Both the position numbers and the translations under genes were made by a program. Source: Planctomycetota bacterium (GTDB taxonomy: Bacteria > Planctomycetota > Phycisphaerae > UBA1845 > UTPLA1). Taken from it: a stretch of 64,000 nucleotides of DNA. The notes below the pieces were generated by a model. It saw only the letters and a list, made by a program, of their open reading frames with translations, had not been told where the DNA came from and made no database searches. This document shows positions 1 to 64,000 of the stretch, in pieces; positions within the stretch are counted from its first letter, which is position 1, and each line of letters begins with the position of its first letter. The DNA is taken from the NCBI GenBank assembly GCA_016235815.1, contig JACRIM010000017.1:124001-188000 (forward strand). Direction: 5' to 3'.

Positions 1-1
1 C

Positions 2-865
2 GACCTGACCGGGCGGATCCGCGCCTATCGCGGCAAATTGCTTCGCCCGCAGTTGCTGCTGCTTTCGGGCAAGGCCTGCGGCGAACTTCGCCCAGAGCAC
101 ATCACCCTTGCCGCCGTCGTCGAAATGGTCCACATGGCCACGCTGGTGCATGATGACGTTCTGGATGAGGCCGATGTGCGACGACGCAGCCCGACGGTGA
201 ATCGCCTTGTCGGCAATGAGGCGGCCGTCCTGCTCGGCGATTATCTGATTTCACATTCGTACCACCTGTGCAGCAGCCTCGGCTCGACGCGGGCGTCGCG
301 GCGGATCGCCGATGTGACCAACACGGTCTGCGAGGGCGAGTTGCTCCAAATCGCCAACCGGGGGAATTGGGCGCTCAATGAGGATATATATCTGGAGATC
401 GTCCGACGAAAGACGGCCGCACTGACCAGCGTGTGCAGCGAGCTTGGTGCCGAGTCGTCGGGGGCCTCGGCGGAGATCGTCCGCCACATGGCCGAATTCG
501 GCATGGATCTCGGCATCGCATTCCAAATCGTGGATGATCTGCTCGATCTGACGGCGACTCAGGCTGAAATGGGCAAGTCGGTCGGGCGTGATGCGGAGAT
601 GGGAAAACTCACCCTCCCGGCGATTCGCTTCCTGCAAAGGGCCGATGCATCGGGTCGCGAGCGATTGATTAATGCGATGTCCGGAGGTGCAAACGGGGAT
701 GAATTGCAGGAGCTTCTTGGCGGAGGGGATGCCGTCGAAAGCTCCATGGACACCGCTCGGTCCTATGTGCAATCCGCTTTGCAGCACCTTTCGGTCCTGC
801 CCGGCAGCGACGCCCGGGACGCCCTGGCTGCGGCTGCGGAGTTTGTAACCCTTCGACGGCAGTAG
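2..865 (+). CDS. Polyprenyl diphosphate synthase, 5' end cut by window edge
   Basis: Trans-isoprenyl diphosphate synthase that condenses isopentenyl diphosphate onto an allylic diphosphate with Mg2+. The frame is open from base 2 and begins inside the conserved YRGK-LLRPQ opening, so the true start lies outside the window. The first Asp-rich motif DDVLD is encoded at 152-166 and the second, DDLLD, at 533-547. Small residues (A and T) four and five places before the first motif fit a long-chain product such as a quinone tail or carrier lipid, which is an inference. The visible part is 287 residues, so only a few dozen are missing for the usual 320-340. A GC-rich stem (875-889) without a T-run follows the stop. 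Confidence 0.93.
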   Translation, partial: DLTGRIRAYRGKLLRPQLLLLSGKACGELRPEHITLAAVVEMVHMATLVHDDVLDEADVRRRSPTVNRLVGNEAAVLLGDYLISHSYHLCSSLGSTRASRRIADVTNTVCEGELLQIANRGNWALNEDIYLEIVRRKTAALTSVCSELGAESSGASAEIVRHMAEFGMDLGIAFQIVDDLLDLTATQAEMGKSVGRDAEMGKLTLPAIRFLQRADASGRERLINAMSGGANGDELQELLGGGDAVESSMDTARSYVQSALQHLSVLPGSDARDALAAAAEFVTLRRQ

Positions 866-1070
866 CCTCCCATTGCGGGTTTGGCCCGCCAATATCGCGT
901 ATCTCCTCATACGATGTGCCTTGGCCAGATCGAAGGCGAGTCAATCCATCGCCGTCCGGTATTGCTCGGATGCGCGATCGAATGGACCTCCGACACCACC
1001 GGTCTGACTGGAAACACTAAATCGCACCAAGTACGATTTGCCGTTGCCTTGTTGCGTAGCGAGTGGGAGC

Positions 1071-2255
1071 ATGACTGAGATGTACATTGCCTGGGCCATT
1101 GCCATTTTGTACGGCCTTGCTTTGTTGTCATTGTGCAAGAGCATCTGGCGAACGATGCGGCTCGTGCAGGATCAACCGGCGTTTGATGCCCGTGCGGGCT
1201 TGTCGGGCGGACCGATGCCCCGGCTCGACGTGGTGATTCCGGTAAAGGATGAAGAGGCGCACGTCGCAGTATGTATCGAGGCGGCGCTGGCGCAGGACTA
1301 TCCCGACTTCAACGTGATCGTGGTGAATGACCGCTCCACCGACGGAACAGGGCGGGTTGTTTCCGCCATCGCCGAGCGAGAACCGCGCGTGAAATACGTG
1401 GAAATTCGCGAATTGCCCGAGGGGCTGTACGGCAAGCCCCATGCGATATCGAGAATTACGCCGCACTTATCCGGCGACATCGTTGTCTTTATGGACAGCG
1501 ATCTTCGCGTGCACCCCAACTGCTTCCGCGCCATTGTTCGGCACATTCAGGAGACCAGACTCGACTGGCTCGCCGTGATGGGTGCGCCGGAGTTGACGAT
1601 GTTTTGGGAGCGTTTGCTCGTGCCCCTTTTTGGCGCCGTGGCCTACGCATGGTACGACCCGCGCACCATCAGCGACCCGAATTCCGACGTGGCCATCGGC
1701 AGCATGTTCATGGTGGCACGGCGATCGTCGTATGACGCAATCGGCGGACACGAGGCCGTGATTCGGGCATACGACGAAGACAGCGCCCTGCTTCGGCTCG
1801 CGAAAAAGGCCGGCCAGCGCATCGCCTACGTGCTGGCGCCGCAGCTTTACACCGTGCGTTTTTATGGAAGCCTGAAGCGCACCATTCACGGCATGACGCG
1901 CACATGCGTCGGCGGAATCAAGACGATGCCGCGCATGTTGATTACGCTTGGGGCGATTAATTTCGTGGCACTGCTGCCGCTGGAAATACTCGGCGGACTC
2001 GCCATCGCGAATGCAATCGGCACGCAGGTGCCATGGACTCCGATATGGGCGGGAATGGCAGTCGTTCATTTCTTGCTTTCGGTGGTGCTCTGCCGGCTCA
2101 TCTATGACCGGTCGGGTGAGAATCGATGGCTGTCACTCCTGCATCCGCTGGGTGCATCACTGGTCCTGGCGGTCTGTTTGCGGGCCACACGCAGCTTGAT
2201 CAGTGGCGGGCCGATCACCTGGCGCGGCACGACTTACCAAAAGCCCGTTTCCTGA
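1071..2255 (+). CDS. Family 2 glycosyltransferase, membrane-anchored
   Basis: Inverting GT-A glycosyltransferase, 394 residues, probably acting at the cytoplasmic membrane on a lipid acceptor. A hydrophobic anchor covers residues 5-22. The GT2 core follows: VVIPVKDEE (54-62), VVNDRSTDGT (84-93), the metal-binding DSD at 142-144, and a later acidic AYDEDSALL acceptor-site motif. Two to three membrane helices lie at the C-terminus. This arrangement resembles hopanoid-associated and ceramide-type GT2 enzymes, but the acceptor cannot be read from the sequence. The start is ATG 1071; ATG 1080 is an alternative, better spaced from GGGAG at 1065. The next gene follows closely, suggesting an operon for envelope glycolipid synthesis. 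Confidence 0.88.
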   Translation: MTEMYIAWAIAILYGLALLSLCKSIWRTMRLVQDQPAFDARAGLSGGPMPRLDVVIPVKDEEAHVAVCIEAALAQDYPDFNVIVVNDRSTDGTGRVVSAIAEREPRVKYVEIRELPEGLYGKPHAISRITPHLSGDIVVFMDSDLRVHPNCFRAIVRHIQETRLDWLAVMGAPELTMFWERLLVPLFGAVAYAWYDPRTISDPNSDVAIGSMFMVARRSSYDAIGGHEAVIRAYDEDSALLRLAKKAGQRIAYVLAPQLYTVRFYGSLKRTIHGMTRTCVGGIKTMPRMLITLGAINFVALLPLEILGGLAIANAIGTQVPWTPIWAGMAVVHFLLSVVLCRLIYDRSGENRWLSLLHPLGASLVLAVCLRATRSLISGGPITWRGTTYQKPVS

Positions 2256-2306
2256 TGAATGCGGTTCGCGTTGATCGGGGGCGCAGGCCGTGGGAAGATG
2301 GACGAC

Positions 2307-4052
2307 ATGCAGTTTCTTGACCGCACATTTGGCTATTTCCGCGGCGCAGCGCCGTCGCGCTGGTTTTGGCTGGGCCTCCCCCTGTTGCTCTATAGCTGGA
2401 CCATCACCGGGCCGCTCCTCTCCGACGATATGCACATGATCCTTAAGTGCGAGCGCTTTCTGCGCGGAGAGACGGCATCGCCCGAGTTGTTTCGTTTTGC
2501 CAGGACCGAGCAGGATTGGAACGATTTACGCACGCGCGGAACGGTGCCCTGGTGGATGCCCGAGCAGGGCCGACAAGACTTCTTTCGTCCGCTGAGCGAG
2601 TGGTCGTTTCTGGGCGGCGTGCAGCTCTTCGGGCGAAACGTCATCGGCCACCGACTTGTGAGCCTTGGTGTGTTCGCACTGGCAGTGTTGGCCGTGCATT
2701 GGATGTTTCGGCAGGTTCGATTCGACGCGCTTCGAGCTGGAGCCGCGGCGTTCTTCTTCGGAATCTCGCAGACTGTCACCGCGCCGACGGTGTGGATGTG
2801 CAACCGTTCAGAGATTCAAGTCGTCCTCGGCGTGGCGTTGGCCGCGGGAGCCTACTGGGCTGCATGGAATCGGCCTCGTGCATGGCACCTGCCGCTGGCC
2901 TTGATTGGTTTTTTGTTTGCGATCCTCTCCAAGGAAGTCGCCATCGCGCTGCCTGCGGTGATTGTGGCGCACGAGCTGATCGTGCGCGTTCGGCGCGACG
3001 AGCGCTTTCGTCGCCCACACAATGCCTACATCGCCATCGCAATGTGCGTGATTGCCGCCGGTTACCTGGCCTATTATCGCTATTCACGTCCGTGGGCGTT
3101 CGATTGGGGCAGCACCTATGCCGGGTCCGCCGTCTATGGCACCGGCGGCATCCTTTCGATACTCCTCTATGTCGCCGTATGGACGATCGGATTCCCGATC
3201 GACGCGCTGTTGACGGCGACTGCGGAACAGAATTTCGCCGTGGCGCTCGTTGCCGCGCTGTTGGTTTCTCCCACGCTTCTATACGTGCGTCGAAGCGCGA
3301 AGAATGATCCGGCCGCACTGTTCTTTGCACTCTGGGCCGTGTTATTCATGTTGCCGTGCCTGAAGTCCATCGCGCCGAGTAGTCGCTATCTTTGTGCAGC
3401 ATCCATCGGGTGGTTCTATCTCGTCGCCGGGATGATTCTCCCTTCGCGCGAAGAGGATGTGATTGTGCCGCGGCCGCTTCGCCACCTCTACCTTGCATCA
3501 AACGGAATCGTCAGTGTGGCATGCATGGTCGGCACGGTCCTGTTTATCAACCAGGCCGAGGTAGCGGCGCGTGCTCGAATCGAAAAAATGGCGGCCGCTT
3601 GTTTGCCGCCGCTCACGGGTGGGGAGATTCTTTTTGCCACGCAGGCCGACTCCATCGTGGACAATATCTGCAGTGGCGATCGGCTGGAATATATAACCGG
3701 CCTGCGTGATGTTTCGCTCGTCTATCTGCTGCCCCCGGGCATCGGGGCGACGACCGAAGTGGAGGATGACCACACCCTGCTGGTCCGGGCCACGGATCAG
3801 TCGCTGCTTGGGGCGCGGGTGCACCGGCTTGCATTTCCACGCGACTGGACGCCGAAAGTCGGCCAGACGTTTTCGACCAAGACCTTTACCGCCGAAGTCG
3901 CCTCTGTGAGAAGTGGCGAGTTTGTCGATGCGATGCGCGTGCGGTTCAAGGAACCCCTGACGTCGCGGCGATTGCGGTTTTTCCCGGCTGATTTGAATTC
4001 CGCCGCCAAGTCCGTGAGATCGGTATCCGCCGTTCCAACGAAAGGCGCCTGA
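2307..4052 (+). CDS. Polytopic membrane protein, GT-C glycosyltransferase-like
   Basis: About 581 residues with roughly ten predicted membrane helices and a C-terminal soluble part of about 170 residues. The early DDMHM after the first helix and the loop-rich N-terminal third resemble the acidic first-loop layout of GT-C enzymes that use lipid-linked sugars; no family motif is unambiguous, so the function is inferred. I chose ATG 2307 because GGAAG lies nine bases upstream; ATG 2259 in the same frame has no ribosome site. The stop shares bases with the next start (TGATG at 4050-4054), so translation is probably coupled to the acyltransferase gene that follows. Confidence 0.72.
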   Translation: MQFLDRTFGYFRGAAPSRWFWLGLPLLLYSWTITGPLLSDDMHMILKCERFLRGETASPELFRFARTEQDWNDLRTRGTVPWWMPEQGRQDFFRPLSEWSFLGGVQLFGRNVIGHRLVSLGVFALAVLAVHWMFRQVRFDALRAGAAAFFFGISQTVTAPTVWMCNRSEIQVVLGVALAAGAYWAAWNRPRAWHLPLALIGFLFAILSKEVAIALPAVIVAHELIVRVRRDERFRRPHNAYIAIAMCVIAAGYLAYYRYSRPWAFDWGSTYAGSAVYGTGGILSILLYVAVWTIGFPIDALLTATAEQNFAVALVAALLVSPTLLYVRRSAKNDPAALFFALWAVLFMLPCLKSIAPSSRYLCAASIGWFYLVAGMILPSREEDVIVPRPLRHLYLASNGIVSVACMVGTVLFINQAEVAARARIEKMAAACLPPLTGGEILFATQADSIVDNICSGDRLEYITGLRDVSLVYLLPPGIGATTEVEDDHTLLVRATDQSLLGARVHRLAFPRDWTPKVGQTFSTKTFTAEVASVRSGEFVDAMRVRFKEPLTSRRLRFFPADLNSAAKSVRSVSAVPTKGA

Positions 4053-5446
4053 TGGGCCGAATTCTGCTCAATCCGTGCGATTACTTCTTCTATGGGCAGC
4101 ATCAACTGCTCACGCGCCGTTCCCTGGAAGGAAATATCGCCTTCATGATGCTCGACGTCGACGGGCACATCGAACCCGACATCCTTCGAGAGGCCCTGGC
4201 CAGAACCATGGCACGGCATCCCGCCACCATGGGAAAGCTTCGTATTACCTTCCCGCGCGGACGGCCGTATTGGAAGTTTCCGCGCAACGTGGAATCGGCC
4301 GCCCAACGCGCTGCCCGCGTCGCGTATCACCATCTGGATTTTCGCGATGCCCCCGACTGGCAACAGCGGATCGACTCGCTCTATCCGGGTGGTGAGCCTG
4401 CGGCGTGGAACCACCGTGCAGGCCCGCAGATTCGCTTCGAGCATTATTCCCTGCCTGAGTCGCGCTCGCGGATGATCTTTCGCTGGCCGCATTTCATGAT
4501 GGATGCGGATGGAGCGCATTGGTTTCTCTCTGAAATGGGTCGCCACGCGCTTGAAGACCTGGCGTCGGGCGCCACGCCTCCGCTGGAGATGCCTGCAAAT
4601 CTCACGAACGAGCCTCGACCGTTGGACGTGCTTCGAAACTTTTCGTTTACGCGCCGCATCGGTCTGGCCCAGCGGGGCTATTCGTTTCACCAGTCGCACG
4701 AAGGATTGACTCTGCGACCGCTGGTCACGCCGCCCGATCGACCCTGCGCCCGGCACGAGGTCATTCATCGTCACTGGACATCCGCCGAGACATCGCATCT
4801 ACAGGAGCTAGCGAAGAAGTCGACGCCGTTCGGGCCTGCGCTCTACGCGCGTTATGTCGCCGCGTGCGTTATCCGCGCGTTGCATACGATGTATCTTGAA
4901 AAATGCGTGGAAACCGATGCGTATCTGATCACCATGCCGCTGCGCGTCGGCATCTCGCAGCATGATGCGAACCTGTTTGAGAAACGCCCCGTCGCCGGGA
5001 ATTTCCTGGTAACGCCGATTCTTCACGGCCTGCGAAGCGAGATCGACGACCCATCGGCGCTGGCGAATCACCTGCTCGAGCAATTCAAGGATTTCCTGTC
5101 GCGACAGATGGACGTGAGCCAGTGGGCTCTGATGTGGGCAGCGTCTTACCTTCACAAATGGGCTTATTCGCTGATCTTCAAATTGCCACTCAGCATCGCC
5201 GCCTTCTCATCCGGCTTCTCCTACTATGGCGAAATCGCGCAGCCGATCCGGAGCCTGTGCGGCCGGCGCGTGATGAATCTGTGGGGCAGCGGCCCGACGA
5301 CGACGCCGCCGGCCTTGAACCCTGTGTTCAGCAAATTTGAGGATCGGCTGAACCTGTGCCTGACCTATGACAAGCAGGTCATCACCGACGCGATGGCCCG
5401 GCGGTTTGTTGAGTTGATTGAAGGTCAGATGTTCGCCGCGAAGTGA
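4052..5446 (+). CDS. Condensation-domain-type acyltransferase
   Basis: A 464-residue protein of the CoA-dependent acyltransferase superfamily (NRPS condensation, PapA and wax-ester synthase relatives). The active-site signature HHxxxDG appears as a variant, HFMMDADG, near residue 149: the general-base His is present but the DG is shifted by two residues. An N-terminal block of the type LDVDGHIEPDILREALA matches the usual opening of these folds. The C-terminal part has the SYYGEI and NLWGSGP elements that line the second half of the tunnel. It starts on the stop of the GT-C-like gene and follows a GT2 gene, so acylation of a glycosylated or lipid product is a reasonable inference. The substrate is unknown. 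Confidence 0.7.
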   Translation: MGRILLNPCDYFFYGQHQLLTRRSLEGNIAFMMLDVDGHIEPDILREALARTMARHPATMGKLRITFPRGRPYWKFPRNVESAAQRAARVAYHHLDFRDAPDWQQRIDSLYPGGEPAAWNHRAGPQIRFEHYSLPESRSRMIFRWPHFMMDADGAHWFLSEMGRHALEDLASGATPPLEMPANLTNEPRPLDVLRNFSFTRRIGLAQRGYSFHQSHEGLTLRPLVTPPDRPCARHEVIHRHWTSAETSHLQELAKKSTPFGPALYARYVAACVIRALHTMYLEKCVETDAYLITMPLRVGISQHDANLFEKRPVAGNFLVTPILHGLRSEIDDPSALANHLLEQFKDFLSRQMDVSQWALMWAASYLHKWAYSLIFKLPLSIAAFSSGFSYYGEIAQPIRSLCGRRVMNLWGSGPTTTPPALNPVFSKFEDRLNLCLTYDKQVITDAMARRFVELIEGQMFAAK

Positions 5447-5457
5447 GATGACACGCC

Positions 5458-6471
5458 ATGCGCCGCTCGACGGAATGCCTGACGATTGATTCCATTCAGC
5501 CTGAGCCGGATCGCATCGCCCGTGCGGCGGATGTCATTCGCGGTGGGGGACTGGTTGCATTCCCGACGGAAACAGTCTACGGCCTCGGAGCTAATGCTCT
5601 CGATGCGACGGCTGTTGCGCGAATCTTCGAGGCCAAGGGCCGGCCTGCGAGTAACCCAATCATTGTTCACGTCGCGGATGTGCCGGCTGCAAAACAGCTT
5701 GTGTCGTCGTGGCCGAACGTCGCGAGCGTGCTGGCCGATAAATTCTGGCCCGGGCCGCTGACGTTTGTCTTGCCACGGAAGTCGATCATCCCGGATCTTG
5801 TGACGGCGGGTGGACCGACCGTCGGCATTCGGGTGCCCGCAAATGCCATCGCCTTGGCATTGCTGCGCGCCGCCGGAGTTCCGCTCGCGGCGCCGAGTGC
5901 CAACCGATCGACATGCCTCTCTCCAACGACGGCGGAGCACGTTCGCCGCAGCCTCGATGGCCGCATTGACATGATCCTCGACGGCGGACCGACGACCGGC
6001 GGATTGGAATCCACCGTGCTCGATTTGTGCGAACCGACGCCGCGCATCCTGCGACCGGGGTTGATTTCGATCTTGCAAATCGTGTCGGTCACGGGCGGCA
6101 CCGTGATTCAACACGCGCGGGAGAACCCTTCGGGCGAAACAATTCGTTCGCCCGGACTGATGGAGCGGCACTATGCGCCACGGGCGAGAGTCATCTGCGT
6201 GGAAGACGGCGGAGATGAAGAGGTGTTGAAGCATGTCGCCGCAGGCGCCCGAGTCGGCTGGATCACGCTGGACGGCGCGATCAAAACTTCGGACAACGTC
6301 ATCTGCATTAACTTACCATTTGAGGCTGCGGCCTATGCAGCAAGGCTCTACTCCGCCCTTCATCAATTGGACGACGCAGGCGTGGATGTCATTGTCGCCG
6401 AGCTGCCGCTCGAAGCGCCGGAGTGGTCCGCCGTGCGGGATCGCTTGATGCGAGCAGCCGCCCTTCGTTAA
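5458..6471 (+). CDS. tsaC: L-threonylcarbamoyladenylate synthase, Sua5 type
   Basis: Makes threonylcarbamoyl-AMP from threonine, bicarbonate and ATP, the first step of the universal t6A37 tRNA modification. The YrdC domain fills the first 200 residues: VIRGGGLVAFPTETVYGLG (about 28-46), KGRPASNPIIVHV (about 61-73), and the SANRS element. The protein is 337 residues and carries the C-terminal Sua5 domain joined by a linker with the RSPG.MERHYAP motif, so it is the long Sua5 form and not the short TsaC form. It lies 11 bases after the acyltransferase gene and may be read through from that operon, although its role is unrelated. Confidence 0.95.
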   Translation: MRRSTECLTIDSIQPEPDRIARAADVIRGGGLVAFPTETVYGLGANALDATAVARIFEAKGRPASNPIIVHVADVPAAKQLVSSWPNVASVLADKFWPGPLTFVLPRKSIIPDLVTAGGPTVGIRVPANAIALALLRAAGVPLAAPSANRSTCLSPTTAEHVRRSLDGRIDMILDGGPTTGGLESTVLDLCEPTPRILRPGLISILQIVSVTGGTVIQHARENPSGETIRSPGLMERHYAPRARVICVEDGGDEEVLKHVAAGARVGWITLDGAIKTSDNVICINLPFEAAAYAARLYSALHQLDDAGVDVIVAELPLEAPEWSAVRDRLMRAAALR

Positions 6472-6547
6472 GTTCGATCGTTGATGAAACGTGTTTTCGC
6501 TCGCGAGTGTAGTTGAAGCCGGCCGCGCTTGCTTGTAGCCTTTGGAA

Positions 6548-7132
6548 ATGATGCGATCCGTTTGTGTCTTTTGTGGTTCGTCGACAGGCGATGTTCCAGC
6601 GTTTGCCGAATCCGCGCGCGAACTCGCGGCGGCGATGTGCGAACGGGGCATCAAACTTGTTTATGGTGGCGGTAGCGTCGGGCTGATGGGCATCATTGCC
6701 GATGAAATGCTCGCCCGGGGCGGTGAGGTCATCGGAGTCATCCCGCAGGCCCTGTGGGATCGCGAGGTGGGCCATCGCGGCCTGACGGATCTGCGCATCG
6801 TCGGGACCATGCACGAGCGAAAAGCGCTCATGGCGGATCTGTCCGACGGATTCATCGCCATGCCCGGCGGCATCGGCACGCTGGAAGAGTTCTTCGAAGT
6901 ATGGACCTGGGCGCAGTTGGGCGTTCATCATAAGCCGTGCGGATTGCTCAACGCCGCCGGCTATTTCGATGCGTTGCTGATGTTTCTGGATCACATGGTC
7001 GCACGACGACTGCTGAAATCGGAACATCGCGAAATGGTCATGGTCGAGCGCGACGCGAGCGTTTTGTTGAAGCGGTTTGAGGTTTATCAGGCGCCGGCCG
7101 TGGCGAAGTGGCTGGATCGAAAGGCGACCTAA
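6548..7132 (+). CDS. LOG-family nucleoside 5'-monophosphate phosphoribohydrolase
   Basis: About 194 residues of the Rossmann-fold LOG family (TIGR00730), which cleaves N6-modified AMP or AMP to the free base and ribose 5-phosphate. The diagnostic PGGIGTLEEFFE (about residue 105) and the N-terminal CVFCGSS are both present, as is the YGGGSVGLMG nucleotide-binding turn. The start is either ATG 6548 or ATG 6551; neither has a good ribosome site. Its stop overlaps by four bases the stop of the convergent transporter gene. Many bacterial members act as general AMP nucleosidases, so cytokinin production should not be assumed. Confidence 0.9.
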   Translation: MMRSVCVFCGSSTGDVPAFAESARELAAAMCERGIKLVYGGGSVGLMGIIADEMLARGGEVIGVIPQALWDREVGHRGLTDLRIVGTMHERKALMADLSDGFIAMPGGIGTLEEFFEVWTWAQLGVHHKPCGLLNAAGYFDALLMFLDHMVARRLLKSEHREMVMVERDASVLLKRFEVYQAPAVAKWLDRKAT

Positions 7133-8553
7133 CCGGCTTTTCGCTGCGCGGCCGCGCGGTCTTCTCGCGAGGTTACCGTGTTGAAGATCAGCAATGCGAT
7201 TAGCGCTGTCACGCCGATGGCCGCAAACACGTACCAAATATAGTGGGCGCTGGCGTAGGCCGCAGGCATCGGCCCCTGGCCATTGATGGCGGCCTGCCAT
7301 TGAGCGTGTTGTGCCGGGTCCGTCTTGGCGAGTTTCATGGGGTCGGGGCAAAACGTATCGAGCAAATGACCCGCCGCGATGAAACCAAAAAGCCAGGAGA
7401 TGCTGGTCGGCAGATTCTGAAAGCCCATGTACATGCCTTCTTCGCCGGGAGGCGCTTGTTTGCTCGCATACTCCATGAACTTCGGCGACAGAAAACACTC
7501 GGCCAACCCTTGCAGGCCGATCCCGACGATCATCATCATCGTCAGCGTGTAGATCGTGACCCCACCCGGAAGCGTGACCTCTCGGCCCAGACTTGAAATG
7601 ACGATCGGCGCGATTGCAATGGCCAGCGCCGAGCATGGAATAATCGCCAGAGAGACGGCGATGGAATAGACCGGCTTGACGTGACGCACCAGATGCGTAA
7701 TCCCCACCACGCAGCACACGACGACAAACGGATTGATGTTCGCAAGCCACTCGGGGTTCGCCTTCGGCCCGAGCAGGCGGACCAGGTACTTTGGCATGGA
7801 AGCGTACAACTGCCCCTGAATCATCCAGAAGCCCGCGACGATCAGGATAAGCGTCATGAAACGGCCGTTGCGAAGCACGCGAACAAACGCCCGCCACACC
7901 TCGGAGAAGGATCGGCCCACGCCACCCGCATCGGGGCTTCGATAGGCGATCGTTACCACGATCAGGGCACATAGCGCCATGCACGACGCATAGTAGTTAA
8001 TGCCCACCAATCCCAACTCGACGTGGCCCAGCCATTTGCTGTCGAATCCGACCCGAAGCGGATACGCAAAGGTCTTCCCAAGGAATGCCCCGATGTTCAC
8101 CATGAAATAGAAAATGGAAAATGCGCGGGGTCGGTGGGCCGCGTCCGAGCATTTTGCCGCGGTTCCCATGATGACAGGTTTGACGATCGCGCCGCCGACG
8201 GCAATGAGACCGAGTGCCGTGATGGCCGTCCATTTGAGTTGAACGGCGCCGAGAAGCGCATAACCGGCCGTCAGAAGCGCGAACGCCATGATCAGCGCAG
8301 GCCGAAATCCGATTCGATCCGCAAGCGTTCCCATGAAAGGCGGAAGGAGATAAAGAAAAAACGAAAACACCGCGGCCACATTGTTGGCCCCCACGTCGCC
8401 ATAACCGACCTCGTCTGAAAGATAGCGGTTCAGCGCGATGAACATTCCATAGAACGCCGCCCGTTCAAAAAGCTCCGAGACGTTTGCAAACCAGAACGTC
8501 GCCGGGAACCGCCAACTCAGTTTGGTCGTCGTGGTTAAAGGCGCGTGCGCCAT
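7129..8553 (-). CDS. POT/MFS-type oligopeptide transporter
   Basis: A 474-residue transporter with 12 or more hydrophobic helices. The N-terminal FERAAFYGMFIAL is the ExxERxxYY-like signature of proton-dependent oligopeptide transporters in a relaxed form (FANVSELFERAAFYGM), and the loop GTLADRIGFR is the MFS motif A between helices 2 and 3. Uptake of di- or tripeptides by proton symport is inferred. ATG 8553 has GGAG seven bases upstream; a longer frame reaches 8592 without a ribosome site. It is divergent from the DUF1015 gene, leaving a 108-base shared promoter region. Confidence 0.82.
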   Translation of the reverse strand: MAHAPLTTTTKLSWRFPATFWFANVSELFERAAFYGMFIALNRYLSDEVGYGDVGANNVAAVFSFFLYLLPPFMGTLADRIGFRPALIMAFALLTAGYALLGAVQLKWTAITALGLIAVGGAIVKPVIMGTAAKCSDAAHRPRAFSIFYFMVNIGAFLGKTFAYPLRVGFDSKWLGHVELGLVGINYYASCMALCALIVVTIAYRSPDAGGVGRSFSEVWRAFVRVLRNGRFMTLILIVAGFWMIQGQLYASMPKYLVRLLGPKANPEWLANINPFVVVCCVVGITHLVRHVKPVYSIAVSLAIIPCSALAIAIAPIVISSLGREVTLPGGVTIYTLTMMMIVGIGLQGLAECFLSPKFMEYASKQAPPGEEGMYMGFQNLPTSISWLFGFIAAGHLLDTFCPDPMKLAKTDPAQHAQWQAAINGQGPMPAAYASAHYIWYVFAAIGVTALIALLIFNTVTSREDRAAAQRKAG

Positions 8554-8661
8554 GCATTTTCTCCACACGGTCTCGCGGGGCCTGCTGGACATCCGCGCGC
8601 GTGGGGGGCATCATAGGGGGCCTACACGATCATCGAAACCAACGCCGAAGCGAGTGCCCGA

Positions 8662-9951
8662 ATGGCCCACATCGAACCGTTTGCCGCGATCCGTTACACC
8701 AGCAACGAGCTTAGCCACCTCATCGCTCCGCCGTATGACATCCTGAGCGAGGCCGACAAGCAGATCCTCCTTGCCAAGGACGACCACAACATCGTCGCCA
8801 TCGATCTTCCGCATGTCCCGCCGAAATCCGCAGGCCCCGATGAAGTCTATGACAGAGCCGCCGGCGAGTTGACCAGTTGGCTGGATATCCGCGCCATTGC
8901 CCGCGATCCGGCCCCTGCGATCTACGTCTATCACCAGACCTACAAACTCGGCACCAAGACGCTCACTCGAAAGAAGTTTTTCGCACGCCTTCGTCTCTCG
9001 CCCTTCGGCGAGGGCAGTGTGTTTGCCCACGAGCAGACCTTCGGCGGCCCGAAGGAAGACCGCTTGAAGTTGACGCTCGCCACACGCTGCAATCTCAGCC
9101 CCATTTTTGGTCTTTACCCCGATCCGGGGAATGAAGTCGCGGCCATGCTTGACGGCGCGATCGATCGCGAACCCGACCAGCTCGGCATGTTGGAGGCAAT
9201 ACAAAACAAACTCTGGGTTGTGACCGACGAGGACGTGATTGCAAGTGTGAAGTCCATGCTTGCCGATCGCCCCATCTTCATCGCCGACGGCCACCATCGT
9301 TACTCGACCGCGCTGATGTATCGCGAAAAGGAGATGGAGCAGCTTGTTCGAGTGCCCGAGGAGCACCCGGTGAATTACGTGCTCGCCGTCCTGTGCGGCA
9401 TGGAAGACCCCGGCGCGGTGATCCAGCCCTATTTCCGTAGCATGGTCGACGTCCCGGGCCTCACCATGGAGAAACTAACGAGCGCGCTGGGAGCTGGGTT
9501 CGGCTGGACTCCGATCAACAAGCCCGCAAGCGCCGAAGAACTTTCCCGGCGCCTCGCCGCCGTCGGTCCGCAGGCCATGGCGCTGTACTTCGCCAAGGAA
9601 GGCACCTGTGCCGTGATATCTCCAGGCGATCCCGACCTTCTGGCGAAGTACGAGCCAAAGCGAAAGCCCGCATGGCGCAGCCTCGCGTATGCCATCTTCC
9701 ATCGCTACATCGTTGATGAAGTTGTGCAACCCACGTTTTGCGGCGGCAAGCCCCCGACGCTGCACTATCATAAGAATATGCAGGAGTCGATTGCCGACGC
9801 CATGGAGACCGGCGGCGTTGCCGTGTTGATGCCGGCCGTGAGCATGAACCAACTCCGCGAAATCTGCCTCGCCGGCGAGTTGATGCCGCAGAAGTCGACG
9901 TACTTCTTCCCGAAGTTGGCGACGGGCATGGTGATTAACCCGCTCTATTAG
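8662..9951 (+). CDS. DUF1015 family protein
   Basis: A 429-residue cytosolic protein of the DUF1015 family, which is widespread in bacteria and archaea and has no established biochemical activity. The family landmarks are visible: IAPPYDIL (about residues 21-28), FGEGSVFAHEQTF, and the central FIADGHHRYSTAL (about 210-222). Members are often found near serine or one-carbon metabolism genes, but nothing here supports such a link. Full length for the family. Confidence 0.88.
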   Translation: MAHIEPFAAIRYTSNELSHLIAPPYDILSEADKQILLAKDDHNIVAIDLPHVPPKSAGPDEVYDRAAGELTSWLDIRAIARDPAPAIYVYHQTYKLGTKTLTRKKFFARLRLSPFGEGSVFAHEQTFGGPKEDRLKLTLATRCNLSPIFGLYPDPGNEVAAMLDGAIDREPDQLGMLEAIQNKLWVVTDEDVIASVKSMLADRPIFIADGHHRYSTALMYREKEMEQLVRVPEEHPVNYVLAVLCGMEDPGAVIQPYFRSMVDVPGLTMEKLTSALGAGFGWTPINKPASAEELSRRLAAVGPQAMALYFAKEGTCAVISPGDPDLLAKYEPKRKPAWRSLAYAIFHRYIVDEVVQPTFCGGKPPTLHYHKNMQESIADAMETGGVAVLMPAVSMNQLREICLAGELMPQKSTYFFPKLATGMVINPLY

Positions 9952-9968
9952 TCCGTGTTGCCCCGCGT

Positions 9969-10688
9969 ATGCCGCGAATTCGTTTAATTGCACTTGGTCT
10001 CGCACTTTTCCTGTGCCCGGGCTGTTCCTCAATCCGCGTTTGCGTCAACGCCTACACATCAGCCGCCGTTCCCATGCCGGCGGCTGGCGACGGCGCGACC
10101 ATTGGCGTCATCGCCCGCACCAATCCGCCGGAGCCGCTGCTGGAGCGCGAGCTGGCGTCGAAGATTTCCCGCCTGTTGGAACAGCGAGAATACCGAATTG
10201 CCGAGCCTGACAAAGCGGATTTCGTGCTCGTGGCCGATGCGGCGATCGACGACGGAACGCCCGGCATCGAGTATCGCCCCGTCACGGCGGGCCCTGAGTA
10301 CTACCGCACCTATGCATACGATCGGCGCGGGCGAATGACCGTGGTAAATTCGCGCATAGGGCCTCGAACCTACTACGTGCCGCAGTCCTACACGGACTAC
10401 ACGAAGGGCCTTGGCCTGACGTTGGCCAAGCGAAGTTTGCTCCCCGCGACAACTCAACCATTGGACATGGATCCTCATTCCGGCAACTCCGTCGCGTGGC
10501 GCTGCATCGCCTCGGCGTCCGGGCCGGAGTCGGATCTGCGCTGGATCGTCAATCACTTGCTGGTGGCATCCTTCAAATACCTCGGGCGCGATACCGGGCG
10601 GGAGCAGTCCATCCGAATTCCGGAGCACGCCAAAGAAATCCGGACGTTGGCGGATCCGGCGGGCGACGAAACGTCCCAACAAGACTGA
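9969..10688 (+). CDS. Lipoprotein of unknown function, DUF4136-like
   Basis: A 239-residue predicted lipoprotein. Residues 1-19 form a signal peptide ending in the lipobox LCPGC, so Cys19 would be lipidated. The middle part (YRIAEPDKADFVLVADAAID) resembles DUF4136-like outer-membrane lipoproteins in which a PDADFVL-type strand recurs; this assignment is tentative. It starts 17 bases after the DUF1015 gene without a clear ribosome site and may be cotranscribed with it. No catalytic motif was recognised. Confidence 0.7.
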   Translation: MPRIRLIALGLALFLCPGCSSIRVCVNAYTSAAVPMPAAGDGATIGVIARTNPPEPLLERELASKISRLLEQREYRIAEPDKADFVLVADAAIDDGTPGIEYRPVTAGPEYYRTYAYDRRGRMTVVNSRIGPRTYYVPQSYTDYTKGLGLTLAKRSLLPATTQPLDMDPHSGNSVAWRCIASASGPESDLRWIVNHLLVASFKYLGRDTGREQSIRIPEHAKEIRTLADPAGDETSQQD

Positions 10689-11002
10689 TAGCGTTATCAC
10701 ACCCTTTTTTGCCGCTTTGATTCGTTGACCGTCATCCTCTTGAACCGGCATTGCGTCTCAACACGCTGGTCGTTTTTTATTGGCATCAGGGACAGGCTCC
10801 GAAAAACGAAATTGCCGTCATTTGCCTTCGCGCGTTCCAGAGCTAGAGTTGATTAGCTCGCTTTCCATTGGGCTTGGAACGAGCTTTGGGGGAAAGACAA
10901 CGCGACGCCTCGCGGTAATGCGACGTCCGGTTGTAACCGGCGTCCGTGTGATTCACTCCTCGTCGTTGTCTGATTCAACTGGTTTCACAAAAGGGGGAAG
11001 GC
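10689..11002. other. Intergenic leader of the PEP-CTERM gene with two stem-loops
   Basis: No gene is supported here. Two inverted repeats stand out. AGCTCG at about 10855 pairs with CGAGCT about 20 bases later, with an inner TTCCA/TGGAA continuation. A second, CCGGTTGTAACCGG, lies at about 10926-10939. AAAGGGGGAAGG just before base 11003 is a strong ribosome site for the next gene. No recognisable sigma-54 consensus was found. Confidence 0.5.
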
Positions 11003-11737
11003 ATGCAGTTGCGCTCTTTTACGTCGTCGATTTCGTGTTTCGTGGCTGCCGTGATGATCGTGGCGGCTCCGTCATACGCCGCACCGGTTACGTTCAGTGC
11101 CTCGTCCGGAAATCTGGCCGCGTCAGCGACGTTTGAAGTCGTCGCGGGAAAGCTGCAAGTTACGCTGAGGAACACCTCTCCATCTGATGTCATGGTGCCT
11201 GCGGACGTTTTGACCGGCGTCTTCTTTGATATAGTCGGCGGTGGCCCGACCCTGACACCGGATTCCGCCATCCTCGGAATCGGCTCGATCGTCGTCTTCG
11301 GAAGCACCGATCCAGGCAACGTGGTCGGTGGCGAGTGGGCCTATGCCGCATCACTCGCCGGCGCCCCCAACGGTGCAACACGTGGTATCAGTTCGTCTGG
11401 TCTCGGATTATTTGGAAACGGCAATTTCCCAGGTTCCAATCTGCAGGGGCCGACCAGCACCGATGGACTGCAATACGGAATCACGTCTGCCGGCGATAAC
11501 ACGGCCACCGGCAATACACCTGTCACCGGCACCAACGCTCTCATCAAGAACAGCGTTGTCTTCACGCTCACCGGCATCGGTGGCGACTTCAATCCGGCCG
11601 CCGTGATCGGCAATGTCTCGTTCCAATACGGCACCTCCCTCAGCGAGCCGAATATCCCCGAACCGGCGACGGCGGGCATGGCGGCATTGGGAGCCGCCTG
11701 TGCATTTCGACGCCGCAGGCCGCGCGCCGCGAGGTGA
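11003..11737 (+). CDS. PEP-CTERM sorted surface protein
   Basis: A 244-residue secreted protein with an N-terminal signal peptide (hydrophobic stretch to about residue 28, cut near SYAA) and a C-terminal PEP-CTERM signal: IPEPAT, a short hydrophobic helix (AGMAALGAACAF) and a basic tail RRRRPRAAR. Such tails are processed by an exosortase, releasing the protein into or beyond the outer membrane. The middle is a Ser/Thr/Gly-rich beta-type domain with a DVMVPADVLTGVFFDI motif shared by some exosortase-dependent surface proteins (I think of the XDD4-type group, not certain). No exosortase gene is in this window. GGGGGAAGG precedes the start. Confidence 0.88.
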   Translation: MQLRSFTSSISCFVAAVMIVAAPSYAAPVTFSASSGNLAASATFEVVAGKLQVTLRNTSPSDVMVPADVLTGVFFDIVGGGPTLTPDSAILGIGSIVVFGSTDPGNVVGGEWAYAASLAGAPNGATRGISSSGLGLFGNGNFPGSNLQGPTSTDGLQYGITSAGDNTATGNTPVTGTNALIKNSVVFTLTGIGGDFNPAAVIGNVSFQYGTSLSEPNIPEPATAGMAALGAACAFRRRRPRAAR

Positions 11738-11757
11738 CGCCGGCGTCTCATGGCCGC

Positions 11758-12249
11758 TCACGCGTCTGATGCGAGTCTGGCCAGGGCGTCCGCGGGCATC
11801 GTGTAGGAATCCCACATCGCGTTGTGTCGCGCGCCCAGCTTCTCGTAAAACCCCTTCGCGGATGTGTTCCAATCCAGCACAATCCACTCGGCCCGTCCAT
11901 AGCCGCGCTCAACCGCGATCTCGGCGAGACGCTTCATGAGTGATCTGCCCACGCCCGCTCCGCGAATCGTGGGCCGGACAAACAGATCCTCGATATACAA
12001 CCCGGGCTTCCCCATGAACGTCGAGTAGTTCTGAAAGAAAAGCGAATAGCCCACGGGTTCTCCGTCAAGGTAGGCGAGCAGGACTTCCGCCGCCGGCCGC
12101 GCTCCGAACAGCGTCGTCCGAATCGTGTCTTCGGTCGCCTTGACGTCATCCACCATGCGTTCGTATTCGGCCAACTCGCGAATCAGTTGGAAAATGAGCG
12201 GCACATCGGCGACGGTGGCCTGGCGGATTTGCACACGGGGCGAGGACAT
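11758..12249 (-). CDS. GNAT family N-acetyltransferase, diamine acetyltransferase-like
   Basis: A 163-residue acetyl-CoA-dependent N-acetyltransferase. The pyrophosphate-binding motif A reads RGAGVGRSLMK (Q/RxxGxG/A) near residue 100, preceded by the LYIEDLFVRP strand typical of spermidine/spermine acetyltransferase-like members, and followed by WNTSAKGFYEKLGA. The amine substrate cannot be decided. I start at ATG 12249, which has GGAG eight bases upstream; an eight-residue longer frame from 12273 lacks one. Confidence 0.88.
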   Translation of the reverse strand: MSSPRVQIRQATVADVPLIFQLIRELAEYERMVDDVKATEDTIRTTLFGARPAAEVLLAYLDGEPVGYSLFFQNYSTFMGKPGLYIEDLFVRPTIRGAGVGRSLMKRLAEIAVERGYGRAEWIVLDWNTSAKGFYEKLGARHNAMWDSYTMPADALARLASDA

Positions 12250-12303
12250 GTCCAATTCTCCGGTTTTGAGCACGGTATCAGTTTGACCGTGATGTCGGGC
12301 AAC

Positions 12304-12345
12304 AAAAAAAAGGCGGCGCGACCGTTTGCACCGGTCACGCCGCCT
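12304..12345 (-). terminator. Intrinsic terminator of the Bax-inhibitor gene
   Basis: Read on the minus strand, a GC-rich stem of about 14 pairs with one mismatch (12311-12324 against 12332-12345) and a seven-base loop is followed directly by a run of eight T. It lies 18 bases beyond the stop of the Bax-inhibitor-1 gene. Confidence 0.88.
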
Positions 12346-12363
12346 GGGCTGGATCGCTTGAGC

Positions 12364-13107
12364 CTACCGTCGGCTGGCGGACAGGATTCGCAAAATATAC
12401 CAGAACATGAGGGCTACCGACGCGAAGAGCGACAGGGCCGCGCTGACGTAACGATTCGACGGATAGTGGTGAATGATGTTGGAGGTGTCATACAAGATCG
12501 AGGCTCCCGCAACCGCCACCATCGCCGCGGAGAAAAACGTCCCAAGCGTAAACCCGAAGACAAGGGAACAGATGATGGCGACCATGGCGCTAACGCCGGC
12601 AAACATCAAGATGCCGCGCAGGAAGGAAAAGTCCTTTCGCGTGCCGAAGGCCACAAGCGTCAGGCCTGCGAACCCAAGCAACGTCGCCAGCGCCGCACTT
12701 TGAATCGCGCCCGGCGCCACACGTTCCGCGATGTAAAGCAGCGGCACGAAGATGAGCGCCTCGGCGACCACATACCCGGCCAGGCCCAGGAGCTGTGCTG
12801 TGAGCGACTGCGCAGACTGTGCAACCATATTGGCCAGCCATGAAACGAGGACAAACCCGCCCAGCACCAGGAGCCAACTGTTTCTCCCGCCCAACAACGC
12901 CCCCGCGATCCGTTCCGAAACGCCGCTCTGAAAAATGGCCACCTCCAGGCCGACAAACGCCAGGATCGCACCGAGCAGGGTCAGATAGGTTCGCGTGATG
13001 AAAACACTACGATCCTCGACTGTCAGTATGGCCGGTGCCGCGGGAACGGCGTAATAGCCGTCGCGGTCAAGGGCACTTCGTTCGCTTCGATTCAGGGGGT
13101 CGTTCAT
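12364..13107 (-). CDS. Bax inhibitor-1/YccA family membrane protein
   Basis: A 247-residue integral membrane protein of the TMBIM/BI-1 family, with about seven helices after a 35-residue cytosolic N-terminus. The family hallmark ASILYDTSNIIHHYP lies in the sixth helix, with the acidic residues that close the calcium-leak pore in characterised homologues. The closest bacterial type is YccA/YbhL, which interacts with FtsH in Escherichia coli; that role is not shown here. It has its own terminator and stands as a single gene. Confidence 0.9.
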   Translation of the reverse strand: MNDPLNRSERSALDRDGYYAVPAAPAILTVEDRSVFITRTYLTLLGAILAFVGLEVAIFQSGVSERIAGALLGGRNSWLLVLGGFVLVSWLANMVAQSAQSLTAQLLGLAGYVVAEALIFVPLLYIAERVAPGAIQSAALATLLGFAGLTLVAFGTRKDFSFLRGILMFAGVSAMVAIICSLVFGFTLGTFFSAAMVAVAGASILYDTSNIIHHYPSNRYVSAALSLFASVALMFWYILRILSASRR

Positions 13108-13244
13108 GTTATGGCCTCCGCGAGAATGGTCCGGCGGCTCCGTACCGCCATCACACTTGGATTATATCGGCGAATGGCCGAGTCAACAGGTGGCACGCGG
13201 CGTACCCTTGCTCTAACGCGGGAAAACGAACATAACCTACCTTT

Positions 13245-15260
13245 ATGGATCATTGGACACGGCTGTCTCAATTAAGAAGCGCATGCACGGCATTTGTTGT
13301 CCTCACGCTCGGAACTGCTTCTCTCAGCAAGGCTCAGCCGGAATCGGTTCGGCCGGCAGAACCCGCGGCGGACTGGCTGAAGATCGTGCCGGGCGAGGCG
13401 CATTTCTACGCGGAAATGAGCGATCTCGCGGGCGTTCGTTCGCTGTTTCGAAATCTGGGCATCTGGGAAACCGTCCGGGAGTTAAGCGAGGCGCCGTCGA
13501 AGGGCGCCACCACTCAGCCGTGGCATCGCATGGCGGAGCAACTCCTGGGAATGGATGCCGACGCCGCCATCGACCAGGTCCTCGGCCGACGCTCCGCGCT
13601 GATCGCGACCGAACCGCAGGAATGGCAAAACGGCGTGCTGCTGGCGGAACTGGCCTCCGCAAACGACGTCGGACCTTTGCTGAAGCGTTGGAAAGCAAAG
13701 TCCATGCCCGACGAAGGCCTTGTCAAACGATACACACTGGCAGGCGGTCTTCTACTGGCCGTGCTGGATCGAACGATTGCCCTCGGACCGACCGATGATC
13801 CCGAGGGGTTGTGGGCGCGCACCGTGTTGTTGCTATCCGGTCGACGCGGGCCGAACCTCTCCGGCCGATCGGAATTCGCCGCGCTAAAGGCCCGGATGTC
13901 CACCAACTATCCGGCGTTGCTCTATGTGACGTGGCCCGAAGGAACGCCCTACGCGCTGGCGGGTTGCACGCGGCTTCTGGTCGGCGTGTCGGTGACGGGT
14001 TCTCAAATCGCATGTGAAATGCAGGGGCAACGCGCCGCGCCGGTCACGAATGACTCGACCTGTGATGTTTCCCTGCTCGGGTCGCTCCCGGCCGACACGA
14101 TCGCCGTGTTGGCCGACACCTTTGATTTCGCCACGCTGGGCAAGGAGGCCGGCGCGGGGCGGTTCAACGAAGGCGCATCGTTGCTCGCGTTTTCCATCGG
14201 CGCGTTTTCCGCCCCCGATGGGGCACCGAGTGACTTGATCGCCCGTATGGGGCCTCCGTTTACCGTCGTGGTCGGCGCGAGCCGATCATCCTCGCCCATC
14301 GTCCCGACTTTCACGGTCATTTGCCCGGTCAAAGAGGGGGATCAGCACGTAAAGCAACTGGACACAGTCCTTGGGTTCCTCGCACAGGTGCTTGCAGCAT
14401 CGGCGGTCACTGCCGGCGAGGAACTACGCGAGGTGAAAGTCGGGACCCACCCGGTGGGTGACGTGTCGTTGCATCGCGTCGAAGTAGGCCCGGCGCTTGC
14501 GAAGCGAACAGGACTCGATGCCCTGAAGGAGACGGAGCTTTGCTGGTGCCTTGCCGGCGGTCGGCTCATGCTCGGCACATCGCCGTCGCAAATGGAGGAG
14601 ATCCTCCGGGCTTCGCAGAACAAGACGAAACGCATCGACGGCGTGACGGCGCTTCGACCTCTCCTCCCCGCAAATGGTAGTGAACTCGATGGATCCGGCA
14701 CAGGCCAATGGGTCTATGTTCGCGGCGCACAGGCCGCAAAAATGCTGGAGTCATGGCTTTTGCACGTGGCGAAAGATCATCCCATGATGCTGCAGGAATC
14801 GTGGTGGCGGCGATGGGCCGAGCAGCGGCTGGAGCAGTACACGCGTTTGGGAGTGGTCCTCGAGCAGGATCCGACCAGTGCGGTGAGGACCGTCGTTCGC
14901 GAAGTGGAGCCGGATTCTCCCGCCATGGATTATCTCAAACCGGGTGACATTATTCTCGCGGCGGCGGGCCGTTCATTGACGACGACACGACCGGCCCAGG
15001 AAGTGGCCAGGCGCTATCGAGAACGCGGCATGTCCAGGCGATTTGAAGTGCGCGTGCTTCGCGGCGGCGAAACGCGCGACATTCAGATCCCCGTGCAGCC
15101 TGCAAATGCGCTTGAGCTAGAGGGATTCGACCCCATCGAGGCGATTCGACGAATCATCACACTGACGCGTCGCGTGGACGCCCTCACCGTGCAACGATTC
15201 ACGGGAAAGGCCGACCGGCTGACCGCGCGGGTGACGATTCGATGGAGTGATGCAAAGTAA
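13245..15260 (+). CDS. Secreted protein of unknown function with C-terminal PDZ domain
   Basis: A 671-residue exported protein. A signal peptide covers about residues 1-29 (cleavage near SKAQ). The long central part resembles bacterial proteins that assess periplasmic substrates (DUF3352-like layout) but has no motif I can name. A PDZ domain occupies roughly residues 540-625: VVREVEPDSPAMDYLKPGD, then DIILAAAGRSL, ending with a VRVLRGGE strand. There is no protease catalytic motif, so it probably binds peptide ends or acts as an adaptor. It converges on the S9 peptidase gene with seven bases between the stops. Confidence 0.75.
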   Translation: MDHWTRLSQLRSACTAFVVLTLGTASLSKAQPESVRPAEPAADWLKIVPGEAHFYAEMSDLAGVRSLFRNLGIWETVRELSEAPSKGATTQPWHRMAEQLLGMDADAAIDQVLGRRSALIATEPQEWQNGVLLAELASANDVGPLLKRWKAKSMPDEGLVKRYTLAGGLLLAVLDRTIALGPTDDPEGLWARTVLLLSGRRGPNLSGRSEFAALKARMSTNYPALLYVTWPEGTPYALAGCTRLLVGVSVTGSQIACEMQGQRAAPVTNDSTCDVSLLGSLPADTIAVLADTFDFATLGKEAGAGRFNEGASLLAFSIGAFSAPDGAPSDLIARMGPPFTVVVGASRSSSPIVPTFTVICPVKEGDQHVKQLDTVLGFLAQVLAASAVTAGEELREVKVGTHPVGDVSLHRVEVGPALAKRTGLDALKETELCWCLAGGRLMLGTSPSQMEEILRASQNKTKRIDGVTALRPLLPANGSELDGSGTGQWVYVRGAQAAKMLESWLLHVAKDHPMMLQESWWRRWAEQRLEQYTRLGVVLEQDPTSAVRTVVREVEPDSPAMDYLKPGDIILAAAGRSLTTTRPAQEVARRYRERGMSRRFEVRVLRGGETRDIQIPVQPANALELEGFDPIEAIRRIITLTRRVDALTVQRFTGKADRLTARVTIRWSDAK

Positions 15261-15267
15261 TGGCGAC

Positions 15268-17502
15268 TCACGCCTCGGGTTTTCGCTCCACGAGATACTT
15301 GCGGAAGTGATTCACGATTCGTTCGTTGAGTCGGATGTTGACCTCCGGCTCGGGGACCATGTGCGTGAAGCCCGGCAGGATCAGCAGGTCGCAGGGCTTT
15401 CCAGCGCGGAACAGGGCCTCGGCCATCTTCATCGTGTGCGTGAAATACACGTTGTCATCCGTGGTGCCATGAATGAGGAGCAACGGTCGGCGAAGCTGCG
15501 CGGCATAGGTCAGCGCGCTGCAGTTGCGATAGCCCTCGGCGTTGGCGGTGGGCAGCCCCATGTAACGCTCGGTGTAGTGCGTGTCGTAGTCGGCCCAGTC
15601 GATGACCGGTGCCCCGGCGACGGCACAATGAAACACGTCCGGCCGCTTCAGTACGGCCATGGCCGAGAAGTATCCGCCGAACGACCAGCCGTAGATCCCG
15701 ACGCGCGTCAGGTCCATCTCCTTGTATTGGTCGCCAAGGGCGAGGACGCCGGCCGCCTGATCCTCAAGGGCGGGATCGATGAGATTCCACGAGATCGCCC
15801 GCTCCCAGTCGCGGCCGCGATTCATGGTGCCGCGCCCGTCGATGGAGACCACGATGAACCCCTGATCGGCCATCCACTGCTGGCGGATGTAGCCGCGCGC
15901 CGAGGAGTGAACAACGTTGGAATGCGGCCCGCCATAGACCGAGGCGAGTACGGGATATTTTCTTCCATGCACGAAATCTCGCGGGCGAATGATCGACGCA
16001 TTCAAGATGCGCGGACCGATGTTCACGGTCGTAAGCTCGACCTTCGGAGTGAACGGCGGGTCTTCGGCGACCGACGGAAGCTCGTGTCGCACGGTTGCGT
16101 CGCGCCCGCGAATAACCTGTCGGTTCGTGCCGTCGAGGAGGGACGCCGATTCGATCCACGTATTGCAATCGCGGGAGAACTTGCCGCCGTGCGAACCCCG
16201 GCCGTCGGTGAGAGCGACGATCTCATTTCGATCGAGTGAGATTCGGAAGAGATGCGACTGAGTGGGGTCGTCGCTTGCGGAAACGATCACTTCGCGGCGG
16301 GCGCGATCGAGTGCGACCAATCCTGCGAGCTTGCGCGACCCATGCGGGATTGTTCGGACGAGTGAACCATCGGCGCGGCGGAGTTCAAGCTGCCATTCAC
16401 CGCTGCGCTCGCTCGTCCAGAGAAACTCCTTGCCATCGGCCAGCCAGCGCGGCATGTCGGAATCGATATTGACCCAGGCTGCATCGGACTCTGTCAGCAA
16501 TTGCGACAACTTTCCGCTGGTATGGTCGGCAAGGTACAGCGCCGCCTCGCGCTGATCCCGAGTCTGAACATACAGCGTGAGCGGAGAAAACGTGCCCCAA
16601 TGTACCGACGCCATGTAAGGATACTTTTCTCGATCCCAGTCGACCCAGGTCGGTGAGCCACCGGTAACCGACACAACGCCGAGCCGCACCTTGGCATTCG
16701 GCGTTCCCGCGCGCGGGTAGCGCCAGCCCTGCGGCGCGCTCTCCGGATGTCGCGCATCGGCGATGTAGAGCTTCTCAACGTCCTTTTGATCCGCTTCTTC
16801 AAATGCCAGCCACTGCGAATCGCCGCTCCACCAATAGCCGGTGTGCCGGTCCATCTCCTCGGCGGCGACGAACTCGGCCTCGCCATGAGTGAGATCCTCG
16901 GAGCCGCCGCTGGTCACGGCCGTCTCTTTGCTGGAGGCGATGTCGAAAACATACAGGTCATGATTGCGAACACAGGCGATCTTCGTGCCATCGGGCGAGA
17001 AGCGCGGATCAAGCGCGGGGCCGGCCGCGCTTTTGGGGATCGGCGTCACCTTGCCATCGCTTCGGCGGACGACATAGAGCTGGCCGCTGAGCGAGACGAG
17101 AAGTTGCGAGCCATCCTCGGAAAGTTGGTACGACGTGAAGCCGCGTGTGCTGATGCGCATCCGTTCGCGGCGGGCCTTTTCCTCGGCGGTGAGCTGCTCC
17201 TGTGCCCCTTGGAGGATATCTTCGGCACGGAGCAATCCGCGCACCTCACCGGTCGTGGTGTTCATTTCGAAGAGGTTTCGCACGACATCGCGCGGCCCGC
17301 TGCGCAGAAAGATTGCCACGCTTCCGTCGGGCGTCAGGTCCACACCGCTTGGCTGCCCGCAGGAGAAACCGCGCGTCTCGGTGAAGTCCTTGAGAAATGT
17401 CGTATCAATGGAATGCGAAACCGTCGGCTGCGGGCCGGCACAGGCCCCGGCGAGCATGCAAAGGACAAGACCGGCGCTTCGACGAATTGGACCATGAATC
17501 AC
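15268..17502 (-). CDS. S9 family prolyl oligopeptidase, DPP-IV type lipoprotein
   Basis: A 744-residue dipeptidyl-peptidase IV-like serine peptidase, probably periplasmic and lipid-anchored through the lipobox LAGAC (Cys21). The N-terminal beta-propeller (about 60-490) includes the EFVAAEEMDRHTGYWW block that holds the substrate-binding Glu pair of DPP-IV. The alpha/beta-hydrolase domain has the nucleophile Ser607 in GWSFGGY, Asp682/Asp683 in TTDDNV and His714 in GFTHM. It would remove dipeptides ending in proline or alanine. The start is GTG 17502, with GGAGG six bases upstream; the nearby ATG is out of frame. Confidence 0.93.
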   Translation of the reverse strand: MIHGPIRRSAGLVLCMLAGACAGPQPTVSHSIDTTFLKDFTETRGFSCGQPSGVDLTPDGSVAIFLRSGPRDVVRNLFEMNTTTGEVRGLLRAEDILQGAQEQLTAEEKARRERMRISTRGFTSYQLSEDGSQLLVSLSGQLYVVRRSDGKVTPIPKSAAGPALDPRFSPDGTKIACVRNHDLYVFDIASSKETAVTSGGSEDLTHGEAEFVAAEEMDRHTGYWWSGDSQWLAFEEADQKDVEKLYIADARHPESAPQGWRYPRAGTPNAKVRLGVVSVTGGSPTWVDWDREKYPYMASVHWGTFSPLTLYVQTRDQREAALYLADHTSGKLSQLLTESDAAWVNIDSDMPRWLADGKEFLWTSERSGEWQLELRRADGSLVRTIPHGSRKLAGLVALDRARREVIVSASDDPTQSHLFRISLDRNEIVALTDGRGSHGGKFSRDCNTWIESASLLDGTNRQVIRGRDATVRHELPSVAEDPPFTPKVELTTVNIGPRILNASIIRPRDFVHGRKYPVLASVYGGPHSNVVHSSARGYIRQQWMADQGFIVVSIDGRGTMNRGRDWERAISWNLIDPALEDQAAGVLALGDQYKEMDLTRVGIYGWSFGGYFSAMAVLKRPDVFHCAVAGAPVIDWADYDTHYTERYMGLPTANAEGYRNCSALTYAAQLRRPLLLIHGTTDDNVYFTHTMKMAEALFRAGKPCDLLILPGFTHMVPEPEVNIRLNERIVNHFRKYLVERKPEA

Positions 17503-17632
17503 GAATCACCTCCGAGGGTAGAACGAAACGGGGAGTACTATATCCCGCGGCAGACGGAGTGCGCCGGCGGATCGGCCGCGTGCTCGCCGCGGCGGATCAT
17601 CGACTCGCGCGAGTGGCTCGTGGTTTCTCGAA

Positions 17633-18349
17633 TCAGCCCATCGCGGCGTCAAGGCGGGCGGAGACATCCTTCCAGTTCACGACGTTCCACCAGGCTTTGA
17701 CGTAGTCGGCGCGCTTGTTCTGGTATTTCAGGTAATAGGCGTGTTCCCAGACGTCGCACATCAGAAGCGGCACGGAGCCGGCGGGCAGGCCGAGCTGCTG
17801 GTTCATCATGGTGACGACGACGAGTCGCTTGAGCGCGCTGTGATAGGCGAGGACGCCCCAGCCGTTGCCTTCGACGGCGACGGTCGCGGCCGTGAAGTGG
17901 GCGGTGAACTTTTCGAAGCCGCCGAAGTCGCGGGTGATGGCGTCGGCGAGCTTGCCGGTGGGCTGGCCGCCGCCGCCCTTGCCGGTGGGGGCCATGTTGT
18001 TCCAGAAGATGGTGTGGTTGTAGAAGCCGCCGGCGTGGAAGGCGAGCTGCCGCGAGAGGCTGCCGACGGCGGCGAAGTCGTTCTTATCCCGGGCCGTGGC
18101 GAGACCGGCGAGGGCCTTGTTGAGGCCGTCGGCGTAGGCCTGGTGATGTTTGTCGTGGTGAACCTTCATCGTGGCTTCGTCGATGTGGGGTTCGAGGTCT
18201 TTGTAGTCGTAGGGCAGGGGCGGAATCTTGTACTCCGTCGGCGGTGCGCCATCTTCCATTGCCATGAGCGTTGGAAACATTTCGGTGGGAAGTACGGCCA
18301 GGCCGCCGAACGCGCCGAGGCCGCCGATGAATTGTCGTCGATTGGTCAT
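17633..18349 (-). CDS. sodA: Fe/Mn superoxide dismutase with Tat signal
   Basis: A 238-residue superoxide dismutase that converts superoxide to oxygen and hydrogen peroxide. All four metal ligands are visible: His64 (KVHHDKHH), His112 (NHTIFW), Asp199 and His203 (DVWEHAYY). Residues 1-30 form a twin-arginine-type signal with RRQF followed by a hydrophobic Gly/Ala-rich run, so the enzyme is probably exported folded. Iron or manganese preference cannot be called safely. ATG 18349 has AAGGAG seven bases upstream. The frame stays open for 220 codons further upstream, but that stretch is repeat sequence without a ribosome site. It is followed by the S9 peptidase gene on the same strand. Confidence 0.93.
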   Translation of the reverse strand: MTNRRQFIGGLGAFGGLAVLPTEMFPTLMAMEDGAPPTEYKIPPLPYDYKDLEPHIDEATMKVHHDKHHQAYADGLNKALAGLATARDKNDFAAVGSLSRQLAFHAGGFYNHTIFWNNMAPTGKGGGGQPTGKLADAITRDFGGFEKFTAHFTAATVAVEGNGWGVLAYHSALKRLVVVTMMNQQLGLPAGSVPLLMCDVWEHAYYLKYQNKRADYVKAWWNVVNWKDVSARLDAAMG

Positions 18350-19027
18350 GATGGTGCTCCTTTGGTTGGTGCCGCCGGAGGTGATAATCGGGGGCGGGGG
18401 CGCAGAATGCAAGGGAGGGCGGGAAACGTCGAAAAGTCGAAAAGTCGAAACGCTGGTCGGGGGAATAGGGAACAGGGAACGGGGAACAGGGGGGAGGATG
18501 GGGTCGCTGCGCGAGGTGGGGGTGGTGGTGTAATTGCGGCAAAATGGCGTGGGAAATGAAAAACTGCTGGCGTCTGCTGGCGTTTCCCGGCACGGCAGAT
18601 GCTGAGGGGGCGAGGCACAAAGGGATCGGGGAACAGGGAACAGAGGAGGAGGTGGCTGTTGCGCAGCGATGCATACAAATAATTCTGGGTTGTTACAAAT
18701 AGGATTTGGGTTTTTTGTCCGACTATCGCGATGGGGCGGGCGCGAATGCGGATTGGCGTGGTGCGGGCGCGGATTGTCCGGGGTTCTCTCCATACGTCTA
18801 TCAATCTTGCTCGGTGTTTCACTCGCGGCTGTGAATTGTTGTAGGTATTTGTTAGGTAAGGGGTAGGGGACGGAGACGGGCAAGAAAAGTCGAAACGTCG
18901 AAACGTCGAAACGCCGAAAGCCGAAACGCCGAATGCCGAAACGCCGAATGCCGAAAGCCGAAACGCGAAGCGTCGAAAAGTCGAAATGAGGCTGAGGGGG
19001 CATTCGCAAACTTCCAATTTTGACGGA
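18350..19027. repeat. Repeat-rich intergenic region
   Basis: No gene is supported in this 678-base stretch. It holds GTCGAAAA-type repeats at 18428-18451, GGGAACAG-type repeats at 18460-18493 and again at 18628-18645, and a long run of GTCGAAAC/GCCGAAT-type units of seven to nine bases at 18884-18986. Base composition is strongly strand-biased (G over C on the plus strand). Open frames crossing it arise because the short units seldom make stop codons. Confidence 0.8.
18884..18986. repeat. GTCGAAAC/GCCGAAT short-period tandem repeat
   Basis: About a dozen units of the form (G/A)CGTCGAAA, ACGCCGAAA and TGCCGAA follow one another with a seven- to nine-base period. The unit varies at the third base (T or C) and the last base (A or T). 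A shorter tract of the same kind lies at 18428-18451, just upstream of the superoxide dismutase gene. Confidence 0.85.
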
Positions 19028-19246
19028 TCAGCGATGCGTGGCGGGTCCGACACCTTCAACGGTGATTTCGCGCAGCGTGTCCCGGCCGCCGAATCGCTTG
19101 GCGACATCGAGGATTTCGATGCCCGCGAGTTGGCCTTTGCCGTCGTAATCGGCGGCGATGCCTTCGGCGAGGTGCTTGGTGGTGACGGTGGTATCCTGAA
19201 AGGTGATGCTCAGTGCGTCGACTTCGGCGTCGTAGCTGATTTTCAT
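19028..19246 (-). CDS. DUF2283 protein, putative antitoxin partner
   Basis: A 72-residue protein of the DUF2283 family: MKISYDAEVDALSITF opening and a GIEILDVAKRF strand-helix element. Such proteins are small beta-rich folds often encoded beside DUF4258 proteins in toxin-antitoxin-like pairs. Here the DUF4258 gene ends 29 bases upstream on the same strand, which supports an operon. ATG 19246 has GGGAG eight bases upstream. The antitoxin role is an inference from gene context. Confidence 0.82.
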   Translation of the reverse strand: MKISYDAEVDALSITFQDTTVTTKHLAEGIAADYDGKGQLAGIEILDVAKRFGGRDTLREITVEGVGPATHR

Positions 19247-19275
19247 GGCGACCACTCCCATCAGAAGTAATAAGT

Positions 19276-19515
19276 CTACACGGTCACGACCACGATTTCA
19301 TCCGGCTCGTCGACGAACACCGGTTTGACCTGTTTTGTCCCATAAACCTTCCCGTTCCATGTGCGGCCGAACGGAAAGTCCTTGCGTGCCTCCAGGCGGT
19401 TCAACTCGGCAGGTGTCCACGGTGTGGTGCGGATGGTCTCTTCCACCTCAGGCGGTGTGAATCCTCGTTTGTGGATGTACCCCTTGGCGTGGTCAGAGAG
19501 GCGAATTGGTTTCAT
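19276..19515 (-). CDS. DUF4258 protein, putative toxin partner
   Basis: A 79-residue protein with the DUF4258 pattern: LSDHAKGYIHKRGFTPPEVEE at the N-terminus, where the conserved His follows a Ser/Asp, and a C-terminal EIVVVTV strand. The family is related in fold to RelE/MqsR-like ribonucleases, which is the basis for suspecting a toxin. It precedes the DUF2283 gene by 29 bases. ATG 19515 has AGGAGG seven bases upstream; a longer frame to 19617 reads through the hairpin repeat and is rejected. Confidence 0.8.
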   Translation of the reverse strand: MKPIRLSDHAKGYIHKRGFTPPEVEETIRTTPWTPAELNRLEARKDFPFGRTWNGKVYGTKQVKPVFVDEPDEIVVVTV

Positions 19516-19592
19516 TGCGTGGCCTCCTTGACGAAGGGAATGTCTCCCAGGCGACTCTACGACTCGCACGAGCTGTTTCAAAACCTGTTTTG

Positions 19593-19616
19593 CACAGGCG
19601 AGGCGCCTGTGCCACA
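19593..19616. repeat. Single 19-base hairpin followed by CCACA
   Basis: CACAGGCG and CGCCTGTG pair perfectly around the loop AGG (19593-19611) and are followed by CCACA. The geometry (8-base arm, 3-base loop, 8-base arm, then CCACA) equals that of the array units at 19971-20331, but the stem sequence is different. Confidence 0.85.
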
Positions 19617-19630
19617 AGGGTTTTGAGACC

Positions 19631-19894
19631 CTAGTGTTTTGCCAGCCAGTCGTTTAGGTGCTGGGCCAATTCCTTGGCGTCGCGCCGTTCCATGATCTTG
19701 TCGGCGATATCGGGGCGGATTTTGAGGTTTTTCATGGCGAGGGCGACGCGCTCCCAGAGCTTGTCGCGCTTCTTGTCTGTCTCGGCCAGGTAAAGCTCGC
19801 TGACGAGTTCGCTCAATTTCGTCAGCATGATGTCGCCTTTGTTTTCGTAGTAGCGGTCGACGATTTTTTTTTGGTGGGGGGTGAAGTCGGGCAT
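19631..19894 (-). CDS. Small protein of unknown function
   Basis: An 87-residue, charged, probably all-helical cytosolic protein. The N-terminal half reads as an amphipathic helix pair (KIVDRYYENKGDIMLTKLSE) and the C-terminal half has KNLKIRPDIADKIMERRDA. I do not recognise a named domain. ATG 19894 is preceded by GAGAGAA; an upstream frame to 19954 runs into repeat sequence. Two hairpin repeats flank the gene: the single copy beyond its stop and the large array before its start. Codon use looks like that of its neighbours, so it is likely a real gene. Confidence 0.6.
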   Translation of the reverse strand: MPDFTPHQKKIVDRYYENKGDIMLTKLSELVSELYLAETDKKRDKLWERVALAMKNLKIRPDIADKIMERRDAKELAQHLNDWLAKH

Positions 19895-20365
19895 GGGTGG
19901 TTCTCTCATGCACTGGCTATTTGTCCACCTTGGTGGATGTTTCACCTGTGCCACACTGGGGGTTCATTCTCACCGGTTGGAAACCGGTGCCACAGCAATA
20001 CACTGGTTGGAAACCAGTGCCACAGATCACCGGTTGGAAACCGGTGCCACAGCAACACACTGGTTGGAAACCAGTGCCACAGATCACCGGTTGGAAACCG
20101 GTGCCACAGCAATACACTGGTTATAAACCAGTGCCACAGACCACTGGTTAGAAACCAGTGCCACAGATCACCGGTTGGAAACCGGTGCCACAGCAACACA
20201 CTGGTTAAAAACCAGTGCCACAGATCACCGGTTGGAAACCGGTGCCACAACAATACACTGATTGGAAACCAGTGCCACAGATCACCGGTTGGAAACCGGT
20301 GCCACAGCAATACACTGGTTAAAAACCAGTGCCACATCAACAAGCCGGTGCCACGGGGCCGAGTT
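19895..20365. other. Intergenic region occupied by the hairpin array
   Basis: No gene. It contains the array at 19971-20331 and two half-units at its edges: a right arm CCTGTGCCACA at 19945-19955 and CCGGTGCCAC at 20344-20353. Several frames are open through the array on both strands because the 57-base period is a multiple of three and contains no stop in those frames. Confidence 0.85.
19971..20331. repeat. Array of thirteen 19-base hairpins, 57-base composite period
   Basis: Thirteen units start at 19971, 20001, 20028, 20058, 20085, 20115, 20142, 20169, 20199, 20226, 20256, 20283 and 20313. Six are CACCGGTTGGAAACCGGTG, all identical. Seven are CACTGGTT..AACCAGTG forms with loops GGA, ATA, AGA or AAA. 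The two forms alternate except for one double T-form (units 6 and 7). The C-form is followed by an 11-base spacer of the type CCACAGCAATA and the T-form by eight bases, CCACAGAT. Base changes between the forms occur in both arms and keep the pairing. Confidence 0.95.
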
Positions 20366-21436
20366 TTACGCGGATTGTACCGGGCGTTGACGATTCGCCG
20401 CGTCGAGCTTGCCGAAGATCATGCGGCCGGCCGACGTTTGCAGGACGCTGGTTACGGCTACCTCCACCACGTCGCCAATTCGCCCGCGGGCCTGATCGAC
20501 CACGACCATCGTGCCGTCGTCGAGGTAGCCGACGCCCTGGCCCGACTCTTCGCCGGGCTTGATGATTTTGACCATCATGCCCTCGCCGGGGAGGACAACG
20601 GGCTTCAACGCGTTGGCGAGGTCGTTGATGTTAATGATGCGGACATTTCGAATCTTGGCGACCTTGTTGAGGTTGTAGTCGTTGGTGACGACGAGGCCGT
20701 TCAGGTGCGTGGCAAGGGTGAGCAGCTTCAGATCGACCGCCTCGGCCGCCTCGGTCTTGCTCATGGTCGGCGTTTCCATGATCTCGATATCGATGTTGGC
20801 GCTGCCCTGCAGCTTGTTGAGGGCGTCAAGGCCGCGGCGACCGCGAGCGCGTTTCAGCTTGTCGGCCGAGTCGGCCACGGCCTGAAGTTCGTTGAGGATG
20901 AACCGGGGGACGATGAGCTTGGAGTCGACGATGCCGGTTTCGCAGATGTCGACGATGCGCCCGTCGATGATGACGGAGGTGTCGAGGATGAAGGGATGCT
21001 GGCCCTTGAGCTGCTTGGAGAATTCAACGTATGGAATGATGAAGCGGATGTCATCCTTGGTCTGGAGGACGAAGCTGACGCAGAAATAACAAACGACGAT
21101 GCCGAAGATCACCTTCGTGATGGCGACGACGGGCTGATCCTGTCCGTTGATTGCGGCGAGGTCCGGGCGATAGGCGGAGATCAGGAGATCGAGCACCATT
21201 GCCACGACGTAAGTAATAAGCAGGCCGCCCGTCAATCCAAAGAAGAGACCCGAGATGGCCTTCAGGGATTTTTGTGCGATGCTGGAGTCGATGACGATGA
21301 CGACCGCGGTCAGCACCACGGCGAGGAGGATGAGTGCCATCCGGTTTTCGGGGAGGACGTTTCCGCGCTCGACATAGGTCATGCAGACGGCGAGCAGGGT
21401 GAGAAACAGAAAAAGGCGGAGAAGCAGGCGCAGCAT
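20366..21436 (-). CDS. PIN-TRAM domain membrane protein, YacL type
   Basis: A 356-residue protein with four N-terminal membrane helices (about residues 5-130), a PIN ribonuclease-like domain ([12 protein letters not shown] near 150, PRFILNELQ near 178, a [12 protein letters not shown] element near 250) and a C-terminal TRAM domain (about 285-345) for RNA binding. The acidic PIN residues Asp, Glu and Asp are present. This is the layout of Bacillus YacL. The PIN domain would face the cytosol; RNA processing or tRNA/rRNA surveillance is an inference. Its stop lies 34 bases from the hairpin array. Confidence 0.9.
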
Positions 21437-21604
21437 GGAGGTCTCCCGGGTGAATAATCAAATGTCCGGAGCGGCGGCACGTTCGCTAGCAGAATGACAA
21501 GCGCGGCGGGCATCCGCGAAGAATAATGAGAATGAAGAATCTGCCCGTTGCTGGCGACGATGCCGGTATGGGGAGCAGTATAGCACAACGGGGCTAAGTG
21601 CCGG

Positions 21605-22225
21605 TCATGGTTGCATGAAACTGAAGTCGATGCGGAACCCGCCCGGAGCCGTCGCATCCTGCTCGAAGGTGAAGAGCAGAAGGCCCGTGCCGGTGGTTTG
21701 GCGGATGTCGGTTCGGACACAGCTGAAATCGACGCCGTTGAGAAAGAGACGGGGTTCCGCGGTGCCTTCAGTAGGTTCCGCTGCGAGGGGGTCGCCAATG
21801 GCCGCGCCGGAGAAATTGACGCCGCGAACGAGTGCCCGTTCGTCGGTGATGTTGATGGCGGGGTCGTTGCGGTTTTCGTCGATCATTTGGATTAGCTCGT
21901 CGCCGCCGAGTGAGAACGTCTTGCGACAGGGTTGGACGACTTGCGCGCTTGCCGTATTGCCCTCCAGCCGGAGTTGGCCGAAGCCGGTGGGCAGGGTGTC
22001 TTTGTTGAGTTGGTCGTATGAACCAAAGGTGAAGATGGCGCGGAATGGCGTGTTGTTGATGAACCCAACCTGCAGGGCGCGTGGGGTGGGCGACCCGCTG
22101 GGACCGACGAAGTCGGAGGTTATGGCGTTGATATTCTGCAGGGCGTTGGGGGTACAGGAGTCGGAGACAATCACGACTAAGGTCGCGATCATGATCGCAA
22201 GCAAATGGCGTACAGGGGCTTTCAT
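21605..22225 (-). CDS. Putative lipoprotein of unknown function
   Basis: A 206-residue secreted protein with a signal peptide ending at VSDSC, a weak lipobox at about residue 24. The rest is predicted beta-rich with two conserved-looking Cys (CRKTF and FSCVRTD) that could form a disulfide. I do not recognise a family. ATG 22225 has AAGGAG eleven bases upstream; the frame upstream of it to 22408 lacks a ribosome site. It is followed by the PIN-TRAM gene on the same strand after 168 bases. Confidence 0.65.
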   Translation of the reverse strand: MKAPVRHLLAIMIATLVVIVSDSCTPNALQNINAITSDFVGPSGSPTPRALQVGFINNTPFRAIFTFGSYDQLNKDTLPTGFGQLRLEGNTASAQVVQPCRKTFSLGGDELIQMIDENRNDPAINITDERALVRGVNFSGAAIGDPLAAEPTEGTAEPRLFLNGVDFSCVRTDIRQTTGTGLLLFTFEQDATAPGGFRIDFSFMQP

Positions 22226-22751
22226 GGGGCAGGGTGCTCCTTTGAGCGAGTGTTCGCTATTAGATCGGCAGCGAAACGGCGCCAGGCGAGGTTTAGCACG
22301 GCGACCGGCGAGGACAGGCATTTCGGCGAGGAGCAGACGGGGCCATTCGGCAAATAATGCCGCAGTCCGCCGCGAATCATCCGGCATCCGCAGGGCCGCG
22401 TCCTGCATGATCCTAGGTGACGTACCACTGTGAATTCAACCGCAAGTCGCTATCAAGAAAGGTACCGGGGAGCGGAATCTCGTGGATCGCTCAGAAGGAT
22501 TATCCACAGGTTGCGCAACAGCCTATAACCTATGCCCACAGTGGACGTTATCCCTTTTTGGGCCAATGCGTGCCGGCGGGAACCGTCACCTGTGAATACT
22601 TTCACGCCGCAGGTAAGGCGTGCGGAATCAACAAGATAGGGGTGGCTTAGCCCGTGATGCGGGCCTCCACGGAATCAGGCGGGGCTACTATACTCAGCCG
22701 TTTCGTCCGTGCGGTACATGCCGGTGCCGAGGCGGCATTGCGAGTTCTCAC
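22226..22751. other. Intergenic region with a DnaA-box match
   Basis: No gene is supported in 526 bases. It holds a perfect DnaA-box consensus match at 22500-22508 and a one-mismatch match on the opposite strand at 22591-22599. Since this is the upstream region of two divergent genes (lipoprotein and lptB-like), promoters are expected, but I could not place a convincing -35/-10 pair. Confidence 0.45.
22500..22508 (+). promoter_or_regulatory. DnaA box match
   Basis: TTATCCACA, identical to the consensus TTATNCACA. A second near-match (GTATTCACA) lies on the minus strand at 22591-22599. Two sites in 100 bases may be chance. Confidence 0.35.
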
Positions 22752-23582
22752 ATGTTGTCAACAACGACCAGCCCTCAAGGAACAACGAATCCGCAAAGCG
22801 ACACGGCGCGTCTGCTGGAGGCCCGCGATCTTGTGAAGTCCTACAGCGGGCGAACGGTTGTAAACAAGGTGAGCTTTTTTGTGGGGCAGGGGGAGATCGT
22901 CGGTTTGCTGGGGCGCAATGGCGCCGGCAAGACGACGAGCTTTCGCATGACGATGGGCATCGTGACGCCCGACGCGGGCCATGTGCACTTCCGCGGTGAG
23001 GAAATCACGAAGCTGCCGATGTTCAAGCGCGCTCAGAAGGGCGTCGGCTATCTGTCGCAGGAGAACAGCGTTTTTGTGCGGTTGTCCGTGGAGGACAATC
23101 TCCTGGCGATTCTGGAATTGAATCGATCGCTGACGGGTGCGGAACGCAAGAACAAGGCCCGCGAGCTGATGGAACAGTTCGGCCTGGCGCGCAACGCCCG
23201 GCAGGAGGCGCGGACCCTGTCAGGTGGTGAGCGGCGAAAATTGGAAATCGCCCGGGCGCTGATCACGCAGCCGGCAATCATCCTGCTCGATGAACCGTTC
23301 AGCGGCGTCGATCCGATCGCGGTGCAGGACTTGCAGCGGGAGATTCGCCACCTGCGCGAGCACATGGGGCTTTCGTTTCTGCTAACCGATCACAACGTGC
23401 GCCAGACGCTCGAAGTGACGGATCGCAGTTACATCATCCATGAGGGTCGCGTGATTGCCGAGGGCGCGCCGCGACAGCTCATCAATGACCCGGCCGTTCG
23501 CGAAGCCTATCTGGGCACGACCTTCCGTGGGGATGAGTTCGACCAGGGCCCGGCCACGCCGCCGACCATTCGCACAACTTAG
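22752..23582 (+). CDS. lptB: LptB-like ABC transporter ATPase
   Basis: A 276-residue ATPase of the LPS-export type that would power lipopolysaccharide extraction by LptBFGC. Walker A is GRNGAGKTT, the signature is LSGGERRKLEIA, Walker B is IILLDEPFSGVDP and the switch His is in TDHNVRQT. LptB-specific features include LSQENSVFVRLSVEDN and DHNVRQTLEVTDRSYII. The start is ATG 22752; a longer frame back to 22620 has no ribosome site. The C-terminus carries about 20 extra residues (GDEFDQGPATPP). No lptA/C/F/G or rpoN gene is adjacent. It converges on the dockerin-like gene with five bases between. Confidence 0.9.
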   Translation: MLSTTTSPQGTTNPQSDTARLLEARDLVKSYSGRTVVNKVSFFVGQGEIVGLLGRNGAGKTTSFRMTMGIVTPDAGHVHFRGEEITKLPMFKRAQKGVGYLSQENSVFVRLSVEDNLLAILELNRSLTGAERKNKARELMEQFGLARNARQEARTLSGGERRKLEIARALITQPAIILLDEPFSGVDPIAVQDLQREIRHLREHMGLSFLLTDHNVRQTLEVTDRSYIIHEGRVIAEGAPRQLINDPAVREAYLGTTFRGDEFDQGPATPPTIRTT

Positions 23583-23587
23583 CGCGT

Positions 23588-25051
23588 TCACGGGGCAAGC
23601 AGCAAATCGACAAATGGTTGCATGTCGCGGCCGTCGATCGTTCGATCGCGGGTGATGTCCGCGTAGCAGGCTGACTCGGCATTCAGCAACGCGGCGACGA
23701 AGGGCGCCACATCCGTTTCCGTCACCCATCCGTCGCAGTCGAAATCGCCGGCCACGATGCCGGGGCATAGGATCATCTCACAATCGTCGATCAGCCCGTT
23801 CTGGTTGCAATCGGGTTGGGCACCGCTCGCAAGTTCTTTGGCATCTGAGATTCCATTTGAATTGCAATCGGGCGAAAGCGGAGATGGCCCCAGGAAGGAC
23901 TTGGGGATCGATTCGGGAACCCCCGGTTTGAACAGCGACAGCGCCACCGCACAATCGGTGACCGGCGGCGAATTCACGTCGATCGTGAAGTTGTACAAGG
24001 TGCCCCAGCGGATGGCGTTGCCGTTTGGGTTTTCGGTGTACGGGGTTGTCGTCCATGAAACCAATCCCGGTGTGAGGTCGACCTTCCAATCATCACTCGA
24101 CATGGGGTCGCCGCTGTGTGAATCAACATCGTGAAATCGGGTCATCCCGATCACGGCGTCCGGCGGGAGCGCCACCGAAAACGCGTGCACGCCTCGTTCG
24201 GAGTTGAGGTTGCTGATTGCATACTCATAGCGCCAGAAACCGTTCTCCATGGATGCGGCCGACGCGGCAATCTGGATCCGTCCGTCGCCGGGAACATCGA
24301 TGTTGGTCATTGAGATGGCGTTCGGGTCGAGGTCATACCACGCCTCAAGTCCGGATCGCCCCTGAACGGTGAGATCAAACGGAGAAATGACAAACTCGCG
24401 GCTGCCGGGCGGTGATTCCTGAACCAGCGCGGGCCGATACGACGCGTTATTCATGTTGTTGCCCGATGCGGCGTCATCGGCGGCCACGTAAATCGCTTCA
24501 AGGAAATAGAACGCGTCGGCGCCGGGTGTTGCAATCAGGTCGTCATCGTGAACCTGCATTCGGCGATCAAGCTCGGTGTTCGGCGGCGGCTGCTGAATGG
24601 GGAATGCAAAGTAGCCAGTGGCGGGATTTACGAGCGAGCGCGGCGTGAGGCTGGCCTGGCGTCCGTTGAGCGGAGCGCGATAGGCGTCGGAACAGCCAAC
24701 GCCGAGAAGCGAACCGGAGTCAGGATCGGTGCAGAGGCTGCAATAGGTTCCGGTTTCAGCAGCGAAGCCGTGTTTGATCCACGATTTCCCAATCTGCTCA
24801 AAGCGGCCGTCGCGATAACGGTAGAGATTCTGGGCAATGACCGGATGCTGGTTCGTATTGCCATACCAGTGAAGCGGTACCGTCCCGGCATTGCAGGCGA
24901 TGGTGCCGACGGAGTAGGCGGTAATGTCGCCGATCCTTGCCCATCGGACGACGTCGGTAATCGCGCCGACGATCACGTCAGGGCCTTCGCCCCGCGCATG
25001 ATGGCTGATCGCCGCCACAGCCAGGCATCCTACTCCAATGAATCGTGTCAC
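23588..25051 (-). CDS. Secreted protein with dockerin-like EF-hand tail
   Basis: A 487-residue exported protein. GTG 25051 starts a short signal peptide (VTRFIGVGCLAVAAIS) and overlaps the stop of the upstream GT-C gene as GTGA, so it is co-translated. The middle is beta-rich with a repeated YRxG-like motif and a C-x(2)-C pair. The tail has two calcium-loop-like motifs (DCNSNGISDAKE and DCNQNGLIDDCE) and then a dockerin-like pair: DFDCDGWVTETDVAPFVAAL and ITRDRTIDGRDMQPFV. Proteins with this tail are common in planctomycetes. The function is unknown; surface attachment through calcium-dependent folding is plausible. Confidence 0.82.
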   Translation of the reverse strand: MTRFIGVGCLAVAAISHHARGEGPDVIVGAITDVVRWARIGDITAYSVGTIACNAGTVPLHWYGNTNQHPVIAQNLYRYRDGRFEQIGKSWIKHGFAAETGTYCSLCTDPDSGSLLGVGCSDAYRAPLNGRQASLTPRSLVNPATGYFAFPIQQPPPNTELDRRMQVHDDDLIATPGADAFYFLEAIYVAADDAASGNNMNNASYRPALVQESPPGSREFVISPFDLTVQGRSGLEAWYDLDPNAISMTNIDVPGDGRIQIAASAASMENGFWRYEYAISNLNSERGVHAFSVALPPDAVIGMTRFHDVDSHSGDPMSSDDWKVDLTPGLVSWTTTPYTENPNGNAIRWGTLYNFTIDVNSPPVTDCAVALSLFKPGVPESIPKSFLGPSPLSPDCNSNGISDAKELASGAQPDCNQNGLIDDCEMILCPGIVAGDFDCDGWVTETDVAPFVAALLNAESACYADITRDRTIDGRDMQPFVDLLLAP

Positions 25052-26217
25052 ACCTTTATTGTACCCGCGCGGGAGCCGCTGATGGGGTCGTTTCTTGCAC
25101 GAAAATACCAAAGAATCACGAGGACCGGCAGTGCATACTTGTCCCACGCGATGTGAGAACGAACCAGCGTCAATGCCTGTATGAGAATCAAAGCCAATTG
25201 AACCCGGTTATGTGCGAATCGCTGCACACCCAGCAACGCCAGAACCGCCAAGACCGCGACGCGCCCGACATCCGGCAGCAAGAACCTCAGCCCCTTGTCC
25301 AGATAGCCCATCGCCTCGACACCCGCGCCGGGCGCATTGCCCATTGGCGGACATATCAAGAAAAGTATCGCAATTGCCGTCGCAGTTTTCAGTGCCCGCG
25401 CCGGGGCTGCGAACGAGAAACGTTTGCGGAATAAGAGCATCTCAATCAGCACAAAGTATGCACCGATGCACGAAAGAAAATACAGCGAATGATCGACATG
25501 CCAATGCCCCGAGGCGTCTGCGCTCAGGTGGCTTTGCCGCGACATGGCCGGCGCCAGTCCGCCAAAGAACACGACCCACATCGCCAGGGTTAACGCGGCC
25601 GTCGAATAGGCAATGACGTGTCCCCGCTCAAGTTTCCGGCCGCGTGCAGCGTCCATCACTGTCGTCGAGATCATCGCCAGTGGAAACGCGACCATGTATT
25701 GCCTTGTGGCAATGGCGAGCGCAAACGAAAGTGCCGCGACGACGTGCCGCCCGTTCAGAAAGCCGATCATGCCCAACACGCCGAAGAGCGACGCGAGGAT
25801 GTCCGTGTAGACGTGAATGCTGGTCCCGAGGAAATACGGGCACGCCGCCAACCCGATCAGCGCCAGCGCGGGTCGCGACCACGAATCGCTTCGCGGCCAC
25901 GCCACGATCATGGCGATGATAAGTGAGCACGCAAGACATACGGCCCGCGCCGTGGCGATTCCGCCGCCGATTACATGCTCCACCGCGCCGAGCACCACAA
26001 ACAAGAGCGGCGTGGTGGGCGAATCGTAATCACGAAGCAAGGCAATCGGCGGCGGAAACGATGCGGCGAATTGCTCCACCACGGGCCAGAAAAACCGCTC
26101 ATCCTTGCGAATGGGAAACTGAAGGAAATCCGCGGCGACGAAAAGCCCGAGATAGGCCGCGCCCAACACCCCTGCGGTCACCAGTTTTCGCCGAGTCGAT
26201 GGGGTTGGCTGCGTCAT
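25048..26217 (-). CDS. GT-C membrane glycosyltransferase, ALG10-like motifs
   Basis: A 389-residue polytopic protein with about ten helices. The first loop has KDERFFWPVVEQF, with Asp-Glu right after helix 1 as in GT-C enzymes; the central loop has YTDILASLFGVLGM, and later ATRQYMVAFP. This combination (DE, YTD, RQ) recalls the eukaryotic DIE2/ALG10 glucosyltransferase family, which uses dolichyl-phosphate-glucose. That similarity is by eye. It would face the periplasm and use a polyprenyl-linked sugar. ATG 26217 is supported by the hydrophobic first helix. Its stop overlaps the start of the dockerin-like gene by four bases. Confidence 0.72.
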   Translation of the reverse strand: MTQPTPSTRRKLVTAGVLGAAYLGLFVAADFLQFPIRKDERFFWPVVEQFAASFPPPIALLRDYDSPTTPLLFVVLGAVEHVIGGGIATARAVCLACSLIIAMIVAWPRSDSWSRPALALIGLAACPYFLGTSIHVYTDILASLFGVLGMIGFLNGRHVVAALSFALAIATRQYMVAFPLAMISTTVMDAARGRKLERGHVIAYSTAALTLAMWVVFFGGLAPAMSRQSHLSADASGHWHVDHSLYFLSCIGAYFVLIEMLLFRKRFSFAAPARALKTATAIAILFLICPPMGNAPGAGVEAMGYLDKGLRFLLPDVGRVAVLAVLALLGVQRFAHNRVQLALILIQALTLVRSHIAWDKYALPVLVILWYFRARNDPISGSRAGTIKV

Positions 26218-26237
26218 TATCGCGTAGTGTGCCGCGC

Positions 26238-27317
<1,080 letters not shown>

Positions 27318-27322
27318 CAATG

Positions 27323-27667
27323 TCAACACTCCTGACCGGGTGGCACAAGTGGTGCGATCACCGTTATGAGTGAGGGAACGTCCTTCCGCGAGATCTCCCA
27401 AATGATATCGAGGTCGAGCCGGAAGTATTCGTGGGCAATGCGATTTCGCAAGCCGACAAGGTCGCGCCACGGAACAAGCGCGTGCGCAGCCTTGAACTCG
27501 TCGGAGACGGCCCTCGCTGCCTCGCCAATCACTACCAGTTTATGGCACAGGGCGCCCTGCAACATCTTGTCTTTCATGAACTGTTCACGCGAGACGCCCT
27601 GCACGAATTCAGTGACATCGCGACACGCCAGCAGGATATCAAGCAGCCATGCGTCATCGCGTCGCAT
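27323..27667 (-). CDS. hepT: HepT-like HEPN ribonuclease toxin
   Basis: A 114-residue HEPN-fold (DUF86) protein. The catalytic RNase motif R-x4-H-x-Y is seen as RNRIAHEY near residue 75, after the characteristic KLVVIGEAARAVSDEF helix. HEPN toxins of this group cleave RNA and are silenced when the MntA antitoxin transfers AMP to a Tyr near the active site. It overlaps the MntA-like gene by 14 bases, antitoxin first, as in described HepT/MntA modules. The start is ATG 27667. Confidence 0.93.
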   Translation of the reverse strand: MRRDDAWLLDILLACRDVTEFVQGVSREQFMKDKMLQGALCHKLVVIGEAARAVSDEFKAAHALVPWRDLVGLRNRIAHEYFRLDLDIIWEISRKDVPSLITVIAPLVPPGQEC

Positions 27668-27974
27668 GAAGAATCTCCAGATTCTCAAGGATCGCCCGGC
27701 GTCGAATGTAATTTTCGCTCTGCTCGACGGAACGACGCGTGATGATATCCACGCGGCGTCCGAACATCGACTCCAGTTCATCTTCCATCCGGCAGAGATC
27801 AAAAAGCCCCCAATGGGCATCGGGTGCAAAGCTGACCAGGATGTCCACATCGCTCTCAGGTCGAAAGTCCTCGCGCAAGACGGAGCCAAAAAGAGCGAAT
27901 TCCGTGATCTTCCAACGGCGACAAAAGTCTTGCAACGATTGATCTGGAATGCTCACCTTTGCCCGTGCAACCAT
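27654..27974 (-). CDS. mntA: MntA-like minimal nucleotidyltransferase antitoxin
   Basis: A 106-residue minimal nucleotidyltransferase. The active-site signature G-S-x10-D-x-D is complete: GSVLREDFRPESDVD, near residues 30-44, followed by ILV. In characterised HepT/MntA pairs this enzyme uses ATP to AMPylate the toxin. ATG 27974 has GGAG six bases upstream. The gene is the first of the module and overlaps hepT by 14 bases. Confidence 0.93.
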   Translation of the reverse strand: MVARAKVSIPDQSLQDFCRRWKITEFALFGSVLREDFRPESDVDILVSFAPDAHWGLFDLCRMEDELESMFGRRVDIITRRSVEQSENYIRRRAILENLEILHATR

Positions 27975-28278
27975 GTCAAGCTCCGCTAAAGGCGCGGCCG
28001 ACTCGTCGCACCTATCCCTTAAGATTATAAAGCAACGACGAGGTAGGGCGAGTCTGTCGATCCCCCAAACGCGACGGTTTCGCGAACGTGGGCGTCGAGG
28101 GTCGCCTTGGCGGCGGCAATGTTAGATTTTTGCGGCCTTGGGTTGGTCGGCGGTGATTGCGTTCATTGACGTATAATAGTCGAGGCATTGCTGCGCACCC
28201 ATCCGCGTCGCCGCCATTGAACCTTGCATTCGGCGAGTCCACCATGCTTACGGATAGTGGAGATTAGAAGGAGTTCTT
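27975..28278. other. Intergenic region with a decayed gene fragment
   Basis: No intact gene in 304 bases. The stretch 28064-28130 on the minus strand encodes a relic of the adenylate-forming enzyme N-terminus (separate entry). A TATAAT is at about 28174 on the plus strand but has no clear -35. Confidence 0.6.
28064..28130 (-). pseudogene. Relic of the 5' end of an adenylate-forming enzyme gene
   Basis: On the minus strand the fragment reads IAAAK..LDAH..RE..VA, matching residues 8-25 of the intact gene that begins at 27317. About 15 of 25 aligned residues are identical, and 50 aligned bases match at about 76% without gaps. An upstream Pro and Lys also align (RPQKSN against HPLKQR). There is no start codon, and the frame ends 11 codons after the match, at a stop near 28020. 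The HepT/MntA module lies between this relic and the intact gene. Confidence 0.65.
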
Positions 28279-28515
28279 TCAAGCAAACCGGACGACCGGT
28301 ACTTCGACCGTCTTTTCCACTGGGCAGGTTCCACGGCCAATCTCGGCAACACGACGAACGACGGATGCATCGAAATAACGAGCCCCGCATTTTTCACAAA
28401 CGCCGATGGGAACATCCTCAAGCACGACAAAGCTGCCCTTGTGACGAAGGGCCTCACGGGCAACCATTCGCTCACGGACCATTCCCTGGCAATGTTCACA
28501 GGCAAAGTCGTACAT
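28279..28515 (-). CDS. YgiT/MqsA-type zinc-finger protein, putative antitoxin
   Basis: A 78-residue protein with two CxxC pairs (CEHC near residue 6 and CEKC near residue 40), the zinc-finger fold of the MqsA/YgiT N-terminus. The usual MqsA HTH domain is absent, so it probably neutralises its partner by direct binding. It follows a DUF4258 gene by nine bases, in toxin-first order as in mqsRA. The pair is a candidate toxin-antitoxin module. Confidence 0.85.
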   Translation of the reverse strand: MYDFACEHCQGMVRERMVAREALRHKGSFVVLEDVPIGVCEKCGARYFDASVVRRVAEIGRGTCPVEKTVEVPVVRFA

Positions 28516-28524
28516 ACTTTAATT

Positions 28525-28812
28525 CTACCCTATTTCGTACACCGTGATGACCAAAAGTCGGCCCGCTTCAACGAATCTTACGACGACACCCACGGAGGTC
28601 CGCAAATCACACGCCGTTCCGACTATCACATAGCGGGTTCCTCGCGGGTCGTGCGTCAGCTCCTTTTCAATCGATCCTGTCAGTATGGCGGATTCGACAT
28701 CCAACGCATCCAGATCATCCTGATCCATCTCATCATAGGCGTGTTCCGACAGGGTGTATTGTTGTTCGAGTACGGCCTCACGGATACGAATGAGCACTTC
28801 CTGCGGAGGCAT
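28525..28812 (-). CDS. DUF4258 protein, putative RNase toxin
   Basis: A 95-residue DUF4258 protein: LSEHAYDEMDQDDLDALD at residues 20-37 with the conserved His, a GTRYVIVGTA strand, and a closing VVVRFVEAGRLLVITVYE. DUF4258 proteins beside YgiT-type zinc fingers resemble MqsR/MqsA, where the toxin is an mRNA endonuclease. ATG 28812 begins the operon; its antitoxin partner is nine bases downstream. This is the second DUF4258 gene in the window; the first is at 19276-19515. Confidence 0.83.
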   Translation of the reverse strand: MPPQEVLIRIREAVLEQQYTLSEHAYDEMDQDDLDALDVESAILTGSIEKELTHDPRGTRYVIVGTACDLRTSVGVVVRFVEAGRLLVITVYEIG

Positions 28813-28891
28813 TCCACATTGACCTCGGACAATCGGTCACAAAATCAAGCTTATCGCGACTACCCGGATGGGATTAGGAATGGCCGTCGCG

Positions 28892-30415
28892 CTACTTGCC
28901 TTGAATCGCGTACAACATTCGCCGATTCGTCACATACAGCACGCCGTTCGAGGCGACCGGTGTCGTATAGACCGAGTTCTCCATGTTGTTCGTGGCGATC
29001 AGCTTCTTTTCCTTGCCGTGATTGAAAACGAGCACGTCGCCGTCCTCGGTGCCGAGCATGACCTTGCCATCGACCACGTACGGCGAGCCCCAGATGGCCG
29101 AGTAAGTGTCGTGTTGCCAATAGCGTTTACCTGTTGCTGCGTCGAAGCAGTTGAGAAAACCAGACAGGTCCACCGCGTACACAAGGCCGTCCTTCACCGC
29201 ACACGTGGAGATCGATCGGCGGAATTCTTCTCCGCCCACGTGCCAAATCTTTCCTGTGCTGGTGACGTCGCCTTTCTTGGTCGCATCGATGCAATGGAAG
29301 TGGCCGATGCCTTCGCCGTGCTCGGGGTCCTGGCCGACGCAAAGGTACACTTTGTTGTCGTGGATGACCGGCGTGGCGATGATCTCGTTCGCCGTTCCCT
29401 TGCCGCCGAGGATGTACTTTGCATCCGGCGGATTCAGGTTGTACTTCCAGATGATCTCGCCCGTCTTCGGTTCCAACGCATAGCACCAGCCGTCGCCGCC
29501 GCCGAATATGACCTGACCCTTGCCGTTAATCACGCCATAGGTCGGGCTGGACCATTGCCCATGAAACGTGTTCTTGCCGCAATAGGACTTCTCCCACGCC
29601 AACTTTCCCGTGACCTTGTCAACCGCGATGAAGTCGGGTGAATCCGGCGACGGGTGATTGAGGTGCCCCTCGTCAACGCCGTTCGCGGTCAGCGTGAAAA
29701 CAAGCCCCTCGGCCACGACCGGCGACGCCGTCGCGAGGTTGTGCGGGAATACACCGAGTTCATCGATCATGTCGTAGATCCAGATGATGTCGGCGTCTTC
29801 CTTCTCGTTGTACTTCTCTTCCTTGTACGGCCCGTCGTTTTCTCCATCGAGGAAGCCCTCGGCGTCGGCGCAGATGACTTCACAGCGGTTGCTGATGTAG
29901 TACACCATTTTGCCCTCGACATAGGGCGACGAGCAGATGCCCTGTTCCGGCCAGTCGTTCACGCGGCCGGATGGCAGTTTGTCGTGCGTGGCCTGCCAGA
30001 GCATCTTGCCGGTCTTCTCATCAAGACACATCACGACGCCTTTGTCGCCCTTGATCTTCGGCCGGTGCTCGCCGGTGTTGTTCGTGCCGACATAGATGCG
30101 GCCATCGGCGATGACGGGGTTGCCGTAGGTCTGCGATCCCAGCTCGGCGGTCCACTTGATGTTCTCTTTAGTTTTGTAGTTCCACTTGGCGGGAATGTTG
30201 GTCTCATCGGAGACCATGTTCCGATCGGGTGAACCGCCCCACATTTTCCAGTCGCCGCGCTTGGTACCGGAAGGGGACTCGGCAACAAGCGATGCTGAGA
30301 TCAAACCCACGGTCAAAGTACAAATGACAAATGACCAATTACCAATGCGTGAACTTCGTCCGTGAGGCATTGGTGATTCGTAATTGGCAGACTTCACTTC
30401 ATTATTCATTTTCAT
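28892..30415 (-). CDS. Secreted PQQ-like beta-propeller repeat protein
   Basis: A 507-residue exported protein with WD40-like PQQ repeats. The recurring GKxLWxx motif (GKMLWQA, GKLAWEK, GEIIWKY, GKRYWQH) marks the blades of an eight-bladed propeller; there is no PQQ-enzyme catalytic set, so it is probably a binding or scaffold protein. The start overlaps the stop of the upstream propeller gene: ATG 30415 or ATG 30409, with the upstream TAA at 30402-30404. Residues about 12-35, the signal-peptide region, are encoded by an inverted pair of ATTGG/CATTTG-type repeats at 30314-30388. Confidence 0.87.
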   Translation of the reverse strand: MKMNNEVKSANYESPMPHGRSSRIGNWSFVICTLTVGLISASLVAESPSGTKRGDWKMWGGSPDRNMVSDETNIPAKWNYKTKENIKWTAELGSQTYGNPVIADGRIYVGTNNTGEHRPKIKGDKGVVMCLDEKTGKMLWQATHDKLPSGRVNDWPEQGICSSPYVEGKMVYYISNRCEVICADAEGFLDGENDGPYKEEKYNEKEDADIIWIYDMIDELGVFPHNLATASPVVAEGLVFTLTANGVDEGHLNHPSPDSPDFIAVDKVTGKLAWEKSYCGKNTFHGQWSSPTYGVINGKGQVIFGGGDGWCYALEPKTGEIIWKYNLNPPDAKYILGGKGTANEIIATPVIHDNKVYLCVGQDPEHGEGIGHFHCIDATKKGDVTSTGKIWHVGGEEFRRSISTCAVKDGLVYAVDLSGFLNCFDAATGKRYWQHDTYSAIWGSPYVVDGKVMLGTEDGDVLVFNHGKEKKLIATNNMENSVYTTPVASNGVLYVTNRRMLYAIQGK

Positions 30416-32657
30416 GCACCATGTAATTGTCGACATAGACTTCCGCGCCATCGCTCTTGTCCGTTGTTCCATTCGAATAGGTAAAGATGCCGGGGCTGCC
30501 CTCTGTGTTCGGGCAGGTGTCCTCGAATTCAATCGTCCAGGATGCCGGCTCGGTCTCACCCTTCGGCCAGATCTTTCCGCCGACGTGGGCCTTGCCGTCC
30601 TTCATGACGACCTGCAACTTCATGCGATACCACTGATCGGGTTTCAACTCCATCGGCAGCTTATGACGCAGAGCGTGGGTCGGCTCATCGCGCCATCGCG
30701 ATAACTCCAACTCCTTGGTCATGCCCATCAGCACCATTTCGTAGCCGCTGTTAATGAGGCCCATGTCGGGCTTGAAGCGCTTCTTGGCCAGGGTGCCGAG
30801 CATGTCGGCTTCAACCGTGTATCCGCCGGCAATGGGAGGATTGGAAAACGCCCGCATCTTCCACACCGGCGACGGCTTGCCCTTCTCCGCCAGCTTCTTG
30901 AAGCACTTCGAACCGTCGCGTTCGACAATCTTCGTCTTGCCCATGACGCCGACCCAACCCGGAGGCGGCGCATCAGGCGTCATTTTTTCGAAGTCTTCCT
31001 TGATCGGCAACTTCGGCGAGACACGCACGCGGGCCGTCGCGGTCAGCTCGCCGACCTTCGCGGTAATGAGTCCGGCTGAATAAGCCGCATCGCTCGGCGC
31101 CGTAAAAGTGCCGTCTTTACCGATCGCGCCCTTGAACCCGGGCGACAGATTCCAATTGGCCGAGCCGGCATCCGGTACGGCCGCGCCGTTTGCCGTAAAG
31201 CCTTGAATCGCGAACTTCACGGTCTCGCCGGGAGCAACCGCCAGCTCACCGGGCACGACTTGAATCGTCTTGACGGCTTCGCCGCCGGTTCCCGACTCCG
31301 CCGCCATCGCCGGAATCGAAACAGTCGGCGCTTTGGCATCCTTCGAACCAAGGCAGTACGTCGCATAGCGTGTCATGAAATAGACACGACCGCCGCAGAC
31401 CGCCGGGCTTCCAAAGATTTCATCGATCGTGTTGTTCGGCCCGGCAAAGGCGACTTTGCTCAGTGCTTCGCATTTGTCGCCGGCATCCTTAATGATCCAG
31501 AACACGCCGTTCTGTTCGCCAACGTAGATCACGCCGTCCGCGGTCAACACCGGCGACCCCTTGCCGACGCGGCCAAGCTTGAACTCCCATGCCTTCTTGC
31601 CTGTCTTGGCATCCACGCAGTGCAGCATCGCCGAATTGTCCACGGAATAGATCCGACCGTTCCCGAGTGCGGGTGACGCATAGCCGGCGTCCAAACCGTC
31701 GAGCCGCCAGATTTCGCCTGACTTGGTGATATCCCCCGTTTTTGATCCATCAACACAGACGAGCCGGCCCATGAGCGTGGTGTCGAGGTTCTCTTCGCTA
31801 TGGCCGAAATAAATGTACTTGCCGTCACCGACCGGCGACACATTCAGGCCGACCTTGCTCAGCGCACTCGACCAGACAACCTGCCCGGTGCGTGCGAGCA
31901 TTCCATAAACCTTGCCGTCGGCATTGGGCGCGACCATGATCCGCTTGCCGTCAATGACCGTCACATACGGAATCGCATAGGTCGTATCGGCCGGTGGTCC
32001 ACCCGGCTCCGCCCACCAGATCACCTGCCCTGTCTTTTTGTCGAGCGCAAGATATCGGTGACACGGCTTGGCGTGGCTGCCCCAGTTCGTGTTGAGGAAG
32101 CTGATGATGACCCGATTCTCATCGACGATGGGGTTCATCAGGCGTCCGCCGTAGCCGCTGACGCGATTGAACTCCTGCATCATCGCCCGCTTCCAGACGA
32201 GCTTGCCGTCGCGCGAAAGTGCAATGACATCGCCGCCTGTGGTGTGATTGTAGATATTCCCCGTTTCGGTATCTCCGACGACGCTCGTCCAACCGACGCG
32301 ATTGGCCACAACATCCGTGAAGAAGACGTTGAAGCGATACTCCCACAGCGTCTTGCCCGTGTCGGCATCAAGGCAGATCACGCGCTCTTGCAGGCAGGTG
32401 TCGTCTCCCACCGGGCCGACAAAAAACACGCGGCCGTTCATCACGATCGGCGTGCTGCGTCCGCCCTCCGGCGATTTCCACAACAGGTTCTTTCCTTCCG
32501 GCGACCAATCCGTGACCGGGGCGTTTTCGCGGGTGTAGCCGTTTTGCTCCGGCCCGCGCCACGTCGGCCAGTCGGCAGCCGGTGCCGATGCCGTCGTTGA
32601 AACGGCAACCGCGAGTGAAACAATCCTCAGTGCGAATGAAATTCGTGTCGTTGTCAT
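30402..32657 (-). CDS. Secreted PQQ-like beta-propeller protein with extra C-terminal domain
   Basis: A 751-residue exported protein. The signal peptide (residues 1-28) ends near APAADWP; WPTWRGPEQNG is the standard opening of planctomycete PQQ-repeat proteins. Blades with GKTLWEY, GKLVWKR and GKKAWEF fill residues 30-430. An Ig-like segment follows at about 455-545 and a laminin-G/concanavalin-like region at about 550-750 (FEDTCPNTEGSPGIFTYSNG). Substrate binding at the cell surface is an inference. It is translationally coupled to the second propeller gene by an overlap at 30402-30415. Confidence 0.87.
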   Translation of the reverse strand: MTTTRISFALRIVSLAVAVSTTASAPAADWPTWRGPEQNGYTRENAPVTDWSPEGKNLLWKSPEGGRSTPIVMNGRVFFVGPVGDDTCLQERVICLDADTGKTLWEYRFNVFFTDVVANRVGWTSVVGDTETGNIYNHTTGGDVIALSRDGKLVWKRAMMQEFNRVSGYGGRLMNPIVDENRVIISFLNTNWGSHAKPCHRYLALDKKTGQVIWWAEPGGPPADTTYAIPYVTVIDGKRIMVAPNADGKVYGMLARTGQVVWSSALSKVGLNVSPVGDGKYIYFGHSEENLDTTLMGRLVCVDGSKTGDITKSGEIWRLDGLDAGYASPALGNGRIYSVDNSAMLHCVDAKTGKKAWEFKLGRVGKGSPVLTADGVIYVGEQNGVFWIIKDAGDKCEALSKVAFAGPNNTIDEIFGSPAVCGGRVYFMTRYATYCLGSKDAKAPTVSIPAMAAESGTGGEAVKTIQVVPGELAVAPGETVKFAIQGFTANGAAVPDAGSANWNLSPGFKGAIGKDGTFTAPSDAAYSAGLITAKVGELTATARVRVSPKLPIKEDFEKMTPDAPPPGWVGVMGKTKIVERDGSKCFKKLAEKGKPSPVWKMRAFSNPPIAGGYTVEADMLGTLAKKRFKPDMGLINSGYEMVLMGMTKELELSRWRDEPTHALRHKLPMELKPDQWYRMKLQVVMKDGKAHVGGKIWPKGETEPASWTIEFEDTCPNTEGSPGIFTYSNGTTDKSDGAEVYVDNYMVHENE

Positions 32658-32673
32658 GGCAGTTCTATGGGGC

Positions 32674-34014
32674 TTAGGGTTGTCGGTGAATGCGTCGGGC
32701 CTTCATTTCGAAGCGGGGCAGCGTGCCCGGGTGAACCGGGTACACGTGCGGTCGAAAGTTAAAACGATCCCGGAACGCCTGCGTCACGGCGTCCACCAGA
32801 TCATCGGCGGAGGCGCCCTTCGCAGGCTCAATCTCAATTCGGAGGTCCGCCATCGTATCGCGTCCCGAGACGATCACCCGATACTCGGCGATCTCCGGGA
32901 ACTCGCGAAGTATAGCCTCAATCGCACTCGGATACACGTTGTTGCCGCGGATCACGAGCATGTCATCGGTCCGGCCGATGATCCCGCCTTCCAGTCGGGC
33001 GAAATGACTACCGCACGCGCATAGGCCGGTCACGAGCCGAACATGATCGCCCGTGCGATATCGAAGAACTGGAAAGCCGAGCCGACCGAGGTTCGTCAGC
33101 ACCAGTTCGCCGTCAACCGTCGCGGCCGCCTCATTCGATGCCCCACGCGACCATAGCGATTTCGCGGTCACCGGGTCGATCACTTCCGCGATGAACTCCA
33201 CTTCGTTGATATGCACTGAGCCGGGGGATGTTGCGCATTCGTAGGCATAGGCCCCGACCTCGGTCATGCCGACGTGATCGTAAAGTCGCGCGCCGAATGC
33301 GGCCTCCACGACTTTTCGCGTTGCCGGAATGCTGCCGCCCGGCTCGCCTGCAACAATCAGCGCGCGAACGCTGGATGCGACGAGATCGATGTCATGCTCG
33401 TTCGCAACCTGGGCAAGGTGCATGGCGTAGGTCGGAGTGCAGCAAATGACGGTCGCTTCATTCTCCATCATCAGTCGCAGCCGCGCCGACGTGGTCATGC
33501 CGCCGCCCGGAAGTGCCAGGCACCCGATGCCCACGGCCGATTCAAACGCCGCCCAGAAGCCCACGAACGGGCCAAACGAGAATGGAAACAGAATGCGGTC
33601 CGAACGCGTCACATTGGCAGCGCGAAACACCGTTTCCCAACACCGCATCCACCATTCCCAGTCTTCTGCCCGGTCCGGGCAGCGCAGTGGATTTCCACTG
33701 GTCGTTCCCGATGTCTGATGCAGCCGGCAGTAATCCTCGACGGGGTAGCTTAGATTTGTACCGTACGGCGGCCGGCTTGCCTGATCGTCCAGCAACTCCT
33801 GTCGCGTGAGGAATGGCGCGCGGAGCAGGTCATTCATCGATCCAGACCATCCTTCTCCCAATCGCGAGCGCCAAAACTCGTTTTGATTGCAGACCACCCG
33901 GGCCAAATCGCCCAGACGCTCTTCCTGATTACGAAGAATCTCGCCCGGAGAAGGATGGTGAGGATGCCCGGGTGTATGCGGCACGATGAGGACCCTTTGG
34001 CGGATATCCGGCAA
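32674..34014 (-). CDS. Phenylacetate-CoA ligase family protein (PaaK-like)
   Basis: A 446-residue AMP-forming acyl-CoA ligase of the PaaK family, activating a carboxylic acid with ATP and CoA. The P-loop TSGTTSGNPLR is at about residue 101, the A5 motif DHVGMTEVG near 243, the A8-like RYRTGDHVRL near 318, and the C-terminal AMP-binding_C domain begins after IIGRTDDMLVIRGNNVYP (about 344). Substrate unknown. The likely start is TTG 34014; CTG 34017 and an internal GTG are possible alternatives. It sits 20 bases after the oxidase gene, so the two are probably cotranscribed. Confidence 0.87.
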   Translation of the reverse strand: MPDIRQRVLIVPHTPGHPHHPSPGEILRNQEERLGDLARVVCNQNEFWRSRLGEGWSGSMNDLLRAPFLTRQELLDDQASRPPYGTNLSYPVEDYCRLHQTSGTTSGNPLRCPDRAEDWEWWMRCWETVFRAANVTRSDRILFPFSFGPFVGFWAAFESAVGIGCLALPGGGMTTSARLRLMMENEATVICCTPTYAMHLAQVANEHDIDLVASSVRALIVAGEPGGSIPATRKVVEAAFGARLYDHVGMTEVGAYAYECATSPGSVHINEVEFIAEVIDPVTAKSLWSRGASNEAAATVDGELVLTNLGRLGFPVLRYRTGDHVRLVTGLCACGSHFARLEGGIIGRTDDMLVIRGNNVYPSAIEAILREFPEIAEYRVIVSGRDTMADLRIEIEPAKGASADDLVDAVTQAFRDRFNFRPHVYPVHPGTLPRFEMKARRIHRQP

Positions 34015-34034
34015 CAGGCGTGTACGGGCGCATC

Positions 34035-35192
34035 CTACGAGCGACGGCCGAATCGTGCGATGGAGAAGAGACCCACCGGGGATGCGGTGTGACCTTTCGT
34101 TACAAAGTCGGCCAGGATTTCGCCGACCACTGGGGCAAACTTGAACCCATGGCCTGAAAACCCGCCGGCCAGCCAGACGTTTCCATGGTGGGGGTGACGG
34201 TCGAGGATGAAATTCTCATCGGGCGTGTTGGTGTAGAGACAGACCTTCGATGCGGCCAGGGTTCCATCTGCGCCGGGCATGCAGCGCCGAATGTACGTCC
34301 GCACGTCGGCCTCATCTTCCGCCGTCACCTCGCGCTTCACTGTGTCGGCCGTCGTGTTCTCCCCGCCGTGGTGCCGGGCAATCTTGACCGCGCGATCAAA
34401 GGGCGTCGGCGCGGCAACGTCGATGGGAATGCCGTAATACGCGCGGTCGCCGGTGAAATGAATGAACGACGGCAGGCGACCGACGGAGAAGTTTGCGGCG
34501 TCCTGCGGCGTGTACCACGTCTGCACCTGTCGTTCGACGCGAAGGGGCAGGCCGAGGTCGCCGCAGACAATCGGGAACCACGGACCCGCCGTGATGACGA
34601 GTGATCGTGCCGTGTATTCGCCGCGTTCGGTTTCAACGGTGACGCGGTCTGCGGCCGCGCGCCAGTGCATCACACGTTCGCCCGTGCGAATCACCGCGCC
34701 GCGCTTTTGCGCCTGTGACACCATCGCGGAAATGCACCGTTCAGGCCGTAAGAATCCGGCATCGGTCTCGTAAATGCCAATGTCGCACTCGTCACAACAA
34801 AAGGCGGGAAAGCGTTCGTGGATTTCACCCGCACGCAGGACATCGTGCGCGAGTTTGTGCTCGGTGACACTTTGCAAGACGCCTTTGATGGCGGGGTGGT
34901 CGGCCGGTCCAATGTTGATGCAACCGGCCATCACCATCAGCGTTTCACCACATTCGGATTCGATGGTCCTCCAATGGTCGTAGGTCGAATGCAGCAAGGG
35001 CACGTAGCGCGGGTCTTCGAAATAGGCCTTTCGAATGACGCGGGTATGCCCGTGCGAGCTGCCCTGATCGTGGCCAGGCGCGAATTGCTCAATCCCGAGG
35101 ACGGAAAGCCCCCGGAGCGACAATTCGCGGCACGCCGATGCCCCCATCGCTCCGACGCCGATCACAATCGTGTCGAAAGTCTCCTCGGCCAT
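34035..35192 (-). CDS. FAD-dependent N-methyltryptophan/sarcosine oxidase family
   Basis: A 385-residue amine oxidase of the MSOX/MTOX group, removing an N-methyl group with release of formaldehyde and hydrogen peroxide. The FAD-binding fingerprint is IVIGVGAMGASACRELSLRG at residues 9-28. The Cys in VCLYTNTPDENFILD (about residue 305) corresponds to the covalent FAD-attachment Cys of monomeric sarcosine oxidase. GGFSGHGFKFAPVVGE closes the FAD pocket. The substrate is unknown. ATG 35192 is supported by the position of the Rossmann motif; no good ribosome site is visible. Confidence 0.9.
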   Translation of the reverse strand: MAEETFDTIVIGVGAMGASACRELSLRGLSVLGIEQFAPGHDQGSSHGHTRVIRKAYFEDPRYVPLLHSTYDHWRTIESECGETLMVMAGCINIGPADHPAIKGVLQSVTEHKLAHDVLRAGEIHERFPAFCCDECDIGIYETDAGFLRPERCISAMVSQAQKRGAVIRTGERVMHWRAAADRVTVETERGEYTARSLVITAGPWFPIVCGDLGLPLRVERQVQTWYTPQDAANFSVGRLPSFIHFTGDRAYYGIPIDVAAPTPFDRAVKIARHHGGENTTADTVKREVTAEDEADVRTYIRRCMPGADGTLAASKVCLYTNTPDENFILDRHPHHGNVWLAGGFSGHGFKFAPVVGEILADFVTKGHTASPVGLFSIARFGRRS

Positions 35193-35318
35193 GGCTGCAT
35201 TGGAGCCTTGGCGAGCCGCCCGGACAAGGGCTTCCCAATTCGGACATATCCGGTAGACTACGTAACCGGGGGCTGGTTCGTTCGTGGAACAACATCTTCC
35301 ATCCAAGGAGACCCAATC

Positions 35319-35915
35319 ATGTCACGCCTGAATTCCTTCCGTACGGCCGTGGTCTGTTCGACCATGCTGTGCATCGTGGGCTGTACCGGCCCGAAGATGA
35401 CGCTCGAAGACCTCAAGAAAATGCCCATGCCGCCCAAGCCCGCCGAGTTGGCCCTGCTCGACCCGATGGTCGGCACATGGCAATCGACCGGCGAGATGAC
35501 CATGGCCGGCATCGATCAGAAGATCATGGGCCACGGGACTCAGACCATCTCATGGGAGAATGATGGCCGGACGCTGGTTGAGCGCATGAAGTGGGAGTCG
35601 CCGGACATGGGCGCGTGCGGGACCATGACGATGATGACTTTGTATACATTAGAGGATGCGAAGGAAAAGGAGTTCAAAGTCGTTTGGGCCTCAAGCATGG
35701 GCGATATGACCATTGGAGAGACCAAATACAATGAAAAAACGAAAACATGGACCACGAAGGGTCGTGGATGGGACCCCATGATGAAAATGAACACTCAGTT
35801 CAAAATGTCGATGACCATGCCCGACCCAAGTACGATGGAATGGACCTGCGAACAGTGGGATGCCATGGGCTTCACCAAGATGATGACCATGAAGGGCACA
35901 TCAAAGCGAAGGTAA
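35319..35915 (+). CDS. Met-rich DUF1579 lipoprotein
   Basis: A 198-residue lipoprotein: signal peptide to the lipobox IVGC (Cys22), then a DUF1579-type domain (LLDPMVGTWQSTGEM, ISWENDGRTLVERM, WTTKGRGWDP). About 27 residues, near 14%, are methionine, many in MxM or MM clusters toward the C-terminus. ATG 35319 has AAGGAG eight bases upstream. A terminator follows at 35960. DUF1579 proteins have lipocalin-like folds of unknown function; the Met clusters might bind copper or another soft metal, which is speculation. Confidence 0.87.
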   Translation: MSRLNSFRTAVVCSTMLCIVGCTGPKMTLEDLKKMPMPPKPAELALLDPMVGTWQSTGEMTMAGIDQKIMGHGTQTISWENDGRTLVERMKWESPDMGACGTMTMMTLYTLEDAKEKEFKVVWASSMGDMTIGETKYNEKTKTWTTKGRGWDPMMKMNTQFKMSMTMPDPSTMEWTCEQWDAMGFTKMMTMKGTSKRR

Positions 35916-35959
35916 TCGGCGGTTGATCAGGCGATTGCCTGACGATGCCGTTCGAATGC

Positions 35960-35994
35960 GAACACTGGGTTCATCGCCCGGTGTTCTTTTTTTT
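35960..35994 (+). terminator. Intrinsic terminator after the DUF1579 gene
   Basis: A 10-pair stem (35960-35969 with 35977-35986, one G-T wobble), a seven-base loop and a run of eight T. The T-run overlaps the stop codon of the convergent glycerate kinase gene (35993-35995). Confidence 0.9.
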
Positions 35995-37099
35995 ACACCA
36001 TTCGCGTTGCAACCTCGGCGGCGACTGTTGCAAGGCGAGCCTTCGTGTCTTCAATCGGTCCGTCAAGTGTTCGATACGAATCCAACACCGACAGGCACTC
36101 GTCCGCGCCCTCGCCCGCGATGCCGCAGATCGCCACGCACGGCACGTTCGCGATTTTGGCCATGCGCCCGACCGCCCCGACGACCTTGCCCATCATGGAC
36201 TGCCGGTCGATGCGCCCCTCGCCGGTGAGCACGAGATCGGCATCGGCAATGGCGTTCACCATGCCAACGGCCTCCGCGACGAGGTCGACCCCCGGAACAA
36301 TCATCGCGTTGGTCAACGAAAGCAGCGGCAGCGCCACGCCCCCGGCCGCCCCGGTGCCAGGCTCATCGCGCCAACGTCGCGCGCAGTAGTCCTCCAACAA
36401 GTTCGCCCAATGGAGGAGTCCCGCGTCGAGGCGCTTTACGCCCTCGGCGTCCGCTCCTTTTTGCGGGCCGAACACCGCGGCCGCGCCATTCGGCCCGCAC
36501 GCCGGGTTCAGCACGTCGCAGGCGATCGTGAATTGAACGTCGTCGATGCCGGTCGGAGCGGTGTTCCAGACGATACGGTCGATCTCGCAAAGTCGTCCGC
36601 CGCCGATGTGCTCGCGAATCGGGCTGCAATCGCGGTCGAGCAGCGTCATGCCCAGCGCCTGCATCATCCCCGCGCCGCCGTCGACCGTCGCACTTCCGCC
36701 GAGGGCAAGCACGATATTCTGAATTTCAGTCTCAACGACGGTACGAATAACTTCGCCGAGGCCGAACGTGCTCGTGCGAAGTGGATCGCGCTGTTCTGGT
36801 GTTATCAGGGAGTATCCACAGACATTCGCGATCTCGATGACGGCGGTCGCGGCCTCATGAATCAGGCCGACCGTGACATCGACAGGCTCGCCGAGCGGAC
36901 CGTGCGCCGTGACGCGTCGGCGCTGTCCATTCTGAGAGGTGACGAGAAGTTCGAGCGTGCCCTCGCCCCCGTCGGCCATGGGAAGCATGATGATCGTCGC
37001 GCCGGGCCGCGCATGCCGCACCCCCTCCGCCATTGCCTCCGCGGCGCAGCGGGCGTCGAGCACGCCTTTGAAACTATCGGGTGCGATGACGATCTTCAA
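35993..37099 (-). CDS. garK: Glycerate 2-kinase, GarK type
   Basis: A 368-residue glycerate kinase of the GK1/GarK family that phosphorylates glycerate with ATP. Family landmarks: IAPDSFKG at the N-terminus, MADGGEGT (about 42-49), LALGGSATVDGGAGMMQALG (about 130-149), ACDVLNPACGPNGAA (about 193-207) and the late TGEGRIDRQS (about 298-307). Phosphorylation of C2 is typical for this group. Its stop overlaps the T-run of the terminator of the facing lipoprotein gene. The metallophosphoesterase gene precedes it by 36 bases on the other side. Confidence 0.94.
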   Translation of the reverse strand: MKIVIAPDSFKGVLDARCAAEAMAEGVRHARPGATIIMLPMADGGEGTLELLVTSQNGQRRRVTAHGPLGEPVDVTVGLIHEAATAVIEIANVCGYSLITPEQRDPLRTSTFGLGEVIRTVVETEIQNIVLALGGSATVDGGAGMMQALGMTLLDRDCSPIREHIGGGRLCEIDRIVWNTAPTGIDDVQFTIACDVLNPACGPNGAAAVFGPQKGADAEGVKRLDAGLLHWANLLEDYCARRWRDEPGTGAAGGVALPLLSLTNAMIVPGVDLVAEAVGMVNAIADADLVLTGEGRIDRQSMMGKVVGAVGRMAKIANVPCVAICGIAGEGADECLSVLDSYRTLDGPIEDTKARLATVAAEVATRMV

Positions 37100-37135
37100 A
37101 AAAGGCTCCCGGCAATCGGCGCCGCGCGACGCCTA

Positions 37136-38005
37136 TCAAACGTCTAATACCTCATACCGCTTTTCTCGATACGTGGAACCAACGCTGATGCACTCCAACT
37201 CGCGCCGTCGGCACCGCTTCAACTGATGGCAGTGCCCGCAATAGGCGTGGCGCACCTTTGGATAGTCCAGCAACGCCTCACCAAACAACTCGCTGCCCAT
37301 GAAGGCGTTGGCAAACTCCCAATTCGGAATCAGGCTTCGCGGAACAAGCTCGTGAAAAGGAAGGTGATGAATCGCGGCGACGACGTGTTGCGCCGAGTCG
37401 TGGACCTCGTCCAGATGCCCGCGCAGTTTGTCCACAAGCCGATGCGTGAAGGCGATGTCATCCATCGGCAACTTCACGCGCACGCCGTCCATCCAGCGCG
37501 TCGTCACGTCCCGCCCGGCCGCCGAGATGTCGTCGAACTGTTCGAGCAGGTGGCGATGATGGTTGAATTGACCCGCCGCGCCGGGCGCGATTTTGCTTTT
37601 ATAGAAGCGCAGTGGAATGCTGAGTCGGGACGGACGAAAGGAATAGTCATACCACCCGACGCTGCCGACAAAAGCCACATCGCCCGCACGGAACGGAGCA
37701 TCGTCAAGATAATGCACGCCATTGCGCTCGCACGCTTCCTTCAACTCAACCTCGTATCGATGAAGCGAATCGGCGCCCCCGCACGTCCAGAGTTCATGAT
37801 TCCCCGCGACCAGCAGTTTCGCCCCGCGAAAGCCCTCGAACAGCCCCACCATGCGGTCCAGCATGGCCAAATCGGTCGACACACAATCGCCGGCAATAAG
37901 CAGCACATCCCCGCCTTTACGACAGATTTCTTCCGCAATGGCCTCGGTCGGGCCTTTGCTGCGGGCCACGTCGTAATGGAGATCGGCGGTGATGATGATG
38001 CGCAT
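37136..38005 (-). CDS. Calcineurin-like metallophosphoesterase
   Basis: A 289-residue two-metal phosphoesterase. The five motif blocks are visible: ITADLHYD (D-x-H), GDCVSTD, GNHELWT (GNHE), IHHLPFH and the final YCGHCH. The substrate could be a phosphodiester, nucleotide or protein phosphate. The start is ATG 38005, the first Met before the motif; the frame upstream is in a divergent region. It is divergent from the ABC ATPase gene, 117 bases away. Confidence 0.87.
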   Translation of the reverse strand: MRIIITADLHYDVARSKGPTEAIAEEICRKGGDVLLIAGDCVSTDLAMLDRMVGLFEGFRGAKLLVAGNHELWTCGGADSLHRYEVELKEACERNGVHYLDDAPFRAGDVAFVGSVGWYDYSFRPSRLSIPLRFYKSKIAPGAAGQFNHHRHLLEQFDDISAAGRDVTTRWMDGVRVKLPMDDIAFTHRLVDKLRGHLDEVHDSAQHVVAAIHHLPFHELVPRSLIPNWEFANAFMGSELFGEALLDYPKVRHAYCGHCHQLKRCRRRELECISVGSTYREKRYEVLDV

Positions 38006-38122
38006 GGAACTGTGCAAACGTGGGATGGTTGCTCTCTTACCCGCCATACGGGATGATCGGGATGCGTCCTGATCGACGCCCGGTGATGATATCTCTCCTG
38101 TTTCACAGGGACAACCCGACTC

Positions 38123-38863
38123 ATGGCTGACCTCGTCGTCGTCGAACAGCTTGTGAAGGCGTACCGCCTCGGCGACGAGTCGATTCGCGCTCTGGTCGGC
38201 GTCGATCTGTCGGTGGAGAAAGGGCGTTTCGTCGCCATCATGGGCGCGAGCGGCTCGGGCAAGACGACGCTGCTCCACTTGATCGGCGGACTCGATCTCC
38301 CGGACAGCGGTCGCGTCACCATTGCCGGCGAGGATTTGCATCGAATGTCGGATGAGCGTCGCACGCTCTTTCGTCGGCGGCGCATGGGAATCGTGTTTCA
38401 GGCGTACAACCTCCTGCCGACAATCAGCGCGGTGGACAACGTTATGCTGCCCCTGCTCGTCGATGGCCAGTCCGCAGGCCGGGCGCGCGAGCGGGCCGTC
38501 GAAAAGCTGCGCCTTGTACACCTCGACCACCGCCTGTCCCACCGGCCCAACGCCCTCTCCGGCGGCGAGCAGCAGCGCGTCGCCATTGCCCGATCACTGA
38601 TGAACAACCCGGACCTGATCCTCGCCGACGAGCCGACAGGTAATCTCGACCCCACGTCGTCGGAGGAAATCTGGCAACTCCTCCGTTCGCTCTCGCGCGA
38701 CACCGGCGCGACGATCATCATGGTCACTCACGAGCCGTCCGCCGCGGCCTATGCCGACGTGGTGCATGTGCTGAAGGCGGGGCGCTTCACCGGCACGATT
38801 CAACCGGAAGGGACAGGCGATGCGACACTGGTTGCAACTCGCTACGCGCAACTGGCGAACTAA
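38123..38863 (+). CDS. MacB/LolD-type ABC transporter ATPase
   Basis: A 246-residue ATPase: Walker A GASGSGKTT (about 42-50), signature ALSGGEQQRVAIARSL (about 137-152), Walker B LILADEPTGNLDP and the H-loop MVTHEPSAAAYAD. The lineage is the MacB/FtsE/LolD group, which works with FtsX-like permeases to move lipoproteins, peptides or toxins or to transmit mechanical force. The permease gene overlaps its last 44 bases in another frame, so both are produced together. Confidence 0.93.
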   Translation: MADLVVVEQLVKAYRLGDESIRALVGVDLSVEKGRFVAIMGASGSGKTTLLHLIGGLDLPDSGRVTIAGEDLHRMSDERRTLFRRRRMGIVFQAYNLLPTISAVDNVMLPLLVDGQSAGRARERAVEKLRLVHLDHRLSHRPNALSGGEQQRVAIARSLMNNPDLILADEPTGNLDPTSSEEIWQLLRSLSRDTGATIIMVTHEPSAAAYADVVHVLKAGRFTGTIQPEGTGDATLVATRYAQLAN

Positions 38864-41624
38864 GCCGGCGCGAACGGTGCTCACGTCGGGCGCGGTCGCC
38901 CTCGGCGTCGGCGTCGTCGTCTGGGTGACGTGCTGTTACGAGTCTGTCCGTCGAAGCGTGACCGACGCTGTTCTTGAATGGATCGGCCGCAGTCATTTGA
39001 TGATTGAACCCGTCGAAGGCGTCTGGGCCGTCTTCGATGAGGAGATCGAATCGTTTGCGAAGAATCTCCCCGGCGTCGCCGCCACCACTGTACGCACGCG
39101 CGAGTACATCGAAATTGGAACGAACAGCAAGGCCGCAGCGCCTCAAGACTCAGGGCTCAAGACTCAGGACTTTTCAAGGATCGAAATCTCCGGCATCAAC
39201 CCCGACAAAGAACTCGCCTTCCGAAGCTACAAGCTCAGCGCCGGCCGCTTTCTTGCTTCGACGGACGTCAAAGCAGTCCTGATGGAGAAGCTGTTGGCCG
39301 ACGAGATGAAGGTCGGCGTGGGGGATGAGGTCAATCTTCGCGACTTCGACCCGCCCGGTCCGGCGACGGCATTCAAGGTCGTCGGAATCGTCGACCGCCG
39401 CCGTGCCAGCGTGAATCAGGCGCCGATGGTCTGGGGCCGGCTCGTTGATGTGCAGTCGCTTTGTTCATTGCCGAAAAAAGTGAAGGCGGTGGACATCATG
39501 CTGGCCAACCCGAGCGTGGCGTCGATACAGGAGGCAGGCACGCGGCTGCGAAAGCTGCTGGATGAGCGTGAAGTCTCACCACAGCAATCGTCCTCGGATT
39601 CGAAATCACTGGAGGTCAACACCACCGAAGCGCAATTACAGAAACTCTCCGCGGCGCAGGGGCTTCTGCAATTCGTCATGACACTCCTCGCCTGCGTCGT
39701 GCTCATGACGGCACTGTTCATCATCCTCGCATCCATGAGTATGGGCGTGAGCGAACGTGTCGCCGAGTTGGGCCTGCTCCGGTGCATCGGTGTCACGCGT
39801 GCGCAGATCGTCGGCTTTATCCTTGCCCAGACCATGCCGATCGGGGTCGTCGGCACGCTCCTCGGCGTCCCGCTCGGACTCCTGCTGCAATGGTTGACCA
39901 TGCAGGCCGCGCCGGACTACGTCGGCCAAATGGCCATGAGCGCGTGGGGTCTTTCGCTCGCCATTCTCGGTGGACTCGGCACCACGCTGCTCGGCGCCGC
40001 CATACCGGCCGCGTCGGCCTTTTGGATTTCACCGGTCGAAGCCGTCCGCTCCGCCGGCACCCTGCGCGCCACGCGCTGGCTCGTGTTTTCATTCGTCGTG
40101 GGGCTTATGCTCCTTACCGGGCACGAAGTGTTAAGCCGCGCAATCGCCTCCGGCCAATCGACCTCCTACGACGTGCGGGCCATTGCGAGTCTCCTGCTGC
40201 TCTACGGCGGCTTCGTGTTCATTGCCCCAACGGTGATCGTCCTGACCGGCCGCCTCGCCTCGCGCATTGCGGCCATGCTGCTTCGCCTGAACAGTCGTCT
40301 CCTTGGGAGTGAAATCCACGATGCGCCGTTTCGATCGGCGGCGATCGCCGGCGGTCTGATGGTCGGCCTATCGCTGATTGTCGGGCTGGTCGTCTGGGGT
40401 GATTCCGTCAAGCAAGGATGGCAGTTTCCGAAAGAGTTTCCCGATGCCATGCTCTACAGCTACGACGCCCTGCCACTTGATCTTGCGCGAAGCGTAACGA
40501 ACACACCGGGCATCGCGCAGTTCACCGTCTGCGACGACTTTGCGTTCTCACTCTCCAAGCCGAGCATCTTTCGCCCCTTCACGGTGCTCGATCAATTCTC
40601 TCGCTTTCTTGCCATCGACATCGACACGAGCTTTGAAATTGTCAAGCTGGCGTTTTTGGAGGGGAATGAACGCGACGCCCGGCAACGGCTCCGCGAAGGC
40701 GGTCATATTCTCATTACCCGCGAATTCGCCAAGGCCCGCAGGGTAAAGCTTGGCGACAAAGTGCGGCTGTGGGTGGATAAGAAGGAGGCGAGTTTTATCG
40801 TGGCCGGCGTCGTTGCGTCGCCGGGGCTTGATATCGCCATGAGTTTCTTCAATGCCACGACCTACTTTCAGACCTATGCCGTCGGCGCGGTATTTGGAAC
40901 GCTCGACGATGCCAAGCGCCTTTTCGGTCGCGACTACGGCAAGCTTTTTCTCATGAACTTCGATTTTCCAAACGGCGACGATTCCCGACTGGCGCAGGGC
41001 GATGTCCGACCCGTCTCAATTGCGCCAAGGGATCAGGCGGTGACGGCCAAGCGAGTCTCTGAAACCGGCCGCCCCACATTCGCGCTCGGCCCCGGCCCGG
41101 TCCCGGGCGACGGTCCTGAAGAACAAGTGGCAAACGAGATGTTAAAGAAGCTCGGGTGGCCGGATAAGGCGTTTGTCACGGCGCGGGAATTGAAGCGTGA
41201 GATCGATCGCAACATCGATCGGGTTACGTTACTACTTTCCGCGATTCCGATCGTGGGGTTGCTGGTCAGCGCGCTGGGTCTTGCAAATCTCATGGCCGCC
41301 AACGTGGCCAGCCGCTCCCGCGAGATTGCCGTGTTGCGAAGCATCGGTCTGACGCGCGGGCAGTTGACACGCATGGTGCTGGGCGAATCCGTCGTGCTTG
41401 GACTGATCGGCAGCGGACTTGGCGTGGCGCTCGGTCTCGCGCTGGGGCGTGCCAGCAATGTCATGACACAGGCACTCTCAGGCTTCGCACCGCCGCTATC
41501 CGTCCCGTGGTCGATGGTTCTCGGTGGCGCGGCCGCGGCGATCGCATTGTGCGTCGTCGCCGCGCTCATCCCCGCGCGGAATGCAGGACGCACGAACATC
41601 GTGCAGGTGCTTTCGGGTGGATAA
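38820..41624 (+). CDS. FtsX-like ABC permease with two permease cores
   Basis: A 934-residue permease with an N-terminal helix, a periplasmic MacB-core-like domain (about residues 45-265), an FtsX domain of four helices around residues 280-470, a second extracytoplasmic domain (about 500-790), and a second FtsX domain near residue 800-930. This duplicated form occurs in LolCE/MacB-like exporters with eight or more helices. ATG 38820 overlaps the ATPase gene by 44 bases. Ten codons at 39141-39170 (PQDSGLKTQD) are an in-frame repeat copy and fall in the first periplasmic domain. Confidence 0.9.
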   Translation: MRHWLQLATRNWRTKPARTVLTSGAVALGVGVVVWVTCCYESVRRSVTDAVLEWIGRSHLMIEPVEGVWAVFDEEIESFAKNLPGVAATTVRTREYIEIGTNSKAAAPQDSGLKTQDFSRIEISGINPDKELAFRSYKLSAGRFLASTDVKAVLMEKLLADEMKVGVGDEVNLRDFDPPGPATAFKVVGIVDRRRASVNQAPMVWGRLVDVQSLCSLPKKVKAVDIMLANPSVASIQEAGTRLRKLLDEREVSPQQSSSDSKSLEVNTTEAQLQKLSAAQGLLQFVMTLLACVVLMTALFIILASMSMGVSERVAELGLLRCIGVTRAQIVGFILAQTMPIGVVGTLLGVPLGLLLQWLTMQAAPDYVGQMAMSAWGLSLAILGGLGTTLLGAAIPAASAFWISPVEAVRSAGTLRATRWLVFSFVVGLMLLTGHEVLSRAIASGQSTSYDVRAIASLLLLYGGFVFIAPTVIVLTGRLASRIAAMLLRLNSRLLGSEIHDAPFRSAAIAGGLMVGLSLIVGLVVWGDSVKQGWQFPKEFPDAMLYSYDALPLDLARSVTNTPGIAQFTVCDDFAFSLSKPSIFRPFTVLDQFSRFLAIDIDTSFEIVKLAFLEGNERDARQRLREGGHILITREFAKARRVKLGDKVRLWVDKKEASFIVAGVVASPGLDIAMSFFNATTYFQTYAVGAVFGTLDDAKRLFGRDYGKLFLMNFDFPNGDDSRLAQGDVRPVSIAPRDQAVTAKRVSETGRPTFALGPGPVPGDGPEEQVANEMLKKLGWPDKAFVTARELKREIDRNIDRVTLLLSAIPIVGLLVSALGLANLMAANVASRSREIAVLRSIGLTRGQLTRMVLGESVVLGLIGSGLGVALGLALGRASNVMTQALSGFAPPLSVPWSMVLGGAAAAIALCVVAALIPARNAGRTNIVQVLSGG
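39141..39170. repeat. CTCAAGACT repeat inside the permease gene
   Basis: Two 15-base units with the core CTCAAGACTCAG in direct order, 30 bases in all, within the permease frame. The reverse complement of the tract agrees with the CTTGAGTCCTGAG-type tract at 45576-45643 at 27 of 30 bases over its best segment. Confidence 0.85.
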
Positions 41625-41673
41625 TCCGGTTTGGGTGCCGCCCCGCCGACACAATAGGCCGGCGTGAATTCAC

Positions 41674-41713
41674 CATGGGGTGCGAAACTCCCAATCCCAT
41701 CTTTTTTCTTTTT
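41674..41713 (+). terminator. Possible terminator after the ABC permease
   Basis: ATGGG pairs with CCCAT across a 16-base loop (TGGG/CCCA can also pair inside) and is followed by CTTTTTTCTTTTT. The stem is short, so this is tentative. Confidence 0.35.
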
Positions 41714-41904
41714 CCGGTTTCGCGGCTTTACCAGTTTTCGATGGCAACGGCAGTCAGGAATCGGCATAACTCATTTTGGGATAAATACTTACGCCATCTA
41801 AGCGAGTGTTTTCTGTGACTTGCCGTCCTTGGCGATATCCCCCTATCTCCCGATCCCTTCACGACTTGGGTGAAAAACCAATTCTGATTGCCTGTGAAAA
41901 GTAC

Positions 41905-41934
41905 TTGCGTAACCAGAACTACAGACGTTATGAT
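41905..41934 (+). promoter_or_regulatory. Promoter-like element for the HU gene
   Basis: TTGCGT at 41905-41910 and TATGAT at 41929-41934, 18 bases apart, match sigma-70 boxes at five and five of six positions. It lies 136 bases before the HU start codon. Confidence 0.4.
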
Positions 41935-42069
41935 AAGTTACAGCAGTTTCGTGGGCGTTCGCACGAGGTCGCCGGTGCTCAAAATACGAAGGTTACGCGC
42001 CTTTGCACTTGGGTTCCGCAGCCTTGCCGCCCCCTTCGATTCAGGCTCAATCGCCAGGGTGATTCCGTC

Positions 42070-42405
42070 ATGAATACCGTCACCAAAAAAGACCTCATCG
42101 ACCGTATTTCAGACCGCACCGGCAATAAGCGGGTGGTTGTGAAGCGGATCATCCAGCACTTCCTCGACGACATTGTGGAGGAGCTTGGCAGAGGTAACCG
42201 CTTGGAATTCCGGGACTTCGGCGTCTTTGAGAGCAAGCTGCGCCAGGCCCGAACTGCTCAAAACCCCAAGACGCTCGAGCGTGTCGAGGTTCCCGAGAAG
42301 CGTACTGTGAAATTCAAGGTCGGCCGGGTCATGAAGATGAAGCTCGGCCTCGATGGTCACCCCGCGCCCGGAAGCCGGCCCGGCTCCCTGCCTACCGGAA
42401 CGTGA
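42070..42405 (+). CDS. HU/IHF family DNA-binding protein
   Basis: A 111-residue histone-like protein that bends DNA as a dimer. The HU fold is clear: TKKDLIDRIS opening, VVKRIIQHFLDDIVEELGRGNRLEFRDFGVFE, then the beta-arm with KTLERVEVPEKRTVKFKVGRVMK. The usual arm-tip Pro lies in the VEVPEKR element. A low-complexity tail of about 16 residues (APGSRPGSLPTGT) extends past the typical 90-95. The start is ATG 42070, with AGGGTG nine bases upstream. HU and IHF cannot be told apart here. Confidence 0.94.
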   Translation: MNTVTKKDLIDRISDRTGNKRVVVKRIIQHFLDDIVEELGRGNRLEFRDFGVFESKLRQARTAQNPKTLERVEVPEKRTVKFKVGRVMKMKLGLDGHPAPGSRPGSLPTGT

Positions 42406-42473
42406 TCACTACTTCATAAGTCCATCATCTGCGTGCGGTTACAGCCTGAACCCGTTCGCCCTGTCAAATCGCA

Positions 42474-42502
42474 TTGACACGCGTCCCGTTCGCCCTTATC
42501 AC
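42474..42502 (+). promoter_or_regulatory. Promoter of feoAB
   Basis: TTGACA at 42474-42479 (consensus -35) and TATCAC at 42497-42502, spaced by exactly 17 bases. Transcription would begin near 42510, inside the palindrome at 42505-42523 and about 37 bases before feoA. Confidence 0.6.
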
Positions 42503-42504
42503 TT

Positions 42505-42523
42505 ATTGAGACTCAGTCTCAAT
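42505..42523 (+). promoter_or_regulatory. Palindromic operator at the feoAB promoter (Fur-type candidate)
   Basis: ATTGAGACTCAGTCTCAAT is a perfect 9-1-9 inverted repeat placed on the expected transcription start. The TGAGACT/AGTCTCA arms resemble the TGAGAAT/ATTCTCA-type boxes of some Fur proteins. Iron-dependent repression is an inference from position and the genes it controls. Confidence 0.6.
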
Positions 42524-42546
42524 TACATCGTTCCTTGAGCGGTACA

Positions 42547-42795
42547 ATGCCGACCACTGTGATACACAAACAAGCCGTCTCTGACCTCCAGCCCGGCCAG
42601 CAGGGGAATATCGTGGCGGTGAGCGGCCCGGCCGAGATTCGCCATCGTCTACTCGAGATGGGTCTGACGCCGGGTACGCGCGTCGAGTTGATCCGCGTGG
42701 CGCCGATGGGCGACCCCGTGGAGATTCGCGTTCGCGGGTATCGCCTGAGCCTTCGCAAGTCCGAGGCGTCGGCCGTGCGAATAGACGCCGCTTGA
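42547..42795 (+). CDS. feoA: FeoA, SH3-like accessory protein of ferrous iron uptake
   Basis: An 82-residue FeoA: SDLQPGQQGNIVAV, then the conserved RHRLLEMGLTPGTRVELIRVAPMGDPVEIRVRGYRLSLRK block split over the SH3-like barrel. It works with FeoB at the inner membrane, perhaps by stimulating GTP hydrolysis. The start is ATG 42547; a longer frame from 42535 lacks a ribosome site. FeoB begins nine bases after the stop, so the two form an operon under the palindromic operator. Confidence 0.95.
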   Translation: MPTTVIHKQAVSDLQPGQQGNIVAVSGPAEIRHRLLEMGLTPGTRVELIRVAPMGDPVEIRVRGYRLSLRKSEASAVRIDAA

Positions 42796-42804
42796 TGGCC
42801 CGAC

Positions 42805-44985
42805 ATGGCCGACACCCAATCCGTTACCGCACCTCCGTCCCGCATCGCCATTGCGGGCAACCCCAATTCAGGCAAAACAACACTCTTTAACGCACTAACC
42901 GGTCTCCGCCAGAAGGTCGCCAATTATCCCGGCGTCACCGTCGAAAAGCGCGAAGGCGAAATCGCCGGTTTGAACATCACACTGCTCGATCTGCCCGGCA
43001 CCTACAGCCTGACGGCGCGCTCGCCCGATGAGCAGATTGCGCGCGATGTCATTCAAGGCCGGCTCGAAGGGGTGCCGCGCCCTGACGGTATTCTCATCGT
43101 CGTTGATGCCGCGAACCTCGAACGGAATCTCTATCTCGCCACGCAGATTCTCGACTTCGGCTGGCCCGTCGTCATCGCCTGCACGATGTCCGACCTTGCC
43201 GCCGAAAACGGATTGCACATTGACTACGCCCGCCTCTCAATGGAGCTTGGCGTGCCGGTGGTGCCGGTCGTGGCGTCGAAGGGCGTGGGTCTGGATGAGC
43301 TGCGCCACGCACTTACGCGATTGACGAAGCACGCCGAGCGTGCCCGACCATGGCCGCTGGAGCCGGCGTTTGAAGAAGCGGTGGAGCACGTGGCGACGTG
43401 TGTCAATCAATGCAATGCGCTGCCTCCTCACGCCACGCGGGCGGGGGCACTGCTGTGGCTTATGGATTTTCTCTCCGGCGAGCAGGGGAGCCGGTCGTCG
43501 GCCGAGCGGTTCCTTGCCAAGCTGCCCACGGGCTGTGCCCAGTCCATTCGGTCCGCGGCGGGTACTCTCGCTGCAAAGCATGGCGACGCTCCGGCCTCGG
43601 CCATCGAGGCCCGCTACCGCTGGATCTCCGAACTCACCCGTCGCGTCGTCACCGGTCCGAACGAGGCGGGCACCATCACCCGCTCCGATCGGCTCGACCG
43701 GCTGCTCACGCACAAGGTCTTCGGACTCGTCATCTTCGCGGCGGTCATGTTCGGTTTGTTCGCTTCGATCTTTTGGTGGGCCGAGCCGCTCATGGGGTTG
43801 ATCGAGTCGGCGCAGAACGCCGTAAGTGCGGGTGTCCGGCGTGTCATGCCCGATGGTCCATTGCAATCGCTTCTCACCGACGGACTCATCACCGGTGTCG
43901 GCGCCGTCGTAAGTTTCTTCCCGCAGATCTGCATACTCTTCTTCTGCCTTGGCGTGCTGGAGGACACGGGCTACATGGCGCGGGCCGCGTTCCTCATGGA
44001 TCGCCTCATGAGCCGCGTCGGGTTGCACGGCAAAAGCTTTATTCCACTGCTCTCCAGCTACGCATGCGCGATTCCCGGCATCCTGGCGACGCGCACGATT
44101 GAGAGCACGCGCGACCGATTCACGACGATCCTGATCGCGCCGTTGATGAGCTGCTCGGCGCGGCTGCCGGTGTATCTCATCGTGATCGGCGCGGTCTTTG
44201 GCGAGCGCACCATCGTGAAGGCCGGGCTGATGTTCGGCCTGTATGCGCTGGGGACGATCACCGCGCTGGTCATGGCGCTGGTTTTCAAGCGGACAATCTT
44301 CGCCGGACCTCGGCCGCCATTCATCATGGAACTGCCGCCCTATCGCCTGCCGAGGCTTCGCACGCTGATCTTGACGACGTGGGAGCGGAGCCGGTTGTTT
44401 CTCACCAATGCCGGGACGACGATCGTCGCGGTGTGCATCGTGCTGTGGGCGCTGACGTACTTCCCGCGCATGAGCGCCGCGCAGGGGGAGGCGGCCGTGA
44501 AGGCGTTGCCGGCCGCGCAGACCGAAGGACCCAGCCGCGCGGATGTGCTCGCGAGCGAGCAGCTTCGCCAGAGCTACATGGGCCGGCTGGGGCACGCGAT
44601 TGAGCCGGTGATGAAGCCGATCGGGCTTGATTGGCGGATGGGCGTCGGCATTCTGTCATCGTTCCTGGCGCGCGAGGTGTTCGTCGGGGCGATGGGCATA
44701 ACCTTTGCCGTCGGCGACCCCGAACAACACGGCGACACGCTGCGCGATCAGATGGCGGCGGCGACGTGGCCCGACGGGCGGCGGGTGCTGGGCGTTGCGG
44801 CGGCGTGCAGCCTGCTGGTGTTTTATGTGTTCGCGTGTCAGTGCATCAGCACACTGGCGGTCGTGCGCAAGGAGACAGGGTCTTGGCGGTGGCCGGCGTT
44901 TATGTTTGCGTATATGACCGTGCTGGCGTACGTGGCGGCGCTGTTGGTGTATCAAGTCGGCACGCGGATAATGGGCGGGGCTTGA
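42805..44985 (+). CDS. feoB: FeoB, ferrous iron transporter
   Basis: A 726-residue inner-membrane Fe2+ transporter with a cytosolic G-domain. G1 is GNPNSGKT (18-25), G2 around YPGVTVEKREG (41-51), G3 DLPG (62-65), and G4 is at 127-130, where the usual NxxD reads TMSD, with Thr in place of Asn. A helical GDI-like spacer follows to about residue 280. The membrane part has two Gate cores (LLSSYACAIPGILATRTI and LSSFLAREVFVGAMG). Full length for the family. The altered G4 residue may relax guanine specificity. Confidence 0.95.
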   Translation: MADTQSVTAPPSRIAIAGNPNSGKTTLFNALTGLRQKVANYPGVTVEKREGEIAGLNITLLDLPGTYSLTARSPDEQIARDVIQGRLEGVPRPDGILIVVDAANLERNLYLATQILDFGWPVVIACTMSDLAAENGLHIDYARLSMELGVPVVPVVASKGVGLDELRHALTRLTKHAERARPWPLEPAFEEAVEHVATCVNQCNALPPHATRAGALLWLMDFLSGEQGSRSSAERFLAKLPTGCAQSIRSAAGTLAAKHGDAPASAIEARYRWISELTRRVVTGPNEAGTITRSDRLDRLLTHKVFGLVIFAAVMFGLFASIFWWAEPLMGLIESAQNAVSAGVRRVMPDGPLQSLLTDGLITGVGAVVSFFPQICILFFCLGVLEDTGYMARAAFLMDRLMSRVGLHGKSFIPLLSSYACAIPGILATRTIESTRDRFTTILIAPLMSCSARLPVYLIVIGAVFGERTIVKAGLMFGLYALGTITALVMALVFKRTIFAGPRPPFIMELPPYRLPRLRTLILTTWERSRLFLTNAGTTIVAVCIVLWALTYFPRMSAAQGEAAVKALPAAQTEGPSRADVLASEQLRQSYMGRLGHAIEPVMKPIGLDWRMGVGILSSFLAREVFVGAMGITFAVGDPEQHGDTLRDQMAAATWPDGRRVLGVAAACSLLVFYVFACQCISTLAVVRKETGSWRWPAFMFAYMTVLAYVAALLVYQVGTRIMGGA

Positions 44986-45037
44986 GCGGAGCGGCTCGCT
45001 GCGCCGTAGCAACACTTTCCTTGATGAGGACATCACG

Positions 45038-45598
45038 ATGGCAACGAAATCAAAAACAATCGGCGGCATCTCCGATGAGGCTGTTATCAAGGCGACCGGC
45101 AAGTCGTGGGCGCAGTGGATCGCGCTATTGAACAAGGCCGGATGCAAGACGATGACGCACAAGGAGATCGTGGCGGTCGTCCACACCAAGCACGGTGTCG
45201 GCCCGTGGTGGCAGCAGATGGTGACGGTGGGATATGAGCAGGCGGTGGGGCTGCGCAAGAAACACGAGACGCCCAAGGGGTTCCAGGTCGGCCGGAGCAA
45301 AACAGTGGCGGTGCCGACGGCGACGCTGTTTCGGGCGTGGGCCGATGCGAAGACGCGGGCGACGTGGCTGAAGGCTACGGGCTTCACCATTCGCAAGGCA
45401 ACGCGAAACAAGTCGATTCGCATCAGTTGGAAGGATGGGACGAATGTGGAGATCATGTTCTATTCCAAAGGCGCGGGCAAATGCATGGTGACGGTGCAGC
45501 ACAACAAACTGCGGACGGCGGCGGCCGGCGCGGCGATGAAGCGGTTCTGGGGGGAGCAGTTGGAGCGAATGCAGAGAGTCTTGAGTCTTGAGTCCTGA
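45038..45598 (+). CDS. DUF4287/SRPBCC domain protein
   Basis: A 186-residue cytosolic protein. Residues 1-60 carry the DUF4287 pattern (GISDEAVIKATGKSWAQWIA and HKEIVAVVHTKHGVGPWWQQMVTVGYEQAVG). Residues about 80-180 fit an SRPBCC (START-like) lipid- or ligand-binding domain (VPTATLFRAWADAKTRATWL). No enzymatic role is known. The last codons (RVLSLES) and the stop are made from the CTTGAGTC-type repeat that continues downstream to 45643, so the tail probably reflects repeat growth or insertion. Confidence 0.84.
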   Translation: MATKSKTIGGISDEAVIKATGKSWAQWIALLNKAGCKTMTHKEIVAVVHTKHGVGPWWQQMVTVGYEQAVGLRKKHETPKGFQVGRSKTVAVPTATLFRAWADAKTRATWLKATGFTIRKATRNKSIRISWKDGTNVEIMFYSKGAGKCMVTVQHNKLRTAAAGAAMKRFWGEQLERMQRVLSLES

Positions 45599-45643
45599 GT
45601 CTTGAGGCTTGAGACTTGAGGCTTGAGTCCTGAGGCTTGAGAC
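45576..45643. repeat. CTTGAGTC-type short-period tandem repeat
   Basis: About 68 bases made of nine-base-like units CTTGAGTC, CCTGAGTC, CTTGAGGC and CTTGAGAC in head-to-tail order. The first units encode the C-terminus of the DUF4287 protein. A related tract in inverted orientation lies inside the ABC permease gene at 39141-39170. Confidence 0.9.
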
Positions 45644-45680
45644 CAAAACTTTGCCGCCACCTCCGTTGGCACTTTGCAAT

Positions 45681-45704
45681 GGCAGGCAGGGGTGCCTGCC
45701 CCAC
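45681..45704. repeat. GC-rich hairpin GGCAGGCA/TGCCTGCC followed by CCAC
   Basis: Eight-base arms with a GGGG loop (45681-45700), followed by CCAC. The arrangement is similar to the 8-3-8 hairpins followed by CCACA at 19593 and 19971-20331, with a loop one base longer. It lies between two convergent genes and might also serve as a terminator stem, although no T-run follows. Confidence 0.6.
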
Positions 45705-45736
45705 TCAAACGCGACGCTGTCTTAGATGAAGGCTCG

Positions 45737-46798
45737 CTATTTTCCGAAGTGGAAGGTGAGTTGCGTCAGGCGCGGTTGTTGAGGCTCGGGGCGGAGGACG
45801 GATTTTCTTGGCTGGTTCTCGCGGGTGGCGGATTGGGTGGGGACGTCGACGAGGCCGTGCTTTCTTGCGGAGGCGTCGAAGAGTTGTTTCACGCTTTGCC
45901 AGTATTCGCCTTCGCCGGTCATGCGACGGCCGAAGCGCGAGTCGTTGAGTTGGCCGCCGCGCATTTCGCGGATGCGCGATTCGACGCGCTCGGCGCGGAG
46001 GGGGAGCGCAGTGCGGAGGCGCTCCATGAAGACGGGCGAGACGCTGCCGGGGAGGCGCAGGGCGGTATAGCCGACGGAGCGTGCGCCTGCTTCGGCAGCG
46101 CGCAGGATGATCGTGGGGATGTCCTTGTCGTTCAGTCCCGGTATCACCGGCCCGATCATGACGCCGACGGGGATGCCGGCGTCGGTGAGGCGACGGACGG
46201 CTTCAAAGCGACGCGAGGGAGGCGGCGTGCTCGGCTCCATCGCGCGGGCGGCGGCATCGTCGGCGAAGGCGATGCTGAGATAGACCTGTGCGCCGGCCGT
46301 GCGGTGAAGCTCGGCAAGCAATTCGATGTCGCGAACGATCAAGTAGCCCTTGGTGATGATGGAGACCGGGTTGCCGAAATCACGGCAGGCCTCGAGGCAG
46401 CCGCGGGTGATTTTGTACACGGCTTCCATCGGTTGGTACGGGTCGGTGACGCCGGAGAAGCAGATCCACTCGCGTGCCCAGGCGCGGCGTTGCAACTCTT
46501 CACGGAGGACCTGGGGCGCGTTCACCTTTACGACGATTTTTGTGTCGAAGTCGGTGCCCGCGCCGTAGCCGAGGTATTCGTGATAGGGGCGGGCGTAGCA
46601 ATAGGCACAGGCGTGTTGGCAGCCGCGGTATGGGTTGATGGACCAGCGGAAGGGGATGTCGGGGCTGTCGTTTTCAGTCAGGACGGATTTGGCGGTTTCC
46701 TCATACACTTCGACCTGTGCGGCGGGCGGCTCGTCGAGCCATTCGCGAAGTTCGGCGATGAAGGGGTTCGGCGGATTATCGACGCGTCGCAGGGCCAT
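45737..46798 (-). CDS. PA0069-type radical SAM protein
   Basis: A 353-residue radical S-adenosylmethionine enzyme. The [4Fe-4S] site is C-x3-C-x2-C in YRGCQHACAYCYARP (about residues 54-68), the exact layout of the PA0069/Rv2578c and spore photoproduct lyase-like group. A SAM-binding GVTDPYQPMEA segment follows near 120, and the HDGxxx-like PGLNDKDIP near 225. The reaction is unknown; DNA-repair functions have been suggested for relatives but not shown here. The stop faces the DUF4287 gene across the repeat and hairpin region. Confidence 0.87.
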   Translation of the reverse strand: MALRRVDNPPNPFIAELREWLDEPPAAQVEVYEETAKSVLTENDSPDIPFRWSINPYRGCQHACAYCYARPYHEYLGYGAGTDFDTKIVVKVNAPQVLREELQRRAWAREWICFSGVTDPYQPMEAVYKITRGCLEACRDFGNPVSIITKGYLIVRDIELLAELHRTAGAQVYLSIAFADDAAARAMEPSTPPPSRRFEAVRRLTDAGIPVGVMIGPVIPGLNDKDIPTIILRAAEAGARSVGYTALRLPGSVSPVFMERLRTALPLRAERVESRIREMRGGQLNDSRFGRRMTGEGEYWQSVKQLFDASARKHGLVDVPTQSATRENQPRKSVLRPEPQQPRLTQLTFHFGK

Positions 46799-46869
46799 AG
46801 CGGCATGATATTCGGTATTCGTTAGGGTTTCAAGGGGCGGCGGTTTTTTTCGCCGATGAAAAGGGTGCG

Positions 46870-48783
46870 ATGCACGACGCAGATGCTGAGAAGATTCAAA
46901 TGCGGCCGGTCGAGACGCGTTGGGGGCGCGTGGCGATGGCGCTGCCGTTTGTGCTGCTGGTCATTTCAGCGACGCGGCAGGTGAGCAGTCTCGATATTGG
47001 GTTTCATCTGCGCGGCGGGGAGTACATTCTCGATGGCAATGGCTGGCCGGGGAATGACACGTTTACCTACACCTGCCGCGAACGACCATACATTGATACG
47101 TCGTGGGGGTATCAGGTGATGGTGGCGTCGGCGCAGCGCATGGCCGGTGCGGCGGGGATTGTGGGGATGCACGTCGCGCTGTTGGTGGCGGCGTTTGGAT
47201 TTGTGGCGCTCACGTGTCGGACGGCCGGCGCGGATGCATGGAGCACGGCGGCGTACTTGCTCGCGGGGGCGGTGGCGTGCGAGATGCGATATGAGGCGCG
47301 GCCGGAACTGCTGTCGCTTTGCTACATGGCGGCGCTGATCTATGTGTGTACGCGATATGCCGTTGGCAAACGGACGCCGTTGTGGGTGCTACCGGTTTTG
47401 TTCCTGCTTTGGGGGAATTCGCATTCGTTCTTTGTCGTGGGGTGGGGGATTCTTGGGTTGTTCTTTGTGACCGTTTTGGTCGGTGAGCGGAGGATTGACA
47501 CGCGATTCTTGATGTGGGCCGGTGCGGCGGTGCTGGTGTGCCTGGTGAATCCGTATGGCTATCGCGGCGTGTTGTTTCCGCTGTCGCTGCTGACGCGGTT
47601 CGATCAGTCCAATGTATTTGCGCAATCCATCGGGGAGTTGTGCTCGCCGTTTTCGCTTCGGGTGACGCCGCAGATGCCGTTCTTCCCGGAGGCGCCGATC
47701 TACACGTTTCGCGTGCTTGCGGCGCTTTCAGTGGTGTCGTGGGTTCCGCTGTGGCGGGAGCGACGGTATCGGGATATCGCGCTGTCGGCGGTGTTTCTGA
47801 TTATCTCGTCGAAGATGCTGCGGAACATGCCGCTGTTTGTGGTGGCGATGTTGCCGGGGCTGGCGGCCGGGATTCCGATCGCGGCGATTGTGGAACGGTT
47901 GTGGGTCGGTCGTCGGGCGGTGCCGGCCGTGGTGATGGCGTGCATGGCTCTTGTGGTCGGCGTGCGCGGGCTGCGGACGATGCACAATGCGACGTACATC
48001 GACGATCGGTTGGCGCAGCGATTCGGCACGGGGTGGAGTCGGCTGGAACAACCGGTCGATGCGGCCGAGTTCATGAAGCGGGTGAAACTGCCGGGGCCAA
48101 TGTTCAATCATCTGAACTATGGCGGCTATCTGATGTGGGCACAGCCGGAGCCGGTGTTTATTGACGGGCGGCTGGAGGTGATCGGGGAGTCGTTTTATCT
48201 GGAGTACCTGAAGATTCTCAACGACGCCGGGGAGTTCGCGGCGGCGACGAAGAAATACGGGTTTCGAAGCGTGATCCTGCCGCACGCGATTGCGCCGACG
48301 CTTTTGATTTCGCTGATGAACAATACGGCGTGGCGGCTGGCGTATGTCGATCATCTGGCGGCGATCTTTGTGAAGAGCGACGCGGACGCAATGCGATTTG
48401 TCGATCCGGGACTGGCGACGATTCTTGGCGAGCGGCCGGAGGCACCGACCTTTGCGGATTTGCCGGGGCTTGGGGGCCGGGCGCGGCGGACGGGATTGGC
48501 GAATTGGTTTCACGGCGTGACGAGTCGATATGAGTATCCGCGTGAGGAGTATCAGCGGGCGCTCTTCCATTTCATTCGCGGCGACATGCCGGCGGCGGAG
48601 CGGCTTTTTGCACGCGTGATCGATCGGACGGAGGGGGCGCATTACGAGGTGTATTTGAATTTGGGGTCGGTGCTCTGGCGGCAGGGCCGGAAGGACGAAG
48701 CGCGGAAGTGTTATCGCATTGTGCTGGACGACGATGCGGGGAATGCGCTGGCGCAAAAGCGGGTCAACGAATCCGGGGGTTAA
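46870..48783 (+). CDS. Polytopic membrane protein with C-terminal TPR-like repeats
   Basis: A 637-residue protein with about ten membrane helices in the first 400 residues and a soluble C-terminal part. The first loop reads DIGFHLRGGEYILDGNGWPG, a DxxxHxxxG pattern seen in putative GT-C or O-antigen-ligase-like proteins. The last 80 residues resemble a tetratricopeptide pair (LYAEALFARV-like helices; EVYLNLGSVLWRQGRKDEAR). I cannot name the reaction. ATG 46870 has AAAAGGG about five bases upstream. Its stop overlaps the stop of the facing membrane protein gene. Confidence 0.72.
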   Translation: MHDADAEKIQMRPVETRWGRVAMALPFVLLVISATRQVSSLDIGFHLRGGEYILDGNGWPGNDTFTYTCRERPYIDTSWGYQVMVASAQRMAGAAGIVGMHVALLVAAFGFVALTCRTAGADAWSTAAYLLAGAVACEMRYEARPELLSLCYMAALIYVCTRYAVGKRTPLWVLPVLFLLWGNSHSFFVVGWGILGLFFVTVLVGERRIDTRFLMWAGAAVLVCLVNPYGYRGVLFPLSLLTRFDQSNVFAQSIGELCSPFSLRVTPQMPFFPEAPIYTFRVLAALSVVSWVPLWRERRYRDIALSAVFLIISSKMLRNMPLFVVAMLPGLAAGIPIAAIVERLWVGRRAVPAVVMACMALVVGVRGLRTMHNATYIDDRLAQRFGTGWSRLEQPVDAAEFMKRVKLPGPMFNHLNYGGYLMWAQPEPVFIDGRLEVIGESFYLEYLKILNDAGEFAAATKKYGFRSVILPHAIAPTLLISLMNNTAWRLAYVDHLAAIFVKSDADAMRFVDPGLATILGERPEAPTFADLPGLGGRARRTGLANWFHGVTSRYEYPREEYQRALFHFIRGDMPAAERLFARVIDRTEGAHYEVYLNLGSVLWRQGRKDEARKCYRIVLDDDAGNALAQKRVNESGG

Positions 48784-50060
48784 CGACCATCGGCCGGGGC
48801 AAGGCTGGGTCGGGTGGCGGTGGGTTGGTGGGTGGGGGTCGGCCAGATATCGCTTGGCGTGTGGATGTCCCAGCGGTGGTCGATTTGTCGAAGGCCGGCG
48901 GCGCTCAGGTAGGCGATCTTTCCGTTCACGGTGCGCATCCAACCGGTGGATTGCGCCGACCAGGGCCATGCGAGGAATTGAAAGGCCGAGCAGATGGCGA
49001 TCGCGGACATGACGCGCGATGTGGTGAGGCTGGTGAACTTTCCGGTGAGCGAGAGTGCGAGGAAGACGTAGCCGACGGGGATGAGAAGTATCACGTGGCC
49101 CGGTTCGCTCATATGAATAAGGAGGACGAAGGCGGTGAGGGGGAGAACCCAGAGGAGCAGAAAAGTAAATGCGCCGGGGAATCGTTGGGCGGTGTTTCGC
49201 AGGGAAAGTTTTGACGCGAGGAGCGCGAGCGTGGCAGCGCCGAAGACCCACACGAGGATGCCGCAGAGCTTGGCGGTGCTGCGCAGGAGGCCGTTGTACC
49301 AGCCGAGGCGAAAGGCGCTGGTTTGGAAGAGGACTTCGAGCCAGTACGAGAATTGGCCGACGGGTTTTCGTTCGACGGGGCCTTGGCCATAAAGCCACAT
49401 GGCCGCGGCGAGCATGGCGGCGAAACTGAGCACGACAAGGATGAGGCCACGCAGACCGCCGCGCGAACGCAGTCGCCATGCGCCGTAGAGTAGCAACGGC
49501 CCGAGCCAGAGAACGTAGTCGGGCCGAAGCCAGGCGCAGACGGCCATCGCGGCCGATGCGTAGTGAATCCAGCGAACGTCGGTGGTGGTGATGCCGCGCC
49601 AGATGCAGCCGACGATGACGAGGCCGAGCGCGACGCCGCATGAGTATGTGAGAGCGGTGACGGAGACGAACCAGAGCAGGGGGTTCAGTCCGAAGGCAAG
49701 GCCCGTCCACCATGCGGGACCGTCGGGGACGATCCAGCGCAGGCCGCGGTAGAGGGCCCACGGTGCAAGGATCGATCCGAGAATCGACCAGAGCACGAAC
49801 GCGAAGTATTTGGTTGCGCCGAGTTTCCACGTCAGAGTGCCGAGTGCGACCCAGAGTAGATAGCCCGGATGGTGCACGGGATAGGGCGCGGGAAAGCCGA
49901 GACCTCCGAGGAAGCCGGCTTCATCGCCGTGCACGGGGATCGGGTGATTGAGCACCCACAGGCGTGATGCGAGGAGGATGGCGATGAGGGTCGCGCTGCG
50001 CGAGGCGAGTTGTTGCGGGGAGAGCGCCGGGGCGATGCTTGTGGTGGGAGAATTTGTCAC
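48780..50060 (-). CDS. Polytopic membrane protein, GT-C glycosyltransferase-like
   Basis: A 426-residue membrane protein with about eleven helices. The first loop has HGDEAGFLGGLGFPAPYPVHHPGY split around the acidic pair Asp-Glu, the layout of GT39/PMT-type glycosyltransferases that use polyprenyl-phosphate sugars. A LRPDYVLWL element in the middle loop is typical as well. Donor and acceptor are unknown. Its stop overlaps by four bases the stop of the convergent gene at 48783. It is one of three GT-C-like proteins in the window. Confidence 0.75.
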   Translation of the reverse strand: MTNSPTTSIAPALSPQQLASRSATLIAILLASRLWVLNHPIPVHGDEAGFLGGLGFPAPYPVHHPGYLLWVALGTLTWKLGATKYFAFVLWSILGSILAPWALYRGLRWIVPDGPAWWTGLAFGLNPLLWFVSVTALTYSCGVALGLVIVGCIWRGITTTDVRWIHYASAAMAVCAWLRPDYVLWLGPLLLYGAWRLRSRGGLRGLILVVLSFAAMLAAAMWLYGQGPVERKPVGQFSYWLEVLFQTSAFRLGWYNGLLRSTAKLCGILVWVFGAATLALLASKLSLRNTAQRFPGAFTFLLLWVLPLTAFVLLIHMSEPGHVILLIPVGYVFLALSLTGKFTSLTTSRVMSAIAICSAFQFLAWPWSAQSTGWMRTVNGKIAYLSAAGLRQIDHRWDIHTPSDIWPTPTHQPTATRPSLAPADGR

Positions 50061-50138
50061 GGCGTGATCCTAAGACTGGACGCGATCATCGGCAAAACAT
50101 AGACTCATCCGCAACTGCAGCGGCACAAGGAGGTGCGC

Positions 50139-51242
50139 ATGGCGGCATCCACGATCAAACGCATCGGCATCCTCACCGGTGGTGGGGATTGTCCGGGATT
50201 GAACGCCGTGATTCGAGCCGTGACCAAGACGGCCATCATCGAGCACGGGTGGGAGGTCTTCGGGATTGAAGACGGCTTCCTGGGCCTTATCGAGAATCGT
50301 ATACATCCGCTTAAGAAGACGGACGTCAGCAACATCCTGACGCGCGGCGGCACCATTCTCGGCACGTCGAACAAGGCGAACCCGGCGAAATTCGCGGTGG
50401 GGAAGGATGCCGTGGGGATGCCCATCTTTAAGGATGTCCGCGACAAGGCGATGGCGAATTACAAGGCGCACGAGCTTGATGCCATCGTGGTCATCGGCGG
50501 CGACGGGACCATGAGCTGCGCGGCGACGTTGCTGGGGCATGGGGCAAAATTCGTCGGCGTGCCGAAGACGATCGACAACGACCTGATGCACTCGCATATC
50601 ACCTTCGGCTTCACGACGGCGGTGGAGACGGCGACGGAGGCGCTGGACCGGGTGCATACGACGGCGGCCAGCCATCATCGGATCATTGTCGTGGAGCTGA
50701 TGGGGCGAAATGCGGGGTGGCTGACGCTCAGCGCGGGCGTGGCCGGCGGGGCCGACGTCATCCTGATCCCGGAGATTCCGTATGACATCGCGGTCGTGGA
50801 AGAATACTGCCGGGACAGAATGGCGCACCGAAAGGCCTGCACGATCATTGCCGCGTCGGAAGGGGCCAAGTCGCTTCATGGCCGGCAGTACATTGCGAAA
50901 ACGATCGTCGACAGCCCTGACCCGATTCGATTCGGCGGGATTGCGGAGGCGCTGCGCAATCAGTTGGAGGCAACCCTCGGGATCGAGTCGCGCGAGGTGG
51001 TGCTCGGGCACGTGCAGCGCGGCGGGACGCCGTGTGCCTATGATCGCGTGCTGGCAACGCGGTTTGGATTCGAGGCGACGAAGCTGCTTGAAGCGGGGCA
51101 GTTCAATCGCATGGTGGTCGTGCAGCACGGGGAAATGACAAGCGTGCCGGTGGAAGAGGTGGCGGACAAGCAGCGTCTGGTGCCACGGGATCATCGACTG
51201 GTCGTCGCGGCGAAGGCGATTGGGACGTGTTTTGGCGAGTAA
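50139..51242 (+). CDS. pfkA: 6-phosphofructokinase, mixed cosubstrate signature
   Basis: A 367-residue phosphofructokinase phosphorylating fructose 6-phosphate to the 1,6-bisphosphate. The nucleotide loop TGGGDCPGLNAVIR is at residues 13-26, GGDGT at 120-124, the catalytic PKTIDND at 142-148 (Asp146), and MGRNAGW lines the sugar site. The residue equivalent to E. coli Gly104 is Gly123, as in ATP enzymes, but the one equivalent to Gly124 is Lys143, as in pyrophosphate enzymes. The cosubstrate is therefore uncertain. ATG 50139 has AGGAGG about six bases upstream. Confidence 0.95.
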   Translation: MAASTIKRIGILTGGGDCPGLNAVIRAVTKTAIIEHGWEVFGIEDGFLGLIENRIHPLKKTDVSNILTRGGTILGTSNKANPAKFAVGKDAVGMPIFKDVRDKAMANYKAHELDAIVVIGGDGTMSCAATLLGHGAKFVGVPKTIDNDLMHSHITFGFTTAVETATEALDRVHTTAASHHRIIVVELMGRNAGWLTLSAGVAGGADVILIPEIPYDIAVVEEYCRDRMAHRKACTIIAASEGAKSLHGRQYIAKTIVDSPDPIRFGGIAEALRNQLEATLGIESREVVLGHVQRGGTPCAYDRVLATRFGFEATKLLEAGQFNRMVVVQHGEMTSVPVEEVADKQRLVPRDHRLVVAAKAIGTCFGE

Positions 51243-53072
51243 TTATTTCGTCAGCGGCCATGCGAACGGCACGACCAGCATGGTCACAATGAACCAGAGG
51301 ATGTTCAGCGGCAGCCCCACGCGCGCGAAATCACTCAGTCGGTAGCCTCCGGGGCCGAAGACCATCATGTGCGTTTGATAGCCGATGGGCACGACGAAGC
51401 CGCCAGATGCGGCGACGGCGACGGCGACGGCGAGGGCGCGGGGGTCGAAGTTCATTTGTGTGGCGGTAGAGAGGGCGATGGGGAAGATCAGTGCGGCGGC
51501 GGCGTTGTTGGTGAGCAATTCGGTCAGCACATTTGTAAGGATGTAAACGATAGCAAGAGCCAGCAGCGGGCCGCCGGCGTTCATGAACGGTGCGACGGCA
51601 GACACGATGCCGCGCGCGAGGCCTGTCTTTTCCATTGCGCAGGCGATGCCAAACGACGCGGCGATGACGAACAGCGTGTCCCACTGAATGCTGCGGCGTG
51701 CGGCGGCGCCGGAGATGCAACGCATGGCGACCATGGCAACGGCCGCGAGGATGGCGAAGAGGGGCTGGCCCGTTTCCATCATTTTGAACCACGAACCGCT
51801 AAAGCCGAGCCACGACGCGAAATCCGGCATTGCCATCAACAGCACCAGGCCAATCAGTATGCCGACGGAAAGCAGCGATTTGTCGTGGCGGACTGGTTCG
51901 GCCTCGGCCACTTCGCTGACGAGATAGAACGCGGGGTTGTTGCGGTGTGCCCGGACGAAGCTGGGCGAGGTTTGCAGGAGCAACGTGTCGCCGGCGCGGA
52001 GGACGATGTCGCCGATTTTTCCTGCGAGGCGAACGCCGCTTCGATGGACGGCGATAACGGCAGCGTCGTAGACGGTGCGAAAATTTGCCTCGCGGATGCC
52101 GCGGCCGATGAGCGGGCTGTTGGCGCTGACCACGGCCTCGCAGAGATTTCGCCGCTCGCTCATGGTGAATGCATGATCGCTTTCGTCGGGGGCGACGGGC
52201 GTGAGGCCGCGGGTCTTCTGCAGATCGACGATGGTGCTGACAACGCCGGCGAAGACGAGGCGGTCGCCGGCAACGAGACGCTCTTCGGGAGTGACCGGCG
52301 AGATGACTTCGTTGCCGCGCGTGATGTCTACAAGGAAGAGGCCCGGCAGATGGCGCAGGCCGGCTTCGGCGACGGACTGGCCGATCAGGGCACAGTCAGG
52401 CTCGACGCGCATTTCAACGAGGAACTCGCGGCGTGCCGCTTCGAGGCGTTCCAAAAGCTCCTGCCGCTCCGGTAGGAGCCGGGGCGTGGCAAGCGCCAGG
52501 TATGCAATCGTGACAACCGTAATGGGAATGCCGATGGCGGCGAGTTCAAAAAAACCGAAGCCGTGCAGGCCGGAATTGATCATGAGGCCGTGGACCACGA
52601 GGTTGGTGCTGGTGCCGATGAGCGTGCACATGCCGCCGGCGATCGTGGCGAAATCGAGTGGAATCAGAAGGCGCGAGGCGGCGATGCGATGTTTGCGGCA
52701 CCAATCGACCACGGCGGGCATGGTCATGGCGACAATCGTGGTGTTGTTCAGGAATGCCGAGATTCCGGCGATCGGCGTGCACAGGCGGATCAGCACGGAT
52801 CGCTCGCCACCGGGGAGGCCGAGGATGCGACGGCCGAATGCATCGAGCGCACCGGTTTCCCGCAGACCGCTGGCCACCACGAAAAGCGCCGCGACCGTGA
52901 TCATGCCGGCATTGGAAAAGCCGGCGAGCGCTTCTTTCGGCGTGATGATGCCGGCGAGGCCAAGGGCGGTCAGACCGCCGAGAAAGATGACGTCGGAGAG
53001 ATGCGCATAGCGCAGCAAACCGGCGAGCATGAGGATGAGAAGACCAAGCGTGAACCAGGCGGGCCAGGTCAT
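51243..53072 (-). CDS. SLC13/DASS-family anion transporter with two TrkA-C domains
   Basis: A 609-residue inner-membrane transporter, about 11-12 helices, interrupted by two cytosolic TrkA-C (RCK-C) domains at about residues 210-300 and 300-385 (GQSVAEAGLRHLPG and GRGIREANFRTVYD). The helix-loop repeat LNNTTIVAMTMP and the later ITTNNAAAALIFP-like segment (LLTNNAAAALIFP) are the SNT-type substrate/sodium sites of divalent-anion symporters. Sulfate, dicarboxylate or another anion is possible. The TrkA-C pair suggests ligand-gated regulation. Confidence 0.9.
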   Translation of the reverse strand: MTWPAWFTLGLLILMLAGLLRYAHLSDVIFLGGLTALGLAGIITPKEALAGFSNAGMITVAALFVVASGLRETGALDAFGRRILGLPGGERSVLIRLCTPIAGISAFLNNTTIVAMTMPAVVDWCRKHRIAASRLLIPLDFATIAGGMCTLIGTSTNLVVHGLMINSGLHGFGFFELAAIGIPITVVTIAYLALATPRLLPERQELLERLEAARREFLVEMRVEPDCALIGQSVAEAGLRHLPGLFLVDITRGNEVISPVTPEERLVAGDRLVFAGVVSTIVDLQKTRGLTPVAPDESDHAFTMSERRNLCEAVVSANSPLIGRGIREANFRTVYDAAVIAVHRSGVRLAGKIGDIVLRAGDTLLLQTSPSFVRAHRNNPAFYLVSEVAEAEPVRHDKSLLSVGILIGLVLLMAMPDFASWLGFSGSWFKMMETGQPLFAILAAVAMVAMRCISGAAARRSIQWDTLFVIAASFGIACAMEKTGLARGIVSAVAPFMNAGGPLLALAIVYILTNVLTELLTNNAAAALIFPIALSTATQMNFDPRALAVAVAVAASGGFVVPIGYQTHMMVFGPGGYRLSDFARVGLPLNILWFIVTMLVVPFAWPLTK

Positions 53073-53102
53073 GTGCGACGATGCTCCGCCCCCATGTGCG
53101 AA

Positions 53103-54584
53103 TTAGTCTTCGCCCTGCGACTTGGTGTACCCCGGCTGATCGTTAAAGACCTGAAGCTTTTCGATGTGTGACCAGCGATGCTTCGCGGCGATTCGCTGGA
53201 CGGCATCGGCCAATTGGGCCTCGGTCAATTCCGCGTTGCTGTCACGCATCATCAATCTGCAGGGATAATGATCCACGCAATCGGTAACCGCGCCGGTTGC
53301 GGGATAGACCTTGGTCCCACGATTGGTCACGACCTTGAGCAACAGCGGCGATCCTTCCAGGAGGGCGGCGACACTCTTGCCGAGGGCGTCGGCGCTGAGC
53401 GACGACTCGATGTGCAAGTCGATGCCCACCGTCTTCCGCGACGTTGCTTTCACAAAATCGGGGGCCGTGGACACCTGCGGCAGTTTGATCGGCTTCACGT
53501 CGCGAACGCGCCATTTTTCACTGCGCTTGCCGAGATTGGCAATGATGGCATCGGTGTATTCCGACGTCTTGAAACACTTCGGATTGTCGTAGCCCACGAT
53601 GTCGCCGGTGCCGCGACCCGACGCGGCATTCTGCTCCAGTGTGTGCAGCACGGCATGTTCCATTTTCTGCGCTGCTTCGAACTCGCCCAGATGACGCAGC
53701 AGCATGACGCCAGTCATGATGACGGCAGTCGGGTTGATGACATTTTTGCCGGCGTATTTTGGAGCCGAGCCGTGCACCGCCTCAAAGATCGCCACATCGC
53801 TGCCGATGTTGGCCGATGGCGCGAAACCGAGGCCGCCGATGAGGGCGCTGGTCAGGTCGCTCATGATGTCGCCGTTCATGTTCGTGGTGACGATTACGTC
53901 GAACTGCTCGGGCTTCTTGACGAGCTGGTGGCAGCAGTTGTCCACGATCACGTGCCACGACTGGATGTCCGGGTATTCCTTTGCGATCTCTTCAAAGGTG
54001 CGCTTGAGCATGCCTTCGGTGAATTTCATGATGTTGGACTTCGACGCGCAGGCCACGCTCTTGCGGCCTTCGGAGCGGGCGAACTCAAAGGCGAGCCGCA
54101 CGATCTTCTCGCAACCCTTGCGTGAAATGAGCTTGAGGCACTGGGCGACGCCGGGCGTCTGCATATGCTCGATGCCGGCATAAAGGTCTTCGACGTTTTC
54201 GCGCACGACGACGAGATCGATGTTGCGCCCGCTGTACGGCGTCTTAATTCCGGGCAGTTCGCGGACGGGGCGGATGTTGCCGTAGGTCTCGAAAAGCTTG
54301 CGCAGGGTGACATTCGCGCTTTTTTCGCCGTAGCCGACGGGTGTGCCGAGGGGCCCTTTCAGCACGACGCGCGTCTTGCAGACGGATTCGATTGTCTCTT
54401 GCGGGACGCCGGAGGCGATGCCCTGCTTGAAGACGCTTTCGCCGGCATGGCGAACTTCCCATTCAACCTTGGCGCCGCTGGCTTCAATAATCCGCTTCGC
54501 CGATTCGACGCATTCGGGTCCGATGCCGTCGCCGGGTATGAGAGTGACGAGTTTCTTGCCTGAGGGGGTGGTGACAAACGCCAT
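53103..54584 (-). CDS. icd: Isocitrate dehydrogenase, Thermus-like long form
   Basis: A 493-residue beta-decarboxylating dehydrogenase converting isocitrate to 2-oxoglutarate. The family site GDGIGPECVES opens the protein; the substrate helix reads KSANVTLRKLFETYGNIRPVREL (split at residues 89-111), and the catalytic Tyr and Lys lie in RENVEDLYAGIE and in the VDNCCHQLV region. The signature NMNGDIMSDLTSALIGGLG is near 225. About 150 extra C-terminal residues after residue 340 form the additional domain known from Thermus thermophilus IDH. NADP preference is likely but not certain. ATG 54584 has GGAG five bases upstream. Confidence 0.92.
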   Translation of the reverse strand: MAFVTTPSGKKLVTLIPGDGIGPECVESAKRIIEASGAKVEWEVRHAGESVFKQGIASGVPQETIESVCKTRVVLKGPLGTPVGYGEKSANVTLRKLFETYGNIRPVRELPGIKTPYSGRNIDLVVVRENVEDLYAGIEHMQTPGVAQCLKLISRKGCEKIVRLAFEFARSEGRKSVACASKSNIMKFTEGMLKRTFEEIAKEYPDIQSWHVIVDNCCHQLVKKPEQFDVIVTTNMNGDIMSDLTSALIGGLGFAPSANIGSDVAIFEAVHGSAPKYAGKNVINPTAVIMTGVMLLRHLGEFEAAQKMEHAVLHTLEQNAASGRGTGDIVGYDNPKCFKTSEYTDAIIANLGKRSEKWRVRDVKPIKLPQVSTAPDFVKATSRKTVGIDLHIESSLSADALGKSVAALLEGSPLLLKVVTNRGTKVYPATGAVTDCVDHYPCRLMMRDSNAELTEAQLADAVQRIAAKHRWSHIEKLQVFNDQPGYTKSQGED

Positions 54585-54697
54585 GGGGGTCTCCGACGGA
54601 ATCCTGCGCCGACGTCGCGGCTTTTTACGGTTAATAGCCCGGCAACGGTATCACGAAACGCCCAATTCGGCAAGGCGAGACGCTCCGAGATCGTCTG

Positions 54698-54994
54698 TTA
54701 CGGCGGGCTGTTTTTGACATCGGGAGGCGTCGCGGCCGGGGATTCGGGAGGCTTGCTTTCGTCGGGTGCAGAACCGCTGAATCCCATGGCCTCAAATGCG
54801 CCCAGCGTCTTTGCCTTCATCTTTTTGAGCAGCAGCTTGGCCCACACGAACTCCGTGCCGAGGACGGCGAGGCCCGCAGGAATGACGACGACGGCCGGAC
54901 CCGGCGCGACGATCATAATGATGCCGATCAGGACGATGGTGGAGCCGATGATGAAGATGACGACTTTTCGCGCGGTCTTCAGGATCATGTCCAT
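54698..54994 (-). CDS. PGPGW-like small membrane protein
   Basis: A 98-residue protein with two helices: residues 10-30 and 35-50. Between them is the PGPAVVVIPAGLAVLGTEFVWA signature of the putative PGPGW transmembrane family in two adjoining pieces, with Ala-Val in place of Gly-Trp. An acidic, Pro-rich cytosolic tail (SAPDESKPPESPAATPP) follows. No function is known. It is a single gene; the divergent region upstream reaches the small lipoprotein gene at 55172. Confidence 0.8.
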   Translation of the reverse strand: MDMILKTARKVVIFIIGSTIVLIGIIMIVAPGPAVVVIPAGLAVLGTEFVWAKLLLKKMKAKTLGAFEAMGFSGSAPDESKPPESPAATPPDVKNSPP

Positions 54995-55171
54995 CCCTTC
55001 TTCGAGTTATCGACGGGTGTAATCACTATAGCATGATTCGCAGGGTCGGCGCAACGGAGCGACCATGGCCGTGCGATCCGGGTCGCAATGCCGTTTAGCC
55101 GATTAAGATGGTATCGAGCGGCGGCCCGATTGGTTCGCGCCCATGGGCCGCGCCGACTCAAGGTGGTGGTC

Positions 55172-55369
55172 ATGTCGTTTATACGAAAGCTTGCGGCGTG
55201 GGGAATGGTCGGCATGGTGGCGCTCGGCAGCGGCTGTGCCCAACCGGAGCAGAGGGTCGAGAAAAAGAAGAAGACCATCCGCGTCCGCGCGCCATACACC
55301 CGTGTTGACGTCGAGATCCCCGAAGATGATGACGAGGATGTCGATGTCAATGTCCGTGTGGATCGGTAG
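55172..55369 (+). CDS. Small acidic lipoprotein
   Basis: A 65-residue predicted lipoprotein with signal peptide ending at GSGC (about Cys22). The mature part has a Lys cluster (EKKKKTIRV) followed by a strongly acidic C-terminus (PEDDDEDVDVNVRVD). No family recognised. ATG 55172 has AAGGTGG about six bases upstream; a longer frame from 55088 puts the hydrophobic stretch too far from the start. It lies 46 bases before uvrA on the same strand. Confidence 0.6.
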   Translation: MSFIRKLAAWGMVGMVALGSGCAQPEQRVEKKKKTIRVRAPYTRVDVEIPEDDDEDVDVNVRVDR

Positions 55370-55415
55370 CGAGCGAACGTCACACCGCTTCTTGCATATC
55401 TCATAGCGCGGTACG

Positions 55416-58271
55416 ATGACCCATTTGGTCATGGCTGAAAACGCGCAAAACAAGTCGGTCGGCGAGGAACGGGTCATCGCGATCCGCGGGGCACGCACGC
55501 ACAACCTCGCCAATGTGTCGCTGGATATCCCGCGCGATCGGCTCGTCGTCGTCACGGGCCTTTCGGGGTCGGGCAAGAGCAGTCTCGCCTTTGACACGAT
55601 TTATGCCGAAGGCCAGCGACGATACGTCGAGTCGCTTTCGGCGTATGCCCGACAATTTCTCGGCCAGATGGTGAAGCCCGACGTCGATCAGATCACCGGC
55701 CTGCCGCCGACCATTGCGATCTCGCAGCAGGGAGGGCGGAGCAATCCGCGCAGCACTGTCGCGACCACAACCGAGATTTATGACTTTTTGAGACTTCTCT
55801 TTGCCCGCGTCGGGACGCCGCATTGCCCGAAATGTGGCAAGGTGATCGCGAGGCAATCCGTCTCGCAGATCGTAGATGCGCTGCTCGACATGCCCGAGGG
55901 GACCAAAGCGGTGGTGCTCGCGCCGCTGGTTCGCAAGTCCAAGGGCGACCATGCGGAGGTATTGGCCCGCGTGCTACGGGATGGCTTCGTTCGCGTTCGC
56001 ATTGACGGCGAAACGCATGAAATCAAAGCGGTTCCGGAGTTGGGCAAGACCAAGGCGCACACCATTGAAGCCGTGGTGGATCGCGTGGTGATTAAACGCG
56101 ACATGCGATTGCGTCTGACCGAGTCCGTGGAGGCCAGCCTGCGCGTGGGCGATGGGGTCATGACGGTGTCGGCGTGTCGGCCTGGCGGCGCGGAGAAGTG
56201 GGAAGAAACGACGTACAGCGAGCGTTACTCGTGCATCGACTGCGGCGTGAGCCTGCCCGAGATGGCGCCGCGGTTGTTCTCGTTTAATTCGCCGCACGGA
56301 GCGTGCCGGGAGTGCGATGGGCTGGGCACCGTCTTGGAGTTTGACGCGGAGTTGGTCGTGTCGGACGCGTCGCGATCGCTCAACGACGGGGCCATTGAAC
56401 CGTGGCGTCGGTCAGGCCAGCGAATGTCAGGTGTGTATAACCGATTGCTCGATGAGTTCTGCGAGCGATTCAAGGTGTCACCGAGCACACCGTACAAGCT
56501 GTTGCCCGAGAAGAAGCGAACGATCCTGCTGCACGGCACGACGAAGGAAGATGAGAAGGCGTTCAAGTGTCACTTCGAAGGGGCGTTGCCGAATCTGGTG
56601 CGGCGCTGGAAGGAGACCGAGAGCGAGTCGGTGAAGGATGCGCTGCACGCCTATATGACGCAGTCGCCGTGCAAGGCGTGCGCGGGGTCGCGGCTGCGCG
56701 CGGAGGCCATGGCGGTCAAGGTCGGCGGGCTTTCAATTGATGCGGTGACGGCGATGAGCATCGACGCAGCCGCGGGGTTTTTCTTAGGATTGGCATTCAG
56801 CGGTGATGCACAAGCCATCGCGGCAACGATTGTGGACGAGATTCGGCGGCGACTGAAATTCATGATCGACGTGGGCATTGGGTATCTGACACTCAATCGG
56901 ACGACGGCGACGCTCTCGGGTGGCGAGGCGCAGCGGATTCGACTGGCCACGCAAGTCGGCAGCGGGCTGGTCGGCGTGTGTTACGTGCTCGATGAACCGA
57001 CCACGGGGTTGCACCCGCGCGACACGGCCAAGCTGATTCGTACGCTTCGCGAATTGACGGCATTGGGAAACTCGGTGCTGGTAGTTGAGCATGACGTGGA
57101 GGCCATCGCAGCGGCCGATTGGATCGTGGATGTCGGCCCGGGTGCGGGGCTGCATGGCGGGCGCGTGCTGGTGAACGGACCGCGCGAGGCACTCATGGCA
57201 TCGGGCGAGTCGATGACGGCGAAGTATCTGCGCGGTGACGTGGCGATTGAGGCCCCGGTGCAGCGGCGCGATGTCTCACCAAAAAAGTGCGTGGAGATTC
57301 GCGGTGCGTCGGAGAACAATCTGAAGGGCATCGATGTTCGCATTCCGCTTGGCGTGTTCTGCTGCATTACGGGTGTGAGCGGTTCGGGGAAGTCATCACT
57401 GGTGAATCAGATCCTGCTGCCGGCGCTGAAGAACCGCCTGGCTGACGGGCATGCCCGCGTCGGGAAGCACGATCGGGTGCTGGGTGTCAGCCAGATCGAG
57501 AAGATCATCGAGATCGACCAGTCGCCGATCGGACGCACACCGCGAAGCAACGCCGCGACGTACACGGGTATTTTCGATCACATTCGCGATTTGTTCGCGA
57601 AGACGCGTGAGGCAAAGCTGCGGGGTTACAACGCGGCGCGATTCAGCTTCAACGTGAAGGGCGGCCGATGCGAGGCATGCCAAGGGCAGGGCCTCAAGCG
57701 GATCGAGATGCACTTCCTGCCGGATATTTTCGTACAGTGCGACCAGTGTCGCGGCACGCGCTACAGCCGGGAGATGCTGGAGATTCGGTACCGCGGCAAG
57801 AGCATCGCGGATGTGCTGGAGCTGCGCGTGGAGGAGGCGATGGAGTTTTTTGAAAGCTTCAGCGCAATTCGGCAGTTGCTCGCCGCGATGCAGGACGTGG
57901 GGCTGGGGTATCTCGCGCTGGGGCAGTCGTCGACGACACTTTCTGGCGGCGAGGCGCAGCGCGTGAAGCTCGCGGCGGAACTGGGCAAGTCGGCGATGGG
58001 GCACACGCTGTATGTGCTGGATGAACCGACAACGGGGCTGCACTTTGCGGACATTCATCGACTGGTGGATGTGTTGAATCGGCTGTGCAACCTCGGGCAC
58101 AGCGTGGTAGTGATCGAACACAATCTCGACGTTGTGCGACAGGCGGATTGGATTATTGATCTGGGGCCGGAGGGCGGTGAGGCAGGCGGGCGAATCGTGG
58201 CGGAGGGAACGCCGGAGACCGTGAAGGCGTGCGCGGGGAGCTACACCGGGAAGTGGCTGGCGGGAGCCTGA
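55416..58271 (+). CDS. uvrA: UvrA, excinuclease ABC subunit A
   Basis: A 951-residue damage-recognition ATPase of nucleotide excision repair. Two ABC modules are seen: Walker A GLSGSGKSSLAFD (about 49-61) and GVSGSGKSSLVNQ (about 652-664); signatures LSGGEAQRIRLATQ (about 500) and LSGGEAQRVKLAAE (about 847). Zinc-binding pairs CPKC, CIDC/CREC and CEAC/CDQC are present. Full length. ATG 55416 is the annotated start; ATG 55431 (MAENAQN) is an alternative. Its stop is two bases from that of the facing sigma-factor gene. Confidence 0.98.
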   Translation: MTHLVMAENAQNKSVGEERVIAIRGARTHNLANVSLDIPRDRLVVVTGLSGSGKSSLAFDTIYAEGQRRYVESLSAYARQFLGQMVKPDVDQITGLPPTIAISQQGGRSNPRSTVATTTEIYDFLRLLFARVGTPHCPKCGKVIARQSVSQIVDALLDMPEGTKAVVLAPLVRKSKGDHAEVLARVLRDGFVRVRIDGETHEIKAVPELGKTKAHTIEAVVDRVVIKRDMRLRLTESVEASLRVGDGVMTVSACRPGGAEKWEETTYSERYSCIDCGVSLPEMAPRLFSFNSPHGACRECDGLGTVLEFDAELVVSDASRSLNDGAIEPWRRSGQRMSGVYNRLLDEFCERFKVSPSTPYKLLPEKKRTILLHGTTKEDEKAFKCHFEGALPNLVRRWKETESESVKDALHAYMTQSPCKACAGSRLRAEAMAVKVGGLSIDAVTAMSIDAAAGFFLGLAFSGDAQAIAATIVDEIRRRLKFMIDVGIGYLTLNRTTATLSGGEAQRIRLATQVGSGLVGVCYVLDEPTTGLHPRDTAKLIRTLRELTALGNSVLVVEHDVEAIAAADWIVDVGPGAGLHGGRVLVNGPREALMASGESMTAKYLRGDVAIEAPVQRRDVSPKKCVEIRGASENNLKGIDVRIPLGVFCCITGVSGSGKSSLVNQILLPALKNRLADGHARVGKHDRVLGVSQIEKIIEIDQSPIGRTPRSNAATYTGIFDHIRDLFAKTREAKLRGYNAARFSFNVKGGRCEACQGQGLKRIEMHFLPDIFVQCDQCRGTRYSREMLEIRYRGKSIADVLELRVEEAMEFFESFSAIRQLLAAMQDVGLGYLALGQSSTTLSGGEAQRVKLAAELGKSAMGHTLYVLDEPTTGLHFADIHRLVDVLNRLCNLGHSVVVIEHNLDVVRQADWIIDLGPEGGEAGGRIVAEGTPETVKACAGSYTGKWLAGA

Positions 58272-58272
58272 G

Positions 58273-58836
58273 TCATAAGTCTGTTAACAGCGATGGATGC
58301 TCGCGCAGCTTCTTCATCGCCTCGTAAAGCCGCGACTTCACGACGGACACCGGTATCTCCAGAATCTCGGCAATCTCGTCGCGCGAAAGGTTTTCGGCGT
58401 ATCGCAGGCGAAGCACCTCGCTTTGCGTATCGGGGAGCGCGGCGACGAGGTTGTTCAAGCGTTGATGAAGTTCGTCGCGGGCCATGCGCGTCAGGTTGCC
58501 GGTCACATCCTCGCCAAACACCGACTCAGGCGGCAGATCGCCGGGAGGCGGTTTGCGTCGGCGCGTGCGCAGCACCTTGAGGCAGTGGTTCCGTGCGACA
58601 CGATACAGCCAGGCACGAAAATGATCGGGCACGACATCGGATCGGAGCGTCTGCACGAAGACTTCCTGCACGGCGTCTTGCGCGTCGATCACGTCGTGGA
58701 GATAACCCATGCAAAAGCGCAGAATCGCCGGGCCGTGGATGGCCTCCAGCATTTTGGCGGCCTCCGAATCGCCGTTGCGCAGCCGAATGACAAGCGACGG
58801 AGTCAGATCGGCCGGTTGTGGGGCGTTGGTGCTCAC
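58273..58836 (-). CDS. ECF RNA polymerase sigma factor
   Basis: A 187-residue group 4 sigma factor. Region 2 reads FCMGYLHDVIDAQDAVQEVFVQ in its -10-binding helix, split here, with RAWLYRVARNHCLKVLR following. Region 4 has ALPDTQSEVLRLRYAENLS and a helix-turn-helix DEIAEILEIPVSVVKSRLYEA. It starts at GTG 58836, overlapping the kinase stop as GTGA, so it is made by coupled translation after the kinase. The kinase upstream has an anti-sigma-like zinc motif, which suggests that the two proteins interact. Confidence 0.93.
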   Translation of the reverse strand: MSTNAPQPADLTPSLVIRLRNGDSEAAKMLEAIHGPAILRFCMGYLHDVIDAQDAVQEVFVQTLRSDVVPDHFRAWLYRVARNHCLKVLRTRRRKPPPGDLPPESVFGEDVTGNLTRMARDELHQRLNNLVAALPDTQSEVLRLRYAENLSRDEIAEILEIPVSVVKSRLYEAMKKLREHPSLLTDL

Positions 58837-60719
58837 GGGCGATCCGCCTTTCGCGTGGTCGATGCGCCGGTGCGCGATGGCGCGGTTGGTTGAGAGGCGG
58901 GTAATCGTTGGGGATTCGCGGTGGCGCCGTATTCGCGTGCTTTGTCGGGCTTTCCCCATGCCGTGTAAAGCGCGGCGAGTGCGTCTCGCGCTTCGATCGT
59001 ACGGTTATGGTTCGCACCGCGATAGGCACGGATGACTGGGTAAGACTCGGCGAGCAAGATCTCGGCCTGCTGAAACGAGCCGGGCCGGATCAGGCATTCC
59101 CCGAGGGCGCTCTTGGCTTCGGCAATGAGACCGCTTTGGCCGGGGTAATAGGCGGCATAATCCTGCATCGCTTTTCGCAGGATCGGCTCAGCCTCCCGGG
59201 CCTTGCCCCGCGCGGTAAGCACACGGCCGAGCAGGATGCGGGTGTCGAGGACGGATTTGCTCTCGTTGGGCATTCTTCCTTTGAAACCCTCCAGGGCGCT
59301 GATGCAATGAGCTTCGACTTTGTTCAGCTCCTTCACTCGTGCCTCATCGGTCTTTGCGCGGCGCGCGTCTTCCCAGTTTCGGCCTGCTAATTCGAGGCGC
59401 ATCAGCGCCGCCTCGACTTCGGACGTCGGCGCGAGCGCGCGTTCCCGTGCTTCACGGGCTTCGGAAAAGATGACCGTGATCCAGGCCCCAAAGCCGGTGG
59501 AAAGGGCGACGATCACGCCGATCAGGGCCGCGGTTGTTTTGTTTCGGGAAATGACTTTGCGAAGTTTGTACAGCCGGCTTGGGCGTCGTGCCGAAATCGG
59601 TTCGTGCCGGCGATAGCGTCGAAGATCGTCCGCCAGTTCACTGACCCGCTGGTAACGACGGGTGGGGTCTTTCTCAAGCCCTTTCAGCAAAATCGTCTCG
59701 ATGTCGCCGCGAAGGCGTCGATCCTGCGACCCCGGGCGCGATGGGGCCTGTTCGCAAATGGTGCGCAGGGCTTCGTGCGGCATCCGCGAGGATGTGGAAT
59801 AGGGCGGGCGCTCGACGAGCAATTCGTAGAGAATGACGCAAAGCGAATAGACGTCGCTGGGAATGCCGATGGCCTGCGAATCGCCCCGGGCGTGTTCGGG
59901 GCTCATATAGGCCAGCGTGCCGACGATCTTTCCCGGTTCGACAACGGTGGCGGTCATTTGACCGTTGGTGTCGGATATTCGGGCGAGGCCGAAATCGAGA
60001 ATCTTCGGTTGTGCGCCGGCCTCGACAAGAATGTTCGACGGTTTGAGGTCGCGGTGAATGACGCCCTGTTGGTGGGCGTATTCCAGGGCGTCGCAGACTT
60101 TCAGAAACAGCTCCAGCCGATCATCGAGCGACAGGTTGTTTTCTTTTGCGTAGTCGAGAATTGAAACGCCGTCGACCAGCTCCATCGCGAAGAATGCCTG
60201 GCCGTCGTCGGTCGTGCCGGATTGATAGACGCTTGCGATCTGGGGATGGCGAAGCAGCGCGAGCGTGTCGGCCTCTCTGCGAATTCGGCGCGCGTCGCGT
60301 TCGTCGATGATGCAACTACTCTTCACGACTTTGAGCGCGACGCGTCGCTTGGGCGAGGGTTGTTGGGCTTCGAAGACCCAGCCTTGGCCGCCCGAGCCGA
60401 TGAGTCGATAGATTTGGTAGTCGCCGATTCGCTCGGGGATTCGCACGATTGGGGCGGCGACGGACGTGGCCACCTTGCCGATGGTCTGTGTGATCTCTCG
60501 CGCCCGCTCGCGGCAAATGGGGCAGGAATCAAGGTGGGATTGGAGTTCGGGGGCGTCGCGGTCGATCCAACTGAAGAGCTGTTCCTCAGTGATCTCGCAG
60601 GGCATCAGTGGCTCCACCGCACGTCCCAGGGGGTGATGATCCGGGGGCGGCCGCTTCACCGAACCAACCCCGGTAATCATACGCAAAGTCATGTCAGAAA
60701 ACAAGTTAGATTGTGACAT
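58833..60719 (-). CDS. Membrane Ser/Thr protein kinase with anti-sigma-like zinc motif
   Basis: About 628 residues. An N-terminal His62-x3-Cys66-x2-Cys69 motif (SHLDSCPICRER) resembles the zinc site of anti-sigma ZAS domains. The Hanks kinase follows: glycine loop IGSGGQGWVF at 107-116, Lys130 in VALKVVK, catalytic HRDLKPSN, DFGLAR and the SPEHA P+1 loop. A membrane helix (ALIGVIVALSTGFGAWITV, about residue 408-426) separates it from a TPR-like outer part. The start is ATG 60719; ATG 60692 is an alternative. The sigma-factor gene begins in its stop codon. Confidence 0.92.
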   Translation of the reverse strand: MSQSNLFSDMTLRMITGVGSVKRPPPDHHPLGRAVEPLMPCEITEEQLFSWIDRDAPELQSHLDSCPICRERAREITQTIGKVATSVAAPIVRIPERIGDYQIYRLIGSGGQGWVFEAQQPSPKRRVALKVVKSSCIIDERDARRIRREADTLALLRHPQIASVYQSGTTDDGQAFFAMELVDGVSILDYAKENNLSLDDRLELFLKVCDALEYAHQQGVIHRDLKPSNILVEAGAQPKILDFGLARISDTNGQMTATVVEPGKIVGTLAYMSPEHARGDSQAIGIPSDVYSLCVILYELLVERPPYSTSSRMPHEALRTICEQAPSRPGSQDRRLRGDIETILLKGLEKDPTRRYQRVSELADDLRRYRRHEPISARRPSRLYKLRKVISRNKTTAALIGVIVALSTGFGAWITVIFSEAREARERALAPTSEVEAALMRLELAGRNWEDARRAKTDEARVKELNKVEAHCISALEGFKGRMPNESKSVLDTRILLGRVLTARGKAREAEPILRKAMQDYAAYYPGQSGLIAEAKSALGECLIRPGSFQQAEILLAESYPVIRAYRGANHNRTIEARDALAALYTAWGKPDKAREYGATANPQRLPASQPTAPSRTGASTTRKADRP

Positions 60720-60919
60720 GGAACACCCGAAAATCACTCCCGCCGACTCGGCTGGTGCGGGATCGTACTGGGTAGGAAGGCTCATCGAATCCCGTCGGAG
60801 GCGCACTCGCGGGATGTTTGCGACCGGCGGGCGACCGGGCCTACGCGGGAGTGGGCCCTGGGTCCAATGGTTGGGCCATCGACCGGGTTGTCGCCCGACC
60901 GACAGCCCGGCTGATTTGT

Positions 60920-60925
60920 TATAAT
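60920..60925 (+). promoter_or_regulatory. Possible -10 box for the prepilin-like genes
   Basis: TATAAT, a perfect -10 hexamer 57 bases before the start at 60982. The -35 position is weak (CCGACA at 60899-60904, spacing 15), so this is tentative. Confidence 0.4.
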
Positions 60926-60981
60926 AGATGCTGCAATGGGCAGATATCCAGTAGCTAAATAGGTGGAAGTGAGGTGCAAAC

Positions 60982-61911
60982 ATGCAAAATGCCATAAGTC
61001 ATCGTCGTTCGGCCTTTACGCTGATTGAGTTGTTGATCGTCATCGCGATCATCGCGCTCTTGATTTCGATCTTGCTTCCGGCGCTTCAGGCCGCCCGAAA
61101 CGAGGGCACCAAGACGGTCTGCCTCAGCAACCTGAAGGAAATCCTGCGCGGCAACGCCATGTACGACAATGACAATGGCGACAGCCGGGAGTTGCCGTGG
61201 TATTTCACCAAGCCGAATGGTGGACCGGCGTACGGGACCGCGGAAGGCATGTTTGCGACCCCGGATACGCTTACCCCGTGGGTGTTCGGTGGTTTCCGCG
61301 CTCCGCGCCCTTATGGCACGTTCAACACGGCGGACAGCAGCATTTACCCGGCTCAATTCCGCCCGATCAACAAGTACCTTGAACCGACGGCGCATTGCGA
61401 TCCACAGGATGAAAACGATCGCGGCAAGGACGTGATCAAACTCTTTGTCTGCCCCGGTGATCGCTACAACACGGTGTCGACCATTGGAACGACGCCCGCA
61501 TTCGCGGAAGAAGATGATCGTCCCGCCTATGACGCCCTTGGCAGCAGCTACGGGTTAAACACGCGCTGGCTCCAGGGGTATTACGGGTCAAACTTCTCCA
61601 GCGCACTCAATAATGCCACTGAATTCGCGGCCGCGAAAGCGCGAATCGCCCGCGGAACGGTGGGTGGTGCGGCGTCTCGATTCATCCAATGGGACGAGAT
61701 CGGCTTTTACAGCGCGGCGCAGAATGCCGCCGAAAAACTTGAATGGAGCGGCGCCAAACCCCAACGCAACGGTTGGCATCGAAAGTTCTCATTCTGGTCG
61801 GTGGGATTTGCCGACGGCCACGCCACACACGGGTATTTTGACACACGCATCGTGTACGGCTTGGGCGGCTCGATCTGGCAGCCCGACTATTATCGCGGAA
61901 CGCCTCCGTGA
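60982..61911 (+). CDS. Prepilin-like protein with H-x11-DG motif, copy 1
   Basis: A 309-residue type II secretion/type IV pilus-like pseudopilin. An 11-residue leader ([11 protein letters not shown]) ends in Ala instead of the usual Gly at -1, before [16 protein letters not shown]; cleavage by prepilin peptidase at that point is expected. The globular domain carries the planctomycete H-x(n)-DG tail with the spacing 11 ([16 protein letters not shown]) instead of the commonly described 9. GAGGTG precedes ATG 60982. It is followed by two paralogues in the same direction, about 50 bases apart. Confidence 0.92.
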
Positions 61912-61962
61912 TTCGCCGCTACAATGGCGCGACACCGAGGTGGAAAGGCGGCAGGCGTGGCG

Positions 61963-62925
61963 ATGGCAAACTCAACCGGGACCGATTCCGTAAAGGGCGA
62001 TTCGGGACCGCGCGCCGCGTTTACCCTCATCGAACTACTCATCGTCATCGCCATTATCGCACTTCTGATTTCGATCCTTCTGCCGGCCTTGCAGGCCGCG
62101 CGCAATGAAGGCACGAAGACGGTTTGTCTCGCGAATCTCAAGGAAATCATGAACGCGAACAACCTCTACGATGCCGATCATGGCGATATTCGCACGGTCC
62201 CATGGTATTACATGAGAGAGCAAAACGGTCAGATGCGTCCGGCCTGGGGGGCGGCGTCCGGGTTTTATGCCGAGCCGACCACGGTGACGCCCTGGGTCTT
62301 TGGCGGTTTCCGAGCCACCCGTATCGAGGGCAACTTCGGCACGGCGGACAGCAGCATCTATCCTGCGAATTACCGTCCGCTGAACAAATACGTTGATCCC
62401 GCTGCCAATTGCGAACCGAGCGACCCGAATGACCGCGGTCGCGATGTCATCAAGCTCTATGTCTGCCCCGGTGATCGCTTCAATACGACCAACTTTATTG
62501 GCGGCCAGGCGCTCTTCATTGAAGAGGAGACCAGTCCCGCCTACGAGAATAATGGGAGCAGCTACACGCTCAATACTCGATGGCTCCAGGGATATTACGG
62601 CATCAACTTTACCGGCCAGATATACAACCCCGCGGGGCAGCGCGAAGCCTTTGCTCGCATCGCTCGCGGAACGATCGGTGGGGCGGCCTCACGCTTCATT
62701 CAATGGGATGAGCTTGGCATGTATAGCTCCACGCAAAACGCCGCTGAAAAAGTGGCGTGGAGTGGATCGCAACCGCAGCGCGTGGGCTGGCATCGTAAGT
62801 TTTCGACCTGGTCGGCGGGCTTTGCCGACGGACACGCCGCGCACGGCTACTTCGACACCCGACAAGTGTATGGCCTGGGCGGAAGTATTTGGCAGCCGGA
62901 TTACACCCGCGGCTCACCGCCGTGA
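61963..62925 (+). CDS. Prepilin-like protein with H-x11-DG motif, copy 2
   Basis: Second paralogue, 320 residues from ATG 61963, which gives a leader of 19 residues ([19 protein letters not shown]) before [19 protein letters not shown] 61924 would give 32. It shares the [18 protein letters not shown] and [17 protein letters not shown] blocks with its neighbours and the H-x11-DG motif [16 protein letters not shown]. The central loop ([11 protein letters not shown]) differs most. A role as a subunit of a secretion pseudopilus or a surface fibre is inferred from the fold. Confidence 0.9.
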
Positions 62926-62986
62926 TTTCCGAGACACGTGGTTCACGCCATGCCTGCTTGGATTGAAACAAAGGAGTAACATCATC

Positions 62987-63940
62987 ATGGATACGCCCGA
63001 AGCTGGTGCGCGCCGGATTCGCACGTCGCGTGCATTCACCCTCATCGAGCTGCTCATCGTGATCGCGATCATCGCCCTGCTGATTTCGATCCTGCTGCCG
63101 GCTTTGCAGGCCGCGCGAAATGAAGGGACGAAGTCCGTCTGCCTGAGCAACATGAAGGAAATCCTGCGCGGCAACGCCATGTACGACAACGACAACGGCG
63201 ACAGTCGCCAGCTTCCCTGGTACTTCCTCAAGCCGGCCGGCGGATCCATGGCGCCGGCGTATGGCACGGCCGACGGCATGTATTCCGATCCGAATATCGT
63301 CGCGCCGTGGGTGTTCGGCGGCTTCCGTGCGCCGAGACCGAGCGCCGGATTTGAGACGGCCGACAGCAGCATTTACCCGGCGCAGTTCCGCCCGTTGAAC
63401 AAATATGTCGAGCCGACGGCGCATTGCGACCCCTCCGATGACACCGATCGCGGCAAGGATGTGATCAAGCTCTTCATGTGCCCCGGTGATCGCTTCAACA
63501 AAGTCGGCATCATCGGCCAGCCCGCCGAGTTTGCCGAAGAGGACAATTCGCCTTCGCATGAGGCCAACGGCAACAGCTATTCGCTCAACACGCGGTGGCT
63601 GCAGGGCTACTTCGGCTCGAACTTCACCTCGGCGAACAACAACCCCACGGCCAATGCCGAGTCGTATGGACGCATCGCCCGCAACACGATCGGCGGGGCC
63701 GCGTCGCGGTTCATTCAGTGGGTCGAGGTCGGCTTCTACAGCGCGACGCACAACGCCGCGGAAAAGCTGGAGTGGAGCGCGGCCAAACCGCAGCGCGTCG
63801 GCTGGCATCGCAAGTTCTCGGCATGGTCGGCCGGCTTCGCGGATGGCCACGTGGCACACGGCTACTTCGACACGCGACAGGTCTATGGCCTTAGCGGCAC
63901 GATCTGGCAGCCGGACTACTACCGCGGCACGCCTCCGTGA
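62987..63940 (+). CDS. Prepilin-like protein with H-x11-DG motif, copy 3
   Basis: Third paralogue, 317 residues. ATG 62987 has AAGGAG about ten bases upstream and a 16-residue leader ([16 protein letters not shown]) before [16 protein letters not shown], again with Ala at -1. It is closest to copy 1 (both read [18 protein letters not shown]-like and [12 protein letters not shown]). The motif [16 protein letters not shown] keeps the spacing of 11. The frame is open upstream to 62393 inside copy 2, which is not its start. All three genes face the same way. Confidence 0.93.
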
Positions 63941-63956
63941 TTCGACGGCGCGAGTG

Positions 63957-64000
63957 TCAGCTAATCGTCAGTTCGCGGTACTTCACGCGGTGCGGCTGGT
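63957..64000 (-). CDS. Tail of a minus-strand gene entering from the right
   Basis: The last 44 bases read, on the minus strand, 13 codons and TGA: QPHRVKYRELTIS. This is protein-like and convergent with the prepilin genes, but too short to identify. The competing frame ends at a TAG and looks less protein-like. Confidence 0.35.
   Translation of the reverse strand, partial: QPHRVKYRELTIS

Follow-up and report, generated by a model that had tools for sequence, protein, structure and literature searches.

The window, by which we mean the whole stretch of 64,000 nucleotides that was analyzed, contains an array of short hairpins between two genes that are read in the same direction. The gene upstream in the REP direction codes for a protein with Pfam PIN and TRAM domains and is syntenic in relatives, and the array begins about 30 bp past its stop codon. 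The gene downstream codes for a small conserved protein (MPDFTPHQKK...) that adjoins the PIN/TRAM gene in at least four relatives and had no match in Pfam or NCBIfam. The features of the locus, by position in the window, are as follows.

20366 to 21436, minus strand: PIN/TRAM-domain protein gene
19971 to 20335, minus strand: head-to-tail array of 13 GTGG-tagged REP hairpins, tags included
19971 to 19993, minus strand: REP unit 1, C-form, GTGGCACCGGTTTCCAACCGGTG
20001 to 20023, minus strand: REP unit 2, T-form, GTGGCACTGGTTTCCAACCAGTG
20028 to 20050, minus strand: REP unit 3, C-form
20058 to 20080, minus strand: REP unit 4, T-form
20085 to 20107, minus strand: REP unit 5, C-form
20115 to 20137, minus strand: REP unit 6, T-form, plus-strand loop ATA
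20142 to 20164, minus strand: REP unit 7, T-form, loop AGA, a T-form after a T-form
20169 to 20191, minus strand: REP unit 8, C-form
20199 to 20221, minus strand: REP unit 9, T-form, loop AAA
20226 to 20248, minus strand: REP unit 10, C-form
20256 to 20278, minus strand: REP unit 11, T-form, one stem mismatch (CACTGATT)
20283 to 20305, minus strand: REP unit 12, C-form
20313 to 20335, minus strand: REP unit 13, T-form, loop AAA
19631 to 19918, minus strand: small conserved protein gene
19593 to 19615, minus strand: lone sister-family REP, GTGGCACAGGCGCCTCGCCTGTG, oriented as the array

All thirteen hairpins were found at 19971-20331, where the original prediction had placed them, head to tail and in a single orientation. 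A perfect 8-bp stem with a 3-nt loop was present in 12 of the 13 units, and unit 11 (20256-20274, CACTGATTGG...) carries one stem mismatch, in agreement with the claim that pairing is kept in almost every unit. From low to high coordinate the units run C T C T C T T C T C T C T (CTCTCTTCTCTCT). The predicted alternation of C- and T-forms is thus seen along the array and fails once, at units 6 and 7, which are both T-forms. On the plus strand, a C-form lies 30 bp from the T-form after it, and the step from a T-form to the next unit, whether C or T, is 27 bp, so that, this one break apart, the recurrent spacers of 11 and 8 nt alternate with a composite period of 57 bp, as had been described. Unit by unit, the six C-forms proved identical and the T-form loops variable (in order GGA, GGA, ATA, AGA, AAA, GGA, and AAA). 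Units unlike the commonest form numbered 5 of 7 among the T-forms and 0 of 6 among the C-forms (Fisher one-sided p = 0.016), a suggestive indication only that the T-forms are the more variable.

On the plus strand, CCAC directly follows every unit, which means that each minus-strand unit bears a 5' GTGG tag. The minus-strand layout is GTGG-CACNGGTT-TNN-AACCN'GTG, that is, an unpaired tag and then a hairpin. Tag included, a unit measures 23 nt, and it has the size and palindrome of a GTRG-tagged REP. Perfect palindromes with an 8-bp stem and a 3-nt loop numbered 14 in the whole window, 12 of them within the array, compared with an average of 1.4 in shuffled windows. Against dinucleotide-preserving shuffles, the folding z-scores were -6.4 for RNA of the minus strand and -9.9 for DNA of the plus strand. 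The array has periodicities of 57 bp and 198 bp, and open reading frames cross it on both strands. We find it hardly credible that such an array is an assembly artefact or a CRISPR-like array. The region is repetitive and lies in a draft of 60 contigs; however, units and spacers differ by single bases, the contig runs on into genes whose synteny holds in relatives, and arrays of this kind are found elsewhere in the genome as well as in other assemblies. A CRISPR array was ruled out by the spacers, which are 8 or 11 nt and recurrent rather than unique and of about 25-40 nt.

The unit is widely dispersed in its own genome (labelled G000; a 4.58 Mb draft, 95% complete). Copies with at most 3 mismatches from the 21-nt core numbered 141, spread over many contigs with 72 forward and 69 reverse, and the reversed control gave 0. 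The pattern GTGGCACNGGN7CCNGTG had 107 exact matches (control 0). The original prediction had suggested a search for further copies and had named their absence as evidence against a REP; instead, copies abound in this genome and many more are present in relatives. A loose pattern for all REP types, run per genome, returned background only, with the reversed control higher. Sampled stretches yielded 125 copies, of which 96 carry a GTGG tag and 6 a GTAG tag, and stem position 4 was C-G in 62, A-T in 41, T-A in 9, and G-C in 4. All four base pairs are thus used at this position, and the balanced C/T and G/A change of the array is one case of this. Across 49 distinct copies, 95.2% of stem cells were paired, with two-sided changes at 5 of the 8 pairs. 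The covariation score was 0.224 compared with 0.078 in shuffles, of which 0 of 500 reached it, and sliding of the pairing partner abolished it.

Among the sampled copies, 87 of 90 neighboring pairs were head to tail and 3 were inverted, and 67 of the 87 head-to-tail steps were multiples of three. Homotypic arrays with 27-, 28-, and 30-bp steps occur elsewhere in the genome. The T-form is rare outside the window array, and two other copies of it were seen, on contigs C11 and C27, so the T half need not be mobile by itself. The window array is intergenic, and two other arrays of the same REP family lie inside coding frames:

L013:897-2129 (G000:C23:89928-90310), minus strand: SpoU rRNA methylase with a 13-unit, 30-bp in-frame array, read as DRLETGATRG repeats between two domains
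L147:2313-4016 (G000:C19:14732-14836), minus strand: RtcB RNA ligase that contains an in-frame array of 4 units

In predicted proteins, translated REP hairpins show up as strings such as TGWKPVPQ, GTGFQPV, and HRLETGAT. These in-frame arrays, the open frames through the window array on both strands, its 27/30-bp steps, and the many steps that are multiples of three might indicate that the array is the remnant of an in-frame transposase element or of a formerly translated repeat. However, the arrays share ancestry, so their steps are not independent, and arrays with 28-bp steps exist. Moreover, no transposase or host-gene fragment adjoins the window array, and relatives hold just the two genes at this site. 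We consider such an origin very improbable.

A role as an RNA element was also considered, in which the array would end transcription of the PIN/TRAM gene or protect the 3' end of its mRNA, under selection. Its place about 30 bp past the stop codon and between co-directional genes, its strong fold on both the RNA and the DNA scale, and the preservation of stems through compensating changes would all fit such a role, and transcript-end roles have been proposed for REPs elsewhere (PMC3733652). However, copies of the REP also lie within coding frames and are about equally frequent on the two strands, the units are not followed by a U-run, and recognition by a transposase predicts stem pairing equally well. 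Within the same family, the PIN/TRAM gene and the small gene are adjacent with no REP between them in four or more relatives, and a tagged hairpin downstream of a PIN/TRAM match was present in 0 of 13 other genomes of the family. The array is therefore a lineage-specific arrival, and since relatives keep both genes without it, an RNA role is not required. A known Rfam RNA was ruled out, as no covariance model matched the array at E <= 1, and the earlier suggestion of an independent non-coding RNA gene found no support. Selection on the array as an RNA element thus seems unlikely to us, though less so than a coding remnant. It was also considered that the C/T alternation of stems may keep neighboring hairpins from cross-pairing.

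The original prediction had proposed to look for a REP-associated tyrosine transposase (RAYT), and one was found that is flanked by the same hairpin as the array. Ten matches to the Y1 transposase family were present in the genome. The RAYT at C21:82466 (L039/L041) is bordered by GTGGCACCGGTTTTCAACCGGTG to the left and, in inverted orientation, by GTGGCACCGGTTTCCAACCGGTG to the right, and lies in frame within a housekeeping gene:

L041:511-2904 (G000:C21, about 81.3-83.7 kb): purH with an in-frame RAYT and mirrored REP ends

Two further RAYTs of the genome are flanked by different hairpins, GTGGGGCGGGC on contig C8 (L037) and GTAGGGTCCGC on contig C29 (L040). The predicted fold of the RAYT clade had a pLDDT of 92, with PDB entry 4er8, a RAYT bound to its REP hairpin, as the best match, and the HUH and Tyr motifs are invariant in the sequence set A1. 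With the NCBIfam model REP_Tyr_transpos, the copy of this genome scored 75 bits, below the cut-off of 80, and the homologue L170 scored 89 bits.

Inside each flank of the purH RAYT there is a second hairpin with an A-form stem, 26-27 bp off, so the element ends are head-to-tail pairs of two stem forms (C then A). The element ends at L047, which comes from another family, show this construction too, with a 27-bp step. In the REP direction, the step from C-form to T-form in the window array is also 27 bp, as at the RAYT ends, and the order of the pair agrees as well. The earlier view that the hairpins were amplified as a pair fits this construction. The array is, in our reading, the product of tandem amplification of a two-hairpin REP module belonging to a REP/RAYT system, to which we give a probability of roughly 85%.

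The E. coli RAYT recognizes GTAG together with a hairpin on single strands. By anatomy and by the matching across genomes described below, the RAYT studied here, a single-strand HUH nuclease, would recognize GTGG and the folded hairpin. It may spread single REPs or end pairs by working on single-stranded DNA, and the REPs of the array are apparently mobile. A single C-27-T pair might have arrived in the gap between the PIN/TRAM gene and the small gene next to it. The pair could then have expanded through slippage or unequal exchange, 57 bp at a time, with a larger segmental duplication at least once and a single T-T irregularity; this growth step is suggested by the 57-bp and 198-bp periodicities. 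If the resulting array has any role today, it would be that of hairpins within the 3' portion of the PIN/TRAM transcript. The same periodicities, and the homotypic 27-, 28-, and 30-bp arrays elsewhere, would also be expected of a plain tandem repeat made by replication slippage with no part for a transposase. However, slippage accounts for growth and not for dispersal, and the unit is dispersed with the same tag at about 140 places and around a RAYT. Slippage alone is therefore improbable, although marginally less so than a coding remnant.

Amplification of a REP/RAYT module was further examined by comparing REP and RAYT content across 101 genomes. A RAYT flanked by the CCGGTT hairpin (GTGGCACCGGTT) was present in seven (G000, G019, G070, G079, G087, G098, and G099), and all seven hold 19-147 copies of the REP. 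In genomes without such a RAYT, 8 of 94 have at least 10 copies (Fisher p = 4e-7, in a test that ignores shared ancestry). The match extends to other stems. G090, whose RAYT is flanked by CCGGCT, has 207 CCGGC copies and 2 CCGGTT copies, and G035, with CCGGCG flanks, has 50 and 0, respectively. G044 has a RAYT and only 7 CCGGTT copies. G006, G014, and G046 have 87-111 CCGGTT copies and a purH without RAYT, and no CCGGTT hairpin flanks any of the Y1 transposases found in REP-rich genomes that lack the purH guest. This suggests that REPs outlive their RAYT or use another enzyme. These three genomes hold orphan REP populations.

While the array itself is a clean but explicable head-to-tail REP variant, the main point that deserves attention is the presence of a REP transposase in frame within essential genes. 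In purH, host and guest form a single open frame of 798 codons with no stop. NCBIfam identified purH on both sides of this frame (589 bits, cut-off 402), with REP_Tyr_transpos between the two parts. No second AICARFT/IMPCHase family match was present in the genome, so this purH is the only copy found. Homologous RAYTs are found in relatives at this PurH loop as well, just ahead of KHTNACG. The guest was present in 16 of 90 clear purH genes, as one open frame in 13 genomes (this one included) and at contig ends in 3. Differences per codon position in the purH RAYT were 0.34/0.25/0.60, with 0.68 at four-fold sites and no stops, a pattern indicating selection on the guest as a protein. In AU tests with one tree per side, the PurH tree is rejected by the RAYT data (p = 9e-7), and the RAYT tree by the PurH data. 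The conflict would fit repeated transfer into one site, the RAYT alignment being short. A different Y1 transposase (WLLTWTTYGSWLPGD...) lies in the same PurH loop in three genomes (L077, L086, and L095), which makes this loop a hot spot. Apparent REP remnants were seen in the same loop at L074 and L081, and long in-frame arrays of other REP types occur beside the RAYT in purH at L102 / L069 (purH of G050) and L053 / L178. AlphaFold gave a poor model of the complete PurH-RAYT protein (pLDDT 46, four input sequences), which was not used.

Beyond purH, the RAYT clade was found in frame in ileS (two sites), leuS, rarA, and a DNA methylase gene, the last three hosts being identified by motifs only. 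Pfam showed ValS, Hsp70, Ham1/RdgB, PriA, RecG, AlaS, ThrS, and GcvP split by Y1_Tnp. Of 80 named loci, 39 have the coding frame on both sides of the RAYT and 28 are free-standing RAYTs, acidobacterial members among them. The embedded loci are mostly in Planctomycetota and Verrucomicrobiota, and the RAYT clades are largely specific to the host gene. Most other Y1 transposases of this genome and those of G014 have frames of 144-241 codons and are free-standing. At the level of sequence, the in-frame address of the clade is evident. We see even chances that this clade is a translated in-frame guest of essential genes, that its REP ends double as peptide linkers, and that it passes from lineage to lineage by homing into the same gene site, in which case intergenic arrays would be by-products of the end modules. 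Homing is proposed because the clades are largely host-gene-specific, presence is patchy (as in the purH genes above), and the RAYT tree rejects the PurH tree.

REPs and their single-copy transposases persist over long periods in the absence of ordinary transposition, which calls for an explanation. A RAYT read as a segment of PurH must be translated whenever the host makes PurH, and it could be lost only through an exact or in-frame deletion. If so, residence within an essential protein would be one direct answer to the long-term persistence of REPs and their transposases. The finding also bears on annotation. In many planctomycetes and verrucomicrobia, a nuclease domain is encoded within purH, ileS, valS, alaS, thrS, recG, and priA, and annotation may name such proteins by the host enzyme alone. 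Among open-licence papers, which provide weak evidence on this point, no report of a RAYT with purH or of an in-frame transposase in a planctomycete aminoacyl-tRNA synthetase was found. In such papers we also found no precedent for a transposase inserted in frame together with REPs.

The REPs described here are similar to the GTAG superfamily (PMC3733652), to which the REPs of Rhodopirellula baltica and, with a GTGG tag, GTAG-20 of Opitutus terrae belong. Members likewise have an 8-bp stem, a 3-nt loop, and an unpaired GTRG tag at one end, as well as sub-families with alternative complementary stem bases, some copies in frame within genes, and a RAYT gene flanked by its own REPs. However, head-tail dimers are absent or under-represented in that superfamily (PMC3733652), in contrast to 87 of 90 here, and the composite C/T array of 13 and a cognate RAYT within a host gene are further differences. 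The original description as REP/BIME-like holds for the REP part, by the copies and the RAYT, and fails for the BIME part. BIMEs and REPINs also form clusters from two REP forms, but BIMEs alternate in orientation and REPINs are inverted pairs. With 13 of 13 units pointing the same way and neighbors in the genome almost all head to tail, the array falls outside the strict definition of a BIME, and identity with either was ruled out.

The transposase shares with RAYT / TnpA-REP proteins (PMC2817692, PMC6006769; PDB 4er8) the HUH motif (MPDHVHLL), one catalytic Tyr (YxxxNP), an IS200-like fold, and inverted flanking REPs. Unlike these free-standing proteins, it forms a segment of PurH (in relatives, of IleS, ValS, AlaS, ThrS, RecG, PriA, and others), and its REP ends are translated. 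In-frame REP insertion is known in Rickettsia and Opitutus (PMC3733652). The Rickettsia palindromic elements and intragenic REPs (PMC3733652) are likewise in-frame palindromes, including in DNA repair genes and tRNA synthetases; however, they are repeats only, whereas here a transposase is inserted in frame with them. Inteins are similar in being in-frame guests of conserved essential genes, at the same site across genera, with a guest tree that rejects the host tree. Here there is no sign of protein splicing, and the guest is a Y1 transposase instead of a homing endonuclease. An intein identity of the purH guest was ruled out, as Pfam and NCBIfam returned no splicing domain, just the host domains and Y1_Tnp/REP_Tyr_transpos.

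Other repeats were observed in the window. A degenerate tandem repeat of 8/15 bp (CGAAACGCCG...) lies at 18886-18986, near a superoxide dismutase-like gene. The heptamer GAGTCTT is repeated in tandem at 45576-45641 (9.4 copies), and a lone GTGGGGCAGGC hairpin lies at 45704.

Follow-up and report, generated by a model that had tools for sequence, protein, structure and literature searches.

Which regulator, if any, acts at the perfect inverted repeat that lies between the promoter elements and the first gene of a planctomycete feoAB operon? The preliminary description of this locus had reported a promoter with a perfect 19-base operator centred on the start site, and had suggested that the arms may define the iron-regulator motif of the lineage. 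Coordinates are given in Table 1 and, unless a locus is named, refer to the window, that is, the whole 64,000-nucleotide stretch of DNA that was analysed. FeoA scores under the NCBIfam FeoA equivalog cut-off (47 of 102 bits). The nearest named relatives of FeoB all come from planctomycete assemblies (PLA6, 65% identical over the best segment; PLA4, 53%; Phycisphaerae, 51-52%).

Table 1. Features of the feoAB locus and the Fur protein of the same genome
Feature	Coordinates	Strand	Evidence
HU/IHF-type DNA-binding protein gene, just 5' of the promoter	42070-42405		PF00216, E 3.9e-25
-35 element TTGACA of the feoAB promoter	42474..42479	+	sequence and family comparison
-10 element TATCAC of the feoAB promoter	42497..42502	+	4/6 matches to TATAAT; spacer 17; sequence and family comparison
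Operator ATTGAGACTCAGTCTCAAT, proposed Fur box over the start site	42505..42523	.	sequence, recurrence, Fur co-occurrence
17-base core TTGAGACTCAGTCTCAA of the operator	42506-42522		
feoA	42547..42795	+	ATG start taken, 82 residues; PF04023, E 1.1e-23
feoB, ferrous iron transporter, 726 residues	42805..44985	+	TIGR00437, 531 bits (cut-off 316); PF02421, E 1.6e-55
Fur protein of the same genome	L026, 3080-3604	-	PF01475, E 2.5e-30

The TTGACA/TATCAC pair with its 17-base spacer is present in the sequence as described, and the operator, read directly from the letters, is a perfect 9-1-9 inverted repeat that begins two bases 3' of TATCAC. The -10 hexamer itself is weak (4/6), and a stricter scanner that demands T at the last -10 position called no promoter in 42400-42830. 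We nevertheless adopted the promoter reading because the comparison of feo sites within the bacterial family backs it. At 12 of the 14 family feo sites, TTGAC occurs 32-37 bases 5' of the 17-base core, and each of those 12 has a -10-like hexamer after it that ends 3-8 bases before the core; the arrangement is absent from the feo sites of G009 and G003. The best -35/-10 pair scores 10/12 at 10 of the 14 sites, a value reached by about 1% of shuffles; since the pair of G003 lies inside and 3' of the motif, nine of these ten are well placed. The spacing at the family sites therefore puts the box over the start site, which is a usual layout for a repressor. At the locus itself, counting from the end of the -10 element at 42502, we take transcription to start at about 42509 (a rule of thumb). 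This position falls in the left arm, and the centre of the repeat is at 42514, about 5 bases further. Thus, the operator does overlap the likely start, but it is not exactly centred on it.

A symmetric stretch at such a position could be a chance palindrome, or a terminator or attenuator that works without any regulator. Apart from ATTGAGACTCAGTCTCAAT, the window has no perfect 9-1-9 repeat, and at least one perfect repeat of this kind turned up in 7 of 20 mononucleotide shuffles of the window. Symmetry alone is therefore not rare in 64 kb, and the case rests on the letters recurring. Allowing up to 3 mismatches, the 19-mer was found at four places in its own genome (none for the reversed control). 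The core TTGAGACTNAGTCTCAA occurs exactly in 16 of the 114 genomes of the order, 12 of which belong to the 17-genome family of the bacterium; with up to 2 mismatches, the family has 43 places and the control 7. Not just the symmetry of the repeat, then, but its letters are found again at orthologous promoters and upstream of a second iron gene. We rejected chance on the absence of the 19-mer (up to 3 mismatches) from all 100 window shuffles and on the 22 exact places of the core in the order against 0 for its reversed control. As for a terminator or attenuator, no terminator-like site was found around the feoAB promoter in a scan of the 42400-42830 region. To either explanation we assign next to no probability.

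The places where the motif occurs point to iron. In its own genome, the four places are before feoAB, before a heme oxygenase gene (PF01126, E 1.9e-30), upstream of a gene whose product is a predicted lipoprotein of CbiX-like type (PF01903 at 20.9 bits, slightly below its cut-off of 22) and, last, in the stretch that separates a TetR-like gene from a pilin-like one (PF07963), the labels 'TetR-like' and 'lipoprotein' being our own reading. The 43 family places were sorted by coordinates, reading frames and tblastn. More than half of them (24/43) precede feoAB (13) or heme oxygenase (11), and the other main groups are CbiX-like (5), pilin-like (4) and Kelch (3) proteins. The remainder consists of two P-type ATPase sites (one genus), two near-identical loci (L044/L045, one genus) and three others (L017, L048 and a site that falls within a reading frame of L055). 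Overall, 36 of the 43 places lie before gene families that have sites in two or more genera, and 7 do not. Viewed from the genes, the box is present at 14 of 15 family feoB loci when up to 3 mismatches are allowed (the site of G015 has 3), and before 11 of 13 heme oxygenases at a distance of 73-435 bases 5' (none at G014 and G006). The single feoB locus without the box belongs to G010, a genome that has no PF01475 hit and in which feoA-feoB stands behind a DtxR-like gene. The box thus overlaps promoters of iron-uptake genes, and looking for it before other iron genes, as the preliminary description had proposed, led to the heme oxygenase of the same genome and to the feoAB and heme oxygenase copies of the family.

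A Fur box is a palindrome with a 7-1-7 layout, and a form of this layout, TGAGACT-C-AGTCTCA, sits inside the perfect 9-1-9 repeat. The genome codes for one PF01475 protein, the Fur orthologue, and for one protein with a DtxR C-terminal domain. Across the order, PF01475 is found in 81 and FeoB_N in 104 of the 114 genomes. To compare the distribution of the motif with that of Fur, we retrieved every FeoB_N copy (128 in the 104 genomes) and, from 80 of the 81 PF01475 genomes, one Fur-family locus or more, the best always included; weaker second and third PF01475 hits were left out, as was a contig-end fragment (G064), counted as being without an orthologue. Each genome received one verdict, drawn from those feo copies whose upstream sequence extends to 400 bases or more (three shorter copies, L126, L272 and L296, were dropped, leaving 103 genomes), and a site counted as the motif if it had at most 3 mismatches and lay no more than 1200 bases from feoB. 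By our own estimate, which supposes equal base use, chance would put such a match into about 0.5% of random stretches of 1200 bases. Orthologues were defined by a cut-off of 120 bits, set after the scores were known, within a gap from 145.7 to 102.6 bits; the genome at its lower edge, G071, was counted as lacking an orthologue and has no motif at feo.

Of the 47 genomes with a Fur orthologue, 45 have the motif at feo, as against 4 of the 56 that lack one (Fisher p 9e-22, without correction for kinship). If no more than 2 mismatches are allowed, the counts are 36/47 and 3/56, and with up to 4 they are 46/47 and 6/56. In an earlier table of 55 genomes, the numbers with both, Fur only, motif only and neither were 35/2/2/16 when Fur was defined by E < 1e-23, and 35/1/2/17 when defined by orthology; that table used one feoB copy each, with full-length copies chosen by hand, and was repeated with all copies to remove the choice. 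Kinship was considered at the family and genus level only. Given in the same order, the counts per family are 14/0/0/1 (f1), 1/1/0/0 (f2), 1/0/0/0 (f3), 0/0/0/22 (f4), 9/0/2/2 (f5), 0/0/0/1 (f6), 0/0/0/1 (f7) and 20/1/2/25 (f8). When the f8 genera of uniform state are counted by themselves, the result is 14/1/1/11 (p 1e-5). The family also has three mixed genera. In each of g23 and g27, a single species combines Fur with the motif and its congeners have neither; g64 includes one species (G080) that has a 3-mismatch match without Fur. The four genomes with the motif at feo and no orthologue found (G054, G060, G080 and G083) are 77-91% complete and split into 590-1010 contigs, so that Fur may be absent from the assembly rather than from the organism. 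The two orthologue-bearing genomes without the motif are G017, whose best site has 4 mismatches, and G102, whose second feo copy comes with just 259 bases of upstream sequence. G004 and G016 (75% and 85% complete) have exact sites and no PF01475 hit; they also lack a feoB hit and thus fall outside the table. Hence, the proposal that the arms are the iron-regulator motif of the lineage is supported, as the motif follows the Fur orthologue across the order.

A metalloregulator of the DtxR/IdeR/MntR family might bind the repeat instead. Besides the protein with a DtxR C-terminal domain in the genome itself, dtxR-like genes lie near some feo copies in the order, and this family probably controls feo elsewhere. 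However, the domain is present in all 17 family genomes, including G010 with no motif at feo. Moreover, the motif occurs at none of the 22 feo copies with a dtxR-like hit and at 49 of the 103 others, where a hit means that tblastn with the G010 DtxR matched at any point of the sequence retrieved for the copy, the length of which differs between loci. DtxR as the binder was rejected: dtxR genes do not follow the motif, and the pattern expected of a DtxR/IdeR operator was not found. We regard this alternative as very unlikely. These copies represent a second kind of feo locus in the order, with a dtxR-like gene nearby and no Fur box (L028 of G010, L128-L131, L149, L152 and others); G020 has one feo copy of each kind.

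The binder could also be a Fur-family paralogue of the Zur or PerR type rather than the Fur orthologue. Such paralogues do exist in the order, as revealed by the tree, and a variant of the core, TTGCGACTNAGTCGCAA, resembles the Desulfovibrio Zur consensus given in PMC545781 at 10 of 14 positions, which 26 of 5000 palindromic shuffles reach. Against this, the only PF01475 protein of the genome is the orthologue, the targets of the box are iron genes, and genomes that have paralogues only (such as G067, G025, G050 and G053) are without the motif at feo. The paralogues were rejected as well: G067, which had looked like an exception in that its PF01475 hit is good yet the motif is missing, proved to hold paralogues only. 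The probability left to them is small, similar to that of DtxR.

The repeat is thus very likely the operator of the planctomycete Fur orthologue, judging from sequence comparisons. The best solved relatives of this 174-residue protein are 6d57 and 4ets, annotated as Ferric uptake regulation protein (E about 1e-24). In the alignment to 4raz, residues Lys15, Tyr56 and Arg57 of Magnetospirillum gryphiswaldense Fur (MgFur) are identical in the planctomycete protein. According to PMC4506495, Arg57 of MgFur reads a guanine, Tyr56 touches thymines and Lys15 lies in the minor groove. The protein scores far under the NCBIfam Fur equivalog cut-off (at best 78.6 vs 220 bits, with a Bacillus-type model); the name Fur therefore rests on the family, the tree and the targets. 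In the tree, which carries a long-branch warning, the Fur orthologues group together in a single clade that takes up 44 of the 71 rows (support 100/99) and is set apart from the remainder by a gap in scores as well.

How does the box relate to known ones? The classical Fur box of E. coli and Pseudomonas can be read as 7-1-7, TGATAAT-N-ATTATCA, and in that reading the layout is common to both. Its letters are not: the classical 19-mer equals the planctomycete box at 6 of 16 bases, which 3230 of 5000 shuffles reach, so that the GATAAT letters are not found here. Nor is the planctomycete box clearly closer than shuffles to the Pseudomonas co-crystal box (10 of 17; 595 of 5000 shuffles reach 10). 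A better likeness is the feoAB1 operator of M. gryphiswaldense, which, according to PMC4506495, is bound by Fur, stands before feoAB and is not of the GATAAT type. It equals the core at 12 of 17 bases (27 of 5000 palindromic shuffles do as well) and the TTGCGACT variant at 14 of 17. This operator of an alphaproteobacterium is an imperfect repeat with GCAA-type arms, whereas the planctomycete box is a perfect one; its binding was measured by footprint (PMC4506495), whereas Fur binding to the planctomycete box is a prediction. In Deltaproteobacteria, comparison of genomes revealed a lineage-specific box before feoAB, the dFUR-box WTGAAAATNATTTTCAW (PMC545781). It shares with the core a 17-base palindrome with one central base and 12 of 16 bases (37 of 5000 palindromic shuffles reach 12). 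Its inner arms are A-rich (GAAAAT), in contrast to GAGACT here, and according to PMC545781 it also stands before fur genes, where the planctomycete box was not found. The best match at the fur gene of this genome has 4 mismatches, and with up to 3 mismatches only one of 36 orthologue loci (L109) has the box; we therefore do not claim autoregulation of fur.

The variant core TTGCGACTNAGTCGCAA is found at the feo genes of five genomes (G098, G037, G046, G052 and G034; loci L156, L157, L160, L165 and L168). The Fur proteins of all five have proline in one loop column beside the DNA-contact lysine, a column occupied in 31 other Fur proteins by glutamate (22), alanine (6), proline (2) or threonine (1). 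Shared ancestry may explain this pairing, and the likeness to the Desulfovibrio Zur consensus counts against certainty for the variant.

Taken with known Fur biology, from which binding, metal dependence and repression are carried over, the box is very probably a planctomycete spelling of the Fur box, with the 7-1-7 layout; the motif, its promoter position, its recurrence before the same genes and its co-occurrence with Fur are computed from the genomes. With plentiful ferrous iron, a metal-loaded Fur dimer would sit on TTGAGACTNAGTCTCAA across the start site, blocking RNA polymerase and keeping feoAB off. When iron is scarce, Fur would lose its metal and leave the box, so that ferrous-iron uptake is made and, through the same box before heme oxygenase, recovery of iron from heme could be switched on. 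That Fur boxes may be lineage-specific is already known; the new part is the planctomycete spelling. No Fur box for Planctomycetota was found among the literature matches listed (titles and abstract starts of open-licence papers), and the motif letters gave an unrelated match only. 'Planctomycet' does not occur in the excerpt of PMC5343134, a regulon study of Proteobacteria.

The feo promoters of further families in the order also carry close forms of the box. In the phylum (392 genomes), the exact core occurs at 20 places in 17 genomes, its own included (control: one place in one genome). Of the 16 loci read outside its own genome (one further site, in G262, was left out), three stand, judged by eye, upstream of feo genes (L220 and, from a single genus, L223 and L224), and L219 has its site before the gene for a BFD-like ferredoxin (PF04324); the other 12 carry no gene assignment. 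The lineage using the box is therefore wider than the family. Among 40 FeoB loci taken from named genomes that span several phyla, some have nothing close to the box and others have related palindromes, e.g. TTGAAAATCATTTTCAG (L064), TTGAGAATGATTCTCAA (L088) and TTGATAATGATTATCGT (L089). We read this as a drift of Fur boxes, of which the present box is one local spelling.

A broader reading, to which as a whole we would give an even chance, is that TTGAGACT-N-AGTCTCAA may be a Fur box of much of Planctomycetota. As parts of this joint reading, the box would serve a compact iron regulon (feoAB, heme oxygenase, the CbiX-like predicted lipoprotein, Kelch and pilin-like proteins), control of feo would have been exchanged several times within the order between a Fur box and a dtxR-like gene beside feo, and a second spelling, TTGCGACT-N-AGTCGCAA, would accompany a proline in the loop with which Fur faces the DNA. 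A box spelled out in full and assigned to a single Fur clade would make iron regulons readable from these mostly uncultured genomes, and the order offers a natural experiment in how one operon changes its regulator.

The box also points to further candidate iron-linked proteins. The CbiX-like predicted lipoprotein stands behind it in five family genomes (L003, L018, L019, L043 and L047), about 14-36 bases 3'. Pilin-like proteins do so in four (L004, L020, L021 and L051), with the PF07963 N_methyl domain in L004. Finally, proteins alike by tblastn are found behind the box in two families of the order (L008, L011, L013 and L016). The one at L008 has Kelch repeats according to Pfam, and we consider all four candidate iron-regulated proteins.
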